64,000 nucleotides of DNA from Bacteriovorax sp. BAL6_X (GCF_000443995.1 NZ_AUMC01000006.1:310001-374000); one strand, 5' to 3'. Shown: positions 1 to 64,000, numbered from the stretch's first letter. The notes: generated from the letters alone by a model not told the origin. Translations and numbers: made by a program.

Positions 1-1
1 A

Positions 2-367
2 AAAGAAGATCTGCTAACACTTAGACCAAATCGGCCATTTGGAAAGTATCGTATAAGTACGACTAAGGGAGAAGAGTTTATTCCTATAACAAATACAAAA
101 ATTGAGCTCGAAAAAGAAATTCAATATTATGAGAACCTAATTGATCAAGTTGCTCTTATAAAACAGTGTGTTCGTATGCGAGGAAAGAAGTGTATTCGCT
201 ATCGTAATGTAAAGGCTTCTCGAAGACACAAGGAAAGTATGATTGAACGAAAAATAGCCTCGACAAAAAAATTCTTTCCTTACGAAATTAATAAGAATCA
301 AAACACAATCGTGAAAGAGTTACCTATTATTGTGTGTAAGAATGAATTAACTAATAAGTGGAATTAA
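2..367 (+). CDS. 3' end of an unrecognised protein (5' partial)
   Basis: The frame is open from the window edge to a TAA at 365-367, so this is the last ~121 residues of a longer gene rather than a small ORF starting at the ATG at 176. The visible part is basic and rich in Lys, Arg, Ile and Asn, with a cluster reading RGKKCIRYRN. There is no membrane segment and no motif I recognise. Its stop overlaps by four bases the stop of the convergent Na/Pi-cotransporter-like gene. Function unknown; the sequence upstream of the window is needed. Confidence 0.6.
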   Translation, partial: KEDLLTLRPNRPFGKYRISTTKGEEFIPITNTKIELEKEIQYYENLIDQVALIKQCVRMRGKKCIRYRNVKASRRHKESMIERKIASTKKFFPYEINKNQNTIVKELPIIVCKNELTNKWN

Positions 368-1992
368 ATTACACCAGTTAAGAGTAAGTAGACCTCTCTA
401 ACATTTGCACGTACTACAGAGATCGATGTCATCATATCTGAGTAATAGATATGCTTACGCCCATCCTCTTTATGGTGAACTTTCGCAAAGTCCTCTCTTT
501 CAGTCATAAGATGTCTCTTAAGTTCACGAGTGCTAACAACGACTTCGTTAATTTCTTCTTCAGTAGCAACTTGACCTTTATAGACAGAGATACTTCTTTG
601 ATAAAGAGACTGTACTTCAGAAAAGTAACTTAGCAGACGATCTGTTTCATCAGCTGAGAGTTTCCAATTCTCATAGTACTTAGTTAGCATCGTTGTAAGC
701 TTATCAAGACTATCTGCTAATTGTTCAAGGTCTGAAGCAATTTGCATCAACTTGATAGCATTGCGACTCTCAACTTCTTCAGCTCCATTAGCAATTACTT
801 TTGAGATAAAATCATTTATCTCTAATTGAATATTATCAATGATTTTTTCGTAATCTTTAATTTTAGCAAGTGCCCGTGCACCTTTAGTAGGACTTTCTAT
901 ATACTCGTGACATTTATCAAACATTCTTGAAACGATATCTAATAACTTTCCAATTTCTAGCTCGACTAAAACATAGGCCATTGTTGATGAAATATGTCTT
1001 CTCTCTCCTAAGAACTTAAGCTTAGGACGATCCTTAAACTTCGCGTCTGGATACATTCCTTTAATCAACTCTGACACGATATTCTTAAAGAAAAAATAAT
1101 TTAATATTGCAAGTGAGATAACAAAGAACTGCCCCACTATAATCAGGCCTAGGTTGCCCACTGTTGTTTCAACATTGTGGTCGATAATGACTATAAGTAA
1201 GAAACTTGCAAATGTCGCAACTAAATAATGTACAAGAGGATGAAGAGAAAGTCTTATAGCAAGAGGCCTTGCCACCTTTCGGGCCGTATTAAAATTAACA
1301 AAGAACGAACTTAGTGTTGATGCACAAATAATTGAGAAGCATACACTTGCAGGAAAAACTCGTGTAAATATCATAACAACTGAAATTGCTAACGTCATTG
1401 TTTGGCTTCTTAGAATGAAAGAAATCAAACATCCAATAACAAATCCAATTAAGAGATTTGTAAATAATGAGTAGTCGACAAATCTCATCACAATATCTTG
1501 GACGAAATTCCAAGTCAAAAGAGACACAAAGCTCTCATGCATAACCGAGATTCCTAAGAATAGGAACGCCAGGCCAAATAGTAGCTTCGTGAGTTTTCTT
1601 ACGAAATGTTGAGTGAAAACGAGACCTATGATAAGAGCAAAAGCCATCAGATTAAGGGCCAACTCTTGCTTGGCAAGCATCAAAATGAGAAAGATACTAA
1701 CGGCACCAATGGCCGAGCCAAACAGCATCGGAACCACGCGCTGTTTTCTCACCAAGTTTGCATTAACTAAGCCCACAGTCACAATATTTGCCATTGTCGG
1801 AGAAAACGCCAAAAGACTCAACCTTGCTCCATTCCAAAAATTGACAACAAAGTTCTTACCATCAATATCCGATGCTATATGTTTAATTGCAGTAGAGCCC
1901 AAACTCTGAATACCAGCGGATATGATTCGTTGCCCATAATAAAAAATAGCGAGTCCCGAGATGAAAAATAAAATCGTTTGCAAGTATTCCAT
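364..1992 (-). CDS. Na/Pi-cotransporter-like membrane protein with PhoU-like C-terminal domain
   Basis: The protein has 542 aa. Residues ~1-310 contain about eight hydrophobic segments arranged as in the bacterial Na+/phosphate symporter family (NptA/YjbB type). Residues ~340-542 are a soluble helical region resembling PhoU. Family members usually carry two QSSS-type motifs in the transport core. Here the corresponding stretches read SPTMANIVTVGL and SQTMTLAISVV, so the canonical Gln-Ser-Ser-Ser is not visible and the substrate may differ from phosphate. It is followed on the same strand, upstream, by a small membrane protein. Family assignment is fairly secure; transport activity and substrate are inferred. 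Confidence 0.75.
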   Translation of the reverse strand: MEYLQTILFFISGLAIFYYGQRIISAGIQSLGSTAIKHIASDIDGKNFVVNFWNGARLSLLAFSPTMANIVTVGLVNANLVRKQRVVPMLFGSAIGAVSIFLILMLAKQELALNLMAFALIIGLVFTQHFVRKLTKLLFGLAFLFLGISVMHESFVSLLTWNFVQDIVMRFVDYSLFTNLLIGFVIGCLISFILRSQTMTLAISVVMIFTRVFPASVCFSIICASTLSSFFVNFNTARKVARPLAIRLSLHPLVHYLVATFASFLLIVIIDHNVETTVGNLGLIIVGQFFVISLAILNYFFFKNIVSELIKGMYPDAKFKDRPKLKFLGERRHISSTMAYVLVELEIGKLLDIVSRMFDKCHEYIESPTKGARALAKIKDYEKIIDNIQLEINDFISKVIANGAEEVESRNAIKLMQIASDLEQLADSLDKLTTMLTKYYENWKLSADETDRLLSYFSEVQSLYQRSISVYKGQVATEEEINEVVVSTRELKRHLMTEREDFAKVHHKEDGRKHIYYSDMMTSISVVRANVREVYLLLTGVI

Positions 1993-2021
1993 GACTTATT
2001 AGATACAAATCCTTATGTGAT

Positions 2022-2345
2022 TTACGAAGTGGCCTTGGCCAGCCAAATAGGGATAATAATATAGAGTATTGTATCTCGGATTAAGTAAAATAGGAAAAAA
2101 TAAATAAAAGCTTTTGGGCCCTTATTCCAAAGTCCTTCAATACCTAAATATTGAATCTTCTTAGACATGGCCACCATAAATTTTGTTTTACCATAGTGAG
2201 CAATAAAGAACGAGATAGCTCCATCAACCTTACGATCAAAGGCCAAGAAAGGGCGCTTAAGCTTCTCTAAAAAGGATCTAAGGGCAGTTTTCTGCTCTGT
2301 TTTTTTCTTATCGACTTCGTTTGCATTTTTAGAAATTGTGCTCAT
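2022..2345 (-). CDS. Small membrane-anchored hypothetical protein
   Basis: About 107 aa. I chose the ATG at 2345 over the in-frame GTG at 2354; neither has a strong Shine-Dalgarno. The N-terminus is Lys-rich and polar (residues ~1-50). A hydrophobic segment at ~80-102 (FIYFFLFYLIRDTILYIII) suggests one C-terminal membrane helix. It lies 29 bases upstream of, and in the same direction as, the Na/Pi-cotransporter-like gene, so the two may be co-transcribed. I do not recognise a family. Confidence 0.6.
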   Translation of the reverse strand: MSTISKNANEVDKKKTEQKTALRSFLEKLKRPFLAFDRKVDGAISFFIAHYGKTKFMVAMSKKIQYLGIEGLWNKGPKAFIYFFLFYLIRDTILYIIIPIWLAKATS

Positions 2346-2480
2346 GATAGCCACAAACTAGCAGAGAATTGTAGCTGTGAAAAGGATTTTAGGCATCTTT
2401 GAACAAGTATTAATGACGCCATATAGATTTTCTATTGGTACTCAATCCAGATATATAAGATAGTAATATTATGGAAGAAG

Positions 2481-2600
2481 ATGTTGACTAATACGCTCAG
2501 ACAATACAAATTAGATCAATATCACATAGAAATTATAAAGACGGATAAAGAAAAACAGGGTCTACAATTCCATGACACTTTTAAGTATCGATTTCGGTAA
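2481..2600 (+). CDS. Possible 39-codon leader ORF upstream of hemA
   Basis: A short ATG-TAA frame preceded by GGAAGAAG, a plausible ribosome site. It encodes a charged peptide beginning MLTNTLRQYK and ending 45 bases before the hemA start. The surrounding 2346-2645 region holds nothing else I can support. It could be a leader peptide for heme-pathway control or chance. Low confidence because it is short and has no homology evidence. Confidence 0.25.
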   Translation: MLTNTLRQYKLDQYHIEIIKTDKEKQGLQFHDTFKYRFR

Positions 2601-2645
2601 TCTTAGTCACAGGGACCATAGACGACACAGTGCAAGGACGATTTT

Positions 2646-3542
2646 TTGTTACAAAAAATACACCTATTAAACATTCAAACGAAGAGTGAAAATATACCAA
2701 CTCACCTACTAAAAATGCCAGGTGCGTTTGTTCTCATTACATGTCAAAGAACGATTATCTTAACGACATCGGAATTCTCTCAAGAAGACATTCAATTAGG
2801 TACATACTACTTTGGCAAAAAAGCATATCACTTTCTACTAGAAACAATTTGCGGCCTACAAAGTAAGCTTAAGGGTGAGAGTGAAATCGTTGCTCAGTTT
2901 AAAGAAGCTTTTTCAAATTATCTTAAAGAAGATATTCGTTCTTCACTTATCCTTAGGGTCTTAGAAAAACTATTTAAAGATGCTAAAGAAGTAAGAAAAG
3001 AACACCTCATTAAGATTGGACAACAATCTTATGCTGGAATTACAAGAAGAATCATTCAGTCCAAGTATGACTCTGGTGATGTCCTAATCTTAGGATCAGG
3101 ACAACTCGCAAGAGATTCAATTAAGCACTTAATGAAAAAATACAATGTTTACATTAGTGCAAGAAACCCACAGAAAGTACAAGAAATCATCAATGATTTT
3201 CCCAATATCAATATAACTGCTATTGAATGGAAGAATTATGGTGAGTACTTTAAATTCAATAGCTATGTGAACACTATTGGATGTTCAGGCAAGATCTTTG
3301 CTGAAGAGTTCTTTGCTGGTCACTGCCCTAGTAACTCAATCTTTGTCGACCTTGGCTCACCTTCTGTTATTGATACACAATTTGACAAGAAACAAGGTGT
3401 TTACCGCTTAGGAGATATTCTTAACCACGGTAAAATGTTAGACGAAGAAAAAATTGAGAAACTAGATCAAGCAAAATTGGCCATTGAGAATCTTGTTGAA
3501 AAGAGAGCAAGACATCTGGCAAATGTTCGCGTAAATCTTTAG
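2646..3542 (+). CDS. hemA: Short, divergent glutamyl-tRNA reductase
   Basis: Glutamyl-tRNA reductase makes glutamate-1-semialdehyde from Glu-tRNA(Glu) with NADPH, the first step of the C5 heme pathway. The catalytic segment ITCQRTIIL (Cys33) matches the family's STCNRTE motif. His62 lies in AYHFLLETICGL, and GESEIVAQFK matches the usual GEPQILGQVK. A Rossmann segment, VLILGSGQLARDSI, lies near 146-160. The start is TTG with AAGGA eight bases upstream; a TAG at 2619-2621 closes the frame, so no longer start exists. The protein has 298 aa against about 420 for typical members. It lacks most of the C-terminal dimerisation domain and has a shortened N-terminus. Downstream hemC and hemL are separated from it by a 7-kb secretion/protease block. 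Confidence 0.82.
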   Translation: MLQKIHLLNIQTKSENIPTHLLKMPGAFVLITCQRTIILTTSEFSQEDIQLGTYYFGKKAYHFLLETICGLQSKLKGESEIVAQFKEAFSNYLKEDIRSSLILRVLEKLFKDAKEVRKEHLIKIGQQSYAGITRRIIQSKYDSGDVLILGSGQLARDSIKHLMKKYNVYISARNPQKVQEIINDFPNINITAIEWKNYGEYFKFNSYVNTIGCSGKIFAEEFFAGHCPSNSIFVDLGSPSVIDTQFDKKQGVYRLGDILNHGKMLDEEKIEKLDQAKLAIENLVEKRARHLANVRVNL

Positions 3543-3613
3543 TTTTAATTAACTCACAAGCCCCCTTAACTTAGTCGATCAGTCCTCTACAGTAAACTAC
3601 TGTAGGAGACGTC

Positions 3614-5260
3614 ATGGAAATTAAGAGCACAAGCAGTATCGATCATACTCCATCCACGACACTAAAATGGATTAGTGAAAATTCAAAAATCTTTAGTAAT
3701 GATCTTATTTCTTTAAGAGTTTTATTAACGTTGACTCTTGTCATTAGTATAACATCTCTGGCACTTCCAACTGTTCTAATGCAGCTCTTTGATCGTATCA
3801 TTCCAGGCCATAATACAGGTAGCGCCATAGTACTTATCTTTGGGCTTACACTATTCATCCTGTTCGAATCAGCACTAAAATACTTACGTTACTATTTTGT
3901 AACCTTTGCATCCGCTCGATTTGAAAATAAAAAATCACAAGAGCTAATTAAGAAAATCATTACCGACACAGACTTTTACGATGTTGGGGTATTTCAATAC
4001 TCACTAAAGGAAATACAAAGAAATAAGGACTTTTTTACAGGAAAAGGCTTTGTTTCGTTATTAGAGCTACCATTTATATCTCTTTACTTTGGTTTTCTCT
4101 TCTACCTCAATCCATTAATGGCCTTCATTCCTTTTCTGGCGTTTTCAATCTATATGATAGTTTCTTTTTATACAGTAAGCAAAATGACACGAATCATTCA
4201 GCTTAAACATATAACAGATATCGAACAAAACAATCTACTATATAAAATTTTAGATAACCTCACACTCCTAAGAAAATTTGGTCGGATTAACCTATTTAAT
4301 AATCGTTTTAAAAAGAATCAAGCAGCGGTAACTAAGAATAATTTTTTACTTGCTCGCTACGCATTCTTTCAATTCAATTTGAATCAACTAATATTACAAC
4401 TCACCTCCGTCACAATCCTAGCGACAGGAGCGTATTTAGTAATTAACGGCCTAATGAGTATTGGTTCCCTTGCAGCATCTCTAATTTTGGCAAACCGTTG
4501 TATAGCTCCAACAGAAAAGTTTTTTAAGGTCCTGAGAAAAATTCATGAAGTAAAAGTCATGACGGATACTCTAGTTTACCCAAGAGGGAAATCTCAAGAA
4601 AAAGAAAAGGAAAATATCGATAAGATCTACTCAATGGTAATCCCAATCTACATTAGAGGAAGGAAACATGAGATCCCTTTCATGAAGGGAGATACTGTCT
4701 CTTTAAAGGATCAAGATAAAGACACAAAAGAGTTTCTATTTGCTCCAAACCTTAAGTCCATTGCAAACAAAGTTTATATTGATAATTTAAAACTATCAGA
4801 TATTGACGAGTTAAGTCTTTATAAAAATATTGCAATAATCAATGCCAGGCCAAACATATGGAATGGAACAATAAGAGATAATATTACTTCATTCGGGTTT
4901 GTTAGTGAGAAAAAGGCCCAAAGCTATATCGATACTTTAGGACTAGGAGAAATCATAAAAAAGTTACCTAATGGATTAGATACAAAGCTTACTTCTGAAA
5001 AAGAGGATAATATTTCTGATGAAGTAAAATCTCTTATATACATTACCAGACAACTTTCACTTGACCCTGAAGTCATCATTCTAAACGAATTTGAAGCGGG
5101 TGTTGATCGTGAAAGCTACATTTACATCTTCAATTATATAGCAAGTATTCGAGAGTCCCGAATAATTTTCGTAAACACAAAAGATAGAAATCTATTAAAA
5201 CTATGCAACCGTGATCTACTGAATAATCGTATCGGAGAGATTGATACTTACTTGGCCTGA
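3614..5260 (+). CDS. Type I secretion-like ABC protein with degenerate ATPase domain
   Basis: The protein has 548 aa. Residues ~35-310 form a six-helix ABC exporter membrane domain of the type I secretion class (for example TVLMQLFDRIIPGH near 55-70, then LPFISLYFGFLFYLNPLMAF). The C-terminal ~210 residues align in outline with a nucleotide-binding domain: NIWNGTIRDNI resembles the Q-loop region and LPNGLDTKL precedes the signature position. However, I see no Walker A P-loop, the LSGGQ signature is absent (SEKEDNISDE), and Walker B reads VIILNEFEAG with Asn replacing the usual Asp. It is therefore probably not an ATPase. It is the first of four genes spaced by 1-11 bases and likely pairs with the next ABC protein. 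Confidence 0.75.
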   Translation: MEIKSTSSIDHTPSTTLKWISENSKIFSNDLISLRVLLTLTLVISITSLALPTVLMQLFDRIIPGHNTGSAIVLIFGLTLFILFESALKYLRYYFVTFASARFENKKSQELIKKIITDTDFYDVGVFQYSLKEIQRNKDFFTGKGFVSLLELPFISLYFGFLFYLNPLMAFIPFLAFSIYMIVSFYTVSKMTRIIQLKHITDIEQNNLLYKILDNLTLLRKFGRINLFNNRFKKNQAAVTKNNFLLARYAFFQFNLNQLILQLTSVTILATGAYLVINGLMSIGSLAASLILANRCIAPTEKFFKVLRKIHEVKVMTDTLVYPRGKSQEKEKENIDKIYSMVIPIYIRGRKHEIPFMKGDTVSLKDQDKDTKEFLFAPNLKSIANKVYIDNLKLSDIDELSLYKNIAIINARPNIWNGTIRDNITSFGFVSEKKAQSYIDTLGLGEIIKKLPNGLDTKLTSEKEDNISDEVKSLIYITRQLSLDPEVIILNEFEAGVDRESYIYIFNYIASIRESRIIFVNTKDRNLLKLCNRDLLNNRIGEIDTYLA

Positions 5261-5268
5261 GGAGATAT

Positions 5269-7392
5269 ATGTCAAATATAAAAATGATCTTTCATAACTT
5301 CATGGAGCTAAAATACCATGATGATTATAGTGAAGATGTTAATGAAATATTAATGTCCTATCGACATATGAAAGAAGTCGACTTAATAAACGCATTAGCA
5401 ACAATTGGCCTTGAAACTAGAAGAATAGAGCTACAGCTAAAGAATATTGAAGTAGACGCTCTTCCTTGTTTATTAATATCAAATATCGATATTGAAAACT
5501 TCTGCTCTAAGAACGATCATTTAATACTTACTCACGATAAAAGGGAAGAACAGTTTTATCTCATAAATGACCATGATCTTAAAAGACAAATTGAAGTTGA
5601 TCGCTTCCCTATTAAGTACGCTCTCTTTATTAGAGAGTTTAATGAAGTAGAGTTTAGAAATGAAAAGATATTAAGAAATACTAGTATGAAATTCTCTTCT
5701 TGGACAAGAGCGATTAAAAGAAGGTTTAACAAAGCATTTTCGAAATTAATCATTCTATCTTTAATCAATACACTAAACACACTGGCCTTTGCCATTTATG
5801 CTCTTATTACTTACAAAGTGATCACTGGAGATAGGCCATCAGAACTCCTTATCCCTGCGACTACTGGCATAATCCTACTACAAGTGATTAGTTATTTTGC
5901 ACGTGGTATCAGGTCAAATATTATCAACTGGTGTACAAATCGAATTGACTACATTCTCGAAACCGCAATTCTAGAAAAATCATCGACAATGTCAGATCAT
6001 CAAAGAGAGATTGAAGAAGTTGATTTCCATGTTAACCGTTTTGAGGATATTAAAGATGCTGTCAACTTCCTTACATCTGAAAATAACCTAAAGCTGATTG
6101 ACACAATCTTTAACACTCTACTCATTTTCCCTATTTTTTTCTTGTCATGGGAAATGGCCATTCCTCTGGCTTTTCTCGCACCAATGGTAACTTTTCTTTA
6201 TTACTCTAATCTTAAAAAGATAAGAATAAAGAAAGAGACTTATGATCAATTGCATGAAAACAAGAACAACCTAGTCAATGAACTTAAAAGAGGCTCTGAA
6301 GAGATTTACTTGGAGAACTTATTTCCAATATTTTCGAAACGCTTATCATCCCTTAGCTCAATGTCTTACTTTAAGGAACAACAATATAAGATGAATGCTT
6401 ATCGAACAGAGTTCTTCTCTAAAGTCATCACAGTTACGATTGTCTTGGCATCGACAATAATTGGCTTGTTACTTGTCTGGAATCAAGAATTAGCTATCGC
6501 TAACTTTATTGCTGTTCTGGTTTTAATGTGGAGTATACTCACAACAGCACAACAGCTACCTAATTCAATACAGAAACTAGATTCAATATCATTTTCATTT
6601 AGAAAATTACATAAGCTATTTTGCAAAGATAGTGAGGAGAGAACATATCGTTCAAGTAAGGAGCTATATACTAGAGACTTTGAAATAGATTTTAAATCAG
6701 TTTCTTTTCAGTACCCAGATACATTAGAAATTGTTTTTAGCAGTATTAATATTAACATAAAGCCAAATCAGGTTTATGGCATTCATGGAAGTGCAAACTC
6801 AGGGAAAAGAGCCTTTATAAAACTACTCAATAAAACCTACCTCCCCCAGTCTGGATCTATTCTTATAGGGGGAATTGATCACAGACAATTCGACACACTC
6901 TATCTTAGACAGCAAATCCTAACTCTTAACTTAAAGAAGTCATTATTAAAAGATATGAGCATTTACGAAAATATCAAATGTATCAACCCTCTAATCACAC
7001 GTGATGATATCATGATACATTTAGGATTCTTTGGAATTGGAGAACTTCTTGAGGATAGCGGACTAACAATTGATACCCCTCTAAGTGGTGCAACAAGGCT
7101 AAAGATCTCAAACGAATTATACTCATCAATTGTCTTAGCAATTCCATTTTGCACCCAGGCAAAAGTCGTTCTCATAGAAGATATTCCGACGAGCATAATC
7201 AACAAACAGTTCAAACTACTCAAAAAGTTTTTAAATCTATCTAAGAAAAACTTTACAGTAGTCTTTTGTAGTGAACATAAAGAAATATTAAAAGAAGCAG
7301 ATAATATAATTTACATGGCCCCTAACAAAGAGTTCTCTTCCGGTACCAAGGACAAGATTTTTAAATATCTAGAAGAGAACGCACTCATCTAA
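5269..7392 (+). CDS. Type I secretion-like ABC transporter with C39-like N-domain and altered Walker motifs
   Basis: The protein has 707 aa. Residues ~1-130 resemble the C39-peptidase-like domain of bacteriocin/RTX exporters (ALATIGLETRRIEL, then LPCLLI) but show no catalytic Cys, as in HlyB-type proteins. Residues ~155-450 are the membrane domain. Residues ~480-707 are the ATPase domain. Walker A reads GSANSGKRAF, where Arg replaces the Ser/Thr that binds Mg2+. The signature region reads LSGATRLKIS. Walker B reads VVLIEDIP, with the Asp/Glu order altered. Hydrolysis looks impaired. It begins eight bases after the previous ABC gene and is followed by the membrane-fusion gene, so a heteromeric complex is likely. 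No TolC-like gene is nearby. Confidence 0.78.
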   Translation: MSNIKMIFHNFMELKYHDDYSEDVNEILMSYRHMKEVDLINALATIGLETRRIELQLKNIEVDALPCLLISNIDIENFCSKNDHLILTHDKREEQFYLINDHDLKRQIEVDRFPIKYALFIREFNEVEFRNEKILRNTSMKFSSWTRAIKRRFNKAFSKLIILSLINTLNTLAFAIYALITYKVITGDRPSELLIPATTGIILLQVISYFARGIRSNIINWCTNRIDYILETAILEKSSTMSDHQREIEEVDFHVNRFEDIKDAVNFLTSENNLKLIDTIFNTLLIFPIFFLSWEMAIPLAFLAPMVTFLYYSNLKKIRIKKETYDQLHENKNNLVNELKRGSEEIYLENLFPIFSKRLSSLSSMSYFKEQQYKMNAYRTEFFSKVITVTIVLASTIIGLLLVWNQELAIANFIAVLVLMWSILTTAQQLPNSIQKLDSISFSFRKLHKLFCKDSEERTYRSSKELYTRDFEIDFKSVSFQYPDTLEIVFSSININIKPNQVYGIHGSANSGKRAFIKLLNKTYLPQSGSILIGGIDHRQFDTLYLRQQILTLNLKKSLLKDMSIYENIKCINPLITRDDIMIHLGFFGIGELLEDSGLTIDTPLSGATRLKISNELYSSIVLAIPFCTQAKVVLIEDIPTSIINKQFKLLKKFLNLSKKNFTVVFCSEHKEILKEADNIIYMAPNKEFSSGTKDKIFKYLEENALI

Positions 7393-7403
7393 GGAACAAA
7401 ATA

Positions 7404-8231
7404 ATGAAAAGTAAAAGAAATAGATTCTCGTTTAGCAGCAGTATTGATTATGCTAAGCAAACAGACTACATAGGGCAAGACCTTCTCTTAGAAGAAGCAA
7501 GAATACCATATGTGTCAAAGTCAATTATCCTACTCTCATTATTTGCAATAGTCGCATTTTTTGTATGGTCTTCTTTCTCAACAGTTAACGAAATCGTTCA
7601 GGCCAATGGAGAAATTGAAACGACAGCTACAATACACTTCATTAAGCACAATAAACCAGGAGTTCTAGACTCTCTCGAAGTTATGACTGGGCAATATGTT
7701 AAGGCAGGTGATTTACTCTACACCCTTGTTGATGAACGAAAGAATAAGGGTACAAACTCAGTCACAAAAGAGATTCTCTTGATTCGCTCTCCCATAACTG
7801 GAATTGTAAATGAGGTCGACTACAAAGCAATTGGAACTAATGTAAGTAAAGATAGGAATATTGTAAAAATCTATCCGATAAGTGATTCCCCAATAGCTAC
7901 GGTAAAATTCACACCAAAAGACCTCAGCTTCATACAAGAAGGTATGACAGTTAAGATAAAAGTCACTTCTCATCAAACACATCGTAATCAAATTATTTCG
8001 GGGCGGATAGAGTCGATTTCCCCAAATATTTTTTATACAAAAAACGGATTAAGTTATTATCAGGCCAAGGTCCTACTTTCTAAAAACTACCTTGGACATA
8101 ATCAGGAAAGCAATTTAATCCTACCAGGAATGCAAGTTCATGCAGCTATACAAATATCTAAAAGAAGTATCCTAAATTACCTACTCAAGCCAATTGATAC
8201 TTCACTAAGTTACGCATTAACGGAGAGATGA
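7404..8231 (+). CDS. Short HlyD-like membrane-fusion protein lacking the coiled-coil hairpin
   Basis: The protein has 275 aa. An N-terminal cytoplasmic tail is followed by one membrane helix (residues ~45-65). Two lipoyl-like half-motifs follow (PGVLDSLEVMTGQYVKAGDLLY and RSPITGIVNEVDYKAIGTNV), then a beta-barrel-like C-terminus ending in ILNYLLKPI, typical of HlyD proteins. The family usually has 400 or more residues because a long alpha-helical hairpin between the lipoyl halves reaches TolC. Here the halves are joined by only about 15 residues, so direct TolC contact by the usual mode is unlikely. It lies 11 bases after the second ABC gene and one base before the next gene, in one operon. 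Confidence 0.78.
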   Translation: MKSKRNRFSFSSSIDYAKQTDYIGQDLLLEEARIPYVSKSIILLSLFAIVAFFVWSSFSTVNEIVQANGEIETTATIHFIKHNKPGVLDSLEVMTGQYVKAGDLLYTLVDERKNKGTNSVTKEILLIRSPITGIVNEVDYKAIGTNVSKDRNIVKIYPISDSPIATVKFTPKDLSFIQEGMTVKIKVTSHQTHRNQIISGRIESISPNIFYTKNGLSYYQAKVLLSKNYLGHNQESNLILPGMQVHAAIQISKRSILNYLLKPIDTSLSYALTER

Positions 8232-8232
8232 T

Positions 8233-9216
8233 ATGTTTAAAAGATTACAACAAGCGGTTCAAGAACTTACAAGTGAAGCAAGTACTACTAAAGGGCCAAA
8301 AGAACGTGGCGATCAGTCAAAAAAGTCTAAAGTTCTTATTATTAGTAATAACGAAAGCATTACTGATCGACTCTCTCTAGTCCTTAATGATACATACGAC
8401 ATTGTTCAACGAGAAAGTATCTCTATGATTATGCAAGTTTTTGCAAATGTTAAGAAAAATGACATAGAGCTTATTCTCTTTTATGATTCTGACTTAAGTA
8501 AAGATCTTTCTTTTTTTTCAACTTTAAGAAAGTATCCACGTTTCTCAAATATTCCCATTATTGTGTTAGCACAAGAAATTACAGAAAAGCGAAAATCACA
8601 TTATCTCGAGAATGACTTAAATGACTTTATCGATCTTCAAAGTTTTCCTCTTATCAAGCAACTAGCAAATTCAAAAATAAAACTTCAATCAAAAATAAAC
8701 TCAATTATTAATTACTCTATTGACCACAATAGTGGCCTGGACATCGTCACTAATGCACAAATGCATCTTAGAACATTGGTCGATGTTGCAAGTTGTGCCC
8801 GTACTCTGAAGTTATTTACAAATGCTACTATTACACAAGAAAGGGCCTTCTTTGAAATCATTTTAAACTCGTTAGAGCATGGCCAGTTAAAGATTGATAA
8901 AAAAAAGCGACAGAAAGTAAAGAATAATGGCGACTATGATAATTACCTCGATATACTTTGCGATCGAAATAAAGAAGCTGTCATCGTAACTTATGAAAAG
9001 CTAGAGGACACATATCGTATTTCCGTTATAGATGGTGGGGATGGTTTTAATTTTAAAAAATATTTAAAGCCTAATCTAAGTAATTCGATTAAGGAGACTC
9101 AAAAAGGTATTGTAACTGCCAATAGTACGAAAGGAATAGAATTAAAATATATTGGCCCTGGCAATATTGTTGAAATCAACATTCCACATCAAGAAAAATT
9201 TAAACTATGGCATTAG
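8233..9216 (+). CDS. Receiver-like protein with C-terminal GHKL ATPase-like domain
   Basis: The protein has 327 aa. Residues ~33-150 fold like a response-regulator receiver (KVLIISNNESI, then ELILFYDSDL, where the Asp could be the phospho-acceptor). Residues ~185-320 resemble a histidine-kinase/anti-sigma type ATPase: an N-box-like FFEIILNSLEHG and a G1-like VIDGGDGF are visible. No His phosphorylation site or DNA-binding domain is visible, so it recalls RsbW/SpoIIAB-type switch proteins. It is the last gene of the pseudo-type-I-secretion operon, starting right after the HlyD-like stop, and probably controls or senses that system. The role is an inference. Confidence 0.6.
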   Translation: MFKRLQQAVQELTSEASTTKGPKERGDQSKKSKVLIISNNESITDRLSLVLNDTYDIVQRESISMIMQVFANVKKNDIELILFYDSDLSKDLSFFSTLRKYPRFSNIPIIVLAQEITEKRKSHYLENDLNDFIDLQSFPLIKQLANSKIKLQSKINSIINYSIDHNSGLDIVTNAQMHLRTLVDVASCARTLKLFTNATITQERAFFEIILNSLEHGQLKIDKKKRQKVKNNGDYDNYLDILCDRNKEAVIVTYEKLEDTYRISVIDGGDGFNFKKYLKPNLSNSIKETQKGIVTANSTKGIELKYIGPGNIVEINIPHQEKFKLWH

Positions 9217-9236
9217 GATCAAAGCGAAAGATGAGA

Positions 9237-9255
9237 AGGCCCTACACTAGGGCCT
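9237..9255. terminator. GGCCCTA hairpin between convergent genes
   Basis: A perfect eight-base stem (AGGCCCTA/TAGGGCCT) with a three-base loop lies between the convergent stops at 9216 and 9263. No clear U-tract follows on either strand. Its position suggests a bidirectional terminator. The same GGCCCTAG stem recurs at 27985-28013. Confidence 0.5.
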
Positions 9256-9262
9256 ATATAAA

Positions 9263-10594
9263 TTAAAGGCTTTCTAAAGCAGAGTATAGATCGACAACTC
9301 CACCTGTTAGAATATCACCATCCATTGAGGACTTTGTTGTCACACTATTCATTAATACATTTTTTAATTCAATGGCCGTTAAATAAGAATGCCTTGAAAG
9401 AACTTCAGCAGCAACTCCTGTTACATTAGGAGAGGCCATGGAAGTCCCTGACATATTTCCATAACGGTTCCCTGGAGTAGTTGAATAAATAGAAGAACCA
9501 GGTGCTGCAACATCAACGTTTACAAAACCGTAATTTGAAAAATAAGAAAAGCGTCCATAACGAGTTGAAGAAGCGACAACTAACATCCCCTCACTGTCAT
9601 AAGAGGCAGGATAAGTTAACTTTGTATCAATATTCTGAGAACTATTACCTGCACTCACAACAACCAGAGTGTTATAAGTTTTAGCAATATAATCGATTGT
9701 CTCTTTTACTAACATTCCGCCTTCATTATGAGACTTACCAAAAGAGCAGTTAATTACTTTTGCTCCATTTCTTGCAGCATAGAGAAAGCTTTCAGCGATA
9801 TCAACATCTGTCTCATCACCATAGCTCGGAACTGAGCGAAGTCCCATAATACGAACATTGGAAGCAACACCAGCAATACCAACTCCATTATTCTGAGTTG
9901 CCGCAATTGTTCCAGAAACATGAGTTCCATGCGAATGGCCATCCATCATATCCCCTGTCGCATTTCCATCACTGTCACGTTCTAGAGTATTGATACCATG
10001 AATATCGTCGATATAACCATTCCCATCATCATCAATTCCATTGCCTGGAATTTCATTTACGTTTGTCCACATAACATCTTTTAAGTCTTCATGGTTGTAA
10101 TCAACCCCAGTATCGACGACAGCAACAATGATCGGCTCACTTGACTGCGCTCCTCCCATTTCTTCATAGACTCTGCTTACACTCATTCCATGCTTACTTG
10201 CATCTTTGAAGGCCCATAGCTTTGCTAATTTAGGATCATTTAATACGGAGCCGATAACTTCATCACCTTCCTCAGTTGTCTCTGATTCAATCGCTTCTAT
10301 AGGTGTAGGTAGCGGCCCTCGTTTTGAAAATGTATCAAACTGAGCATCTTGAATATCTTGGTGAGACCTTAATTTATTAAGAAGGGATTCATCGCCATTT
10401 GTATAAAGAACATAAGTAGTTTCAAAAAAATGTACTGACTTTTTTATTCCATTTATCGATGGTATTTCTTTACCATTCTTTAACTTTACAATTATACGTT
10501 TTGGATTGATGCTAAGAGACGATGCCTTAGCTGTGATATTTAGGAAGAAACCTAATAAAATTAGGACTGTCCCTATTAAGATCGATCGATTCAT
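9263..10594 (-). CDS. Secreted subtilisin-family (S8) serine protease
   Basis: The catalytic triad motifs are complete and in order: Asp in VVAVVDTGVDYNHEDL, His in DGHSHGTHVSGTIAA, Ser in GNMSGTSMASPNVTG. An N-terminal signal peptide (IGTVLILLGFFLNITAKA) and a ~110-residue pro-region resembling inhibitor I9 precede the catalytic domain. A Ca-binding-like NGIDDDGNGYIDD loop is present. I chose the ATG at 10594, because AAGGA lies about seven bases before it; the TTG two codons upstream is too close to that site. With 443 aa it is a normal-size exported protease. The type II secretion system at 30-44 kb could export it, but that link is inferred. Confidence 0.93.
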   Translation of the reverse strand: MNRSILIGTVLILLGFFLNITAKASSLSINPKRIIVKLKNGKEIPSINGIKKSVHFFETTYVLYTNGDESLLNKLRSHQDIQDAQFDTFSKRGPLPTPIEAIESETTEEGDEVIGSVLNDPKLAKLWAFKDASKHGMSVSRVYEEMGGAQSSEPIIVAVVDTGVDYNHEDLKDVMWTNVNEIPGNGIDDDGNGYIDDIHGINTLERDSDGNATGDMMDGHSHGTHVSGTIAATQNNGVGIAGVASNVRIMGLRSVPSYGDETDVDIAESFLYAARNGAKVINCSFGKSHNEGGMLVKETIDYIAKTYNTLVVVSAGNSSQNIDTKLTYPASYDSEGMLVVASSTRYGRFSYFSNYGFVNVDVAAPGSSIYSTTPGNRYGNMSGTSMASPNVTGVAAEVLSRHSYLTAIELKNVLMNSVTTKSSMDGDILTGGVVDLYSALESL

Positions 10595-10817
10595 TTGCAA
10601 TTCCTTTTGCTAATAAAATTTCAATGACTTGAGTGTATCCATAAAAAATCAATATAGAAAATGTCTTTTTCTTACATTTTCACTCGGAGATGGGACCACT
10701 TCGATTAAAAATCAAACAATAGACTCGTCGCGCATACTTGGTTTTAATGACAATTTCATGACAAAAAAGTAAGTTATCTAAGGTATTTTACGTTCACACC
10801 ATAAACAAGGATTTATT

Positions 10818-12347
10818 TTGAAATACATCATCGGAACACGTGGCTCTCTATTGGCCCTGACTCAGTGTAATCAAGTAAAGGATCAACTCGAAGAACTGAC
10901 TGGTGACGAGTTTGAATTAAAAGTAATTAAAACTCAAGGTGACCAGATTGTTGATAAGCCACTTTGGCAACTTGAGGGAAAAGATTTTTTTACAAAAGAA
11001 TTAGATGCGGCCCTGCTTCAGGGAGAAATCGACTTAGTTGTCCATTCATACAAAGACCTAGGAAGTGATAGGCCAGAAGGAATTAAGTTAGCAGCAATCT
11101 CTAAAAGAGCATACGCTTACGATATACTTCTAATAAAAGAAGAAACTGTTAGTAAGCTTATGGCCAAAGAACTGACAGAGTTTGTTGTTGGAACATCTTC
11201 TCCGCGTCGAATTGTAAATATTGAAAGTTCTCTTTCTGAATTTCTTCCTTACGGAGATAACGTAAAGGTATCGACAAAAATGCTTCGTGGAAACGTAAAT
11301 TCTCGTATTCAAAAACTTAGAGAAGATAATTACGATGCCATTGTTCTTGCTATGCCAGGTATTGAAAGACTTGCCATCACAGAGAGTTCAAGAAAAGAAT
11401 TAGAGGTATTACTGGCAGGGATGACTTATGCAGTTCTTCCTCATAGCCAATTTCCAGCAGCAGCTTCTCAAGGAGCTCTTGGAATCGAATGCCTAGAGAA
11501 TCGTGATGACAATGGGGCGCTAGAAGAAAAGCTTCAAAAACTTCAAGATAAAGACACTGTAAGTGAAGTAAGCCGTGAGCGTAAAGCATTTGCAAGCTAC
11601 GGAGGAGGTTGCCACCTAGCAGTTGGTATCAATGTAACGAAGAAGGGCGACTATTATATTCATACTCACAAAGGAAAAGTTGACGACAAGGTCATCTATG
11701 AAAGACACCTTGAAGGAAGCTTTCCATCACCTGATTCAAAAGCGAAGGCCTTTATTGGTCTGCCACATGCAGAGCACAGAGAACAAGAGTATATTTATTG
11801 TGAGTTAATTCACAAAGAAGCACTAAAGAATGCGCGCGTGCCAAATAACGATATTCTTCTTTCTGCTCGCTATGGTGTAAGTCTTCTAAAGAACCACGGA
11901 AAATCTGTTTACACAGCTGGTACTTCTACTTGGAAGCTCTTGGCACAAAACGGTCAGTGGGTTCATGGATCATGTGACGGACTTGGTGAAGATGTACTAG
12001 ATAAAATTCGCGATTCAAAGGCCATTGAAGTAATGAATGGGCCAAAAGAAGAGCTAACAATTTTAACTCATAAAGACTCTTACTCTGACTATGGCCAAGT
12101 ATTTGAATCATACGAAAAGAGCGACAATGAAGTACGTGAAAACTTCTTCGATGAACTTAGACAGTGCGATGTATTCTTTTGGACAAGCTACTCTCAGTAC
12201 AAAACTTACGTTGAGCGCTTACCAGAGCTTAAAGATAAATTTCATGCATGTGGCCTAGGAAAGACATTTGAGCAACTTTCGAAAGAAGATATCACAGTAC
12301 GTCCATTTGCCAGTATGGAAGAATTTAAAGTCTGGCTTAAAAAATAA
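10818..12347 (+). CDS. hemC: Porphobilinogen deaminase fused to a uroporphyrinogen-III synthase-like domain
   Basis: Residues 1-~300 are porphobilinogen deaminase, which polymerises four porphobilinogens to hydroxymethylbilane. GTRGSLLAL, GTSSPRR and RGNVNSRIQKL are visible. The dipyrromethane-cofactor cysteine is Cys265 in YGGGCHLAVG. Residues ~345-509 look like a divergent HemD, the next enzyme, judging by TYTAG-like and WTSYSQYKTYVE segments and the C-terminal GLGKTFEQLSKEDITVRP. Deaminases are normally about 310 aa, so 509 aa supports a fusion. The start is TTG with AAGG eight bases upstream. It opens the cluster hemC(D)-hemL-kinase-regulator-hemE. Confidence 0.9.
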   Translation: MKYIIGTRGSLLALTQCNQVKDQLEELTGDEFELKVIKTQGDQIVDKPLWQLEGKDFFTKELDAALLQGEIDLVVHSYKDLGSDRPEGIKLAAISKRAYAYDILLIKEETVSKLMAKELTEFVVGTSSPRRIVNIESSLSEFLPYGDNVKVSTKMLRGNVNSRIQKLREDNYDAIVLAMPGIERLAITESSRKELEVLLAGMTYAVLPHSQFPAAASQGALGIECLENRDDNGALEEKLQKLQDKDTVSEVSRERKAFASYGGGCHLAVGINVTKKGDYYIHTHKGKVDDKVIYERHLEGSFPSPDSKAKAFIGLPHAEHREQEYIYCELIHKEALKNARVPNNDILLSARYGVSLLKNHGKSVYTAGTSTWKLLAQNGQWVHGSCDGLGEDVLDKIRDSKAIEVMNGPKEELTILTHKDSYSDYGQVFESYEKSDNEVRENFFDELRQCDVFFWTSYSQYKTYVERLPELKDKFHACGLGKTFEQLSKEDITVRPFASMEEFKVWLKK

Positions 12348-12371
12348 GATAACAAAATTAAAGGAATATAT

Positions 12372-13643
12372 ATGAGTAGTATGCACACAGAAATTTTTGA
12401 AAAGAGTAAGAAAATGGTTCCAGGTGGAGTTCACTCTCCTGTTCGTTCATTCAAAGGTATGACCTCAACTCCCAAGTTCTTCCAAAGTGCTAATGGTGCT
12501 TACTTTACAGACATTGAAGGTAAAGATTATATCGACTTTTGTATGAGCTTTGGGCCACTTGTTCTTGGTCACCAAAATGATACTGTAAAAGAAAAACTAA
12601 CAGAGGCCCTAGGCCGTGGTTGGAGCTACGGAGCATGTGAACCATACTCAGTAGATTTAGCAGAGTATTTACTTTCTCGTCTTTCACATGTTGATCAAAT
12701 TAGATTTGTTAACTCGGGAACAGAAGCAGTTATGACAGCTCTTCGTCTTGCTCGTGGTGTGACAGGTAAGAATAAAATTATCAAGTTCAATGGTTGTTAC
12801 CACGGACACGTTGATGCCATGTTAATTAAAGCAGGCTCAGGTCTTGCAGGAGCAGCTGAATCTTCTTCACTTGGAGTACCTAAAGGAGTAGCTGATGACA
12901 CGCTTATCCTTGAGCTTGAAGATCTTGAAGGTGTGAAGAAGTGTTTTGAAGATCACAAAGGTGAAATTGCAGCAATTATCATCGAGCCACTGCCGGCCAA
13001 TAATGGTCTTCTTATTCAAGATCAAGCATTCCTTGAAGGCTTAAGAGAAATCACAAAAGCAAATGATGCTCTTTTAATCTTTGACGAAGTTATATCTGGT
13101 TTCCGTGTTGCATTTGGTGGTATGGCAGAGCTTACAGGAATCACACCAGATATCGTAACTTACGGTAAGGTAATTGGAGGCGGTCTTCCAGTTGGTGCAA
13201 TTGCCGCGAAGAAAGAAATTATGGAACATCTTGCTCCAGTTGGTGGTGTTTATCAAGCTGGTACTCTAAGTGCAAACCCACTTGCGATGGTTGGTGGACT
13301 TGAAACACTTAAACAGATGACAAAAGAAAGCTACAAAGAACTCGAAAATAACACTCTTAGAATTGTGAATATCTTTAAAAAGTGGCTTGCAGAGTATAAT
13401 GATGGCCAGTTTTCAAACTACAATATAATTCACCACTCTTCTCTATTCTGGATTGTTCCTGGAGACAAGATTAAGTCTGTTGGAAATATACCAGGTAATA
13501 TTGGTGATGACTTTGTTCCATTATTTGAATTACTACTTGAAAAGGGAATCTATCTATCACCAAATGCATATGAAGTTGGATTTGGTTCACTTGCACATAA
13601 TGAAGAAGTTGCTAAGGATTTAGAGAACAGACTTTGGAACTAA
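12372..13643 (+). CDS. hemL: Glutamate-1-semialdehyde 2,1-aminomutase
   Basis: This PLP enzyme converts glutamate-1-semialdehyde to 5-aminolevulinate, using the product of the glutamyl-tRNA reductase at 2.6 kb. The N-terminus VPGGVHSPVRSFKG, the RFVNSGTEAVM motif, the FDEVISGFR motif and the PLP lysine (Lys266 in TYGKVIGGGLPVGA) are all diagnostic. At 423 aa it has the usual length. It starts 25 bases after hemC and its last codons overlap the TTG start of the following histidine kinase, which indicates a single transcript. Confidence 0.97.
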   Translation: MSSMHTEIFEKSKKMVPGGVHSPVRSFKGMTSTPKFFQSANGAYFTDIEGKDYIDFCMSFGPLVLGHQNDTVKEKLTEALGRGWSYGACEPYSVDLAEYLLSRLSHVDQIRFVNSGTEAVMTALRLARGVTGKNKIIKFNGCYHGHVDAMLIKAGSGLAGAAESSSLGVPKGVADDTLILELEDLEGVKKCFEDHKGEIAAIIIEPLPANNGLLIQDQAFLEGLREITKANDALLIFDEVISGFRVAFGGMAELTGITPDIVTYGKVIGGGLPVGAIAAKKEIMEHLAPVGGVYQAGTLSANPLAMVGGLETLKQMTKESYKELENNTLRIVNIFKKWLAEYNDGQFSNYNIIHHSSLFWIVPGDKIKSVGNIPGNIGDDFVPLFELLLEKGIYLSPNAYEVGFGSLAHNEEVAKDLENRLWN

Positions 13644-14548
13644 AGAAATCTTCTTCTCCATTCTTTCTGATCTCGACGATAACAACGGGATTAATCGGGC
13701 TCTTTGGCCTGTGGTGGCTCTTTTTAATTTTTAAAATGAGTGATCGCTTGGCAAAACTTAATAGTACAGAAGGCCCAGATATTGGCTCACTTATTAAATG
13801 GGAAGGAATTACATTCTTAGTTCTTATACTCATTCTAGTGAGTTCTCACACTCTCCTCTTTATTAGAGATCAGAGAAAAAATCGCTCAATTGCAGCTTTC
13901 TTTGCCGGTCTTACTCATGAACTTAAGACCCCACTTGCAAGTATCAAGCTTCAATCAGAAGTGATTAAAGATGAAGTTGAAAAAGACTCTAATCAAAGAC
14001 TACAGAGACTTACGACTCGCCTCATTGACGACACGATTCGCCTTGAAAACCAAATGGATAAAATCCTGCAGCTTTCTCGAATTGAGCGCGGTGGGAATTT
14101 AAACTCGACAGATATAGAAATTAATCACTTCCTTGAAAAAATTATTCAAGGTGGCTACCAAGAAAAGCTTCAGGTTACGATAAATAAAGACGCCGAAAAT
14201 ATAAGCCTACAAGCAGATGAGTTTGCCCTAAGCATTATTTTTAAAAATCTTTTAGAAAATACGATCTCCCATACCGATTCAAATGAGGTGGAGATTCACA
14301 TTAGCACAAAAAGCGAAACCGTTCATATCAGATATCATGACCGTGGCAACTTCAGTGGCGATGTCAAAAAGCTTGGAAAGCTCTTCTATAAGCATCAATC
14401 GACGAAAGGTTCAGGAATAGGTCTCTACCTATCTAAGAAGCTTATTGAAACAATGAAAGGACAATTTAATATCACTTTAGACAAAGGACTTATCTTCGAT
14501 ATTCAGCTACCAATATCTGAACAAAGCGATGGAGGAAAAGATGAGTAA
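13634..14548 (+). CDS. Membrane sensor histidine kinase within the hem operon
   Basis: The protein has 304 aa with two membrane helices (residues ~10-30 and ~58-77) enclosing a short periplasmic loop of about 25 residues. It has an H-box FAGLTHELKTPLASIKLQ and a HATPase domain (N-box FKNLLENTISH, G2-like GSGIGLYLSKKL). The small loop suggests sensing within the membrane or through a partner. Translation appears to start at a TTG overlapping the hemL stop, since later ATGs would remove the first membrane helix. Its stop overlaps the regulator's ATG. Its location among heme genes suggests it responds to heme, porphyrin or a related stress, which is inferred. Confidence 0.88.
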   Translation: MELKKSSSPFFLISTITTGLIGLFGLWWLFLIFKMSDRLAKLNSTEGPDIGSLIKWEGITFLVLILILVSSHTLLFIRDQRKNRSIAAFFAGLTHELKTPLASIKLQSEVIKDEVEKDSNQRLQRLTTRLIDDTIRLENQMDKILQLSRIERGGNLNSTDIEINHFLEKIIQGGYQEKLQVTINKDAENISLQADEFALSIIFKNLLENTISHTDSNEVEIHISTKSETVHIRYHDRGNFSGDVKKLGKLFYKHQSTKGSGIGLYLSKKLIETMKGQFNITLDKGLIFDIQLPISEQSDGGKDE

Positions 14549-15239
14549 TTTTGGGAAAATTCTTGTCGTTGAAGATGATAACAATCTTGGAGATACGCTA
14601 AGTGAATACTTAGGAGATATTGGCCATGAGTGCCGATTAGCAAAGAATGTTAAAGATGCTCGTTACTATTTTGAAGAATTTAAGCCTAATATCATTTTAA
14701 TGGATATTGGGCTTCCTGATGGTAATGGAATCGATTTAGCAAAAGACTTTCGAAAAATTAGAAAAGACTTTATTCTGCTTTTCTTATCTGCCCTAAATGA
14801 CCCACAAACAAAAGTTGAAGGCTTTGAAGCAGGCGGTGAAGACTATATTACAAAGCCCTTTGCACTTAAGGAGCTAACAATAAGACTTGATCGACTCTTA
14901 AGCTTTAAGACAAATATTGACTCACTAGATGAAGAAATTTTAATTGGTGACCTCAAGATATGGCCAAAGCGTTTTGAGGTTCAAGATGGTGACGGTAAGA
15001 TTCTAAATTTGACGCAAAAAGAGTGTGCCATTTTAGAAATCTTATTAAAGAAAAAGAATGAAGCAGTAGAAAGAGATTTTATTATTGATGAAGTATGGGG
15101 TGAGGATAAATTCCCATCACAACGTACTGTAGATAACTATATTGTTAAACTTAGAAAATGGGCCGAGAGCGACTCTAAGAATTCACTAGAGATTCAAAGT
15201 GTTCGTGGGATTGGCTACAAGCTTATTATAAAGGAATAA
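14541..15239 (+). CDS. OmpR/PhoB-family response regulator within the hem operon
   Basis: The receiver domain has the acidic pair in VVEDDNNLG, the phospho-acceptor Asp in IILMDIGLPDGNG and Lys in YITKPFALKEL. A winged-helix DNA-binding domain follows (QKECAILEILL to SVRGIGYKLI). I chose the ATG at 14541, not the in-frame ATG at 14529. GGAGG sits just before 14541, and the ATG then overlaps the kinase stop (ATGAGTAA), a normal coupling arrangement. It partners the preceding kinase; hemE starts two bases after its stop. Confidence 0.93.
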   Translation: MSNFGKILVVEDDNNLGDTLSEYLGDIGHECRLAKNVKDARYYFEEFKPNIILMDIGLPDGNGIDLAKDFRKIRKDFILLFLSALNDPQTKVEGFEAGGEDYITKPFALKELTIRLDRLLSFKTNIDSLDEEILIGDLKIWPKRFEVQDGDGKILNLTQKECAILEILLKKKNEAVERDFIIDEVWGEDKFPSQRTVDNYIVKLRKWAESDSKNSLEIQSVRGIGYKLIIKE

Positions 15240-15241
15240 AA

Positions 15242-16279
15242 ATGGGATTATTTAACGATCGCAAAAATGAAAATGGAAAAGAATTTGTACCTGTATGGTT
15301 TATGAGACAAGCTGGGCGCTATCATGATCACTACCAAGGCATGAAAAAAGAAAATACATTTATGGAGCTTTGTAAGAAACCAGAACTTGCCTGTGAAGTT
15401 ACAATGGGACCAATCAATGATTTTAAGTTTGATGCTGCTATTCTTTTCTCAGATCTACTTTTCCCACTAGAACAAATGGGAATGGGACTAGAATATGCAC
15501 CAGGGCCAAAGCTTGAAATGAAGCTTGAAACAGTTGCAGATGTAAAAGGTCTTAAATTCTTAGACTCAGCAGAGAATTTCTATAAGTTTCAAGGTGAAGC
15601 ATGTACTCTTCTAAAGGATGCTCTTCCAAGTAATAAAACACTTCTAGGCTTTGTAGGTGCTCCATTTACTCTATACACATATGCAGTTGAAGGCTCACAC
15701 GCAGGAGCACTTTATAGCTCGAAAATTGGATTATACGACGGACGTTGGGATGCATTTGTTGACCTACTTATCCCTGAACTACTTGGAGAAATGAGAGCAC
15801 AGGCCATTGGTGGAGCGGATGCAATGTGTCTATTTGATACAGCAGCAGGTGAGCTGAACTTTGAAGATTACACACAAAAAGTTCTTCCGGTATTAAAGAG
15901 AGTCACAGCTGAATTCAAAAAAGAATTCCCAAATAAAAAAGTAATCTACTACTCGAAAATGACTCACCTGAGATACCTACAAGCTATCGAAGATGACAAT
16001 ATTGATGTCTTAGGTATCGACTGGCGTCATGATCTTGGTCATGTTTTAAATACTCTAGGAAATGACTATTATATTCAAGGAAACCTAGAACCAGCATACC
16101 TAGGACTTCCTTGGGAGACTCTAGAGAAGAAATGGATGGATCTATACGAATCAGTACAAAATTCCAATGCACCGATGAATAAATGGATTTGCGGACTTGG
16201 CCACGGCTGTCTTCAATGGATTGACCAAGAAAATGTACGCAAGAGTGTCGAGTTAATTCAAACAAGATTCCAATATTAA
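15242..16279 (+). CDS. hemE: Uroporphyrinogen decarboxylase
   Basis: This enzyme decarboxylates the four acetate side chains of uroporphyrinogen III to give coproporphyrinogen III. The N-terminal substrate-binding motif WFMRQAGRYHDHY is present. So are the ILFSDLLFP motif, with its conserved Asp, and the GFVGAPFTLYTYAVEG segment. At 345 aa it is of normal length. It is the last gene of the hemC-hemL-kinase-regulator-hemE run and is followed by a strong GC-rich hairpin. hemB and the late heme genes are not in this window. Confidence 0.96.
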   Translation: MGLFNDRKNENGKEFVPVWFMRQAGRYHDHYQGMKKENTFMELCKKPELACEVTMGPINDFKFDAAILFSDLLFPLEQMGMGLEYAPGPKLEMKLETVADVKGLKFLDSAENFYKFQGEACTLLKDALPSNKTLLGFVGAPFTLYTYAVEGSHAGALYSSKIGLYDGRWDAFVDLLIPELLGEMRAQAIGGADAMCLFDTAAGELNFEDYTQKVLPVLKRVTAEFKKEFPNKKVIYYSKMTHLRYLQAIEDDNIDVLGIDWRHDLGHVLNTLGNDYYIQGNLEPAYLGLPWETLEKKWMDLYESVQNSNAPMNKWICGLGHGCLQWIDQENVRKSVELIQTRFQY

Positions 16280-16282
16280 TTA

Positions 16283-16303
16283 TTTGGGCGCAAAGCGCCC
16301 AAA
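16283..16303 (+). terminator. GC-rich hairpin after hemE
   Basis: A perfect nine-base stem (TTTGGGCGC/GCGCCCAAA) with an AAA loop begins four bases after the hemE stop. No U-tract follows, so it may be a terminator that relies on other factors or a 3' stabilising hairpin. Confidence 0.5.
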
Positions 16304-16427
16304 CCCCCTTCCTACAAGCCTTCTTCACCATCTATGTAAGAAGATAATAGAATCTATCTCTATTTTAATTATCCGAATGCCCCTAAAATAATTTAGTTAC
16401 AGTTATATAATAACCAAGGAAGGTTAG

Positions 16428-17627
16428 ATGAAAATTACACGCAAGATTTGTTTTCAGTTACTAGCAGGACTCTCACTACTAACATTTAACTCTTATGCAT
16501 TTGAGCACAACTATATTGTTACAGGAAAGGATTTATTCCAATCAACTCAAAGTCTACACTCAAATCTACAAATCGATATTATCAAGGTTGAAAAAGACCT
16601 TGTTATTGCAAAAACAAAAATAATGAGCGAGCAGGCCGAAATCTCACACCTAGCTCACGAAGAGCACCAAAGATGTGGTGGTTTCTTTGCGTTCCAAACA
16701 AAAGAAGAAGCACTTCAGTTTGTAAAAGAGCAAAAAGAAAACTCTAACATTAATGCCTTCTTAGCTGACTATACAATCAATCAAGAAGACCTTGTTCGAT
16801 CGGCCATTGCAAATACAAAAGAAAGCTCAATTAGAGCTGTTATTGAAAAATTATCAAGTTTCAACAATAGATACTACAAGTCTCAAACGGGTGTTGACTC
16901 TCAACAGTGGCTTAAAGACCATTGGACAAGCCTAACATCACACCGTTCTGATATCAGTGTTGATTTCTTCAGTCACTCTTCATACCCACAGCCATCAGTT
17001 ATCGCGACAATCAAAGGAAAGTCTGACGATGTTATTGTAATCGGTGGTCACGGTGATTCAATCGCAGGTTGGTGGGGACGCACAAACGCTCACGCACCAG
17101 GTGCCGATGATAATGCTTCTGGTGTAGCAACAGTTACAGAAGTACTAAAGACTCTAGCTCAAAGTGGCTATCAACCAGAAAAGACAATTATGTTTATGTC
17201 TTATGCAGCAGAAGAAGTTGGCCTTCTAGGTTCAAAAGAAATTGCTCAGACTTTTAAAAGACAAGGAAAGAATGTTGTTGGAGTTATGCAGCTTGATATG
17301 ACGAACTTCAACGGTTCGAACGATGACATCACAATCATTACTGATTATACAAATGAAGCACAAAATAACTTCCTAGGTTCTTTATTAGATAAGTACCTTC
17401 CAGAACTTTCTTGGGGACGTGATACTTGTGGTTACGCTTGTTCAGATCATGCTTCATGGACTGCACAAGGCTTCCCTGCTTCAACACCATTTGAAACGCG
17501 CAAACGTGAAATGAATGGAAGAATCCACTCTTCTCGTGACACTCTAGATAATATGGGTGGAACTGCTGATCATGCTCTAAAGTTTGCGAAACTTGCACTA
17601 GCATTCACAATCGAACTTGATAGATAG
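16428..17627 (+). CDS. Secreted M28-family zinc aminopeptidase
   Basis: The protein has 399 aa and a signal peptide (LLAGLSLLTFNSYA). The dizinc ligands of M28 peptidases are all visible: His in GGHGDS, the bridging Asp in PGADDNASG, Glu-Glu in AAEEVGLLGS (catalytic base and ligand), Asp in MQLDMTNF, and His in CSDHASW. The closest characterised relatives by motif are Vibrio-type leucyl aminopeptidases (M28E). A propeptide of ~100 residues precedes the catalytic domain. It probably releases amino acids from prey or environmental protein. It has its own upstream region and is followed by a strong terminator. Confidence 0.94.
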   Translation: MKITRKICFQLLAGLSLLTFNSYAFEHNYIVTGKDLFQSTQSLHSNLQIDIIKVEKDLVIAKTKIMSEQAEISHLAHEEHQRCGGFFAFQTKEEALQFVKEQKENSNINAFLADYTINQEDLVRSAIANTKESSIRAVIEKLSSFNNRYYKSQTGVDSQQWLKDHWTSLTSHRSDISVDFFSHSSYPQPSVIATIKGKSDDVIVIGGHGDSIAGWWGRTNAHAPGADDNASGVATVTEVLKTLAQSGYQPEKTIMFMSYAAEEVGLLGSKEIAQTFKRQGKNVVGVMQLDMTNFNGSNDDITIITDYTNEAQNNFLGSLLDKYLPELSWGRDTCGYACSDHASWTAQGFPASTPFETRKREMNGRIHSSRDTLDNMGGTADHALKFAKLALAFTIELDR

Positions 17628-17652
17628 GATATCTCTCAACTTTGATAAAAAT

Positions 17653-17683
17653 AAAAAAGCCAGCTTATGCTGGCTTTTTTTTA
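17653..17683. terminator. Bidirectional intrinsic terminator
   Basis: The stem AAAGCCAGC/GCTGGCTTT with a four-base loop is flanked by an A-run on the left and a T-run on the right. It can therefore end both the M28 peptidase transcript (+) and the convergent exonuclease transcript (-). Confidence 0.88.
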
Positions 17684-17689
17684 TGTCGA

Positions 17690-18466
17690 TTACTTAAATT
17701 CTATTGAAAGTGGGCAGTGATCACTCCCCATAACATCTGGCTGATGCCAGCAGTTTTTCACTCGTGATACAAAATCATCTGTTGACCAGAAATAATCAAT
17801 ACGCCAGCCAACATTTCTTGCACGACAGTCTCCACGATAAGTCCACCAAGTATAGTGGCCATTCTCATCAGGAGAAGTGAATTCGCGAAAGAGATCAGTA
17901 AAGCCCTGGGCCTTAAACTCATCCATCCATTCCCGCTCAAGAGGAAGAAAGCCCGTTGTCTTTTTATTAGTCTTTGGGTTCGCTAGGTCATTTTCAGTAT
18001 GAGCAGTATTGTAGTCACCACAGATCACGACTTCTTTCTTCGTTTTCTTCTTAAGAGCTAAGGCCTTATCAGCAACGGCACGACAGAAGTCCATTTTATA
18101 TGGAACACGTCCGTGATCTCTTTGCCCATTTGGGAAATAGCAATTAAAAAGAATATAGTCATCGAATTCAGAAATAATCGTTCGTCCTTCACAGTCGAAC
18201 TCTGCAATGCCAAGTCCAATCGTGTGTTTAACATTAACACCTTTTCGAACCCAAGTAGCGACTCCAGAGTATCCTTTTCTCTCGGCCGGCGCAATAAGCA
18301 CTTCATGATGATCAGGATTATTTAAGCGATCACTTAACTGTTCAGGTAAGGCCTTTGTTTCTTGTAGGCAGATTACATCTGAATCATCTTCTAAATACCA
18401 ATCGTAAAAACCTTTCTTTTCGCAGGCCCTAAGACCTGCGACGTTCCAACTAGAAATTTTAGTCAA
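17690..18466 (-). CDS. xth: Exodeoxyribonuclease III / AP endonuclease family protein
   Basis: The protein has 258 aa. It shows the EEP-family nuclease motifs: the metal/substrate Asn in SWNVAGLRA, CLQETKA (metal Glu), the GDYNTAH motif and a C-terminal GSDHCPLSIE with the catalytic Asp-His. It cuts at abasic sites and acts as a 3' repair exonuclease. The start is TTG, with AGGAG lying inside the last codons of fabI, so translation is coupled to fabI. It is the last gene of the kinase-regulator-fabI-xth run. Confidence 0.92.
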   Translation of the reverse strand: MTKISSWNVAGLRACEKKGFYDWYLEDDSDVICLQETKALPEQLSDRLNNPDHHEVLIAPAERKGYSGVATWVRKGVNVKHTIGLGIAEFDCEGRTIISEFDDYILFNCYFPNGQRDHGRVPYKMDFCRAVADKALALKKKTKKEVVICGDYNTAHTENDLANPKTNKKTTGFLPLEREWMDEFKAQGFTDLFREFTSPDENGHYTWWTYRGDCRARNVGWRIDYFWSTDDFVSRVKNCWHQPDVMGSDHCPLSIEFK

Positions 18467-18468
18467 AA

Positions 18469-19236
18469 CTAAGCTCCTAAAATTGAAATACCAGAGTCAA
18501 CGTAAAGAACTTGTCCAGTTACACCATTTGCAAGGCGTGAGCCTAAGAACACAGCAGCTCCACCAACATCTTCTTGAGTTACGTTTCGACGAAGTGGCGA
18601 CTTCTCTTCAACGTCATTTAAGAAACCTTTAAGTCCTGGAACACCAGAAGCAGCAAGAGTTCTAATTGGCCCCGCTGAAATACAGTTTACGCGAATTCCT
18701 TCTGGACCTAGGTCATCAGCAAGATATCTCATTGTTGATTCTAAAGATGCCTTAGCAACACCCATTACATTGTATCCGTTAAGAACCTTTACTGACCCGT
18801 GATAAGTAAGAGCGATGATAGAGCAGTCTTTTGCCATAAGTGGTTTAAGAACATTACATACACCAAGTAGTGAGTATGCTGAAATATCTTGTGCCATCTT
18901 AAAACCTTCACGGCTTGTCTTATGAAAACGATCCTTAAGGTCTGTTTTATCTGCAAATGCAAGTGAGTGAACAATAACATCAACCTCACCCCATTTTTCT
19001 TTTACGATATCTGCCATTTGAGACATATGATCTTCGTTTTGAACATCAAGCTCAAATGTAAACTCTCCACCAATTTCGGCGCTGAGAGGTTCAACTCTTT
19101 TTTGAAGAGCTTCATTTAGGTATGAAAATGCAAGACGTGCACCTTGTTCTTTCATTTGCTTTGAAATTCCCCATGCAATTGATTTATCATTTGCAAGGCC
19201 TAGGACTAGAACTTTCTTTCCTTCTAAAATTCCCAT
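18469..19236 (-). CDS. fabI: Enoyl-[acyl-carrier-protein] reductase (NADH)
   Basis: FabI reduces the trans-2-enoyl-ACP in the last step of each fatty acid elongation cycle. The atypical short-chain dehydrogenase features are present: N-terminal VLGLANDKSIAWGI, ALTYHGSV, and the catalytic Tyr/Lys pair in NGYNVMGVAKAS. These are followed by AGPIRTLAASGV, the substrate-loop region. At 255 aa it has the usual length. It lies 22 bases after an OmpR-type regulator in the same direction, which suggests envelope-stress or membrane control of fatty acid synthesis (inferred). Confidence 0.96.
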   Translation of the reverse strand: MGILEGKKVLVLGLANDKSIAWGISKQMKEQGARLAFSYLNEALQKRVEPLSAEIGGEFTFELDVQNEDHMSQMADIVKEKWGEVDVIVHSLAFADKTDLKDRFHKTSREGFKMAQDISAYSLLGVCNVLKPLMAKDCSIIALTYHGSVKVLNGYNVMGVAKASLESTMRYLADDLGPEGIRVNCISAGPIRTLAASGVPGLKGFLNDVEEKSPLRRNVTQEDVGGAAVFLGSRLANGVTGQVLYVDSGISILGA

Positions 19237-19258
19237 TTATTACTCCATTTTTATTTTA

Positions 19259-19936
19259 TTATTTAATAAATTTGTAGCCGACAGAGCGGATACTAATTAT
19301 ATGTTTTGGTTGCTTTGGGTTTACTTCAAAGTATTTTCTAAAACGTACGATGAAGTTGTCAATGGTACGAGTATTTGAATCCTTTTTGTAGCCTAATAAT
19401 TCAAGTAACTCACCGCGCGTCACCACTTCACCCTCATTTTGCGTTAAAAGTGTCAAAATCTTCACTTCCTGCTCAGTAAGGGTATATTCCTCTCCTTGTG
19501 AGCTGGCCTTAAAGTCCGAAAAATTGATCTCATTGGCACCAAATTGATATACTGACACTTCCTTCTTCGTCCAGCTCGAGCGCTTTAAAAGCCGTTTAAC
19601 ACGTAAAATAAACTCATCTAGATTAAAAGGTTTTGATAGATAATCATCTGTGCCCAAATTAAAGCAGCGCACTTTTGACTTAGAGCTATCTTTAGCAGAC
19701 AGAACAAGAATAGGTGTCTTCTCATTAATCTCACGAATTTGTACGAGAATATCCTCACCACTTAACACTGGTAACATAAGGTCAAGAACCACAAGATCAA
19801 AATCCTGCTCACGATAGAAGTTAATCCCTTGGTCACCACGGCTTGCATGAACAACTTCGTAGCCTTCGAGTTCAAGATTTAAGATAATTCCTTTTGCAAT
19901 ATTTTGCTCATCTTCAATAAGTAAAATACGACTCAT
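19259..19936 (-). CDS. OmpR/PhoB-family response regulator
   Basis: The receiver domain begins ILLIEDEQNIA; the phospho-acceptor Asp lies in LVVLDLMLPVLSG and the conserved Lys in YLSKPFNLDEF. A winged-helix output domain follows (TLTEQEVKILTLL, then SIRSVGYKFI at the end). At 225 aa it is typical. It starts one base after the histidine kinase stop and precedes fabI, so it is probably an autoregulated two-component system that includes the fatty-acid gene in its transcript. Confidence 0.94.
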   Translation of the reverse strand: MSRILLIEDEQNIAKGIILNLELEGYEVVHASRGDQGINFYREQDFDLVVLDLMLPVLSGEDILVQIREINEKTPILVLSAKDSSKSKVRCFNLGTDDYLSKPFNLDEFILRVKRLLKRSSWTKKEVSVYQFGANEINFSDFKASSQGEEYTLTEQEVKILTLLTQNEGEVVTRGELLELLGYKKDSNTRTIDNFIVRFRKYFEVNPKQPKHIISIRSVGYKFIK

Positions 19937-19937
19937 A

Positions 19938-20888
19938 CTAACTAACCTTATTTTTAAATATTAATTTTAAAGTTGTCCCATCGCCTATGCCTACACTTTC
20001 TGCACTTATGCGGCCACCGTGTATTCTCATTATTTGCATGGCCATATAGAGTCCAACACCACTCCCTTTTGAAGACTTACCTGCTTGATAGAATTTTTTA
20101 AAGATATTCTTAATATCTTTACTGTCAATTCCATCCCCATTATCGACAAAGAACAATTCACTAAAGCGTTTACCCTTTTGAAAGATAATCTCCATAGTCT
20201 TAACCTGTTTGCTATTATAGCGAATGGCATTGGTCAGGATATTCATTAAAAGAATATCGAATAGTTTACGATCAAATTCGATAGACTCTTCATCATCGAG
20301 ATGGACAAAGGAAACCTCAAGTTCAGAAAAATTATGACGATTGCGATGAACAAACTCTTCAATTGTTTGGCGAATATTAATCTGTCTTAGATCTGGCTCA
20401 ACTTTCTTTTCTTCAAGACGACCTAATTGAAGGATTTGTTCAATATTATCCCCTAACCTCTCCGTATCATGCCTCATGATATCAAGATACTCTAACTGCT
20501 TTTCTCTTTCAAAACTGTGGCGCTTCAAGGTATCAATAAAGATAGAGATCGAGGCAACGGGCGTCTTTAACTCATGAGTAAATCCATTAATAAAATTTTG
20601 CTGCATACGGTAGAGCTGGCGAAGCTTTTGGTAGTAATAGAAAACCATACTAAAGCCTATAATTATCAATGACACAAGTATCGAAAGAATAAGAATCATA
20701 ACCCATGTCTCAGTCTGTTGAAACTGCACAAGTGGGATATTAGACTTCTTCACAAAGTCCGTTAACTTTGCATTTACTTCTAAATAAGAAGAAATATAGA
20801 GATATAAAGAAATCCCTAAGGCCACCAAGCTCGATATAAAGATAAAGAGTGGATGGATAAAAAATGGTCCGCGTTTAATAAGTGCCAT
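19938..20888 (-). CDS. Membrane sensor histidine kinase
   Basis: About 316 aa from the ATG at 20888; the GTG nine codons upstream lacks any ribosome site. There are two membrane helices (~residues 12-32 and 60-85) with a short periplasmic loop. The H-box is FINGFTHELKTPVASISIF, the N-box is MNILTNAIRYN, and the ATP lid motifs are FVDNGDGID and GSGVGLYMAMQI. No Shine-Dalgarno precedes the start. Instead TAATAT lies seven bases before the ATG, so the message may be leaderless, and a 34-bp dyad covers the start. Partner of the downstream regulator. Confidence 0.92.
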   Translation of the reverse strand: MALIKRGPFFIHPLFIFISSLVALGISLYLYISSYLEVNAKLTDFVKKSNIPLVQFQQTETWVMILILSILVSLIIIGFSMVFYYYQKLRQLYRMQQNFINGFTHELKTPVASISIFIDTLKRHSFEREKQLEYLDIMRHDTERLGDNIEQILQLGRLEEKKVEPDLRQINIRQTIEEFVHRNRHNFSELEVSFVHLDDEESIEFDRKLFDILLMNILTNAIRYNSKQVKTMEIIFQKGKRFSELFFVDNGDGIDSKDIKNIFKKFYQAGKSSKGSGVGLYMAMQIMRIHGGRISAESVGIGDGTTLKLIFKNKVS

Positions 20889-20915
20889 ATTGCAAATATT
20901 AGCAATTATTGGCAC
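20882..20915. promoter_or_regulatory. 34-bp imperfect dyad covering the kinase start
   Basis: Outer arms GTGCCA/TGGCAC and inner arms TTGC/GCAA surround an AT-rich centre (AAATATTA). The dyad overlaps the kinase start codon and lies in the divergent region with deoC. It could be an operator or an mRNA structure; the binding factor is unknown. Confidence 0.4.
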
Positions 20916-20971
20916 TATAAGTTAAGGAAATAATCTCAATAATATATCAAAGAATTTAAATCGAGGAATTT

Positions 20972-21640
20972 ATGCAAGACATCGCTCAATTTATTGACCA
21001 CACTTTATTAAAGCCTGAAGCAAGTAGCCTACAAATTAAGAAGCTATGCCAAGAAGCTAATGAGTATGGCTTTAAGTCGGTATGCATAAACCCTAGTAAT
21101 ATCCTTGAAGCAAAGAAGCACCTAGATCCAACAAAGTCTCTTATTTGTACAGTGATTGGCTTCCCTCTTGGTGCCATGACAACAGAAACAAAAGTTTTTG
21201 AAACAAAGGATGCTATTGAAAAAGGTGCTGATGAAATCGACATGGTTTTAAATATAGGGAGATTAAAAGAAGGCAATCTTGAATATGTTGAGCAAGATAT
21301 TGCAGCAGTTGTTAAGGCCGCAAGCGGAAAGGTTGTAAAAGTTATTTTTGAAACATGTCTATTGAATGAAAAAGAAATTCGTTTAGCGGCCAAAGCATCA
21401 ATAAGTGCTGGAGCTAGCTTTATTAAAACTTCGACAGGGTTCTCAAGTGGGGGTGCAAACCCTGAAGTGGTCTCAATAATGATTGATGAGGCTCAAGGAA
21501 AGTGTGAAATTAAGGCTTCTGGTGGAGTTAGAAGTCTAGAAGATGCACGTAAATATCTAGAAATGGGTGTTAAAAGACTCGGAACAAGTTCTGGCGTCGC
21601 AATAATGGAAGGTGAAAAAAATATCACAACTTCTTACTAA
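20972..21640 (+). CDS. deoC: Deoxyribose-phosphate aldolase
   Basis: DeoC splits 2-deoxyribose-5-phosphate to glyceraldehyde-3-phosphate and acetaldehyde, salvaging carbon from DNA, which suits a bacterium that consumes prey nucleic acid. Diagnostic segments are IDHTLLKPEA at the N-terminus, ADEIDMVLNIG, VKVIFETCLL, the Schiff-base lysine in FIKTSTGFSSGGA and the phosphate site KASGGVRSLEDA. At 222 aa it is of normal size. AGGAA precedes the ATG. It is divergent from the kinase operon and apparently monocistronic; no other deo gene is adjacent. Confidence 0.96.
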   Translation: MQDIAQFIDHTLLKPEASSLQIKKLCQEANEYGFKSVCINPSNILEAKKHLDPTKSLICTVIGFPLGAMTTETKVFETKDAIEKGADEIDMVLNIGRLKEGNLEYVEQDIAAVVKAASGKVVKVIFETCLLNEKEIRLAAKASISAGASFIKTSTGFSSGGANPEVVSIMIDEAQGKCEIKASGGVRSLEDARKYLEMGVKRLGTSSGVAIMEGEKNITTSY

Positions 21641-21711
21641 TGTGTAAGTTTGCATCTTAGTATGCTATTGATAGAACGTGGATGAGAGAGGGACTCGCAC
21701 AAGGAGTTTTC

Positions 21712-21999
21712 ATGAAGTCTATTTTGCTATCAGCAACTGTTACTTTAGTTTCAATTAAGGCATACGCCAGTCTGCCATGTGAGCAGCTCGACCAAAACCT
21801 AGCTTATGAAAATACTCGTGAATTCATAAGCATCAAAAAGAAAATCACAGAGAATTCTCAAGTAAATGATGACATTCGAAATCGAATTAAATCACTTATT
21901 AAGAACACGAGAAATTACTACTTCAAATCAGGTTGCCAGAACCTTAGACACCAACAGCTTGGTCTTTTACTAGAGCTTAATGAGTTGAAGAAGTTATAA
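21712..21999 (+). CDS. Small exported hypothetical protein
   Basis: I placed the start at 21712 because AAGGAG lies seven bases upstream and the product then begins with a clean signal peptide (MKSILLSATVTLVSIKAYA). The longer in-frame start at 21682 would bury it. The mature part is about 76 aa, helical and basic, with two cysteines that could form a disulfide in the periplasm. I do not recognise a family. Confidence 0.65.
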   Translation: MKSILLSATVTLVSIKAYASLPCEQLDQNLAYENTREFISIKKKITENSQVNDDIRNRIKSLIKNTRNYYFKSGCQNLRHQQLGLLLELNELKKL

Positions 22000-22089
22000 G
22001 ATTTTCTTTACCCTTGCCTACCTACTATTGCGTCTAGCAAAGTGCCACAATGACATGAGAGTCATTTAGGCCAAGGCCAGGAAGGTTAT

Positions 22090-22359
22090 ATGGAGAGAGT
22101 CACACACCAATTAACAATTTCAAAACATGCAAAAAAGAGGCTTCTAGAACGCCAAATTCACTTTAGTGAAATCGACTATTGTCGCTTAAATGAAGCTGCT
22201 CATAAATTAAAGTTAAAAGGTTCAAAAGAATCCTTAGTAATCACTGATGAAGCTGCCTTTATTCTCGATATTGATCGTTATTGCCTAATAACGGCAGTGA
22301 ACAAAGATGAACTTAGTGATAATATCTTTACCAAGATTGATGCAACAATGATCTTATAA
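22090..22359 (+). CDS. TIGR02530-type 'flagellar operon protein'
   Basis: The 89-aa protein matches the small family found in flagellar operons of Firmicutes and some other bacteria. It shows ISKHAKKRLLERQI near the N-terminus and then GSKESLVITDEAAFIL. LITAVNKDELSDNIFTKIDATMIL closes the protein. The family's function is not established. A good site (GGAAGG) precedes the ATG. It is unusual to find it apart from other flagellar genes; here it lies between a secreted unknown and a convergent CpaF-like ATPase whose stop it overlaps by six bases. Confidence 0.75.
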   Translation: MERVTHQLTISKHAKKRLLERQIHFSEIDYCRLNEAAHKLKLKGSKESLVITDEAAFILDIDRYCLITAVNKDELSDNIFTKIDATMIL

Positions 22360-23385
22360 ACTATTCCAATAATTAGTTGGAAGCTCCCCTTTTTTCGCTA
22401 ACTCATTAGCAAGACTTGGTACCGCTCCACTAAAAATAAGTTCACCATTTTCTATCTCAAGAACAGAGGTCGTAAGAATATTACTTCCTTCCATACTATT
22501 TACTTCCATCACCTGAGTTACTTGCCTTCGTCCATCATCAGTTCTTCCAAGTTGAATAACAAAGTCGACAGCAGTTGAAATATATTTTCGTACAACATGA
22601 TATGGCAGATCAAAACCGGCCATTAAAAATAGTGCTTCAACTCTTTGTAAGCACTCCACTGGAGAATTAGCATGAATAGAAGTCATGCTGCCATCGTGCC
22701 CAGTATTCATCGCCTGAATCATATCAAAAACTTCGGCACCTCTTACCTCTCCGATAAAGATTCGATCAGGTCTCATACGAAGAGTGTTCTTTACAAGCTG
22801 ACTCATTGAAAGACCTTCTTTGCCACTCGTTAAACCGGCCTCAAGTCTTACACAATTTGAATTACCAACGACTAACTCTAACGTATCCTCAATTGTAATA
22901 ATTCTCTCATCTTGAGAAACTTCTTTTAGAAGCATATTCATAAATGTCGTTTTCCCTGAACCTGTACCACCAGAGATTAAGATATTTTTTTTGGCCTTAA
23001 TAAGTGATTTTAAAAAAGGTATATATTTTTCACTAATACCAAATAATTGAGAATGCTTATCTAATTCGAAGTTATTTGAAAGATACTTTCTAATTGTAAT
23101 AGAAGTACCTTGAGAAGAGTATGGTTCACTTATAATATTAATACGTGAGCCGTCTGGTAGCCTTCCATCTAAGATTGGGTTCTCATTTGAAAACTTCTTC
23201 TTATTAAACAGTGCGACTTCATTAGAAAATTCTAGAATATCTTTTTTATTAAGAGGAACATTAAGTCCAATAAACTCTCCCGCTCTTTCAACAAAAACAT
23301 TCTTTGAACCGTTAATCACGATTTCAGAAATTCCTTTCTTCGTTGAAAGGTCTTCTAACATTTTCCACACACTATTTTCTGCCAT
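22354..23385 (-). CDS. CpaF/TadA-type secretion ATPase
   Basis: The protein has 343 aa. It has a Walker A motif, GGTGSGKTTFMN, an Asp-box-like IITIEDTLEL, a Walker B region, RPDRIFIGEVRG, and a His-box, TGHDGSMTSIHANS. These place it in the VirB11/CpaF branch of type II/IV secretion ATPases that power Flp-type pili. The usual partners (cpaB, rcpA, tadB, tadC, flp) are absent here, and only a small unknown gene precedes it in the same direction. Family certain; the apparatus it serves is unknown. Confidence 0.88.
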   Translation of the reverse strand: MAENSVWKMLEDLSTKKGISEIVINGSKNVFVERAGEFIGLNVPLNKKDILEFSNEVALFNKKKFSNENPILDGRLPDGSRINIISEPYSSQGTSITIRKYLSNNFELDKHSQLFGISEKYIPFLKSLIKAKKNILISGGTGSGKTTFMNMLLKEVSQDERIITIEDTLELVVGNSNCVRLEAGLTSGKEGLSMSQLVKNTLRMRPDRIFIGEVRGAEVFDMIQAMNTGHDGSMTSIHANSPVECLQRVEALFLMAGFDLPYHVVRKYISTAVDFVIQLGRTDDGRRQVTQVMEVNSMEGSNILTTSVLEIENGELIFSGAVPSLANELAKKGELPTNYWNSL

Positions 23386-23407
23386 ACTTTTCCTTTTTCA
23401 CACTGTC

Positions 23408-24085
23408 TTAAACTGTTTGTGACGCAATCAAGTCAGTGTCTCCAATACTTAAGGCGTAATTGATTATATTCTTTTGTAATTGATATTTCTGATCATTAGA
23501 AAGCAATGACTCAATAGTATCAAAGCTCTGCTTGGCCCTTATTAGTCCAAAGAGTTTTTCTTCACCTAAGTATTTTAAAAAATGAACAAGCATTAGAATC
23601 AAGATATCAATTCGAATATTTCTATTTTTTGACAAAGCTAATAATTGATCAATTCTTCGATCAGGGAAATAAGGATGATCTTCAATACTTTCAAGATCAG
23701 ACTCATAACAAGAAACTTTGAGATACATACCAAGTGAAATTAAACGAGAATAACCACTTACCGTTTTATCACGAAATCGTGATTCAATTTTTTTTATATC
23801 CTCAACCTCTTCGGTTACAACAGCATGAGGGTGATTACTATTGTAGAGAAAGTTCATGTAGTAGGCCAAGAGACGATCACGAATTCCATGCCAGCCATAC
23901 TTCTTTACAAGTGAAGTTAAATCAGTCTCCACACCGCCATTTAAAATACGATAGAGAATCCTGGCCATTGCAGGTGATTCAAAGAGAAATCTTTGAAAAT
24001 CGACAGATGTGTTCCTCGAGCTTGAAACATCATTCAAAAGTAGCTGACAAAATCTCTCGGGAAGTTCTACATAATCTAATTCCAT
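23408..24085 (-). CDS. Hypothetical protein upstream of the CpaF-like ATPase
   Basis: The protein has 225 aa, is predicted mostly helical and is rich in Leu, Ile and Arg, with no signal peptide or membrane helix. Segments such as YYMNFLYNSNHP and ILILMLVHFLKYLGEE are not motifs I know. Its stop is 22 bases before the ATPase start, so the two are probably co-transcribed and may work together. The weak similarity in shape to helical HDOD-type proteins is not enough to name it. Confidence 0.6.
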   Translation of the reverse strand: MELDYVELPERFCQLLLNDVSSSRNTSVDFQRFLFESPAMARILYRILNGGVETDLTSLVKKYGWHGIRDRLLAYYMNFLYNSNHPHAVVTEEVEDIKKIESRFRDKTVSGYSRLISLGMYLKVSCYESDLESIEDHPYFPDRRIDQLLALSKNRNIRIDILILMLVHFLKYLGEEKLFGLIRAKQSFDTIESLLSNDQKYQLQKNIINYALSIGDTDLIASQTV

Positions 24086-24143
24086 AAAACTATGATAAAT
24101 GAGAATTAGGTGAGATTCCAGCTTTATATTAATTAGCTGCTGC

Positions 24144-24161
24144 TGTTATAATAGATCTATG
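24144..24161 (+). promoter_or_regulatory. Extended -10 promoter giving a probable leaderless mRNA
   Basis: TGTTATAAT (TATAAT at 24147-24152 with the TG extension) lies six bases before the ATG at 24159. Transcription would begin at or next to the A of the start codon. No ribosome-binding site is present, consistent with leaderless translation. Confidence 0.55.
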
Positions 24162-24659
24162 AAAACACCTATTTTAGAAGAATTTAAACTCAAGGCCATT
24201 GGTAAAGAGGAAATAAGATTAGCGATGAAAACCTATCGTGTTGGTCATCAACCACTTTACCTTGATGCATCGAAGCTCCAAAGAGATCGACTCATAAAGT
24301 TACTAGGACTCTTATCTAATATATTAGAAGAAGAAAATCTTTCTCCAAAGTTTCCTTATCCTTTCTATATCATTTCAGATATTGAAGATATTTGGACCCG
24401 TTTCCCTATTTTTAAGTCACTTGAAGATCTTCCTAAGTATTACCAATTTGAAGCGGCCAGACCTACAAATAAAGAACAGAAAATATTAGACTTCATAGAT
24501 ATCTCAGCTTCTAATATAAGAAATGAAGATGTGCAGTTATGTCTTGATGAGTTCGGACGAACAATTTCTTCGCAGAGAATTATTAAAGCACTTGCTAAAG
24601 AAGGTGCGAAACTTGAAAAGATAATTTCAATCATGGAAGACGAAAATGTCAGAAGATAA
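24159..24659 (+). CDS. Hypothetical protein, first of a two-gene unit
   Basis: The protein has 166 aa, soluble, with a charged N-terminus and two Pro/Tyr-rich stretches (SPKFPYPFYIIS and YYQFEAARP). Residues ~105-160 look helical, with RTISSQRIIKALAKEG. I recognise no family. The start coincides with a putative leaderless promoter. Its end overlaps the next gene by 14 bases. It is divergent from the unknown gene-CpaF pair and shares their intergenic region, so a common function is possible. Confidence 0.6.
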   Translation: MKTPILEEFKLKAIGKEEIRLAMKTYRVGHQPLYLDASKLQRDRLIKLLGLLSNILEEENLSPKFPYPFYIISDIEDIWTRFPIFKSLEDLPKYYQFEAARPTNKEQKILDFIDISASNIRNEDVQLCLDEFGRTISSQRIIKALAKEGAKLEKIISIMEDENVRR

Positions 24660-24993
24660 TGAAAATAATGATCTAAAAAAAATTGATCAGCATATAAAAA
24701 AAGTATTAGGAGATGAGTTTGCTCCGCCTCCTAAGAAACAGACTTCCGGTAACGAAGAGCACAAGCTAACAAACTTTCTCGATATTGAAAAAAATCGTAT
24801 CAAGCAATTAAAAGATTTCTTTCAAACGAGAGTGCCAAATGTTATCGAGCTAAACCAGTTTGATGAACTGATGCAGGAACTAGTTGAATATAATGACCAA
24901 CTTCGTGCAAAAGTGTTAAAGAAGACAGTTCAAAAAGACTCTAAATTTAGTCTAAACTTAAAGCAAATATTTAATAAAACTTTTATCGAATAG
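24646..24993 (+). CDS. Hypothetical protein, charged and helical
   Basis: The protein has 115 aa, starting MSEDNENND inside the end of the preceding gene. It is highly charged, contains a Pro/Lys stretch (APPPKKQT) and probably forms coiled helices at ~45-115. There is no membrane segment or known motif. Translational coupling to the upstream unknown gene suggests the two act together. The stop is nine bases before the YtfJ-like gene. Confidence 0.58.
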   Translation: MSEDNENNDLKKIDQHIKKVLGDEFAPPPKKQTSGNEEHKLTNFLDIEKNRIKQLKDFFQTRVPNVIELNQFDELMQELVEYNDQLRAKVLKKTVQKDSKFSLNLKQIFNKTFIE

Positions 24994-25002
24994 GAGAACT
25001 GA

Positions 25003-25506
25003 ATGAATAAGATTATTATAATGGCACTTTTATGTGTATCGACTTTAGCAATGAAGCCTGCAATTGTTGAAATCTCAGGTGAAAATGGCGGTCGACTAAA
25101 TGGGAAGGCCTGGTCTTCATCAGAGCTAAAAGATAAAGTTCATGTTCTATTCTACGTCGATCCTGACGAAAAAGACCTTAATAATCATGCTTCAGAGGCC
25201 CTTGCACGTGAAAAGTTTGACCTAACAAAGTATGCTTCAATTGCAATTATAAATATGGATGCAACTTGGCTTCCAAACTCAATCTTAGAGGGTGCACTAG
25301 AAGATAAGCAAAAGAAATATCCCAACACACTTTATGTAAAAGACCTTGAAAAAGTAATCGTTAAAAAATGGAAAGGAATCGTTAAAGATGACGATTCAAA
25401 TATCCTAGTTTTCAATAAGTCTGGTAACCTTGTTTACAAGATCAATGGAAAAGCAAGTGCTGCCCAGGTGAAAGAGATGATTGCAATTATTAAAAAGAAT
25501 TTGTAG
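25003..25506 (+). CDS. ytfJ: YtfJ-family thioredoxin-fold protein
   Basis: The protein has 167 aa with a short signal sequence (IIIMALLCVSTLA). The match to the YtfJ family is clear: VHVLFYVDPDEKDLNN, AIINMDATWLPNSILEGAL, YVKDLEKVIVKKW and DDDSNILVFNKSGNLVYKINGK. The fold is thioredoxin-like but has no CxxC, so redox activity is not expected. The role of YtfJ is not established. AGGAG precedes the ATG. A REP-like element begins at its stop codon, a common landing place for such repeats. Confidence 0.85.
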   Translation: MNKIIIMALLCVSTLAMKPAIVEISGENGGRLNGKAWSSSELKDKVHVLFYVDPDEKDLNNHASEALAREKFDLTKYASIAIINMDATWLPNSILEGALEDKQKKYPNTLYVKDLEKVIVKKWKGIVKDDDSNILVFNKSGNLVYKINGKASAAQVKEMIAIIKKNL

Positions 25507-25550
25507 GTGCCATGCTCCTTTGGTTTCGCACCTGCTAACATGCAGGTGCC
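25506..25550. repeat. REP-like element, left copy
   Basis: Positions 25506-25531 are an exact inverted copy of 26250-26275 (26 of 26 bases). Overlapping its right end is a hairpin with eight-base arms GCACCTGC/GCAGGTGC at 25528-25549. It starts on the last base of the YtfJ stop codon and lies 88 bases before the transposase gene. Confidence 0.8.
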
Positions 25551-25637
25551 ACTCTCCCCAGTTTTCACATTCGAAATATTCAAAATAACTTTCCGTTTTA
25601 AATTTTAATCATTATAAAACTCAGTTATCAGTTCTGA

Positions 25638-26246
25638 ATGCCAAGAAAACCAATAATTAGAACGAACCTTTGTCCATACCACATTTATATCCGAACAAAT
25701 AATAAAGAGTGGTTTGATATTCCCATGTCGACCGTTTGGAACTATTGCTTGAAATCAATCAAATATGCACAAAACCATCATCCTGTCGAAATTCAAGCAT
25801 TTGTCTTAATGACAAACCACTATCACCTCTTAATCTGGACTCCAAATTGTGACATCGATCGATTCATGTTCTTTATGAATTCTCACCTAAGTAAATTGAT
25901 AAGAAGAGAGACAGGTCGGATTAACCGTATTTTTGGAGATCGCTATAAGTGGTCAATTGTTAAAGACCAAAAATATTATCAAACCGTACTACGTTATATT
26001 TATCAAAACCCGAATCGAAAAGGTATTACACAAGAATGTCAAAACTATAAATTTTCGACACTATCTTATGTTATACAAAATGAAGATTTAGGTTTTAAAT
26101 TAAAAGAACCAATATTTGGAGAAACTAAAACTTTTTTAGAATGGGTAAACCAAGAAGATGATAAATTCTCAGCGACTAAAATTAAAGATGCTTTAACAAG
26201 GCCTGAATTTAAAATAAAAAATAATAGAACCTCTAGGCGTATTTAG
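25638..26246 (+). CDS. REP-associated tyrosine transposase (Y1/RAYT family)
   Basis: The protein has 202 aa. The HUH motif is MTNHYHLLIW (His-Tyr-His), and the catalytic tyrosine is probably in VLRYIYQNPNRKGI. Other family marks are the early HIYIRTN and the IRRETGRINRIFGDRY segment. Such single-copy Y1 transposases cut at REP hairpins and are thought to mobilise them in trans. The perfect inverted repeat on both sides supports activity on these elements. A basic C-terminal tail (KIKNNRTSRRI) follows. It looks intact. Confidence 0.93.
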   Translation: MPRKPIIRTNLCPYHIYIRTNNKEWFDIPMSTVWNYCLKSIKYAQNHHPVEIQAFVLMTNHYHLLIWTPNCDIDRFMFFMNSHLSKLIRRETGRINRIFGDRYKWSIVKDQKYYQTVLRYIYQNPNRKGITQECQNYKFSTLSYVIQNEDLGFKLKEPIFGETKTFLEWVNQEDDKFSATKIKDALTRPEFKIKNNRTSRRI

Positions 26247-26249
26247 CAT

Positions 26250-26308
26250 GTGCGAAACCAAAGGAGCATGGCACCTACTCTTGGCACCTACTCTTGGCAC
26301 CTACTCTT
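26250..26308. repeat. REP-like element, right copy, plus three 13-bp tandem repeats
   Basis: 26250-26275 is the inverted partner of the left copy. From 26270 the unit GGCACCTACTCTT occurs three times in direct tandem without mismatch (26270-26282, 26283-26295, 26296-26308). The third unit contains the stop codon of the convergent lipoprotein gene (26301-26303), so the repeats run into a coding sequence. Confidence 0.85.
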
Positions 26309-27971
26309 TTATGATTGTCGTTGAGTTCATTAAAACAGGATATGTTTTTCTAAGCTTCTTCCCATTTTTTAACAAATAAGGCCATTCAACGACGACTTCA
26401 TTAACCTTTTCTTCTCCAAGACCAATATGAATATAAGATGTGTTTTGTGGCTGAAATTGACCAAATGACGGAAAATGCTGGCGAGTAAGAGTACTCCCCT
26501 TATCAGTATCTGCGATGATCTTCGCACCATAAGCTTCTTTATTAGACTTTTTTCCAATGAGTTTAAGTTTGATAAAATTCTTTTGCGGGAGTTGATTTTC
26601 GAATAAATAAACTCTCGGTCCTATTCTAAAATCACGAGTATTTGTTTGAATCGTTAGAATATCCATTCTACCATCATCGTTAAAGTCTAGGACGACAGTT
26701 GAGCTTGGATTAACAATATCAATTCCAAGATCTGGCGCACGGTTAACTAACTCATGATCATTTTCTTGTACAAATGAGACAAGTCTTGAGTGAGGCGGAA
26801 AGCCAGAGTTATCAACAATTAAATCAATAAGCCCATCGTTATTTAAGTCACTCCAAAGCCCTCTCATATCACCTTGGTTCCAATTGGCCTTCGCCTCATC
26901 GTTTGTATACTCAGTACGGATGAATGATATCTTCTTAAGGCCCTTATTCGTCAAAATACTTGAACGATCGCGCGAGGCTAGATCAAGCGAGTGAGAGATT
27001 TCTCCCATGGCAATGTCGTAGTAGCCATCATTATTATAATCACCACATATGGCAAAGGTAGAATTCCCTCCGTTATAGCGGCCACCACTAGTGATTGTAT
27101 CCATGCTGTAACCAGAACTCTGGCCAGCATCAGTGTAGACAGTATTTTTCCCACGCTTTGTTGAAAGCCAAAGCTTATTTGGATGACCAGCAGAGTTACT
27201 CGTTAAAATATCAGGGACTCCGTCATTATTGATATCACAAATACTTGAAGAAAAGGTAGGAGCTATATTTATATATGTATCACCACGCTGGTCTAGTTCA
27301 CTTGTTAGAGCACCTGAGATTTCGAAGACCTTACCTTTCTTATAAGTAAAGAGACGGTTTTCAATTGCCTCCCCTTCTTTATTGCGATCAAACCAATTAG
27401 CGACAAAAAAATCTAAGTACCCATCATTGTCGTAGTCAAAGATATTTACATTGGAAATTGGTGCTATAAAGTCAAAGCTAGTTTCACCAAACTTTCTAAA
27501 TACAATTCCATTATTTCGGGACGAGCTTCCCTTATATGAAACAAGAGGTTTTTTTGTTAAGGCCGACTTCTGGTTATGAATCCCTGTCACAACGTCAACG
27601 ATCCCATCCTTATCAAGGTCTGCAAATTGTAAAAATGTCACCTGAACATCATCTTCAAAATAGATATTCTTAGCTTTAACGAAGCCTTCGTCTGTGGCCA
27701 AGTAAAACTGAGGAACAGAATAATTTCCATTTAAGAAAACGAGATCCTCTCTTCCATCACTGTTAATATCATAAACGTAAACACGTGAGGCCTTAATACC
27801 ACTTAGGCCCATTTTTTCTGTCACATCGACAAATTTTGAAGAGGACTTACTTGGCCCATAATTGAGCTTTACTTGTTTAGTTTTTGATTTCTTTTCTTTC
27901 TTTTTGATAACCCTACTAGAGCAAGAAGTTACGAGTAAGGCCGAAGAAAGTAACAGGAGAGAATATTTCAT
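26301..27971 (-). CDS. FG-GAP/VCBS-repeat lipoprotein with ASPIC/UnbV C-terminal domain
   Basis: The protein has 556 aa. It begins with a lipoprotein signal peptide (LLLLSSALLVTSC, lipid-modified Cys17). At least seven FG-GAP/VCBS units follow, each with a Ca-binding-type DxDxDG loop such as YDINSDGRED, DLDKDGIVD, DYDNDGYLD and DINNDGVPD. These form a beta-propeller. The last ~90 residues match the ASPIC/UnbV domain (NKEAYGAKI, IHIGLGEEKVNEVVVEWP). It is likely surface-exposed and involved in adhesion or binding; the ligand is unknown. Its stop lies inside the 13-bp repeats of the REP-like element. Confidence 0.9.
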   Translation of the reverse strand: MKYSLLLLSSALLVTSCSSRVIKKKEKKSKTKQVKLNYGPSKSSSKFVDVTEKMGLSGIKASRVYVYDINSDGREDLVFLNGNYSVPQFYLATDEGFVKAKNIYFEDDVQVTFLQFADLDKDGIVDVVTGIHNQKSALTKKPLVSYKGSSSRNNGIVFRKFGETSFDFIAPISNVNIFDYDNDGYLDFFVANWFDRNKEGEAIENRLFTYKKGKVFEISGALTSELDQRGDTYINIAPTFSSSICDINNDGVPDILTSNSAGHPNKLWLSTKRGKNTVYTDAGQSSGYSMDTITSGGRYNGGNSTFAICGDYNNDGYYDIAMGEISHSLDLASRDRSSILTNKGLKKISFIRTEYTNDEAKANWNQGDMRGLWSDLNNDGLIDLIVDNSGFPPHSRLVSFVQENDHELVNRAPDLGIDIVNPSSTVVLDFNDDGRMDILTIQTNTRDFRIGPRVYLFENQLPQKNFIKLKLIGKKSNKEAYGAKIIADTDKGSTLTRQHFPSFGQFQPQNTSYIHIGLGEEKVNEVVVEWPYLLKNGKKLRKTYPVLMNSTTIIKE

Positions 27972-27984
27972 ATCAATATTCTAA

Positions 27985-28013
27985 TAGGCCCTAGCATTTT
28001 TTACTAGGGCCTA
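27985..28013. terminator. Perfect 10-bp hairpin between acyl-CoA dehydrogenase and lipoprotein genes
   Basis: Arms TAGGCCCTAG and CTAGGGCCTA flank a nine-base loop rich in T. It lies just after the acyl-CoA dehydrogenase stop (minus strand) with no strong U-tract on that side. It shares its core with the hairpin at 9237-9255. Confidence 0.5.
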
Positions 28014-28045
28014 AGAGATTATTTTTTTAAATTGTCTTAAAATAA

Positions 28046-29812
28046 TTAGAAGTTGATGATATCTAGACCGTAACCATCATTTGCACAAACTTGATCAGAA
28101 GTTTCTTTAACAACTTTGTCATCATGTGAAGTCATTGCCTTAAGGTTTGTCACGACAATAGCTCTTGCATCTTTAAGTGCTACACGCGCAAGGTTTAGGG
28201 CGTAGTCTTTCTTATCTTGTTCAATTTTATCACTGTTAAGTATTGAAGTTGTACGAGAAATTACAGCAAGCATAACGTAAAGGTTCATTGCCATTTCAGC
28301 AATTCTCTTTTGTGGAAGCTCATTTCCAATAATATTCTTCCCATACTTCATTAGAGTATTTTCAACTTGAATCGCAAATTGACCTAAAAGAGAGTTAAAC
28401 TTACCAGCTTCTTTATCTAGTTTTGCGTGGTGCTTAGTAATTAGACGTTGTCCAATCATCTTTGATAGACGACCTTTTGCAAAGTTCGTTAAAACACCAA
28501 CAGACTTAATCGGATCTTGAAGTGCCTTTGAAACGTCAGCCGCTTTACCAAGTGCTTTCATACTTTCAGACGGGTTTCTAATACCAGAAAGAGCAAGGAA
28601 GATTCTTAGAATTTCATTTGTTCCTTCAAAGATCATATTAATACGTGAGTCTCTCATAATTCTTTCATACGGATACTCTTTCATATAACCATTACCAGCT
28701 GCAATCTGCATCCCCTGGTCAACAACTTCCCATAGAGATTCAGAACCATAAATTTTACAAACAGCAGTTTCTAGGTAGTAATCATTTAGACCTTTACACA
28801 TATTACCAGTAGTCATGTATACGATTGACTCTGTAGCATAGATTCTTGCTGCCATAAGAGCAAGCTTATCTTGAATAAGACCAAACTCAGCAATAGGCGC
28901 ACCAAATTGCTTACGGCCCTTTGCGTGCTCAGTTGCAAGTTTAAGAATTGTTTTCATTCCACCAACACATCCAGCGCCAAGTGATAGACGTCCAGAGTTA
29001 AGAACGTTCATCGCAATCTTAAAACCTTTCCCAAGTTCACCAAGAATATTCTCTTTAGGAACAATTACTTTATCAAAGTAGACTGCACGTGTTTCAGATG
29101 CACGTATTCCCATCTTATTTTCTTTTTCACCAAATGAAAGACCTTCCATTCCCTTTTCAATAACAAAGCAAGAGATTTTCTCTTTTGTTTCTCCGTCTAC
29201 TTCGTGATCTGTCTTACAAAATACTGAGTAGAACTCTGCAGTTCCAGCATTAGTGATCCAAAGTTTCTGTCCAGTGATTGTATATGTACCATCACCATTA
29301 TCAACGGCCTTTGTTTTAATCGAATATGCATCAGAACCTGATCCTGGCTCAGTTAAACAAAATGCCGCTAACTTTTCACCTGAAGCAAGTTGTGGAAGCC
29401 ACTTTGCCTTCTGTTCTTCAGTTCCTTCATTAAGTAATGCGCGGTAACCAATTGACTGGTGAGCACCAATCATTGTTGCAACTGCACCATCAAAAGAGGC
29501 AACTTCTGCAAAAACGCGACTATAAAGAGTATAGTCAAGGCCAAGACCACCTAGATCTTCATGAACACCCATTCCAAAAAGCCCAAGTTCAGCTAGACCT
29601 TGCATTACTTCTGGTGGGATCACACCCTCATGATCCATTTTCTCACCGTCTAAAGTCCCCTCACAGAACTTATTTACAGCGTTCACCATTTCTCGCCCAA
29701 AGTCTTGCTGCTCATCAGTAAAACCAGGGTATGGAAATACATTGTCTTCTTTAACTTCACCAAAGAATAGATCTCCAACAATGGAGTCCATCATTTGCTT
29801 TTCTTCACTCAT
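28046..29812 (-). CDS. Acyl-CoA dehydrogenase, long-chain type
   Basis: Catalyses the FAD-dependent first oxidation of fatty acid beta-oxidation. The 588-aa length and C-terminal extension resemble very-long-chain/mitochondrial ACADVL-type enzymes rather than the ~380-aa short form. Motifs: AFCLTEPGSGSDAYSIKTKA, KLWITNAGTAEFYSVF (FAD/substrate) and RIMRDSRINMIFEGTNEIL, in which Glu of FEGTNEI corresponds to the catalytic base. I moved the start to the ATG at 29812, since AAGGA lies seven bases before it and none precedes the first ATG at 29836. Apparently monocistronic; divergent from the type II secretion operon. Confidence 0.94.
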   Translation of the reverse strand: MSEEKQMMDSIVGDLFFGEVKEDNVFPYPGFTDEQQDFGREMVNAVNKFCEGTLDGEKMDHEGVIPPEVMQGLAELGLFGMGVHEDLGGLGLDYTLYSRVFAEVASFDGAVATMIGAHQSIGYRALLNEGTEEQKAKWLPQLASGEKLAAFCLTEPGSGSDAYSIKTKAVDNGDGTYTITGQKLWITNAGTAEFYSVFCKTDHEVDGETKEKISCFVIEKGMEGLSFGEKENKMGIRASETRAVYFDKVIVPKENILGELGKGFKIAMNVLNSGRLSLGAGCVGGMKTILKLATEHAKGRKQFGAPIAEFGLIQDKLALMAARIYATESIVYMTTGNMCKGLNDYYLETAVCKIYGSESLWEVVDQGMQIAAGNGYMKEYPYERIMRDSRINMIFEGTNEILRIFLALSGIRNPSESMKALGKAADVSKALQDPIKSVGVLTNFAKGRLSKMIGQRLITKHHAKLDKEAGKFNSLLGQFAIQVENTLMKYGKNIIGNELPQKRIAEMAMNLYVMLAVISRTTSILNSDKIEQDKKDYALNLARVALKDARAIVVTNLKAMTSHDDKVVKETSDQVCANDGYGLDIINF

Positions 29813-29991
29813 CATTAAGTCCTTTTTTAAATCCATCTATATGGGTAGAAATTTGATTGACTAGAATTCCCTGACATTTTAGCACGACATACGTCAAATA
29901 ATCAAAGCAAACACTTATTAAAGTTTGTCTGACAAAAACACTCAACTGCCAACGAAGAAAATTCTTACCGAATATATCAATGGTTGATGCT

Positions 29992-30020
29992 TTGGGTAAA
30001 CAACCTTAAAATACTATAAG
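29992..30020 (+). promoter_or_regulatory. Probable promoter of the type II secretion operon
   Basis: TTGGGT (29992-29997), a 17-base spacer and TATAAG (30015-30020) form a sigma-70-like promoter. Transcription would start near 30027, about 30 bases before the gspC ATG. Confidence 0.5.
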
Positions 30021-30055
30021 GTATTAAAATATAAAAACTTTCAAGAAGAAACTTA

Positions 30056-31504
30056 ATGACGAAAAAGAAAGGATTCTTTTCAAAAATTAAATCAAAGTTA
30101 TCCAAGCAACAGGATGACAGTGAATATAGTGAGCATGAAGAAACTCTTCACGATGGCGAAGAGTACGAGGAAGAGTATGAAGGCGAAGTCTACGAAGAAG
30201 ATGTCGACGTCCCACTTCCTCCTCCACCAGCAGCTCAACTAGACGATCATCAAGAAGATGAGCATGTGTTGGAAGATCCAACTCTAGAAGTCTATATTGA
30301 TGATCTTGAAGCTTCAGAAGAAGACGCTGGCTTCTTATCAAAGCTAAAGAGTAAGCTTTCTAACAAATCGAAAGATAATACAGAAGACGAAGACTCTGAA
30401 GAATTTTCAGATGATGAAGAAGACGAACTAGAAGCAGACTCAGACAATAAGTACAATGTCATGCAACGCATGCTTGATAAGATTAAGTCTAAAACAGAAG
30501 ACTTTGACTTATCAAAAGTAAGCGCTGGCAAAAGAGGAAAAGCTCACCAGTCAGGTGCCCAATATTTTCTTCCAAACCTTCTAAGTAATGAGTCTCGTCC
30601 AAAGATTCATCACTATTTCTTAATTCTCTTAACTTGTGCCTTCTTATATCAGATTGGAAAGTTTGCCGCTCTTTTTCTAAGTGGAAAAGATAGCAGCGCA
30701 AAATTCCAAACAAACTTTAGTCGCCCTACTACATACGACCACAATCCATCGATTGCTAATATTAGAAATTACAACCCTTTTAATATTCAAGAAGATGAAA
30801 ATGAAAAAACAGAAACAAAAGTTAAACGTCCAAAGAACGTTGTTAAGGTTTGTATCTCGGCCGATCAAGAATCTAGGCTTGGCTTTAAGCTGTTAAATAC
30901 GATCGTTCTACAAAATTCAAAGAAGTCAGTTGCCAGTATTTCTAACCGTGGAAAAGTTGAAAACGTACGTGTTGGTGGGAAGATCAATAATATCGCAGAG
31001 ATTGGAAGCATCACTCGCCAAAAAGTTATCTTTAAAAACTTAAGAACTGGTGAATGTGAATTCATTGCAAATGTTGATGAGAAAGCGAAACGTTTTGCAC
31101 GCAAGGCCAACACGAAAATTCTACCTCCAAGTAGAGCGAAAGAAGTTATGCCTGAATTCAATAAAGATATTAAGGTTGAAGGAAATAACTTTAAAATCAA
31201 GAAAGAACTTCGTGACTCTCTTCTAAGCAATATTGGAGACGTTCTTACTCAGGCCAAGGCCATAACAATTAAGAATCCAGATGGATCACTTTGCTTCAAA
31301 ATGACAGAAGTAAAACCTGGTTCAATCTATTCATATTTAAATGTTCAAAATGATGACATAATTTGTGAAATTAACGGCGCAAAGATCGAAAACATGAATC
31401 AAATTATGGGAATGTTTGGAAAAATTAAGTCTACGGACTATTACGAACTCGGTATTAAAAGAAACGGAGTTCAGCAAAGCTACAACTACAATTTTGTCGA
31501 ATAA
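30056..31504 (+). CDS. gspC: Type II secretion inner-membrane protein GspC with long acidic cytoplasmic N-region
   Basis: GspC links the inner-membrane platform to the GspD secretin. A membrane helix lies at ~186-205 (YFLILLTCAFLYQIGKF). A periplasmic homology-region-like domain follows (~255-345), with a C-terminal PDZ-type domain (PGSIYSYLNVQNDDIICEING). Typical GspC proteins have about 270-300 aa and a very short cytoplasmic tail. Here there are 482 aa, with ~180 residues before the helix that are very rich in Asp/Glu, plus a repeated FLSKLKSKLS-like element. Assigned by position before gspD and by architecture. It probably contacts a cytoplasmic partner. Confidence 0.85.
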   Translation: MTKKKGFFSKIKSKLSKQQDDSEYSEHEETLHDGEEYEEEYEGEVYEEDVDVPLPPPPAAQLDDHQEDEHVLEDPTLEVYIDDLEASEEDAGFLSKLKSKLSNKSKDNTEDEDSEEFSDDEEDELEADSDNKYNVMQRMLDKIKSKTEDFDLSKVSAGKRGKAHQSGAQYFLPNLLSNESRPKIHHYFLILLTCAFLYQIGKFAALFLSGKDSSAKFQTNFSRPTTYDHNPSIANIRNYNPFNIQEDENEKTETKVKRPKNVVKVCISADQESRLGFKLLNTIVLQNSKKSVASISNRGKVENVRVGGKINNIAEIGSITRQKVIFKNLRTGECEFIANVDEKAKRFARKANTKILPPSRAKEVMPEFNKDIKVEGNNFKIKKELRDSLLSNIGDVLTQAKAITIKNPDGSLCFKMTEVKPGSIYSYLNVQNDDIICEINGAKIENMNQIMGMFGKIKSTDYYELGIKRNGVQQSYNYNFVE

Positions 31505-31519
31505 TTATAGGGATCATGG

Positions 31520-33889
31520 ATGAAGAAACTATTTTTAAATCTCTCAGCACTATCTTTACTATGTCTGGCCGCAGATCCGGCACAGGCACAGTTTAGACAA
31601 TTTAAATCAAAAACGAAGGTTAATCGAGATACGACTCCTTCTGCTGCCAATCTACTCAATAGTGGGAATCCACAATCAGGAAGTGATGCTTTTGGTAGAA
31701 CAGCGGTCCAACCAAAAAAATCTGACGATGCTTACGTTAACTTAAACCCAGAAACTGCATTCGGGCCAGAGATTGTTACAAGCTTTGATTTTGAAGACAC
31801 TTCCCTACAAGACCTAACAAAACATATGCAAAAGCTTACGGGTCTTAATCTTATTATCGACAAAGACCTTAAAGGAAAGATTTCAATTTCGGCACCGACT
31901 CCAATTACGGTTGGTGATGCGTGGAAAGCATATTTAGCGGCACTTAATATGAATGGCCTAACAATGGTTAAATCTGGTGCTTTTTACAAGATCGTACAAG
32001 CAAGAGATATTCGCTACATCCCAACAAAAATTTACACAGGTAACTATGTTCCAGAAACAGAAAATTACCTAATGAAGATTATTGCTCTAAAAAATATTGA
32101 TTCGACTGAAGTTTCTCGTTCATTTAGACCTTTCATGTCTCGTTACGGGCGTATTATTGAGATCAAACAAACAAATACAATTATCATTCAGGATACTGGT
32201 TCTAACATTAATCGTTTAATGAGTTTAATTAAGTTTATCGATGTTCCAGGACACGAAGAAACTCTTCAAATTATTCCTGTTAAGAATACTTCAGCTTCTG
32301 AAATTGCTAAACTATTAGATAAGATTCTAAAAGATGATACATCGAAGAAGACTTCTTCAAGAAGAAGTTCAGACGGTGGAGGGCAAGTTATTTCAAAACT
32401 TACAGCTGAGCCACGTACAAACTCAATTATTGCCATGGCAAACTCAAGTGGAGCAAAGAGACTGAAGGAGCTTATTAATAAGCTTGATGTTGAGTTAGTT
32501 GCTTCAAATAACGAACAAATCCACGTTTACTACCTCTATCATGGTGATGCAGAAGATATGTCAAAAACATTATCTGAGCTTGTTAGTGGATCAAAGTCGA
32601 GATCATCATCGAGTACGAGAAGGACTTCTCGTTTTTCTAGAACTTCAAATGATGACAATAACGAACTATTCAATGCAGAAGTAAGAATCACTGCCGATAA
32701 ATCAAATAACGCTCTTGTTGTTACGGCCTCACCTACTGACTGGCTTACACTTGAAAAAGTTATTAAGAAACTAGATCAACCAAAAGACCAAGTATTTATC
32801 GAAGGTCTTGTGATGGAAACAAATATCTCAAAGTCACGTGACCTAGGTGTCTCTATTGTTGGAGCATACGGTTCAGGTGCAGTTGATAAAGCTGGTTCGA
32901 TTAACGGTACTTCAGGCTCAATACTTACTCAACTAATCTCTGGGACTTGGACTTCGATTGGGGGTCTATTTGCAGGAATTGGACTTGGTAACGAAATTGA
33001 GACAGAGATCAATGGTCAAACTGTTAAGATCGACTCTGTTAACGCTCTAGTATCAGCTATTGCAAGCAACGGTGATACAAATGTTTTATCGACACCTCAA
33101 CTACTTGTTCAAGATAATACGGAAGGTGTATTTGAAGTTGGTGAAAAAATTCCTGTACCGAAGGAAACGCAAGCATCAAACGGTTCAACAACAACATCAC
33201 TTGAAACACAAAACGTTACGTTAAAAATGAAGATAACTCCTCAGATAAACAAGGTAACGAGATATATTAAGCTAAAAATTGACCAAAACTTTGAAGATTT
33301 CTCAAGTCGAGCACTACCATCTGGTGTACAAGCTGTAGGTGTTGGTACTGTTGTAAGAAGTGCTGTAACGACAGTAACTGTTCGTGATCGCGATACAATT
33401 GCAATGGGCGGTATGATGAGAGATAAAACAACTGATTCTGTAAGTAAGGTTCCCCTACTTGGTGATATCCCAGTTCTTGGTTGGTTATTTAAGAACACGA
33501 CGACTCAAACAGAAAAACTCAATATGTTAATGTTCCTAACGCCAAAGATTCTTGATAACTACCAAGAAGATGTTGCAAGTACTGTAAAAGAGAACTTAAA
33601 CCGTCGTGCTTCACACCTCAAAGAGTTCCACGGTGAAAAAGACCCATTCAAGTCAACAGCGAAAGGTCTTTACAACAAGGCACAAAAACAAGAGCAAGGT
33701 CCACTATATGATGAGCAACGTAATAAGTATTACAAGCAACAAAATCAGGATAGCGTTATGAACGAATCTGTAAATGAGCCAAGCTACAATGATATCGTTC
33801 AAAAAGTAAACGCAAAGAAATCGGCAACGAAGAAGGCACCAGCTGTAAAAGTTAAGTCTTCAAATAAAGAAGTTGTGATTAAGAAGTAA
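31520..33889 (+). CDS. gspD: Type II secretion secretin GspD
   Basis: This protein forms the outer-membrane channel. It has a signal peptide (LFLNLSALSLLCLAADPAQA). An N0 domain follows (FDFEDTSLQDLTKHMQKLTGLNLI), then N1-N3 domains separated by Ser/Arg-rich linkers (for example SRSSSSTRRTSRFSRTS). The C-terminal secretin domain includes VPLLGDIPVLGWLFK and the NMLMFLTPKIL end motif. At 789 aa it is slightly longer than usual because of the Ser-rich insert and a Lys-rich tail of about 110 residues. It starts 15 bases after gspC. Confidence 0.96.
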   Translation: MKKLFLNLSALSLLCLAADPAQAQFRQFKSKTKVNRDTTPSAANLLNSGNPQSGSDAFGRTAVQPKKSDDAYVNLNPETAFGPEIVTSFDFEDTSLQDLTKHMQKLTGLNLIIDKDLKGKISISAPTPITVGDAWKAYLAALNMNGLTMVKSGAFYKIVQARDIRYIPTKIYTGNYVPETENYLMKIIALKNIDSTEVSRSFRPFMSRYGRIIEIKQTNTIIIQDTGSNINRLMSLIKFIDVPGHEETLQIIPVKNTSASEIAKLLDKILKDDTSKKTSSRRSSDGGGQVISKLTAEPRTNSIIAMANSSGAKRLKELINKLDVELVASNNEQIHVYYLYHGDAEDMSKTLSELVSGSKSRSSSSTRRTSRFSRTSNDDNNELFNAEVRITADKSNNALVVTASPTDWLTLEKVIKKLDQPKDQVFIEGLVMETNISKSRDLGVSIVGAYGSGAVDKAGSINGTSGSILTQLISGTWTSIGGLFAGIGLGNEIETEINGQTVKIDSVNALVSAIASNGDTNVLSTPQLLVQDNTEGVFEVGEKIPVPKETQASNGSTTTSLETQNVTLKMKITPQINKVTRYIKLKIDQNFEDFSSRALPSGVQAVGVGTVVRSAVTTVTVRDRDTIAMGGMMRDKTTDSVSKVPLLGDIPVLGWLFKNTTTQTEKLNMLMFLTPKILDNYQEDVASTVKENLNRRASHLKEFHGEKDPFKSTAKGLYNKAQKQEQGPLYDEQRNKYYKQQNQDSVMNESVNEPSYNDIVQKVNAKKSATKKAPAVKVKSSNKEVVIKK

Positions 33890-33903
33890 TTTAAAAAGGC
33901 TTA

Positions 33904-35643
33904 ATGTTAATGAGAAACCAAATGCTAGAAACATTTGAACACGGTAAAGAAAAGATTGGTGAGCTTTTAATTAAGCACACCTCTCTTACGCGTGAGCAAT
34001 TAGATGAGGCGCTAGAGATTCAACAAGAGTCTGGAATGCTTATTGGTGAAATTCTATTAAAAAAGAACTATATTCACCCTCACGATATAACAAAAGTAAT
34101 TTGTCACCAAATTGAAATTCCATATGAGTCTGAAATTGACGTGGACTCAATTGACCCGGAACTTATTACAAATATTCCCATCAATTATGCAAAGACTCAG
34201 GAGCTTATTCCAGTGATGGAAACTCCCCGCTTTGTTTCAGTGATTATCACTGACCCTTTCAATTTTGATGCTATTAACGATTTAAGAGAGATCTTTAAAA
34301 AAGATATTCATATCTCTGTTGCCCAGCCTCTAAAAGTTAATGATGCCATTAACCGTGTTTATGAGAAGGCCAATAAGAATATGGTTCAGTCTCTTGAAGA
34401 TGAGTTCGATGAGTCTCTTGATCTCGATGGACCAATTGACATCTTAGATGCAGGAGCAGACGAGGCCCCTGTTATTCGCTTCGTGAACTCAATAATCTTT
34501 AGAGCAGTAAAAGAGCGCGCTACCGATATTCATATCGAGCCTTATGAAAAAGAGTCTATTTATCGTTTTCGTATTAACCGAGTTATGACGGAAGTTTTAA
34601 GACAACCTCTAAAGACTCACTCCGCTGTCGCCTCACGTATTAAGGTTATGGCAAAGCTAGATATTGCAGAAAAACGTCTTCCACAAGATGGGCGTATTCC
34701 TATTAAAATGGCCGGTAAAGATATTGATATTCGTCTTTCGACGGTACCTGTTCAAAATGGTGAGCGTATCGTTATGAGGATTCTTGAAAAAGATAATAAT
34801 ATTCTTCAGCTAGACCATCTTGGGTTCCATGGAAAGGTTCTAGATAACCTTGATGCCCTATCACAAAGAAAAGATGGGATTGTGTATGTATCAGGTCCAA
34901 CAGGTCACGGTAAGTCGACAACTCTATTTGCGATGTTAAGTCGAATTAACACACCTGATAGAATGATTATCACAGTAGAAGATCCAGTGGAATATGAAGT
35001 ACCAGGAATTTCACAAATTCAGGTAAACCATAAGATTGAACTTTCATTTGCCAAAGCACTTCGTGCCATCCTTCGTCAAAACCCTGATGTTATTATGGTT
35101 GGGGAAACAAGGGACTACGAAACTGCGGAAATGGCAATTCAGGCTTCAATTACTGGTCACTTTGTTCTCTCAACAATTCACACCAATGACGCTTCATCGG
35201 TTCCAAACCGTCTGATTGATATGGGTGTTCAGCCATTCATGATTGCCTCTTCCCTTTCTGGTGCACTAGCACAAAGACTTATTCGAACTCTTTGTAAAGA
35301 GTGTAAGAGGCCAAAAGATATAACAGATTTCGATCTCGAAGTTTTAGGGATTAATAAAATACCAGAAGGCTCAACAGTATACGAAGCCGCAGGTTGTCCA
35401 AGTTGTGACAATAAAGGCTACTCGGGAATGACTGTTGTTGCAGAACTTCTTATGATTAACGATGAAATTCGCTCGTTAATTATTAACTCTGCCCCATCTG
35501 GACAAATTAAAAAAGTTGCCCAAAAGTACGGGATGAAAACTCTTAGAGACGATGCTATTGAAAAGGTCCTTATGGGAATTACTTCAATTGCAGAAATGAA
35601 CCGTGCTATTAATATTGAAGGCGAAGACGAGAGTCACGAATAA
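33904..35643 (+). CDS. gspE: Type II secretion ATPase GspE
   Basis: The cytoplasmic hexameric ATPase that drives pseudopilus assembly. It has an N-terminal MshEN/N1E-like domain (~1-150) and Walker A GPTGHGKSTT near residue 331. The Asp box is VEDPVEYEVPG, Walker B is NPDVIMVGETRDYETA, and the His box is GHFVLSTIHTNDA. The four-cysteine zinc site is CKEC and CPSC, separated by a 36-residue loop. Two ATGs lie close together (33904 and 33910); I kept the first. Domain content and size (579 aa) are normal. Confidence 0.96.
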   Translation: MLMRNQMLETFEHGKEKIGELLIKHTSLTREQLDEALEIQQESGMLIGEILLKKNYIHPHDITKVICHQIEIPYESEIDVDSIDPELITNIPINYAKTQELIPVMETPRFVSVIITDPFNFDAINDLREIFKKDIHISVAQPLKVNDAINRVYEKANKNMVQSLEDEFDESLDLDGPIDILDAGADEAPVIRFVNSIIFRAVKERATDIHIEPYEKESIYRFRINRVMTEVLRQPLKTHSAVASRIKVMAKLDIAEKRLPQDGRIPIKMAGKDIDIRLSTVPVQNGERIVMRILEKDNNILQLDHLGFHGKVLDNLDALSQRKDGIVYVSGPTGHGKSTTLFAMLSRINTPDRMIITVEDPVEYEVPGISQIQVNHKIELSFAKALRAILRQNPDVIMVGETRDYETAEMAIQASITGHFVLSTIHTNDASSVPNRLIDMGVQPFMIASSLSGALAQRLIRTLCKECKRPKDITDFDLEVLGINKIPEGSTVYEAAGCPSCDNKGYSGMTVVAELLMINDEIRSLIINSAPSGQIKKVAQKYGMKTLRDDAIEKVLMGITSIAEMNRAINIEGEDESHE

Positions 35644-35660
35644 CAAAAGAGTAAGAAGAA

Positions 35661-36869
35661 ATGGCCATATTTGATTACAAAGGTATTGATCGCACCGGTA
35701 CTGAAAAGAAAGGTAATATCACAGCAGAAAACGAACAGGCAGCAAAGGCCAAGATTCGTGCACAAGGTATTATGCTTACAGCGATTAAAGAACATAAGTC
35801 TTCTAGTAAGGCTTCTTTTGAACTAAATTTCGGAAGTACCGTTTCAATCAACGATCTCTCTCTCATGACAAGACAGCTGGCCACTCTTGTCAAAGCAAGG
35901 ATTCAAATTGTCGAGGCCTTTAACGCCCTCATTGAACAATGTGAGAACCCGAAACTTAAAGTTGTCCTTTCAGAGATTCGTCAAAAAGTTAATGAAGGTA
36001 GCTCCCTTGCTTCAGCTTTTTCTGACTACCCTAAAATCTTTGATCATATCTATGTCAACATGGTTGAGGCCGGTGAACAGTCTGGAACATTAGACATCGT
36101 TCTTCTTCGTCTTGCAGAATTTACAGAAGCTCAAGTTAAATTAAAAAATAAAGTCAAAGGTGCCATGATGTATCCAATCATCATGCTTCTTGTTGGTGCT
36201 CTTGTTATGGGTGTCATTCTCGTACTGGTAATTCCGAAGATTACAAAAATCTTTGTTTCCATGAAAAAAGAATTACCATTACCAACTAAGATCTCAATTT
36301 GGTTATCTGGTTTTCTACAACAGTATTGGTGGGCCGTAATTATTGGAGCTTTCGGGCTTTACTGGCTATTTAATCGCTATATCAATACCAAAAATGGTCG
36401 CGCGAAATGGGACTACGTTACTTTAAAACTTCCAGTCTTTGGCTCACTTATCACAATGGTGAACGTCTCACGCTTTGCTTCAACACTAGCAACACTTTTA
36501 AATTCAGGCGTTCCTATTCTTGCTTCCATGAAGATTGTCAAAAACCTAATCGGAAATGTCCATATGCAAGATGCAATCGAAAGTGCTCGTGTTAATATAT
36601 CGGAAGGTTCTTCCATGGCAGCGCCCCTTGCACAATCAGGATACTTCCCTATCATGGTTACCCATATGATTAGTTTAGGTGAGAAATCAGGTGAACTCGA
36701 ACCAATGCTTAACATCATTGCAGAAAACTACGAAGATCAGGTAGAATCTAAATTGAGTGGGTTAACATCTGTACTCGAACCAATTATGATGGTCGGAATG
36801 GGTGGAGCCGTTGCCTTCATTGTTATGTCAGTTGTCGTACCGATGATGGAACTAAACTCAATCAATTAA
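35661..36869 (+). CDS. gspF: Type II secretion inner-membrane platform protein GspF
   Basis: 402 aa with the GspF/PilC arrangement of two repeated helical cytoplasmic domains and three membrane helices (~residues 170-192, 215-235, 370-395). The N-terminal MAIFDYKGIDRTGTEKKG matches the family start, and repeated motifs such as MVEAGEQSGTL and MISLGEKSGELEPML are conserved. It connects the GspE ATPase to pseudopilin assembly. It begins 17 bases after gspE. Confidence 0.96.
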   Translation: MAIFDYKGIDRTGTEKKGNITAENEQAAKAKIRAQGIMLTAIKEHKSSSKASFELNFGSTVSINDLSLMTRQLATLVKARIQIVEAFNALIEQCENPKLKVVLSEIRQKVNEGSSLASAFSDYPKIFDHIYVNMVEAGEQSGTLDIVLLRLAEFTEAQVKLKNKVKGAMMYPIIMLLVGALVMGVILVLVIPKITKIFVSMKKELPLPTKISIWLSGFLQQYWWAVIIGAFGLYWLFNRYINTKNGRAKWDYVTLKLPVFGSLITMVNVSRFASTLATLLNSGVPILASMKIVKNLIGNVHMQDAIESARVNISEGSSMAAPLAQSGYFPIMVTHMISLGEKSGELEPMLNIIAENYEDQVESKLSGLTSVLEPIMMVGMGGAVAFIVMSVVVPMMELNSIN

Positions 36870-36916
36870 GCTTTTTTAGAGGATATAAAAAAAGAAGACA
36901 TTTAAGGAGATTTTAA

Positions 36917-37372
36917 ATGAAGAACAATTTTTTAAAGCGCCAAGTAATGAAGAGTCAGGCCGGGATGACACTAATTGAAATCCTAATTGCCCTTACCCTA
37001 ATTTCACTAATGGGGACATTTATTGCAGGTAAGGTATTCGACTCACTAGAAGAAGGTCGTGTAAAGTCAGCAAACATTCAAATGAAGTCACTTGAGTCAC
37101 TACTTAAAGACTTTAGAAGAAAGTGTAACTTCTACCCAACATCAGAAATGGGATTAGACTCACTTATTTCAAAGCCGTCTGGGGGACGCGAGTGTAAGAA
37201 TTATCCACCAAATGGATTTATCGATGCAGATGAAATTCCATTAGATCCATGGGATATGGAGTATGTGTATACTTCAGATGGAAAGACTTACAATATCATG
37301 TCTTATGGTAATGATAACGAAGAAGGTGGAGAAGGTTTCGCTGCCGATATCTATCTAAGAGACAAGAAGTAA
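36917..37372 (+). CDS. gspG: Major pseudopilin GspG
   Basis: 151 aa. A prepilin-peptidase site (SQAG/MTLIEILIA, with Glu at +5) is followed by the hydrophobic pilin helix. The C-terminal calcium-binding-type region typical of GspG is visible (IPLDPWDMEYVYTSDGKTYNIMSYG). It forms the body of the pseudopilus. AAGGAG lies eight bases before the ATG. The leader is relatively long (16 residues). No prepilin peptidase gene (gspO) is in the window. Confidence 0.96.
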   Translation: MKNNFLKRQVMKSQAGMTLIEILIALTLISLMGTFIAGKVFDSLEEGRVKSANIQMKSLESLLKDFRRKCNFYPTSEMGLDSLISKPSGGRECKNYPPNGFIDADEIPLDPWDMEYVYTSDGKTYNIMSYGNDNEEGGEGFAADIYLRDKK

Positions 37373-37396
37373 TTTAAATTAAAAGTCAGGGTAGTT

Positions 37397-38062
37397 ATGT
37401 ATAAGGCACATGGACAATCAGGTTTTACATTAATTGAAATTCTGGTATCCATGGCCTTAGCTTCCCTACTTCTATACATGGTTGCAGGATCAACCTTTTC
37501 CTCTCGCCGCAACCTTGATGATACGATTGAAAACATTGAACGTATTATTCGCTTCTCAAGTGATGAAGCGAGCTTAACAAATAAGTTCTTACGTGTAGGT
37601 TTTGATATTGAAGATATCGACCAAAAGCTTTCTCTCGAAATGGCCCAAAGTAATGACTTTGTTATCGATATGGACTCGACAAAGAATTATGATGACTTAA
37701 CAGAGGAAGAACAAAAAGAAGCAAATAAGCAAGGAAGATTTATGCCACTTCCCGACTTTGATGCGAACGAGTTTCGTCCAACAGGCGGAGTTCGTATTGT
37801 TGCCATAGGCAGTACCCTGACACAAAAATTGCACACAACTGGCAAACCATATGTCTACTTTTACCCCACAGGTGAGAAAGATTCTGTTATAATTATTCTT
37901 GCAACTGAAGATGAAATGGTCGCACTATCAACAGAGCCATATACTCAAGTAATCAATCGTGAATATGTAGGCCTTGAAGATGTGAACTTCTCTAGTGACG
38001 ACTATATTGAAAAACTAACAACAAGAGCAGAAGAACTTTATAACGAATGGTTAAGCAATTAA
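37397..38062 (+). CDS. gspH: Minor pseudopilin GspH-like
   Basis: 221 aa. Prepilin cleavage motif QSG/FTLIEILVSMA with a type-IV-pilin helix, then a globular domain. It has no striking similarity to GspH beyond the N-terminus. The symbol is given by position between gspG and gspI and by size. A Glu/Asp-rich stretch (DDLTEEEQKEANKQ) lies near 115-130. Its last 16 bases overlap the gspI start, indicating coupled translation. Confidence 0.82.
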   Translation: MYKAHGQSGFTLIEILVSMALASLLLYMVAGSTFSSRRNLDDTIENIERIIRFSSDEASLTNKFLRVGFDIEDIDQKLSLEMAQSNDFVIDMDSTKNYDDLTEEEQKEANKQGRFMPLPDFDANEFRPTGGVRIVAIGSTLTQKLHTTGKPYVYFYPTGEKDSVIIILATEDEMVALSTEPYTQVINREYVGLEDVNFSSDDYIEKLTTRAEELYNEWLSN

Positions 38063-38559
38063 AAAATAATTCAGGATTTACCCTCATAGAGGTTCTTATT
38101 GCGCTCGCAATATTCGCTGTTTTTATCACTTCATACATTACTGCCCAAGGTTTAAATATTACTGATTCAATGGAGATGCGTACCGAAATCACACTACGTG
38201 AATACGGCATCGAGAAGATGAATGAAATTCTAGCATATCCTCCAGAGCTAAAAGATAGCATCACACTAAAACCAGAGACTGGAAAATTTGAAAGTAACGA
38301 TAATATCAGCTATAGCGTCGAATGGAAGAATTTTACTGTTCCAGATTTTGAAAAAATTTCGGGATCGGAAACACCTGACGATGGTGATGACAGTAATAAT
38401 GCTATTCAAAAACAAATTTTTGGCGTTGTAAAAAAGAATCTTGAGAAGCTTCTTTGGCAAGTCAGTGTGACGGTTAAAGATGATACTACTGATGAAACAT
38501 TTACAATTAGTACATGGCTATCAAATGATAAGTATAAGGTGCAGATAAACGGACTCTAG
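38047..38559 (+). CDS. gspI: Minor pseudopilin GspI-like
   Basis: 170 aa. Cleavage site NSG/FTLIEVLIALAIF with Glu at +5. The short globular part has an Asp-rich loop near 110-125 (GSETPDDGDDSNN) and ends with a beta-strand region resembling GspI (STWLSNDKYKVQING). It overlaps gspH and lies six bases before gspJ. GspI, J and K form the tip complex that starts the pseudopilus. Confidence 0.85.
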   Translation: MVKQLKNNSGFTLIEVLIALAIFAVFITSYITAQGLNITDSMEMRTEITLREYGIEKMNEILAYPPELKDSITLKPETGKFESNDNISYSVEWKNFTVPDFEKISGSETPDDGDDSNNAIQKQIFGVVKKNLEKLLWQVSVTVKDDTTDETFTISTWLSNDKYKVQINGL

Positions 38560-38565
38560 GTTTTA

Positions 38566-39474
38566 ATGAAAGGCATAAAAAGAAATCATATTCACCAAAA
38601 TGAAAATGGCTTTACATTAATTGAAGTTCTTATCGCTATTGCCATTCTTTCTGTTCTTATGACGGCCATTTATACAATTGTTGACAGTAGTGTAAACACG
38701 AATGATCGAGTTACAAAAGAAGACCGAGAAAGACTTCAGCTAGAAATTGGAATGATGAGAATAGAAAGGGATATTGAGCTGATCAACTCTCCCCTATACT
38801 ATGAATCATCAAAGGCCGATGACAATAAGGCATTTGCTAAGGCCTATAATACATCACAGTCTCAATCCCAATCAAGACTTGGAAGTTCTAGTCAACAGCA
38901 GCAACAACAGCAGCAATCTAAAAATTATGTCATGACGACCCATCTATATAAGAATAAGAATTTTGACAATCTTTCAGCAGGTAATGTCCCTATTCCGATT
39001 ATATTGAATGAAGAAAAAGGCTCGTTGGTTTTTCTATCATCTGCTAACCGAAGACTTGTAAAAAATATGAAGCAGTCTAACTTAATGTGGGTACGCTACC
39101 GTGTCGTGACAACTTCGACGGAAGGCCAAGAGGAAGAAGAAAAGAATACTGAGGCCCCTTACTCACTTACCAGAACAATCATCCCTGTTGATATTTACAA
39201 TAAGGATCTCGACTGGGGGAAAGCCAAAGAATATCCAGTAATTGAAAATCTTAGAGACTTTTCATTTGAATTCTACAGTCCAGAAAAAGAAAAGTTTGTT
39301 TCGTCTCTTAGAGAGTTAAATAAACTTAGAAATACACCACGACTTATTCGTATGAATATCGATTATGTTTCAAAGAACGGAGATGAACTTCAACTTAACC
39401 GAACGATACGTGTTATGTGGCCAGAATTTAATTCTAGCGAAGACTTAAAGGAAAAGTATGACTTTAAAAAATAA
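38566..39474 (+). CDS. gspJ: Minor pseudopilin GspJ with a polyglutamine insert
   Basis: 302 aa. Cleavage motif ENG/FTLIEVLIAIAIL. The remainder matches GspJ in outline (VRYRVVTTST, then SLTRTIIPVD). It is longer than the usual ~200 aa. A low-complexity segment at ~100-125 contains eight consecutive Gln encoded by mixed CAA/CAG, flanked by Ser/Gln repeats. The end overlaps the gspK start by 17 bases. Tip-complex subunit. Confidence 0.9.
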   Translation: MKGIKRNHIHQNENGFTLIEVLIAIAILSVLMTAIYTIVDSSVNTNDRVTKEDRERLQLEIGMMRIERDIELINSPLYYESSKADDNKAFAKAYNTSQSQSQSRLGSSSQQQQQQQQSKNYVMTTHLYKNKNFDNLSAGNVPIPIILNEEKGSLVFLSSANRRLVKNMKQSNLMWVRYRVVTTSTEGQEEEEKNTEAPYSLTRTIIPVDIYNKDLDWGKAKEYPVIENLRDFSFEFYSPEKEKFVSSLRELNKLRNTPRLIRMNIDYVSKNGDELQLNRTIRVMWPEFNSSEDLKEKYDFKK

Positions 39475-40825
39475 GAAGACAATACTTAGAAATGAGTCAG
39501 GGATTGCCATTATCATGGTAACCACAGCAGTTGCTATATTAACAGTACTACTTGCACAGTTCACATATGAGACAAAACTCAACAAGATAAGAATTCAAGG
39601 ACAAGTAGATAAGGTTCAAGCTAAGCTTAATGCTGAAGCGGGTCTTCACTACGCTCTTTCAGTGCTGAAAGTTTACCGCGAAGCATGGAATAAACTTGAA
39701 GATAATACTTCTCTTCAGTCCACAATTTCAAAAAGCGATATCGAAGCAATTGCAACACAGCCTTTTATTGTCCCTATTCCAGTATCAACAGAGCTCAATG
39801 CACTACAAAAGAATGCCATTGCTGAATTTGAAAAAGAATCTCTTATTCAGGGATCAATTTCAGTAAGCCTAAGGCCAATCACAGGCTTTCTCAATCCAAA
39901 TACATTAAGAGTTATTAAGCCTGTAAATGGAAATTCTTCTCAGTCATCTTCGGGCCAAAGTGGACAAGATAGTTCATCAATTACTCCACACCAATTCATG
40001 GAGAAAACTTTCACAGATATGCTTGAGAGAACTTTTAGAAATGAGATTGAAAATAATGAAGACTTTGCGCTCCACTATTCAAACTTAGATCCAAAGCTAC
40101 TTGTAAAAGAATTAAAGTATTATGTTTCAGGCAAAGAAGATTACGAAGAGCCTGAAAAGGCCGATATTGAAAGAACTTATCAAAACCTTGGTGTGGAAGC
40201 AAAGCATGCAGCTTTTGAAACAGCTGATGAACTCTACTCTCTTGCTGGCTGGGATGATGAAATCGTAAATTTAATTAAGGATCGAATTTCTATTCACAAT
40301 GTCTCTGTAATAAATGTGAACGAAATTACGATTAATCAGCTTAAAGTACTTTTTCCAGAAATGTCAGATGTTGCTCTTGAAGAATTCTTTAAGTATCGCG
40401 ACGGAGATGAAGAAAATGGGACATCACCAAGTTCATTTAAGAGCGATAAAGATTTTAAAGAACTAATCACAAATCGAATTGGCGCAGTAGAATCTTCTGA
40501 CTTCGATAAGAGAATTAAAGAATTTGCCGATGCCGATATCATCATTGGAACAGGTGGGAAATTATTCAAATTAGAATCAATTGGAAGCTACGCCGATACG
40601 ATCTATAAACTGACTGCTTTTATCGACTTACCAATAAAGCCTCAGGCCCCATCAACGACGTCTCAAGGTCAAAGTGGACAGCAGGCCGGCGGCTCCCAAA
40701 ACCTAGATGATGACGACGACGGAGGTAATGGACAACAGCAGTCAGGATCAGCCTCTCAAGAACAAAAATCGACTGGAAAGAGCTACCTACTACGCCCTAG
40801 AGTTGTTGAAATACGCACTTACTAA
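39458..40825 (+). CDS. gspK: Minor pseudopilin GspK with Q/S/D-rich tail
   Basis: 455 aa. The pilin-type N-terminus ESG/IAIIMVTTAVAIL lacks Glu at +5, which is the normal hallmark of GspK, the pseudopilus tip subunit. The large alpha domain includes DELYSLAGWDDEIVNLIKDRI and INVNEITINQLKVLFP, as in other GspK proteins. Two low-complexity inserts occur: Ser/Gln-rich at ~165-180, and a Gly/Gln/Ser region with five consecutive Asp near 405-440. The end is 60 bases from gspL. Confidence 0.92.
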   Translation: MTLKNKKTILRNESGIAIIMVTTAVAILTVLLAQFTYETKLNKIRIQGQVDKVQAKLNAEAGLHYALSVLKVYREAWNKLEDNTSLQSTISKSDIEAIATQPFIVPIPVSTELNALQKNAIAEFEKESLIQGSISVSLRPITGFLNPNTLRVIKPVNGNSSQSSSGQSGQDSSSITPHQFMEKTFTDMLERTFRNEIENNEDFALHYSNLDPKLLVKELKYYVSGKEDYEEPEKADIERTYQNLGVEAKHAAFETADELYSLAGWDDEIVNLIKDRISIHNVSVINVNEITINQLKVLFPEMSDVALEEFFKYRDGDEENGTSPSSFKSDKDFKELITNRIGAVESSDFDKRIKEFADADIIIGTGGKLFKLESIGSYADTIYKLTAFIDLPIKPQAPSTTSQGQSGQQAGGSQNLDDDDDGGNGQQQSGSASQEQKSTGKSYLLRPRVVEIRTY

Positions 40826-40885
40826 TGGCAAATTTTTCATTCAAAAAAAAACAGCAAAGTTATTGAAATTTGGTAAAATAAATTT

Positions 40886-42463
40886 ATGAGTATTTTAGTA
40901 ATAGACTGTGGTGCCTACAGTATTAAATTTGTTGAAGGCCGAGTACACAAAAAAAGATTCATTATTGACGATATTGAAGAAGTTTTACTCGAAGATGTTC
41001 GTGGCCCTAGTGACCAAGAAGTCTCTGTACATGAACTTCAACAAAGAATTATCTCTGGTTTTTTAAAAGACCAACACTATAACGGTCGTATTATTACTCA
41101 ATTACCTAATGAGTTTTTAACGAATCGCTATCTTGATCTACCTGCTAAAAGCAAGAAAGATGCGGAATTAATGATCCCCTTCCAATTAGAAGAAGACTTA
41201 CCGTTTAATATCTCTGATACTCACTATATTGTTAATCTTTATAAAAAAATTAATGGCCAATTCTCTGCAATAGTTCAAATTGCGGAAAAGAGTGTATTTG
41301 CAACTTATCGAAACTTTCTACAGGCCTATCATACGGTACCTTCAAACTTAACTTCAGAACTTAGTGTTTACCAAAGTTTTGTTGAAGAAAAGAAGTTAGA
41401 ATCAAATGTTTGCATTCTCGATATCGGTCATCAAACGACGAAGGCCTACTTAATTTATAACGGTATAATCTATACGCATCATATTTCATATGTCGCAGGT
41501 GCGGCCATTGATGAGGCAATTTCTAAAACTTATAATATTGGTCCGGCCGAAGCTAGAATCTTCAAACATGAAAATAGCTTTTTCTTAACGAAGTCTCAAC
41601 TGGACAGCGTAACAAAAGAGCAACAAGACTTTGCTCTGATGATGCACCATACATTTAAAGATCTACTCTCTCAAATTGATCGCTGGTTATTGGGTCATCG
41701 AGTTAAAACGGGTCAAAGTATTGAACATATCTACTTAACTGGTGGATGTGCCAATATTAAGAATATAGATAATTATATTACAGAAAGACTGCATGTTAGT
41801 GTGTCACAATTTATGACACCAGGTCTTGAAAGAATGATATCTCCACAAGAGTACAACTCTCTAACATTGGCCTATACAATGGGTGTATCTAATACATTTA
41901 GAGAGCCAGCAAAGAACTTTTTCACAAAAGAATTCGCATCGGCATTAAAAGATGGGATTAAATTAGAAAATACAATATTTACTTTCTATCGTCTTGCTCT
42001 AGTCTGTCTCATACTGTGTGCTGGTTTTTTAGTAGAGTCACTCTATTTTGTAAACCGCGACATCAAAGCAACCGACAGAGAGATTAAGAAGCTTATTAAA
42101 TCGAGCGATCTTAATATTACAAAAAAGCAGGAAAGATATCTTAGAAAATCACCTGATAAATTAACAAAGATTATTAAGCAAAAAAATAAAGCGATAGAAG
42201 TTGATTTAAAAGTACTAGCTGGTGTGCCAAAGTCGAGTGCTCTTGCTAATCTACACACTGTCACAAGTGCAATTAAAAGAAATGAAGAAGTTTCCCTGAC
42301 AAAATACAAAGGTGATCTTAACTCTGGCTTTGCACAATTCCAAAGTAAGAGTGATCGCGATACGAAGCAGTTACTTAAAGTCCTTAAGGGCCTTAATGTA
42401 AACGATGCAAATATTGACGATACAAATAAAGATAAGATTACAATTAGCTTTAAAGGTAAATAA
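40886..42463 (+). CDS. gspL: Type II secretion protein GspL (actin-like cytoplasmic domain)
   Basis: 525 aa. The N-terminal ~340 residues have the actin/PilM-like fold (MSILVIDCGAYSIKFVEG, then NVCILDIGHQTTKAYLIYNG and IYLTGGCANIKNI). One membrane helix lies at ~373-392, followed by a periplasmic ferredoxin-like domain. GspL recruits the GspE ATPase. No ribosome site is evident; TAAAAT at 40874-40879 lies six bases before the ATG, so an internal leaderless promoter is possible. The end overlaps gspM (TAATG). Confidence 0.92.
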   Translation: MSILVIDCGAYSIKFVEGRVHKKRFIIDDIEEVLLEDVRGPSDQEVSVHELQQRIISGFLKDQHYNGRIITQLPNEFLTNRYLDLPAKSKKDAELMIPFQLEEDLPFNISDTHYIVNLYKKINGQFSAIVQIAEKSVFATYRNFLQAYHTVPSNLTSELSVYQSFVEEKKLESNVCILDIGHQTTKAYLIYNGIIYTHHISYVAGAAIDEAISKTYNIGPAEARIFKHENSFFLTKSQLDSVTKEQQDFALMMHHTFKDLLSQIDRWLLGHRVKTGQSIEHIYLTGGCANIKNIDNYITERLHVSVSQFMTPGLERMISPQEYNSLTLAYTMGVSNTFREPAKNFFTKEFASALKDGIKLENTIFTFYRLALVCLILCAGFLVESLYFVNRDIKATDREIKKLIKSSDLNITKKQERYLRKSPDKLTKIIKQKNKAIEVDLKVLAGVPKSSALANLHTVTSAIKRNEEVSLTKYKGDLNSGFAQFQSKSDRDTKQLLKVLKGLNVNDANIDDTNKDKITISFKGK

Positions 42464-43080
42464 TGACACAGAAAAGCGTATTTAAAGAAATTGATGTCGC
42501 TATTGATAAGCAAATTGAAGAAGCTAGGAACTCTGGTGTTTTTCAATCCTTTGCCGATCAACTTCGCTCTTTTTCAGAAACTGAACAAAAAATAATTAAC
42601 CAGGCCCTTTCTGGTCTAGTCATTATTATTCCTATTATCGCTCTAATTGGTGTTTTTATCTTTAGAACTATCAAAGTAAGTGACTTAAATACAAGAAAAG
42701 AATTAGAGCAGACAATAATAAGCTTTAAAGAAGGTAATATAAAGCTTAAGGCCCAAGAAGGCCCTATTGTTATCAATGAGGCTATTTATGAGAAGTCTGA
42801 TTTTATAAGCAAATTAAACAATGCAACTTCAAGGCTTAATATTAAAGGAAATCAACTTAATGTTGATGGTTTTCAAAAAGAAAACCTTGGTGGATCAATA
42901 AATCGAATTGAAACAAGTATCATGATTGAGAAATTCACAAATAAGGCATTCGTTGGACTCTTAAATGAACTTCACCGCAAGTTTAAAATTATAATCACAG
43001 AGATCGACCTTGAAAAAACAACAGATGGAAAATTCGTTTCAGGAAAGTTCCTTGTTGAGTTTTACGCAAAGGTTAATTAA
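42463..43080 (+). CDS. gspM: Type II secretion protein GspM
   Basis: 205 aa with an N-terminal cytoplasmic stretch and one membrane helix at ~48-70 (ALSGLVIIIPIIALIGVFIF). A periplasmic domain follows that would pair with GspL. Sequence conservation in this family is low, so the call rests on architecture and on the position between gspL and gspN, with start-stop overlaps on both sides. Confidence 0.82.
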   Translation: MTQKSVFKEIDVAIDKQIEEARNSGVFQSFADQLRSFSETEQKIINQALSGLVIIIPIIALIGVFIFRTIKVSDLNTRKELEQTIISFKEGNIKLKAQEGPIVINEAIYEKSDFISKLNNATSRLNIKGNQLNVDGFQKENLGGSINRIETSIMIEKFTNKAFVGLLNELHRKFKIIITEIDLEKTTDGKFVSGKFLVEFYAKVN

Positions 43081-44039
43081 TGCAAAATAACTTAGGTAAT
43101 CAAAAGAATAATATGAGCGAAGCAGCAGAACAAACAGATATTTATAAGATCAATAAGAAGACAATCTTTTTAATTTCTATCTTCTCCTTCTTGTCATTAT
43201 TTTTTGGTTTTATCTTTAACTTTTCTGTCGAAGACAAGATTATGAATCTCGTTTACGATGGACTAAGAAAGAATCGTAGCTGCCCTATTTACTATCAAAA
43301 TGCTAGTTTAAGCTACTTTTTGCCAGGGATTAATTTAAAAGAGATTGATATATCTTCTCGCTGTTTAAACTCACGCTCTGGAATTTTAATTTCAGAAGCT
43401 GATATTTCTCTAGGGCTGCCAAGCATTGCTCCAATGGGATTTACTTTCAATACTGAAATTAATAAGATCGCAGGACTTGATAATCAGATTAACGTTAAAT
43501 CAATTCATAATTTTTCAACTCAATACGTGAAGGTTGAAAATACAGTTATTAGCTTTGATGCTCTTGCTCCACTAATGAATAACTTTAAACTTGATGGAAC
43601 AATCAATCTAAATGCTCTTGTTAGCACAGACCTTAAGGCCATTAAGGATCTTGATATCTATCTAACGTCGAAAGACTTTTCAATTCCCACACAAGTAATA
43701 CAAAGTTTTGAATTACCAACTCTTGCAATTAACAATCTCTCTTTCAAGGCCCATTCTGAGGACGCTGGAGCAGTTGAAATTCAAGAGCTTATTATTGGGG
43801 ACAGCAACTCGCCTATTCGTGCAAATGCCAGTGGTACTATAACTCTTGATAAAAGAAATATCAGAAACTCTCGTCTTGATATCGAAGCACAGGTAAAGTT
43901 TACTCCTGAATTTATTGAAAGTTTTGCTATTATCAATCTTCTTCTAGGCAATGGAACTCCTGATGAGCAAGGTTTCTATCATATGAAAATTGATGGTACG
44001 CTTGGCCGTCCAAACACACCGAAAATGATTAAGCGCTAG
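43080..44039 (+). CDS. gspN: Type II secretion protein GspN-like
   Basis: 319 aa. One N-terminal membrane helix (residues ~25-45, IFLISIFSFLSLFFGFIFNF), then a beta-rich periplasmic domain of AsmA/GspN type. Visible features are CPIYYQNASLSYFLPGINL, a membrane-proximal beta repeat, and the C-terminal MKIDGTLGRPNTPKM, which resembles the GXPXXP-like GspN end. GspN is often found in the deltaproteobacteria-type operon. It overlaps gspM by its ATG and closes the operon, 35 bases before the prenyl synthase. Confidence 0.85.
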   Translation: MQNNLGNQKNNMSEAAEQTDIYKINKKTIFLISIFSFLSLFFGFIFNFSVEDKIMNLVYDGLRKNRSCPIYYQNASLSYFLPGINLKEIDISSRCLNSRSGILISEADISLGLPSIAPMGFTFNTEINKIAGLDNQINVKSIHNFSTQYVKVENTVISFDALAPLMNNFKLDGTINLNALVSTDLKAIKDLDIYLTSKDFSIPTQVIQSFELPTLAINNLSFKAHSEDAGAVEIQELIIGDSNSPIRANASGTITLDKRNIRNSRLDIEAQVKFTPEFIESFAIINLLLGNGTPDEQGFYHMKIDGTLGRPNTPKMIKR

Positions 44040-44074
44040 TTGACTAAAGGCCAACTTTAAAGCATCTTAATTCA

Positions 44075-45046
44075 ATGCAAAATCAATCTGTATTAGAGCT
44101 TAAAGAAGCAAGGCAGCAAATTGAAGCTGACCTAAAATTATTTATCGATCAGAATAATTATCAAAATTTCTTTAGTGAGATTTATGATTACTCCCTCTTG
44201 CCTGCTGGAAAGTTGTTTCGCCCTATGCTCGCTTATGCGACAGCTAAAGACTTTGGTATAGACTTTAATGAAGAAAGGCTTAGAAAGTCAGTTAAGAGCT
44301 TCTCATGTGCATTAGAAATTCATCATACATATACACTAATTCATGATGATATGCCTTGTATGGATGACGATGAATATCGCCGTGGACGATTATCAACTCA
44401 TGCAAAGTTTGGCCAATGGCAAGCACTCCTAGCAGGAGATGCACTTCAATCTCTTAGTTTTAATTTAATTAATAAGATTAACGTAAAGAATAAGTATGAA
44501 ATTTTAAATTATGCTCATTGGTGCTTAGGAGCAAAAGGCCTCATTCTTGGCCAGGCCCTAGACCTTGGTCACCACATGACTGAGAGCTTTAAGAACTTAA
44601 TCCTTACTCATAAATTGAAAACGGCACGTCTTATCCAACTCTCAATTGTAGGCCCTTATCTTTTTAATGATGAGGCAAACTTAGAAACGGCCAAAACACT
44701 ACACCGTCTCGGACACCATATGGGAATAGCCTTTCAGCTACTTGATGATCTTTGTGAGCTTGAAGATGAAGTTTTAAGTGAACATGAAGAGGCCATCAAT
44801 CCATGGAAAACGAGAGGACAGGACTGCTTTGTAGAATTACAATCTAACCTTGAGTATATGAAAGTATTTTTTGAAAAGTTCGCGTGCGAAAATATCCGTC
44901 TAGTATACGGAGAATATCTTGGAAAGATACTTGGTATTATCGAACCTAATAAAGAAACAATAACTGATCACTTAAATGTAGAGACAGGCACTAGGCCCGC
45001 CTCTTTAGATCCAATTATTTCTTTGTTGAATACTTTGACTCTTTAG
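44075..45046 (+). CDS. ispA: Polyprenyl (farnesyl/geranylgeranyl-type) diphosphate synthase
   Basis: The enzyme condenses isopentenyl diphosphate with allylic diphosphates, supplying quinone and undecaprenyl precursors. The first Asp-rich motif is in LIHDDMPCMDDDEYRRG; the second reads FQLLDDLCELED instead of the usual DDxxD, a small deviation. GKLFRPMLAYA and KTARLIQLS are also typical. At 323 aa the length fits short-chain IspA. The chain length of the product cannot be read reliably. It follows gspN by 35 bases and overlaps the convergent merR gene by 42 bases at its 3' end. Confidence 0.9.
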   Translation: MQNQSVLELKEARQQIEADLKLFIDQNNYQNFFSEIYDYSLLPAGKLFRPMLAYATAKDFGIDFNEERLRKSVKSFSCALEIHHTYTLIHDDMPCMDDDEYRRGRLSTHAKFGQWQALLAGDALQSLSFNLINKINVKNKYEILNYAHWCLGAKGLILGQALDLGHHMTESFKNLILTHKLKTARLIQLSIVGPYLFNDEANLETAKTLHRLGHHMGIAFQLLDDLCELEDEVLSEHEEAINPWKTRGQDCFVELQSNLEYMKVFFEKFACENIRLVYGEYLGKILGIIEPNKETITDHLNVETGTRPASLDPIISLLNTLTL

Positions 45047-45439
45047 GTTCAATTGATTAAGGATGCTCTTAGCTTGCTCAAGCTTATCTAAATCAATATT
45101 ATAATTTGCAACCTTTGATTTAGAAGACTTTACAGGCTTTGTATTTAATTTCTTCTTAGTAGCTCCACTAGTGTCTTTAGAAGGATCAAGTTGACCTCTT
45201 AAAACTAGTTTAGCTTTTTCAATAGTCATCTTCTCTTCAAATAAAAGGCCTTTAATTTTTGCCAGCATTTGAATATCTTTTTGTTCAAAAAGTTTTTGAC
45301 CAGTAGAAGAAACGAGAGGTGAAATTTCGTCAAATTCACTTTCCCAAAATCTTAATACGTATGGCTTTACACCAATAATTGAGCAAACTTCATCAAGTTT
45401 AAATAACGATTTCTGTGGAATCGATAATGTTTCTAGCAT
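45005..45439 (-). CDS. MerR-family transcriptional regulator
   Basis: 144 aa. The N-terminal winged helix-turn-helix is clear (LFKLDEVCSIIGVKPYVLRFWE, then KLFEQKDIQMLAKIKGLL). The C-terminal ~70 residues are Lys/Ser-rich and lack the metal-binding cysteines of MerR/CueR, so the effector is not metal-like. It begins one base after the ihfA stop, an ihfA-merR pair also seen in many Proteobacteria-related genomes. It overlaps ispA at the 3' end. Confidence 0.88.
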   Translation of the reverse strand: MLETLSIPQKSLFKLDEVCSIIGVKPYVLRFWESEFDEISPLVSSTGQKLFEQKDIQMLAKIKGLLFEEKMTIEKAKLVLRGQLDPSKDTSGATKKKLNTKPVKSSKSKVANYNIDLDKLEQAKSILNQLNLKSQSIQQRNNWI

Positions 45440-45850
45440 TTAAAATCCGTTTTCACTCTCGAAGTCATCATCAGTATCATTTCTAAATGATGTAAGTGCT
45501 TTCGGAGTTCCTTCTTTAGGTGCAATCGAAGTGTCTTCCTTACCTTTATCGTCGATACGGTGTACGTAGCGTCCAGTAATATCTTCCTTTAAAACCTGTG
45601 ATGGTTTAAAAGTAAGAACACGTCTTGCAGAGATTTCCATCGCCTCACCTGTTTGTGGGTTACGGCCAACTCTTGATGCTTTATCGCGAATTGAGAAGTT
45701 TCCAAAACCAGAAATTTTTACTTTCTCCCCGCGGGCCAAAGTATCTTTAATTACTTTAAAAACTAAGTCGACAAGATCAGAAGCTTCCTTTTTAGAAAAC
45801 CCTGCTTCCTTATAAACTCGTTCGACAATATCAGCTTTAGTCAAGCTCAT
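45440..45850 (-). CDS. ihfA: Integration host factor alpha-like DNA-bending protein
   Basis: 136 aa from the ATG at 45850, which has GGAGGA just upstream; the longer reading frame to 45919 is unlikely. HU/IHF core: LTKADIVERVYKEAGFSKKEA, then VKISGFGNFSIRDKASRVGRNPQTGE, which includes the DNA-intercalating Pro of the beta arm. RRVLTFKPSQVLKEDI follows. E. coli IhfA has 99 aa. Here a C-terminal extension of ~40 residues is acidic (TDDDFESENGF). It is a nucleoid-associated protein, followed directly by merR. Confidence 0.93.
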   Translation of the reverse strand: MSLTKADIVERVYKEAGFSKKEASDLVDLVFKVIKDTLARGEKVKISGFGNFSIRDKASRVGRNPQTGEAMEISARRVLTFKPSQVLKEDITGRYVHRIDDKGKEDTSIAPKEGTPKALTSFRNDTDDDFESENGF

Positions 45851-46042
45851 TGCATTCCTCCATGAATCAAAAGAACCTTTATATATTAATAGGTTAGCAG
45901 AATTATGAATATTTAACAAAAAAAATTTTGTGGGAAATATATTTCATTTTAATAACTTAGGCTTTTTTGGTGTTAAATCGTCAATTAAGCCAGTTTTAAG
46001 AAAAGCTTAAGTTGAACGACTAAATAAATACCATGTAACATG

Positions 46043-46051
46043 ATTATATCA
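46043..46051 (-). promoter_or_regulatory. Extended -10 promoter for ihfA-merR
   Basis: On the minus strand TGATATAAT gives a perfect TATAAT with the TGn extension. Transcription would start near 46036, leaving an untranslated leader of about 185 bases before the ihfA ATG. No leader structure is obvious to me. A weaker plus-strand promoter overlaps it. Confidence 0.5.
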
Positions 46052-46128
46052 ACTTCTTCTTGTCAAATTGGCGTATTGACATGAACAATCCCCAGCACAA
46101 GTTTTATACTTCTGCTGGGGATTTTTTA
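46048..46128 (+). ncRNA. Candidate small RNA ending in an intrinsic terminator
   Basis: The plus strand has TTGAAC (46012-46017), an 18-base spacer and TAACAT (46036-46041). Near position 46087-46123 there is a perfect 11-bp stem (AATCCCCAGCA/TGCTGGGGATT) with a 15-base loop, followed by a T-run. No plus-strand gene precedes this terminator, so a transcript of about 80 bases is possible. The U-tract is only on this strand; the hairpin may also slow transcription from parC. Expression data would decide. Confidence 0.35.
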
Positions 46129-46140
46129 TTTCTGACTTTT

Positions 46141-47607
46141 TTACTTAGATTTTTTCTTAACGGCTTTCTTCTTGGCCTTTTTCTTACCAAGTTTTTCTTG
46201 ATCTTTAGCAATCTTCTTTAGAAGCTTAAGCTTTTCAGCGTCTTTCTTCTTGAGCCAGTCAGTTAGTTTTGTGTCAACTTCATTTAGCTCTTCGACAAGC
46301 TTCTTAGCTACAAGTTTTGGAGACTTTGCAATTTTTGTATACTCATTAAGTCTCTTAGTCTCGTCCTTAACAAGAAGCTTACGCTTTTCTACTTCATCCT
46401 TAGTCATACGATATATTGGCATATCTGCTAGATAATCAGAATAGACGTACTTTTTCTTATCTAGGTATTCAACAAATGACTTTCTATTCTTAGACTTTGT
46501 CGCCTTCTCGTATTCTTTATTTTTAATGAACTTAATGATTTCATTATTCTTTGTGATAGAGTCTTTAAGATCAAGACATAGAAGTTCATAACGACGAGTA
46601 ACGACTTTAAGTCTTTCACCAGTAAAAATCTCAATAATCTCTTCGGCCTGCTCAAATATCTTAACACCTCGCTCTGAAATGAGTGTGTAGTTCGGTGAAA
46701 GAGATGAAGTTGCTCCAACAGTATCCTGTACTTCTTTAAGAGTAACTTCTTGTCCTTTTTTAAAAAGAAGCTCGATATTAATTTCGTTATCAACTGATGC
46801 ATCAACGAAATCCTTAATGAAGCCACTATCAATGAATTTTGTCAGGTGACGATAAATTTTCTTAGCATCATATCCACGTGGTAGTTCTGTGATAAAAAAC
46901 TTTCCATCTTTTTCTTCAATACTCATTTCAAAAGTGAGCTTGCCACTTTTTTTATCCACATGAATAGGAAGTGAGTAATTATGAACATAAGGCTTAATTT
47001 TTTTCACTTTTCCAGTTTCAATAAAAGAGATCATCGACTTGATTAAATCTTTATGATGAAAACTTGGAATAGTCGAAGAAAAGCCAGTACCAATCCCCTC
47101 TGCACCGTTAAGTAACATTAGTGGAAGTTTTGGAAGTAGACCTACAGGCTCCATTGAACGTTCGTCGTAATTAGGAACCATTTCAACTTGGTTCATATCA
47201 TCAAATAATAAGATATCAGATACCTTACCTAATTTACACTCAATATACCTTCCGGCCGCAGGATCAGTCTCCATACGCTCACCGAAGTACCCTTTCTTAT
47301 CAATAAGTGGATAGTTATTTGAAAAGGTATAATCTTGGGCCATATTAACAATCGCCGATTCGATTGAAGCTGGTCCATGCGGGTGTAGTGTTAGAACTAA
47401 ACCAGTTGCCGCAGATACTTTTAAAAGTCCCTTCGACTGATTTTTCCAAAGAGTATAGAGAATACGTCTCTGCCCCGGCTTGAGCCCATCTTGAAGATAC
47501 GGAATCGCTCGATCCATAAGAGTATAGATCTGATATGTACGATACTCATCTCTTACGATATCTTCTAAGTTTACTGATTCAAGTGAATGAAGATAAGTTT
47601 CTTGCAT
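46141..47607 (-). CDS. parC: Type IIA topoisomerase A subunit lacking the C-terminal pinwheel domain
   Basis: 488 aa. The breakage-reunion core is present: DGLKPGQRRILYTLWKN, LHPHGPASIESAIVNMAQDY, YFGERMETDPAAGRY (the last Tyr is the DNA-linking residue) and GTGFSSTIP. Bacterial GyrA/ParC proteins are 750-875 aa with a C-terminal beta-pinwheel. Here that domain is missing; a coiled-coil region and a Lys-rich tail (KKKAKKKAVKKKSK-like) end the protein. DGLKPGQR and SNNYPLIDKKG resemble eukaryotic and T4-type enzymes more than GyrA. The start is 24 bases after the B subunit. Named parC by function class only. Confidence 0.85.
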   Translation of the reverse strand: MQETYLHSLESVNLEDIVRDEYRTYQIYTLMDRAIPYLQDGLKPGQRRILYTLWKNQSKGLLKVSAATGLVLTLHPHGPASIESAIVNMAQDYTFSNNYPLIDKKGYFGERMETDPAAGRYIECKLGKVSDILLFDDMNQVEMVPNYDERSMEPVGLLPKLPLMLLNGAEGIGTGFSSTIPSFHHKDLIKSMISFIETGKVKKIKPYVHNYSLPIHVDKKSGKLTFEMSIEEKDGKFFITELPRGYDAKKIYRHLTKFIDSGFIKDFVDASVDNEINIELLFKKGQEVTLKEVQDTVGATSSLSPNYTLISERGVKIFEQAEEIIEIFTGERLKVVTRRYELLCLDLKDSITKNNEIIKFIKNKEYEKATKSKNRKSFVEYLDKKKYVYSDYLADMPIYRMTKDEVEKRKLLVKDETKRLNEYTKIAKSPKLVAKKLVEELNEVDTKLTDWLKKKDAEKLKLLKKIAKDQEKLGKKKAKKKAVKKKSK

Positions 47608-47631
47608 TATTTATTTCCTTCCTAATACTTT

Positions 47632-49836
47632 TTAATCAAGGTAATCAATCATATCCGCTAGGCCACCAGTGACCGCTTTTTTAGAAACGGCCTTTTTTGC
47701 CTTTTTCTTTACAGCTTTTTTTGCGGTTTTTTTAGCGGCTTTCTTTGCTGACTTCTTCGCTACAGCTTTCTTAGCAGTCTTTTTTGCAACTTTCTTTGCC
47801 GCTTTCTTTGCCGCTTTCTTTGTAGGCTTAGGCTTTGTTACAACCTTATCTTCAGAAATTGCTTCAGACATTATTTCAGATTGATCTTCATCAAGAAGTA
47901 GATCTTTTCTTAGGTTTGTATCCTTACCAAAACAGATATTAAGCATCTCTTTGGCCTTAGACTTCTGGTCAATTACAATCTTAGTGTACTCATCCTTAGA
48001 TAAAACATACTTCCAGGCTTCTGGCGACATCTCACCAAGTCCCTTATTTCGATGAATTTCTTTAATCTTTACTTCACCAGCATCTCTAAATTCTTCAAGT
48101 TCCTTATCTGACTCAAAGTAGAGAGTTTTCTTGTCTGTCACGACTTCAAAAAGTGGAGCTTTAGCAATTTGAATTGCACCCATCTCAAATAATTCAGGCC
48201 AGAACTGGTAGAAGAAGTTTGTTAAAAGTGTATTAATGTGTCCACCATCAACATCCGAGTCGGCAAGGAAGACAATATTCGAATAACGAAGTTTCTTCTC
48301 ATCAACTTCTTGCCCTAGAACAAGACCAATTGATGCCATGATGTCAGAGAATTCCTGATTATTTAAAATATCTTTGATACCAGCTTGAGCAACGTTCATC
48401 GGCTTACCACGAAGAGCAATCCCACCTTGATATAATTTATTACGAGCTGACCTTAGACCACCGATGGCCGAGTCCCCCTCACAAATAAATAGTGTACACA
48501 ACTCACGCTTCTTTCTTTCGTTAGCATCAAGAAGTTTTTCAACTCTTTGTCTTTTTTGCTTACGGCCTTTTGAAGCTGCTTCTTTTAGAACCTGATACTT
48601 ATGGCGTGACTTCCCTCTTTCAATAACGACTTCAAGATAGTCCTTATTTTTTCTCATGAACTTATCTATCGACTTGCTCATGAGTTCTTCAAGTGCCTTT
48701 TCAAGATGAACATCACGAACGAGTTTACGTTTCGTTTGTGACTCAAATCTTGGATTAGGCATTGTCACACCAAGAACGAAAGTTAGGCCAGAAAGAACAT
48801 CATTATCAACTAACTTGATTTTCTCTTTCTTTGCCTGACGCTCTAACTTGTCTTTTACAGCATTGATAAAAATTCTTCTTACACGGTCATGGTGAAAACC
48901 ACCGTCATATGTAGGAGTTGAGTTAACAAAAGAGATAAACTTTTCTCTTTCCTCGCTGCCTTTATCAATTGTTAGAGAAAGAGACATATCGATCTTTCCC
49001 TTAACTTTTTTCTTTTTCGTATTTATTGTCTCGTAGATATAAGCTGTTTCACCAAAATCGTGAGCATTTACTTCATCAATTCTTTGAGCTAGCTCATAGA
49101 GCCCCTTTTGATAGTGATATTTCTCACCATTAAAGTAGAAAGCAAGTCCCGGATTATTATAAGCAAGGTCAATAATACGCTTTCTTAAAAGGTTTTCATC
49201 GATCTTATTGTCTTTGTATACCTCTTTGGCCAGTGTTACCTGAATCGAAACACCTGAAGCACCCTTAAAAGCTTTCGGCTTAGTTTGTGAAACTTTAAGA
49301 GCTCCATCAATGAACTTCGTTGTTTGCTCTTTTTTAGAGTTATAGTGCTTAATCGTTACAAAAAACTCATCTGCCGTTAGACAAGTTGCAGCGGCACCTA
49401 GACCGTTTTGTCCAAGAGTTCGATGAAGAAAGCCTTTCTCATCAGTTTCTTCATCTTTAAATTTAGAACCAGTTCTAAATTCAGAGTAAACTTGTTTCAC
49501 TTTATTTAGAGGAAAGCCAATTCCGTTATCAGCAACTGTAACTGTTTTCCCATCTTCACTTAGTGAAGTGTGAATTTCTGTAACGTGTCCACGATAATAT
49601 TCGTCAATACAGTTATCTAAAAGCTCTTCAATGGCCTTTGACTTTGCTTGGTGAAATTTTACCGTTTTAAAATCGACTGACTTATCTTCGTAGACATATG
49701 TCTCTAAATCTTCAATATCATTAGAACCAAAGACGAGCGTAATACGGTTTCGACAGTGCCATCTTTGATCTTTACTCTCAATGACAGCGTCTTTCGTCCT
49801 ACCTTTACGATTCACTTTTTCAATGCTGCGTCCCAT
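47632..49836 (-). CDS. parE: Type IIA topoisomerase B subunit with a histone-H1-like Lys/Ala tail
   Basis: 734 aa. A GHKL ATPase domain (ELLDNCIDEYYRG, ADNGIGFPLNKV, QNGLGAAATC) is followed by a transducer domain and a Toprim domain with LFICEGDSAIGG and FLADSDVDGGHI. These carry the Mg-binding acidic residues, Ser replacing the usual Ala in DADVDG. The last ~65 residues are almost entirely Lys and Ala in a KKAxKK pattern, like histone H1 or bacterial H1-like proteins, an unusual addition that probably binds DNA. It precedes and partners the A subunit. Confidence 0.88.
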   Translation of the reverse strand: MGRSIEKVNRKGRTKDAVIESKDQRWHCRNRITLVFGSNDIEDLETYVYEDKSVDFKTVKFHQAKSKAIEELLDNCIDEYYRGHVTEIHTSLSEDGKTVTVADNGIGFPLNKVKQVYSEFRTGSKFKDEETDEKGFLHRTLGQNGLGAAATCLTADEFFVTIKHYNSKKEQTTKFIDGALKVSQTKPKAFKGASGVSIQVTLAKEVYKDNKIDENLLRKRIIDLAYNNPGLAFYFNGEKYHYQKGLYELAQRIDEVNAHDFGETAYIYETINTKKKKVKGKIDMSLSLTIDKGSEEREKFISFVNSTPTYDGGFHHDRVRRIFINAVKDKLERQAKKEKIKLVDNDVLSGLTFVLGVTMPNPRFESQTKRKLVRDVHLEKALEELMSKSIDKFMRKNKDYLEVVIERGKSRHKYQVLKEAASKGRKQKRQRVEKLLDANERKKRELCTLFICEGDSAIGGLRSARNKLYQGGIALRGKPMNVAQAGIKDILNNQEFSDIMASIGLVLGQEVDEKKLRYSNIVFLADSDVDGGHINTLLTNFFYQFWPELFEMGAIQIAKAPLFEVVTDKKTLYFESDKELEEFRDAGEVKIKEIHRNKGLGEMSPEAWKYVLSKDEYTKIVIDQKSKAKEMLNICFGKDTNLRKDLLLDEDQSEIMSEAISEDKVVTKPKPTKKAAKKAAKKVAKKTAKKAVAKKSAKKAAKKTAKKAVKKKAKKAVSKKAVTGGLADMIDYLD

Positions 49837-49864
49837 GCTTAAATTTTCCCCTATCTTAGCTTCG

Positions 49865-49873
49865 TGCTATAAT
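49865..49873 (+). promoter_or_regulatory. Extended -10 promoter for the secreted unknown gene
   Basis: TGCTATAAT, a perfect TATAAT with the TGn extension. It lies in the 73-base gap between the divergent parE and the TTG-started gene at 49910. A start site near 49880 would give a leader of about 30 bases. Confidence 0.55.
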
Positions 49874-49909
49874 GAATTTACTATAAAGAATAAGGGAAAC
49901 TTAAAGGCC

Positions 49910-50518
49910 TTGAAAGTTACAACGCGTCAACCATTGATAATTACAGCAGTTTTTTACTTGATTTTGACATTTTCAAATCTCGCCATCGCCTCTGATTTCA
50001 AGGGTATCGATGCAGATATCAAAGAAATTTTAGTTGATAAAAAAAGAATTTACCGAAAGGCCATCGTTAAGACCGAAGAAAACAAACAAAGTTTAGATTA
50101 CCAAATATATGGAATTCATCCAAATAAATGCAAAGTCGCATTAAGAAAATTGTCGCGCTACGAAAAATTCAATGAATATATCGACCTAGTAAAACTATCG
50201 GGTTACTCAGAAAAGAAGAAAGAAATTTATCTCTATCTCGATCATACTTTAATGCCATTTCCCATGTCTCTAAATTTTAGAATCCCACGTATCACTAAAC
50301 CAGGAACTTATCCGTTCACATTTAATAAAGGTTTTTTAAAAGGACTAAAAGGCGAAATAAATGTGAGACAGCTTTCAAATGGAAAGTGCCTCTTCTTTTC
50401 TAAGAGCTACTGGAAAGGAGAAAAGTCTTCTATTCCTGATGCACTCTTTGAAATGTTTTCTGAAACTTTGGGAGAGCTTGCAATGGAAAAATTATTTCGT
50501 GTATCTCGCCGACTTTAG
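49910..50518 (+). CDS. Exported hypothetical protein
   Basis: About 202 aa from a TTG at 49910. The longer frame to 49781 would run into parE and cannot be made from the promoter at 49865-49873. The TTG start gives a good signal peptide (TRQPLIITAVFYLILTFSNLAIA). The mature protein is basic and probably beta-rich, with two Cys residues (NKCKVALRKL and NGKCLFFSKS). It contains a PFPMSLNFRIPRITKPGTYPF segment. I recognise no family. Its 3' end overlaps the convergent radD by 27 bases. Confidence 0.62.
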   Translation: MKVTTRQPLIITAVFYLILTFSNLAIASDFKGIDADIKEILVDKKRIYRKAIVKTEENKQSLDYQIYGIHPNKCKVALRKLSRYEKFNEYIDLVKLSGYSEKKKEIYLYLDHTLMPFPMSLNFRIPRITKPGTYPFTFNKGFLKGLKGEINVRQLSNGKCLFFSKSYWKGEKSSIPDALFEMFSETLGELAMEKLFRVSRRL

Positions 50519-52249
50519 CTCTTCAATAAAGATCTTCTCTCTTATTTGCCAAAAACGCTGCTTCTTACGAGCAATTACAAACTTTGGCCCTCTAAAGTAT
50601 TTTCGATCTTTCAAAACTTTGTCTAGGTCATCAATATAATACTTAAGCTCTGGTGTCTTTAAGTGTTTTTTTACAAAAGCATGATAGAAGGCCATCTGTT
50701 GTGATTTATTATTTAACTGATAATATTCTTTAAGAGACTCTCCATTCACATCAAAGTAACTAACCTCTAGCGAGCGCCCCTTCTTACCTTGATGCTCGGC
50801 AAAGATCATCTCCTCTACTCGCATAATATGTGCATCTTTAAGCTGCATGGCCTCCTTTAATTTCTTATCAGCATCACGTAACTCATGTTCACAATGCGCA
50901 CAAATGTGTGCACTAATATCATTACTCTGTCCGCAATTGTCACAACTTTTAAAACGGAAGAGAAAACCACACTCTTCGACACTCATATCACTTTCATCAA
51001 TATGAATCCCCTGACACTTTCGGCCATAGTGTTCAGTGATTCCACCCTCACTATCAACCTTTCCCCAGAAGATATTGGCATGGCCACAATCAGGACACAT
51101 CACTTGTACCTCTTGTGTATCGCTATGAGGTCGCACCTCACCAACTTCCGGCTTAAATATATCGTGATCAAGTCCCGTGTAGTCGAGAATCAAACAGTCT
51201 TCTTTACCTTCATAAAGCCTAAGTCCACGGCCAACAATTTGTTGATAAAGACTAATGGACTCAGTGGGGCGAAGGATAGCAATCAAGTCCACATGAGGTG
51301 CATCAAAACCTGTCGTTAAAACAGAGACATTTACTAAGAATTTAATTTTTTGATTCTTAAAGTCTTCGATGATTTGATCGCGAATTTTCTGATCAGTTTC
51401 ACCTGTTACAATTGCACTCTCCCCTTTAGGAAGAAGACTCAAGACTTCATTGGCATGCTTTACAGTTGATGTAAAAAGCATCACTCCATTACGCTCTTTT
51501 GCCTCTTGAACGATATGCTTTACAATCCCAGGTGTAACACGTGCACTATCATTTAAAATTTTTTCAATTTCTTGCGATAAGAATCTTCCAGAGTTTTCGT
51601 TAATTTCAAGTTTTGAAAAGTCATAACAGGCAACTGGCGAATCTATTTTTATTGGCCTTGTGAGATAGTCATTTTTAATCATGTAACTTAGAGGTAGCTC
51701 ATAGATACAATGTTTAAAAAAGCGCTCTTGCTTTGTTCTTAAGATTTCATGGTAATGATAATTATAAATCCAGCCCATTCCAAGGCGGTATGGTGTGGCA
51801 GTAAGGCCAAGAAAGAAAACCTTTTGATTCATTTCTTTAAGCTTATCAAATACTTGTTGATACTGAGACTCTTCTTCTAGTGAAATTCTGTGACATTCAT
51901 CAATAATAACAAGGGAAAAATCTTTAAAAAAATCCTCTGGTGCACGTGCAATCGATTGAATAGAACCAAAGATAACTTTATCGTCCATGTCTTTTCGATT
52001 CATGGAAGCCGAAAATATCCCAGCACTTAGCTCATAAGACTCATACTTTGCATGATTTTGTTCTACTAGTTCTTTGACATGGGCCATGACAAGAACTCGA
52101 CCACGAGCAATACGCGCAAGCTCAGCAATTACTAAACTCTTTCCGGCGCCAGTAGGGAGAACAATAAGAGAAGGATCAGCACATTTTCTAAAGTGAGACA
52201 CAACCTTGTCTACAGCTTCTACTTGATAATCCCTTAGTTTAAACTTCAT
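50492..52249 (-). CDS. radD: RadD (YejH) superfamily-2 helicase
   Basis: 585 aa, almost the length of E. coli RadD (586). It aligns closely with it over the whole length. Visible motifs are LRDYQVEAVDKVV, PTGAGKSLVIAELARIARGRVLV (Walker A), IIDECHRI (DEAH-type box), GLTATPYRLGMGWIYNYHYHE, TTGFDAPHVDLIAILRPTES and QQIVGRGLRL. A C-terminal zinc-finger region has several CxxC pairs (CPDCGHANIFWGK, CDNCGQ, CAHCEHEL). RadD takes part in double-strand-break repair and resistance to DNA damage. Strong similarity to a gammaproteobacterial protein suggests transfer or unusual conservation. Confidence 0.95.
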   Translation of the reverse strand: MKFKLRDYQVEAVDKVVSHFRKCADPSLIVLPTGAGKSLVIAELARIARGRVLVMAHVKELVEQNHAKYESYELSAGIFSASMNRKDMDDKVIFGSIQSIARAPEDFFKDFSLVIIDECHRISLEEESQYQQVFDKLKEMNQKVFFLGLTATPYRLGMGWIYNYHYHEILRTKQERFFKHCIYELPLSYMIKNDYLTRPIKIDSPVACYDFSKLEINENSGRFLSQEIEKILNDSARVTPGIVKHIVQEAKERNGVMLFTSTVKHANEVLSLLPKGESAIVTGETDQKIRDQIIEDFKNQKIKFLVNVSVLTTGFDAPHVDLIAILRPTESISLYQQIVGRGLRLYEGKEDCLILDYTGLDHDIFKPEVGEVRPHSDTQEVQVMCPDCGHANIFWGKVDSEGGITEHYGRKCQGIHIDESDMSVEECGFLFRFKSCDNCGQSNDISAHICAHCEHELRDADKKLKEAMQLKDAHIMRVEEMIFAEHQGKKGRSLEVSYFDVNGESLKEYYQLNNKSQQMAFYHAFVKKHLKTPELKYYIDDLDKVLKDRKYFRGPKFVIARKKQRFWQIREKIFIEELKSARYTK

Positions 52250-52457
52250 CTCTAAAGACTAGCAAAAGAGAGCTAATCAATGAAGAAAAATAATCTAATA
52301 AATACAGATAGTTGCTGAGTTATCACCCGATAAATTTGGCACTAAACAAGGAAACAAATTTAATTGAACAAACTATTTCCACACATTTAACACAATAAAA
52401 CAAGGTGACAACAAAATTCAGTTACCATCTATCAGTTAACTTAACGAAGGACGTAGT

Positions 52458-53063
52458 ATGACAAGTAAAATTGATATTTATGAAAGAGTAAAAAGTTACC
52501 CGTGGGAGAATGAGTGTTTTGTAGCAGAGTATCTGGCACAAACCTACTTTTATGTATCTCATTCAGAGAAGCTACTTTGTTTAGCAATGGCACGACTAGA
52601 TGATGACAAAATATTTCGTCGGTTTAAAGAGCATTTGAATGAAGAAAGTGCTCACGACAAATTGGCCTTAAGAGACCTAAAAAGATTTGGATCAAATATT
52701 GAAGGTCATAAGGAGCATTCTTTAACTAAAGCATTTTACCAAAGCCAGTACTATCAAATTGAGTATAAACACCCTCTTGCATTAATGGGCTATATATTTT
52801 TTTTAGAAGACTTAGTTGCAAAGGCTGGCCCATACGTCCATGAGAAAATAAATGCTTCAAGTGGAAAGGTCTCTAGCTTTATTAAACTACATTATGAAGA
52901 AGATGAAGATCATGTCGAAGAGGCCCGAAAATTAATCGAATCCCTTCCCAAGAATATACAAAACCTTATTGCTGAAAATAAAAGATACTCACAAGAAATA
53001 TTTTTCAAAATCTTAGATGAAATTGAATCAAACATAGGAAAGAAAGTTAACAACGCGGCATAA
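52458..53063 (+). CDS. Heme-oxygenase-like diiron-type protein
   Basis: 201 aa, all-helical. The pattern of ligand residues fits the heme-oxygenase-like diiron oxidase/oxygenase (HDO; 'iron-containing redox enzyme') superfamily, related to TenA/PqqC. Glu and His lie in HLNEESAHDKL, a Glu in IFFLEDLVAKAG, and His/Asp/His in LHYEEDEDHVEEA, which reads HxxxDxxH. Known relatives oxidise or cleave amino-acid or fatty-acid substrates in small-molecule pathways. The start has AAGGA nine bases upstream. The GNAT-like gene follows after 13 bases. Metal content and substrate are not established. Confidence 0.7.
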   Translation: MTSKIDIYERVKSYPWENECFVAEYLAQTYFYVSHSEKLLCLAMARLDDDKIFRRFKEHLNEESAHDKLALRDLKRFGSNIEGHKEHSLTKAFYQSQYYQIEYKHPLALMGYIFFLEDLVAKAGPYVHEKINASSGKVSSFIKLHYEEDEDHVEEARKLIESLPKNIQNLIAENKRYSQEIFFKILDEIESNIGKKVNNAA

Positions 53064-53076
53064 GTAGGAGCAGAAA

Positions 53077-53823
53077 ATGAAGAGTATCGATATTAGAGAC
53101 TTAGAACTTATTATTCTATCACCAAGAAATACAGACTTTAATGACCCTCTCTATTGTTACTATGAAAAATTTTATAATGAATGGAAGAGTACATGGACTA
53201 GTGCATATAAAAACCTTGGACTTAGTGAGGGAGAAATTGAACTCTATTCAGATGAACTATACAAACAAGATGAGTTAGTTGGTATTTACTACAAGGGAGA
53301 ATTCGTTGGAGGAGGGGCCAATACAGTCTTTAATCTAGAAAGTAATATCGATCAAAACTCATCATATTTTAAGAATTGGAATGATCTTATTAAAAAACAA
53401 GTATTGAAAAGGATTGAAGGAAATCATATTCTGGCATGTGGAAACTTTACCATCACATCAAAGTTTAATACCAAGAGTGATGAATTCCCATGGAAGGCAT
53501 TAGTACTTGTGACATTAATGGAGAGATCATTAATGCAAAATAACGGGCCAATTATTTCTTGCACTAATTCCAACAAAAAAGTGTCACAGGCCAGTATATC
53601 TGTTGGTGCACGAGTATTAGTGGAGAACCAGCTATTTCAATTTTCAAATGGGACCCAAGATTATGTTGATATTCTCTCAACAGATGCAAGTATCATGAGT
53701 AAACTTCGGTATACGCATCCTATTTTTAAAATAACAGAGCATTTATTTAAAAATTTTAAATCAAATAGTAACTTGGAAATAAATTTGAGCTCTATTTACG
53801 AAGAACTTACTGCAGTAGCGTAG
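53077..53823 (+). CDS. GNAT-fold N-acyltransferase candidate (autoinducer-synthase-like)
   Basis: 248 aa. The order of elements resembles GNAT or LuxI-type acyltransferases: LVGIYYKGEFVGGGANTVF (beta hairpin), ACGNFTITSKFN followed by a long helix (FPWKALVLVTLMERSLMQN), then PIISCTNSNKKVSQASISVGARVL (substrate strand and helix). The canonical R/QxxGxG acyl-CoA loop is not clear. It is transcribed with the HDO-like gene, 13 bases downstream, and its stop overlaps the convergent kinase by 17 bases. A role in acylating an amino acid or similar substrate is inferred. Confidence 0.5.
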   Translation: MKSIDIRDLELIILSPRNTDFNDPLYCYYEKFYNEWKSTWTSAYKNLGLSEGEIELYSDELYKQDELVGIYYKGEFVGGGANTVFNLESNIDQNSSYFKNWNDLIKKQVLKRIEGNHILACGNFTITSKFNTKSDEFPWKALVLVTLMERSLMQNNGPIISCTNSNKKVSQASISVGARVLVENQLFQFSNGTQDYVDILSTDASIMSKLRYTHPIFKITEHLFKNFKSNSNLEINLSSIYEELTAVA

Positions 53824-55150
53824 ACTGAGCTATATGATCTTTAAATTTTAATTCATTAATAAATTCAGTAACGACTGTTGGTATTCTTATATCAATAGTC
53901 GTTCCTTTACCTTTTCGAGATGTGAACTCAACTTCACCTTTAACTCGATCAACAACGAAACAAACAATTCCAAGCCCCATACCAGTGCCCATTTCGTGGT
54001 TTGTCCCACTACTAGAAGTAACTTTACTATAGGCCTTAACCTCGTTTACAATATGCTCAGGAATCCCCTTCCCTGAATCAATTACCTGTATATGCATCAT
54101 ATCCGCACACACGTTAATACTTAAGTGAACCTGTGCACCTTTTGGCGAAAATTTTAATGCATTAGAAAGTAAGTTTCCGATAATAGTTTTAATTAAAACT
54201 TCTTCACTTATAGGAATATTAACGTCATCGCCCTCGTTCATTGTCGACTTAACTAGCTGAATTCCTTTTAAACGATAAATATCTAAGAAGTTGTTATCAA
54301 TTCGAGAAAGAATATTAATCATACTAACTTTATGACTTACACCTTTCTCACTTTGATACTGTTTTCTAACCTCTGTTTTAAACCTAATTAACTCGTTTAA
54401 TCTCTCATTCGCCTTCTCAACGAAAGAAATGTCATCTCTTTTAATTGCTCGACTTAGACTAAAAGATAAATAATTCAAATCATTGGATGTATCGTGTATC
54501 AAAGTTTTATATAGTGTATTTGTAAGCTTTAACTCATCTTTTAACTCAGCATCTAGTATTACTTTCTTATCTAAAATCATCAGAAAAAAGCAGTACATAA
54601 TTAAAATATAATTTAAAACCGCAGCACTCCATCCCCACAACTCTGTCCCAGGAACAAAGCGAAAGACGGAAAAAGAAATAAAATTCAGTGCACCTAGGGC
54701 CATAACAAAGAGATAGAAGAAATTAGTGAGAGAGCTCTTCCTTTTAAGAATATAAAATATTGCAGCAAACCCTGGAGAATATGCACTCAAAACTAATGGA
54801 AGACTAAAGACTGTAAAGTTATCAGTCCATAAAGCAAGAAGAAAACTAAAGGTAATCCCAATTAAGTGCAAGAGGCCAAAGTAGCGAAAACTTAGTCTAT
54901 TTTGTCCTGCTAAAATATAATTACTCAAGAAAAATATCGGAAAGAACTGAAGGCAAAAAGATGCCGCCGCCAAATGAGGTGTCACACCAACAGTAAAATT
55001 AATAAAATACGCAATAATAACCGTGACTAAAAACTTTTTAAAATCAAGATAGTCTTGATATCGATCGACGGCAGATACGAGAAATACACTCGCAGTACAT
55101 AGCACTAGAAAGCCTAATAAAATAGCGTATAAAATAATAATTGAATCCAC
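53807..55150 (-). CDS. Histidine kinase with multi-pass membrane sensor (paralog A)
   Basis: 447 aa. The first ~200 residues contain six or seven membrane helices with a conserved ELWGWSAAVLNYI segment. The kinase part has an unusual H-box, KTLIHDTSNDLNYLSFSL (His-Asp-Thr-Ser-Asn-Asp), near residue 215. It also has an N-box, IIGNLLSNALKFS, a G1, VIDSGKGIP, and a G2, GTGMGLGIVCFV. It is clearly paralogous to the kinase at 58758-60098 across its whole length. No response regulator is nearby. It converges on the GNAT-like gene. Confidence 0.88.
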   Translation of the reverse strand: MDSIIILYAILLGFLVLCTASVFLVSAVDRYQDYLDFKKFLVTVIIAYFINFTVGVTPHLAAASFCLQFFPIFFLSNYILAGQNRLSFRYFGLLHLIGITFSFLLALWTDNFTVFSLPLVLSAYSPGFAAIFYILKRKSSLTNFFYLFVMALGALNFISFSVFRFVPGTELWGWSAAVLNYILIMYCFFLMILDKKVILDAELKDELKLTNTLYKTLIHDTSNDLNYLSFSLSRAIKRDDISFVEKANERLNELIRFKTEVRKQYQSEKGVSHKVSMINILSRIDNNFLDIYRLKGIQLVKSTMNEGDDVNIPISEEVLIKTIIGNLLSNALKFSPKGAQVHLSINVCADMMHIQVIDSGKGIPEHIVNEVKAYSKVTSSSGTNHEMGTGMGLGIVCFVVDRVKGEVEFTSRKGKGTTIDIRIPTVVTEFINELKFKDHIAQSTLLQ

Positions 55151-55314
55151 GAGTATTCAGTACCATAAACCGATGAGAAACAAATATGATTTACTAAGAT
55201 AGTGAATCTTTTTCAGCATATAACTATTTGAATTTACAGACTTTTTAAGAATTCTTTAAACAAATACATGAATAATTATCGGTAAACCATATTTTTTATT
55301 TACATAAGACTTTT

Positions 55315-55357
55315 AAAATTGGCCCAAGTGTAACTCTCATACCTCAGGCCCAATTTT
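55315..55357 (-). terminator. Probable terminator downstream of the acyltransferase-E1 gene pair
   Basis: Arms AAAATTGGCCC and GGCCCAATTTT pair with one mismatch across a ~20-base loop; on the minus strand the stem ends in an AT-rich tail. It starts a few bases past the stop of the gene at 55365. Confidence 0.45.
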
Positions 55358-55364
55358 AAGCTGA

Positions 55365-56210
55365 CTAAGCTGCCTTCTCTACTTCTGTATGTTCATTCAA
55401 TTTACTCTCTTCGCCGTAGTATTTTGGAGGTTTTTTAAAGTATAGGAATATATTAGTAAGTAGATAAGTTTTTAAAAGTTCAAAATAACTAGATTTTGAA
55501 ACTTGTACCAAATCTTCTTCATTTTCGTAGTCAATGATACTATGACAAAATTTTTGATATTCAATACTACTTGCTCGACTCATCCGAAACATATTTGTTT
55601 TAAACCCCATCTTCTTACACGGTGACCTAAGAATAAAGCGATAAGGATCAATACTGCACTCTGTAGGATCTTCAAACCACTTCTTAATGTAGAACTCTTC
55701 GAGAAGTTTAACGACGTTAATATAGTCTTTTGGTGGCCTCTTAATTTGTTCCTTAGGAGACGGCCATACTTTGTGACTTATTTTGTCGAATGCTTCAATA
55801 GCAGCAGGTGTGGCGGAAATATTAGTCGTATAAAATCTCTTATGTTTTTTAAAATATTCTAATTTATTAAAACATGCCAGCATTGCCATTGCATCATTAC
55901 CCATATATGAATTTGCAACCATAATCCCAACATGAAGAATATTAACAGCGCCATCTTCAATTATATAATTCATCAAAAATGAAATATCTTTTCCACGTGT
56001 ATGAACAACTGAAACAATAATATGACTCAGAAAGCTTTTAACCTCATCCATATCCTCTAGTTGAAGATATTTTATATTTACTTTTTTCTTTGAAGTATTA
56101 TTAATTTCAACAATTGAACGGTACAAGCGCTTTAAGCTTAAATCATCTAAATGAAGACCTGGCCTAAAATATGTTTTAAAGGAGTAACTCCCCCATTTTA
56201 TTTCGTTCAT
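55365..56210 (-). CDS. GNAT-like acyltransferase candidate, second type
   Basis: 281 aa. The middle part fits an acetyltransferase fold: VNILHVGIMVANSYMGNDAMAMLACF (strand, acyl-CoA loop-like turn and helix) and TTNISATPAAIEAFDKIS (typical substrate strand and helix). Two extra regions are a Pro/Lys-rich linker (WPSPKEQIKRPPKDY) and a C-terminal helical domain of ~110 residues. Similarity to known families is weak. It starts nine bases after the E1-like gene, so the two enzymes are made together. Function inferred only. Confidence 0.5.
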   Translation of the reverse strand: MNEIKWGSYSFKTYFRPGLHLDDLSLKRLYRSIVEINNTSKKKVNIKYLQLEDMDEVKSFLSHIIVSVVHTRGKDISFLMNYIIEDGAVNILHVGIMVANSYMGNDAMAMLACFNKLEYFKKHKRFYTTNISATPAAIEAFDKISHKVWPSPKEQIKRPPKDYINVVKLLEEFYIKKWFEDPTECSIDPYRFILRSPCKKMGFKTNMFRMSRASSIEYQKFCHSIIDYENEEDLVQVSKSSYFELLKTYLLTNIFLYFKKPPKYYGEESKLNEHTEVEKAA

Positions 56211-56219
56211 AATTACTCC

Positions 56220-57044
56220 CTAACCAGCTTTCTTTATTCGTATTCCTTTTTTGCCCTTTGTCCCTGCTTTTACTAGTTGAAACTCGTATTGGTCGAAAAA
56301 CACACCTAAGTGATCTGTATGTGGAAGGCCACAAATAACTTTGTAGGCTTCATTGGCCATTAATACACCAGAGAGCCAAACTACAGGTGTAAAGCTTGGT
56401 CTAGTAGCTTCTTTAGTTACAATTTTATCAACGAGATCCTTGGAAATATATTTATAGGGAGAAAAGTGACTGAAAGTAAAATCGACTTCTTCCCTGACGG
56501 CCTGATTACACAACTCAGGGGTTAAATCTTCAATAGCAACGTCTCTGGTACATAAGTTAAGATAATCTTCCCAATGAGGAGAATCAGGTGTCATAACAAA
56601 TATCGAAGCAAATGGCGTTATCCAAGCATCAACAATAGTAATGCTTTTTCGACGAGCTGCTCGCTCTAAAATTAACGAGTAGAACATTTCATCCATCCCG
56701 TTAATCACGATATCGACATCATCTAAAAGCGCATCTATATTCTCTTTTGTCACACCTTCTCTAAATGATTCAATCTTTAAATTTGGATTTATACTTCTAA
56801 ACTCTTCTTCTAAAACATCAACTTTATAGCGATCATAATTATTTGCATTACAATGAATTTGGCGATTTGAATTATGTGCCTCATAACGATCAAAGTCCGC
56901 AATTTTAATTTTTCCGATTCCCATTCTAACAAGGACCTCACTAGCGACTCCTCCCATACCGCCTACACCACAAACTAAAACAGATGCTCCTTGCAACTTA
57001 TCTTGATCTTCTTGAGTAATTAAACCAATATTTCTTGAAAACAT
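56220..57044 (-). CDS. ThiF/MoeB-type E1 adenylating enzyme
   Basis: 274 aa. The ATP-binding GxGGxG motif (VLVCGVGGMGGVASEVLVRMG) is clear, as are the conserved DFDRYEAHNSNRQIHC motif with Arg/Gln and VINGMDE. These are hallmarks of the ThiF/MoeB/E1 family, which adenylates a carboxyl group. No zinc CxxC pairs are visible. A cysteine in LNLCTRDVAIEDL might be catalytic. It has no ThiS/MoaD-like partner nearby, so it may act on a small molecule or a tRNA or peptide, as TcdA and MccB do. GGAGGG precedes the ATG. Paired with the downstream acyltransferase-like gene. Confidence 0.85.
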   Translation of the reverse strand: MFSRNIGLITQEDQDKLQGASVLVCGVGGMGGVASEVLVRMGIGKIKIADFDRYEAHNSNRQIHCNANNYDRYKVDVLEEEFRSINPNLKIESFREGVTKENIDALLDDVDIVINGMDEMFYSLILERAARRKSITIVDAWITPFASIFVMTPDSPHWEDYLNLCTRDVAIEDLTPELCNQAVREEVDFTFSHFSPYKYISKDLVDKIVTKEATRPSFTPVVWLSGVLMANEAYKVICGLPHTDHLGVFFDQYEFQLVKAGTKGKKGIRIKKAG

Positions 57045-57183
57045 CTCTACCCTCCAGTTAACGTGAGAGTATAGATTAAAATAGATTTTTTGGAGAATTT
57101 GAGGAGTTACAACCAGACTTTTTTAATTTCTCAGCAAAAATACTTGGCACACTCTAGTAATACTTGATACTTACGAGTTTAAA

Positions 57184-58593
57184 TTAAGACTTTGAACTTT
57201 GGCTATCGAGATAGAGAACATTGTTAAAATCAGTTTCTTCTTGAGAAATATTTTTTAATAACTCAATTGAGGTTCCATTGCCTAGGCTCGAAGAAATATT
57301 AACCTTGAATCCAAGAGCATTAGCAGTATCCATGATGATGCTCATTCCATGTCCAGACCCTTGTTCACCATTAGCTCCCTTAGTCGAACCAATTAGACCA
57401 ACATTCTTCTTAATTAACTTAAGCTTTTCTTCTGGAATACCTACACCAAAGTCAACAATTCGAAGACAAAGGTTTTCATCACACACAGACGCTGAGAAAA
57501 CAATACTATCATTCATGTGTGAGAACTTAATCGCGTTATACATAACATTAGAGATCAAGTTATTTTGAAGGGCGATTTTATTAGTATAGATAGCTAAGTT
57601 TTGATCTATTTTAAAATCATGAATAATTCGAACACCCTTTTGAATAGCAATATCATCATATTCTGTAACGGCCTCTATTAGTAAATCATATAATTTGATC
57701 TCTTCGAGTTCGAAAAACTCACCATCTATATGTGTCGTTACAATTGAGTTTTGAATAATACCTTTTACCGAGTTTGAAAATTGATTGATCTTTTGAACAG
57801 CTTGAGCATAATTACCACTTTCAATTCTCTTTTTAGCAACTTCAAGACTTAGTAGCTTATTTGCAACATCATGATGAAGTGTACGGTTACTCAGATTTAG
57901 TTCTGTATTTAAAAGCTCTAAGTTCTTTCGGTACTCTTCAAGCTCAAGATTCTGCTTTTCTAGAAGATTTGCATATTCCACGTTCTTTAATATAACTTCG
58001 TGAAGTTTTTTCTTCGTAAAAAAGAAATTATATAAAAGGTTTGGAATACTGACTTTCGCAAAGGCAGCATTTCTTACAGTAAATACAACTCTATCATCAA
58101 CAACCAGGTACTTTACTTTTGAATAAGTACGACACCCAACAAAATTTACAGGTATTGTTTTAAAAAGCTCAACATACATATTAATAAATTCATGGAAGAT
58201 ATGTGTAGTGTCCGAAAATTGAAAAATAATCTGAAAAGAATCAGAACTAGTTTTCTTCGTATCTATCTTTATATTTGTATAAAGCATTTTAAAAGTTAGT
58301 TTCAATAAGAATTCATAAAGTAAGCTATAACTAATGAAGTAAGTAACGATGTCAAAAAATGGCTTAACAATTCTATTTGAAATACCTGTATTGCTGATAA
58401 TTTCGGTGTAATTTGGATACTTCTCAGAAAAGAAAATTGTGATCTCTTTGAACTCTTGCCATGTGATGCGTGATTTTACATCCAGGAGATTTTCATTTTT
58501 AATAGGAAGTTCAGATATAAAGTCCTCAACGGAATCTCCCATTGAGCTCACACCATCAAAATATGCGACTAATGCCTTATTACTTACTTCCAA
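57184..58593 (-). CDS. Histidine kinase with uncharacterised N-terminal sensor domain
   Basis: About 469 aa from a TTG at 58593, preceded by AAGG. The longer frame starts at a GTG (58632) without any ribosome site. The first ~210 residues form a helical bundle and an alpha/beta part (PVNFVGCRTYSKVKYLVVDD) with no membrane helix that I would insist on; I do not recognise the fold. A coiled coil follows (LLEKQNLELEEYRKNLELLN). The H-box is NRTLHHDVANKLLSLEVA. The ATPase motifs are VMYNAIKFS, IVDFGVGIP and QGSGHGMSII. It lies upstream of the E1 gene in the same direction (139 bases). Confidence 0.8.
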   Translation of the reverse strand: MEVSNKALVAYFDGVSSMGDSVEDFISELPIKNENLLDVKSRITWQEFKEITIFFSEKYPNYTEIISNTGISNRIVKPFFDIVTYFISYSLLYEFLLKLTFKMLYTNIKIDTKKTSSDSFQIIFQFSDTTHIFHEFINMYVELFKTIPVNFVGCRTYSKVKYLVVDDRVVFTVRNAAFAKVSIPNLLYNFFFTKKKLHEVILKNVEYANLLEKQNLELEEYRKNLELLNTELNLSNRTLHHDVANKLLSLEVAKKRIESGNYAQAVQKINQFSNSVKGIIQNSIVTTHIDGEFFELEEIKLYDLLIEAVTEYDDIAIQKGVRIIHDFKIDQNLAIYTNKIALQNNLISNVMYNAIKFSHMNDSIVFSASVCDENLCLRIVDFGVGIPEEKLKLIKKNVGLIGSTKGANGEQGSGHGMSIIMDTANALGFKVNISSSLGNGTSIELLKNISQEETDFNNVLYLDSQSSKS

Positions 58594-58757
58594 TTTAATA
58601 CACCTTACCAAACAATAAATACTGATTATCACTATAAGATTTAAAATGGCAACTTAAGTTATTTATTTAACTTTACACCACAATATATATTGTACCCCTT
58701 AGGAATACTTCTTAATAGCGAAGCAGAAGTTGCCTATAACTCAGGTGAAAAGAAGCC

Positions 58758-60098
58758 TTAAGCGTGTGATATAACATTATTGTCGTGACTATCATCTTTG
58801 TTATTTAATATGTCAGTTAATTGCTTTAAAAAAGGGATTTTGACGATCACTTTAGTTCCTCTTTTCATCTTCATAAAACTAATATCACCATCAATTCGTT
58901 TGATAATATAACACAGGATGCTAAGCCCCATCCCACTCCCTAGCTCGTTACTTGTTCCACAACTCGATCTAACCTTTGAAAAGTTTGTTACTGATGAAAT
59001 GATTTCTTCAGAAATACCTTCCCCTGAGTCTACGACACTAAAGTAAACATGTGATTCATCATAAATCATTGAAAGATAAACCTTTGAGCGAGACTCTGAG
59101 AACTTCAAAGCATTTGAGACAAGATTTCCAAGGATAGAGTTAACCAAGCTCTCCTTGCTTATTGGAAGAGAGGCCACAGTATTTTGATGAGGATAAGTGA
59201 CGATCAATTGAACTCGCTTCTTCTTAAAGTCGTCTTGATAATGTTCCACAACTGACTTTAAGATCAATGAAAGTTCAACATTATAAGAAAGCTTTTCTTG
59301 ATTAAATTGTTTGCGAATCTCTGCTTTAAACTTGATTAGCTCACTTAAGCGTTCATAGGCCAATTTTACATAAGCTAAGTTCTCGTCCTTCAGGGCCCTC
59401 GAAAGGCTTAACGACAAAAAGTTTAGATCATTTGAAGTATCATGAATAACGGCCTTATAAATTGCATTTATAAGTTTAAGTTCTTCTTGTAATTTATAAT
59501 CACCATCAACTTTCTTTTCTAGAATTTTGACCAAAAGACCTAACATAATTGCAATGTAAGCAATAACCCCTGCACTCCACCCCCAAGTACCAGACCCTCT
59601 TATGATAAAAGCAAAGGGATATGTGAATGTGACTAAAGCTGCTATGACAAAAATAGAAAAATAAAAAAAATCCACAATATGTTTTAATCGTCTGCCAAAG
59701 TGAATCAAGGCATAGAACCCCGGACTAAAACTTCCAAAAGCTATGACCAAGGAATAGTATTCAAACTTAAATCCAAGTAAATACAATGAAGCTCCGGCAA
59801 TGCTACTAAAGATAAAGAGGCCAACAAACTCAAGTCGATATTGATTTAAACGATTATTTAAAAAGAAGTTACATAAGAAATATAGTGGAATGAATTTTAA
59901 AGCATAGAAAACAACATCAAGCTCTTTCCATGGTGCGAAATAGAAACGTGCTGCATATAGAATAAAATTAAGAATTAATGCTATCTTAAATTCCCGATAA
60001 TCACTCCCTTTATCTACCATTGCAACGACATAAGTGGTGACAACACACAGAAGGAGAAATGATAAGAGTACGATATAAAGAGCTATCATATTATCCAT
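58758..60098 (-). CDS. Histidine kinase with multi-pass membrane sensor (paralog B)
   Basis: 446 aa. It is nearly collinear with the kinase at 53807-55150: same start (MDNMIALYIVLL), the same GTWGWSAGVIAYI segment in the membrane part and the same H-box KAVIHDTSNDLNFLSLSLSRAL. The N-box is ILGNLVSNALKFS, followed by VVDSGEGIS and GSGMGLSILCYI. The two probably arose by local duplication and sense related hydrophobic ligands. It lies 125 bases upstream of the soluble-sensor kinase. Confidence 0.88.
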   Translation of the reverse strand: MDNMIALYIVLLSFLLLCVVTTYVVAMVDKGSDYREFKIALILNFILYAARFYFAPWKELDVVFYALKFIPLYFLCNFFLNNRLNQYRLEFVGLFIFSSIAGASLYLLGFKFEYYSLVIAFGSFSPGFYALIHFGRRLKHIVDFFYFSIFVIAALVTFTYPFAFIIRGSGTWGWSAGVIAYIAIMLGLLVKILEKKVDGDYKLQEELKLINAIYKAVIHDTSNDLNFLSLSLSRALKDENLAYVKLAYERLSELIKFKAEIRKQFNQEKLSYNVELSLILKSVVEHYQDDFKKKRVQLIVTYPHQNTVASLPISKESLVNSILGNLVSNALKFSESRSKVYLSMIYDESHVYFSVVDSGEGISEEIISSVTNFSKVRSSCGTSNELGSGMGLSILCYIIKRIDGDISFMKMKRGTKVIVKIPFLKQLTDILNNKDDSHDNNVISHA

Positions 60099-60175
60099 AC
60101 ATAAAAGCTAACATAGTAGAATGCATGAACAATTGAAGAAAGGATAACTTAGCTTAACTTTTAATCGAAATTGCC

Positions 60176-60206
60176 AATAAAAAGGCCAGCGATAGAGCTG
60201 GCCATT
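60176..60206 (-). terminator. Terminator of the nqr operon
   Basis: Stem GGCCAGC/GCTGGCC with a short loop. On the minus strand it is followed by a T-run (60176-60183). It lies about 30 bases after the nqrF stop. Confidence 0.85.
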
Positions 60207-60237
60207 TCTATTTGTAAATTTATTACTTTAGTTTTAG

Positions 60238-61464
60238 TTATCCACCAAAGTCATCTAGCATGATATCTTCTCTCTCAACCCCAAGGTCAAGTAGCATATC
60301 GATAACACACTTGTTCATAATTGGAGGACCACATAAGTAGTACTCGCAATCTTCAGGAGCTGGATGATTAGCAAGATACTCATCGTGAAGTACTTGGTGA
60401 ATGAATCCAGTGTAACCTGTCCAATTATCTTCTGGTAGTGCATCTGAAAGAGCAACGTGCCATGTAAAGTTATCGTTCTCAGCTTGTAGGCCATCGAAGT
60501 CTTCAACATAGAACATTTCTCTAACTGAACGGGCACCGTACCAGAAAGTCATCTTACGTTTAGAGTTAAGTCTCTTAAGTTGGTCAAAGATGTGTGAACG
60601 CATAGGCGCCATACCAGCTCCACCACCAACGAATACCATTTCTTTATCTGTATCACGTGCAAAGAACTCTCCGAATGGACCAGAAATTGTTACTTTGTCA
60701 CCTGGTTTACAGCTAAAGATATATGACGACATCTTACCTGGAGGAGTTCCTTTTGGAGCTCTTGGAGGAGGAGAAGCAATACGCACGTTAAGCATAATGA
60801 TTCCCTTCTCTTCAGGATAGTTTGCCATTGAGTAAGCTCTAATCGTTTCTTCATTAACAGTTGAATTATACTGCCAAAGGTTGAAATGATCCCAGTCACC
60901 ACGGTACTCTTCTTCAACATCGAAGTCCTTATAATCAATCGAAAGTCCAGCAGGTCTTTCAATTTGAATATAGCCACCTGCTCTAAATGGGACAGACTCA
61001 CCTTCAGGTAGCTCAAGAACAAATTCCTTAATGAAAGTAGCAACGTTATGATTAGATCTAACCGTACATTCCCACTTTTTAACACCAAAGACAGACTCTT
61101 CAACTTCTACTTCCATATCAGTCTTAATACCAACCTGACATGCAAGTCTTAAGCCTTCACGAGCTTCTTTCTTAGAGATATGTGACATTTCAGTTTCTAG
61201 GATTTCACCGCCACCAGAATGTACGTGAACTAGACACTGACCACATGTTCCCCCACCACCACAGGCAGAAGATACGAATAATTTTTGATCAGCAAGAGCA
61301 TTTAGTAGCTTTCCACCAGCTGGGATGTGAACTACTTTCTCACCGTTAATTGTTAGCTTAACGTCACCACTTGATACTAGCTTTGATTTAGCAAAAAGAA
61401 TTACTAAAACTAGTGCTAGAACCACAACGGTAAACATTAAAACACCAAGAATAATTGCATTCAT
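60238..61464 (-). CDS. nqrF: Na+-translocating NADH:quinone reductase subunit F
   Basis: The NADH-oxidising subunit. It has an N-terminal membrane helix ([23 protein letters not shown]). A 2Fe-2S ferredoxin domain follows with Cys in [12 protein letters not shown] and ACQVG. The FAD-binding motif is [11 protein letters not shown] and the NADH-binding motifs are [13 protein letters not shown] and YLCGPPIMN. At 408 aa it is normal. It is the last gene of the operon. Confidence 0.97.
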
Positions 61465-61492
61465 AATATTTCCTTTTTATTACTTACCGTTA

Positions 61493-62104
61493 CTAAAGTT
61501 GGATTCCTGAAAAACTTAGGAAACCAAGTGCCATTAGACCTACAGTGATAAAAGTAATACCAAGACCTTTTAGGCCATCTGGTACATCACTATATTTCAT
61601 TTTCTCTCTAATACCTGCAAGAGCTGCAATCGCTAGGGCCCAACCAAAACCAGAACCTAGACCGAAAACAACAGACTCTCCAAAAGTATAATCTCTCTCA
61701 ACCATAAATAGAGACCCACCCATAATTGCACAGTTTACAGTGATTAGAGGAAGGAAGATCCCAAGAGCGTTATAAAGAGCTGGCATATACTTATCAAGGA
61801 ACATTTCTAGGATTTGTACCATCGCCGCAATAACACCGATGTAACAAATTAGACCTAGGAATGAAAGATCTGTACCTGGAATACCTGCCCATACTAGAGC
61901 GTTTTCTTTTAGTAAGTAATTGTAAAGTAGGTTGTTGATAGGGATTGTAATTGTTTGTACAACAACAACCGCAACACCAAGACCTAGAGAAGTCTTAACC
62001 TTTTTAGAAACTGCTAGGAATGTACACATACCTAGAAAGAATGCTAAGGCAAGGTTCTCAATGAATACTGCTTTAATAAATAAACTTAAATAATGTTCTA
62101 ACAT
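61493..62104 (-). CDS. nqrE: Na+-translocating NADH:quinone reductase subunit E
   Basis: 203 aa, six membrane helices. Characteristic segments are [34 protein letters not shown]-type [17 protein letters not shown], and [18 protein letters not shown]. The conserved cysteines of the NqrD/E pair (Cys27 in FLGMCTF and Cys in VNCAIMGG) co-ordinate the membrane iron-sulfur centre. It is an essential Nqr subunit, 28 bases upstream of nqrF. Confidence 0.97.
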
Positions 62105-62117
62105 AATTCACCTACCC

Positions 62118-62735
62118 TTACATTTCTTCTACTTGATCTTTCTTCCAAGTACGTAATCCCCAGATGAAAAAACCAATTAAGAAGAATGCAGATGGTGCAA
62201 GAAGTGCCATACCATTAGTTTGGTACCAACCGCCTTCTCCAGTTGTTGCTAAAATAGATATTCCAAAAAGTTTTCCTGATCCAAGTAGCTCTCTGAAAAA
62301 TCCAACAAATACTAGTACGAGTGAATAACCAATTCCGTTACCAATACCATCAAAGAATGACATGATTGGAGGGTTTTTCATCGCGTATGCTTCAGCACGA
62401 CCCATAACAATACAGTTCGTGATGATTAGACCGATATATACCGACATCGACTTAGCAACGTCGTAAACATATGCCTTAAGAACCTGATCTGTCACGATTA
62501 CAAGTGAAGCAATAATTGTCATCATAACGATGATACGAATTGCACTTGGAACGTGGTTTCTAATTAAAGAAACAAAAAGATTTGAAAAGGCACAAACAAC
62601 AGTTACCGCTAGGCACATAACTGCTACTGATTCCATCTTTGTTGTAACCGCAAGAGCTGAACAAATCCCAAGGATCTGAAGTGCAATTGGATTATTTTCA
62701 AATAATGGTGAAATGACTGTTTCTTTAAAGTTCAC
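62118..62735 (-). CDS. nqrD: Na+-translocating NADH:quinone reductase subunit D
   Basis: 205 aa, six membrane helices, paralogous to NqrE. It begins [33 protein letters not shown] and contains [23 protein letters not shown], both diagnostic; Cys in LGICSALA and TNCIVMGR form half of the Fe site with NqrE. Its start overlaps the nqrC stop by 11 bases. Confidence 0.97.
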
Positions 62736-63510
62736 TTTTCACCTCCACATCTTGAGTGTATTTATCAATGAAAGGTCCAAATGCATCGTCACCCATCCAG
62801 TAGCGAACAGTTCCTGTTACACCATTAGCTGTAAGAGTTGCACCTGAAAGACCATCGATATCAAAGTTACTCGCATCACGTGCTTCACCTTTGATAACTT
62901 GAATCTGAGGATTCCCATTTTCTCCAAAGATCTTCTTACCTGGCCATACTGATCTCCACTGAGGGTTATCAATCTCACCACCAAGACCTGGAGTTTCACC
63001 GTGAGAGTAGAACCCAATACCTTTTACAGTATTAAGATCTGTCTCAAGAACTAGGAAACCGTACATTGTTGACCAAAGACCTTTACCGTGGATTGGAAAA
63101 ACAACAGACTTAGTCTCTTCACCATCTTTTACAAAGAAAACTTTCGAATACTTTGCACGGAACTTAATTCCCGCCTTATCTTCTTTGGCAGGAATTGAAT
63201 AATTCATCTTTGAATCTTTAGCTGCTTTAACAGCATCGTAAGAAGCAACATCAATATCAGTTACATAATCACCAGTCTTAAGGTCGACTAGCTTTTCTTC
63301 GATTTGTTTATACGCATCTAAAATCTCTTTCTTTTGAGCTGTTGCTTTTACAAGACCAGCAGTCATCAGAAGATTTTTCTTAACATCTAAAACTTTATTC
63401 TCATCTTGAAGTGGCTTCAATGAAACCGCTGACCAAGATACGACAACTGAACAAACAACACATAGGATTGTTGCTACGATCAGAGTTTTTGCAGTACTAT
63501 CATTACTCAT
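62725..63510 (-). CDS. nqrC: Na+-translocating NADH:quinone reductase subunit C
   Basis: 261 aa from the ATG at 63510 (GGGGG upstream); the longer frame to 63582 overlaps nqrB and is unlikely. It has an N-terminal membrane helix ([18 protein letters not shown]). A periplasmic domain follows with the covalent FMN site, in which [13 protein letters not shown] carries the flavinylated Thr. The C-terminal motif is [18 protein letters not shown]. It carries electrons from the cytoplasmic flavins to NqrB. Confidence 0.96.
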
Positions 63511-63520
63511 CACTGCCCCC

Positions 63521-64000
63521 TTAAACCGTTTTATATCCATTTGCACGTTTTTTGATATTTCCTTGAATAACAAAGTAATCAATTAAAGGTGCAAAACAGT
63601 TTCCGAAAAGGATTGCAAGCATAGTACCTTCTGGGAAAGCTGGGTTAATAACACGAACAAGAATAACCATGAAACCGATTAAAGCACCATAGAACCAGTG
63701 TCCTTTGTGTGTCATAGAAGCTGATACTGGATCAGTTGCCATAAACACTGTACCGAAAGCAAAACCACCAATCACTAAGTGCCAAAGTGGAGTTACAGAG
63801 AACATCATATTTGTATCAGAACCGATAGCATTTAGAATTGCCGAAGTAACAACAGCTCCAAGAACCATCGAAAGCATAATTCTCCAAGATCCAATACCTG
63901 AGATGATTAGAACCGCTGCTCCGATTAAACAAGCAAGAGCAGAAGTCTCACCCATTGAACCAGGCATAAACCCTAAAAATGCATCTTGCATTGAAGTTGT
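63521..64000 (-). CDS. nqrB: Na+-translocating NADH:quinone reductase subunit B (C-terminal part, window edge)
   Basis: The visible ~159 residues are the C-terminal end of Nqr[52 protein letters not shown] and [29 protein letters not shown]. The frame remains open to the window edge, so the N-terminus with the other FMN site is outside. The stop is ten bases before nqrC. nqrA is expected further upstream. Confidence 0.97.

Follow-up and report, generated by a model that had tools for sequence, protein, structure and literature searches.

A pinwheel-less type IIA topoisomerase pair conserved in the Bacteriovoracaceae, outside the GyrA/ParC lineages and probably standing in for topoisomerase VI

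The topoisomerases of phage T4 and eukaryotic Top2, type IIA enzymes similar in build to the one described here, relax and decatenate DNA (PMC8084294). TopoNM of Mycobacterium smegmatis, another type IIA enzyme and one distant from both gyrase and topoisomerase IV, also decatenates, shows lowered quinolone sensitivity, and has been reported absent even in related bacteria (PMC8084294). Bdellovibrio bacteriovorus has gyrase and topoisomerase VI (Topo VI) and is without topoisomerase IV; Topo VI has been proposed as its decatenase (PMC11302465).

The gene pair analyzed here lies in a 64,000-nucleotide stretch of DNA (the window) from Bacteriovorax sp. BAL6_X, a Halobacteriovorax-like predator of the Bacteriovoracia with a 3.2 Mb, 99.98% complete genome. 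Like the T4-type phage enzymes (gp52 and gp39-gp60), it is encoded by separate A and B genes with a pinwheel-less A subunit (430-490 aa in the phages), and it shares with them the NN before the quinolone pocket, further residues and a good structural match. It differs from them in sequence, with only about 25-31% identity, in having HPHG where the phages carry Y at the first His, and in being chromosomal, kept in a bacterial family and placed outside the phage and Top2 clade. Eukaryotic Top2 gives the top PDB profile scores, shares SNN, GIGTG and ARYI-type motifs and is likewise without a pinwheel, but Top2 and the fused viral homologues differ from the pair in that Top2 is a single fused chain and the pair is two chains. 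As a second type IIA enzyme beside gyrase, with adjacent genes and probably a similar role, the pair resembles ParC/ParE of topoisomerase IV, from which it differs by its missing pinwheel, its place outside the ParC and GyrA clades and scores under every NCBIfam cut-off. Topo VI of Bdellovibrio and other Bdellovibrionota is similar as a presumed decatenase beside gyrase, distributed in a mutually exclusive manner, although it is an archaeal-type enzyme of type IIB with an unrelated A subunit. TopoNM, compared by description only, differs in its reported absence from relatives, the pair being family-wide.

The features of the locus, in positions of the window, are as follows.

49847..49852, minus strand: ribosome-binding-site-like AGGGGA, 10 nt upstream of the B start (sequence)
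47632..49836, minus strand: B subunit (GyrB/ParE/gp39-like), 734 aa (ORF; Pfam)
48202..48495, minus strand: TOPRIM domain of B, with metal-binding motifs EGDSA and ADSDVDG (Pfam PF01751)
47635..47889, minus strand: basic KKAAKK-type tail of B (alignment with relatives)
47616..47623, minus strand: ribosome-binding-site-like AGGAAGGA, 8 nt upstream of the A start (sequence)
46141..47607, minus strand: A subunit (GyrA/ParC/gp52-like), 488 aa (ORF; Pfam PF00521 only; AlphaFold2)
47356..47385, minus strand: quinolone-pocket helix HPHG-PASIES of A (alignment)
47245..47247, minus strand: predicted catalytic tyrosine codon, A Y121, equivalent to E. coli GyrA Y122 (alignment)
47077..47097, minus strand: GIGTGFS motif of A (alignment)
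46144..46233, minus strand: Lys-rich C-terminal tail of A, its last 30 residues, where a pinwheel would start (sequence)

A first-pass annotation had read these genes as a type IIA topoisomerase pair, and both ORFs were confirmed in the window sequence, with all catalytic domains recognized by Pfam. They are adjacent on the minus strand, and the 24 nt that separate them imply a putative single operon. The B subunit has a GHKL ATPase (PF02518), transducer (PF00204), TOPRIM (PF01751) and a weak match to the GyrB C-terminal domain (PF00986); the A subunit has the winged helix, the RY catalytic pair and the C-gate of a type IIA enzyme (Pfam, alignment and model). The PF00521 breakage-reunion domain of A is complete (residues 33-441, E 1.4e-84), Y121 is preceded by R120 (E. 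coli GyrA R121), and the catalytic tyrosine is invariant in the family. In six aligned relatives of B the EGDSA and ADSDVDG motifs are kept. B and A are two ORFs, not the B-A fusion of Top2. Beyond TOPRIM, B ends in a basic tail rich in Lys and Ala, which has a median net charge of +18 in relatives but is variable and missing in one of the six aligned. The last 30 residues of A have a median net charge of +8.5 in relatives.

The first-pass annotation had also proposed that A ends where the C-terminal domain of GyrA/ParC should begin, and this was borne out by alignment, Pfam and modeling. The alignment of A stops at about E. coli GyrA 527, the end of the core, with the Lys-rich tail following, and no DNA_gyraseA_C (PF03989) repeat was found in A with Pfam. 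An AlphaFold2 model built from a mixed alignment (a narrow alignment gave a model poor in the winged helix) contains the full core of winged helix, tower and C-gate coiled coil, with a mean pLDDT of 84.6; the chain then ends in a long C-terminal helix, and a beta-pinwheel is missing from the model. The best PDB fold matches of this model are gyrase cores, Top2 and the central domains of T4 and T6 (TM by target length 0.83 for T4 and 0.85 for T6), a comparison that does not separate GyrA, T4 and Top2.

A separate gyrase, whose presence the annotation had suggested checking, was found. The host genome encodes only two PF00521 proteins, A and a GyrA with an 838-aa frame and six PF03989 repeats, and two PF00204 proteins, B and a GyrB that adjoins GyrA. 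All PF03989 matches in the genome fall in GyrA, which rules out a separately encoded pinwheel serving A. Topo VI-A was not found in the host genome.

The motifs that had been described as eukaryote/T4-like proved to be of unequal value. SNNYPL and GIGTGFS are indeed eukaryote/phage-like and do not occur in GyrA/ParC; the counterparts of GIGTGFS are GIGTG[WFY][SA] in eukaryotes, GIATG in T4 and GIAVGM[AS] in GyrA/ParC. DGLKPGQR is non-diagnostic, since DG.KP.[QH]R is common to nearly all type IIA enzymes and its G is variable within the family, and the RY of AAGRY is the catalytic pair, universal in type IIA enzymes. Among the 80 of 110 related loci returned by a scan with lineage-specific patterns, all named as Bdellovibrionota or compatible with it, 79 have IGTGFSS and one has IGTGFSC. 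Some residues are GyrA/ParC-like, namely HPHG, R48 and L157. Over the 17 columns of A that separate the two sides, nine are phage/Top2-like, four GyrA/ParC-like and four neither. Leave-one-out residue log-odds favor the phage/eukaryote side for both subunits (+196 to +244 bits for A and +50 to +111 bits for B), at values less extreme than those of true phage/Top2 members.

In the quinolone pocket, alignment places Ala80 of A at GyrA Ser83 and Ser84 at Asp87. At the Ser83 position all 80 of these loci have Ala or, rarely, Gln, Asn or Val, and at the Asp87 position they have Ser, Gln, Thr or Ala. Because both residues are substituted, the water-metal bridge should be missing and the pair is probably insensitive to quinolones.

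The short A subunit is an old trait of the family and not a recent strain truncation, given its conservation across the Bacteriovoracaceae. By our own tally from the result tables it occurs in 105 of the family's 116 genomes, and none was found in the other approximately 209 genomes of the phylum searched, where matches were at GyrA level. Within the sample of 80 loci, complete A proteins of named relatives are 471-501 aa long and B adjoins A in 77, usually with a gap of a few nucleotides. As the scan behind this sample used patterns specific to the lineage, homologues may exist in other phyla too.

This distribution is the reverse of that of Topo VI. The Topo VI-B transducer (PF09239) was searched in 242 genomes of the phylum with completeness of at least 90%, and the 157 genomes with matches all lie outside the family of the pair. 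By our own tally, completeness being rounded in the tables, the near-complete genomes outside the family number ~165, of which 157 have Topo VI, and those inside number ~77, of which none has it; the short A occurs in 74 of the latter and in none of the former. The remaining three near-complete family genomes (G086, G094 and G098) have neither enzyme, which may mean that the decatenase is not an absolute requirement or that these assemblies are incomplete. Canonical ParC (776-778-aa frame) seems to fill the decatenase slot in a third family (two genomes without Topo VI), and a few small genomes of the phylum have gyrase alone. Since the family is a single clade, the swap is one switch on the tree, with a statistical weight below that of many independent events. 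The exclusive distribution of the pair and Topo VI across families of the Bdellovibrionota is new here. For earlier mention of the lineage itself, a literature text search for Bacteriovorax and topoisomerase returned nothing relevant, with work on the viral origin of Top2 outside its reach.

The presence of the pair where the Topo VI of sister families is absent is the pattern expected of a decatenase, and the pair probably fills the chromosome-decatenase slot in place of Topo VI. With a probability of roughly 80%, we favor a type IIA topoisomerase of A2B2 make-up, driven by ATP and working through three gates, that is predicted to act as chromosome decatenase and relaxase beside a normal gyrase. 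Without a pinwheel, DNA wrapping would be impossible, so that no negative supercoils would be introduced. With no wrapping to capture a neighboring segment, the pair should act on DNA by relaxation and decatenation, as T4 topoisomerase and Top2 do, and by analogy with them we would expect both activities without negative supercoiling. The second duplex would be captured as in those enzymes, perhaps aided by the basic tails of A and B, which may tether DNA even though they are variable. The pair would have replaced, or been kept instead of, the Topo VI of the rest of the phylum in the role of topoisomerase IV.

To place the pair, trees were built under LG+C20+F+G4 (PMSF) from A-core alignments of 36 and then 43 rows and B+A alignments of 25 and then 32 rows. 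The rows covered GyrA/ParC from several phyla and plasmid-borne enzymes, phages of the T4-like, jumbo and Kuttervirus groups, additional phage and fused viral enzymes taken from IMG/VR, and eukaryotic Top2; ParC of chlamydiae, spirochaetes and PVC bacteria and TopoNM were not among them. The family pair forms one clade (100/100) on a long stem of about 1.1-1.4 changes per site. It falls outside GyrA/ParC in every tree, whether A-only, B+A or recoded; the branch splitting it from all GyrA/ParC rows has support of 100/99 to 100/100, and the clade of phage enzymes and Top2 excludes it with 99/96 to 100/98. Four-state recoding, with four odd long-branch rows removed, gave the same placement. With no root on the tree, only a division into three groups can be claimed firmly: GyrA/ParC, the pair lineage, and the phage enzymes together with Top2. 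The pair lineage would be the sister of phage plus Top2 under midpoint rooting only. In a search of the family profile against the PDB, Top2 of trypanosome, Plasmodium and yeast scored best (about 160-166 bits), ahead of ParC (at most 148), T4-type gp52 (142) and GyrA (at most 135). On this sequence evidence the pair is a deep lineage on the T4/eukaryote side that belongs to neither the T4 group nor Top2. The eukaryote/T4-like core claimed in the first-pass annotation is thus upheld by trees, profiles and log-odds as regards the side, although the pair branches outside the T4/eukaryote clade itself.

The pinwheel of A may never have existed, as opposed to having been lost. Its lack is more likely ancestral to the phage/eukaryotic side than a domain loss from ParC, given the basal position of the lineage on that side under midpoint rooting. 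A tentative extension is that the phage/eukaryotic side of the type IIA enzymes has a cellular stem lineage that survives in the Bacteriovoracia, a chromosomally encoded bacterial enzyme related to Top2, without a pinwheel from the outset and serving as decatenase in place of Topo VI.

Another possible history, on which we would not rely, is that an ancestor of the Bacteriovoracia captured the pair from a large jumbo or T4-like phage and recruited it as host decatenase, which is compatible with the function that we favor. Phages of the T4/Top2 side share the anatomy of two genes and no pinwheel, and the displacement of Topo VI is suggestive of gene acquisition. The pair nevertheless branches outside all sampled phage lineages, a grouping with the nearest ones, the basal jumbo/Rhizobium phages, is weakly rejected (AU p 0.014 and 0.017), and its best phage relatives reach at most about 31% identity over most of the length. 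No close phage or viral donor was found among GenBank phages, or in IMG/VR with lineage-specific patterns, and scanning IMG/VR for the GIGTG motif turned up additional enzymes of phages and fused enzymes of viruses, none of them nearer to the pair.

A highly diverged canonical topoisomerase IV, stripped of the ParC pinwheel by a single loss in the ancestor of the Bacteriovoracia and drawn to its apparent deep place by long-branch attraction, is unlikely. The ParC-like role and setting (B-A adjacent, gyrase elsewhere), the ParC-like residues HPHG and R48, the long stem and the NCBIfam precedent of a ParC lacking its C-terminal domain (CTD), PRK09630, are consistent with it. Grouping the pair with ParC is, however, rejected (AU p 3.7e-5 and 2e-5), as is grouping with Bacteroides ParC (AU p 4e-4), and neither recoding nor removal of long rows changes its place. 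The residue log-odds favor the phage/eukaryote side over ParC, and all NCBIfam ParC/ParE models score the pair far under their cut-offs. The outcome that would have undone the first-pass proposal, a place inside ParC with domain loss in this strain only, is absent on both counts, by the AU tests and by the family-wide short A.

It is very improbable that the pair is a gyrase-like supercoiling enzyme with its strongly basic tails standing in for the pinwheel, as the tails vary and B has none in one of the six aligned relatives, the genome already has a standard gyrase whose GyrA carries six pinwheel repeats, and T4 topoisomerase and Top2, alike in build, act by relaxation and decatenation.

Hardly any weight falls on membership of a group of CTD-less ParC proteins shared with Chlamydia (PRK09630, PRK09631 and PRK12758). 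The PRK09630 model, which we take to be chlamydial, resembles A in length (479 against 488 aa) and missing pinwheel, and A aligns near full length to PRK09630 and PRK09631. Scored against PRK12758, PRK09631 and PRK09630, a Bacteroides ParC reaches 1510, 744 and 404 bits, an indication that the three form one group. The corresponding scores of A are 162, 171 and 115 bits, the last against a cut-off of 598, and those of B. velezensis ParC are higher (221, 236 and 157); the AU test rejecting Bacteroides ParC as a partner bears on the same question, in trees that hold no chlamydial sequence. PRK09630 thus probably belongs with PRK12758 and PRK09631, and A very probably does not, which would mean that pinwheel-less enzymes arose more than once.

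Three further placements were rejected: DNA gyrase, by the missing PF03989 on A and the lack of any place among GyrA/GyrB in the trees; Top2 membership, by the AU test for joining Top2 and the fused enzymes (p 9e-7) and the unfused B and A; and nesting within the T4-phage/Top2 clade, by the support given above, more weakly for the basal phages (p 0.014).

The reading of the pair as a type IIA decatenase and relaxase beside gyrase has consequences for the family and beyond it. Bacterial type IIA enzymes are usually filed as gyrase or topoisomerase IV, and the pair is a conserved chromosomal enzyme that is neither. Discussions of a viral origin of Top2 gain from it a new branch close to the root; if the stem-lineage reading is true, the pair would break up the long branch that separates GyrA/ParC from the viral/eukaryotic enzymes and would bear on the origin of eukaryotic Top2. 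Across the phylum, at least two different proteins, Topo VI or the pair, would fill one decatenase slot, and in the Bacteriovoracaceae this would place a predicted quinolone-insensitive decatenase in predators that are considered as living antibiotics.

The partner subunit (B) of the pinwheel-less type IIA topoisomerase A subunit (A) is adjoined by a divergently transcribed gene. This gene is present in 73 of the 80 related loci, and its position just upstream of B and its divergent orientation are kept in most of them. The Pfam search of its product returned no significant match, only weak hints of DUF1824 and Polyketide_cyc; the product is probably a secreted protein of about 200 aa. The features surrounding the A and B genes are as follows.

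39458-43080 (+), genes resembling parts of a type II secretion/type IV pilus apparatus (domain matches)
40886-42463 (+), PilM/GspL-like protein within that group (domain match)
45005-45439 (-), MerR-type regulator, downstream of A (domain/model matches)
45440-45919 (-), integration host factor alpha gene, downstream of A (domain/model matches)
46087-46123, inverted repeat AATCCCCAGCA/TGCTGGGGATT directly after A (11 bp, 15-nt loop; from the sequence)
49781-50518 (+), divergent gene adjoining B

In 37 of the 80 related loci, roughly half, the integration host factor alpha and MerR-type genes also lie within the flanking sequence. The T run flanking the inverted repeat is on the plus-strand side, which rules out the repeat as a plain terminator for the minus-strand A-B operon.

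Second proteins with PF00521, the breakage-reunion domain, occur scattered across the phylum. In the two-genome family f2 (G024 and G032) this protein is a canonical-looking ParC, and G329 has a form in a frame of 946 aa, with Topo VI also present. G098, a family member without the short A conserved in Bacteriovoracaceae, carries a ParC-like fragment (assembly contamination 5%).

Alignment of GyrA (E. coli numbering) placed Asn at the Asp87 position in the organism's own protein, while Val or Ala replaces Ser83 in two further GyrA sequences of the phylum, L167 (G028) and L168 (G026). Elsewhere, changes of this kind confer quinolone resistance. These substitutions may point to a natural tolerance.
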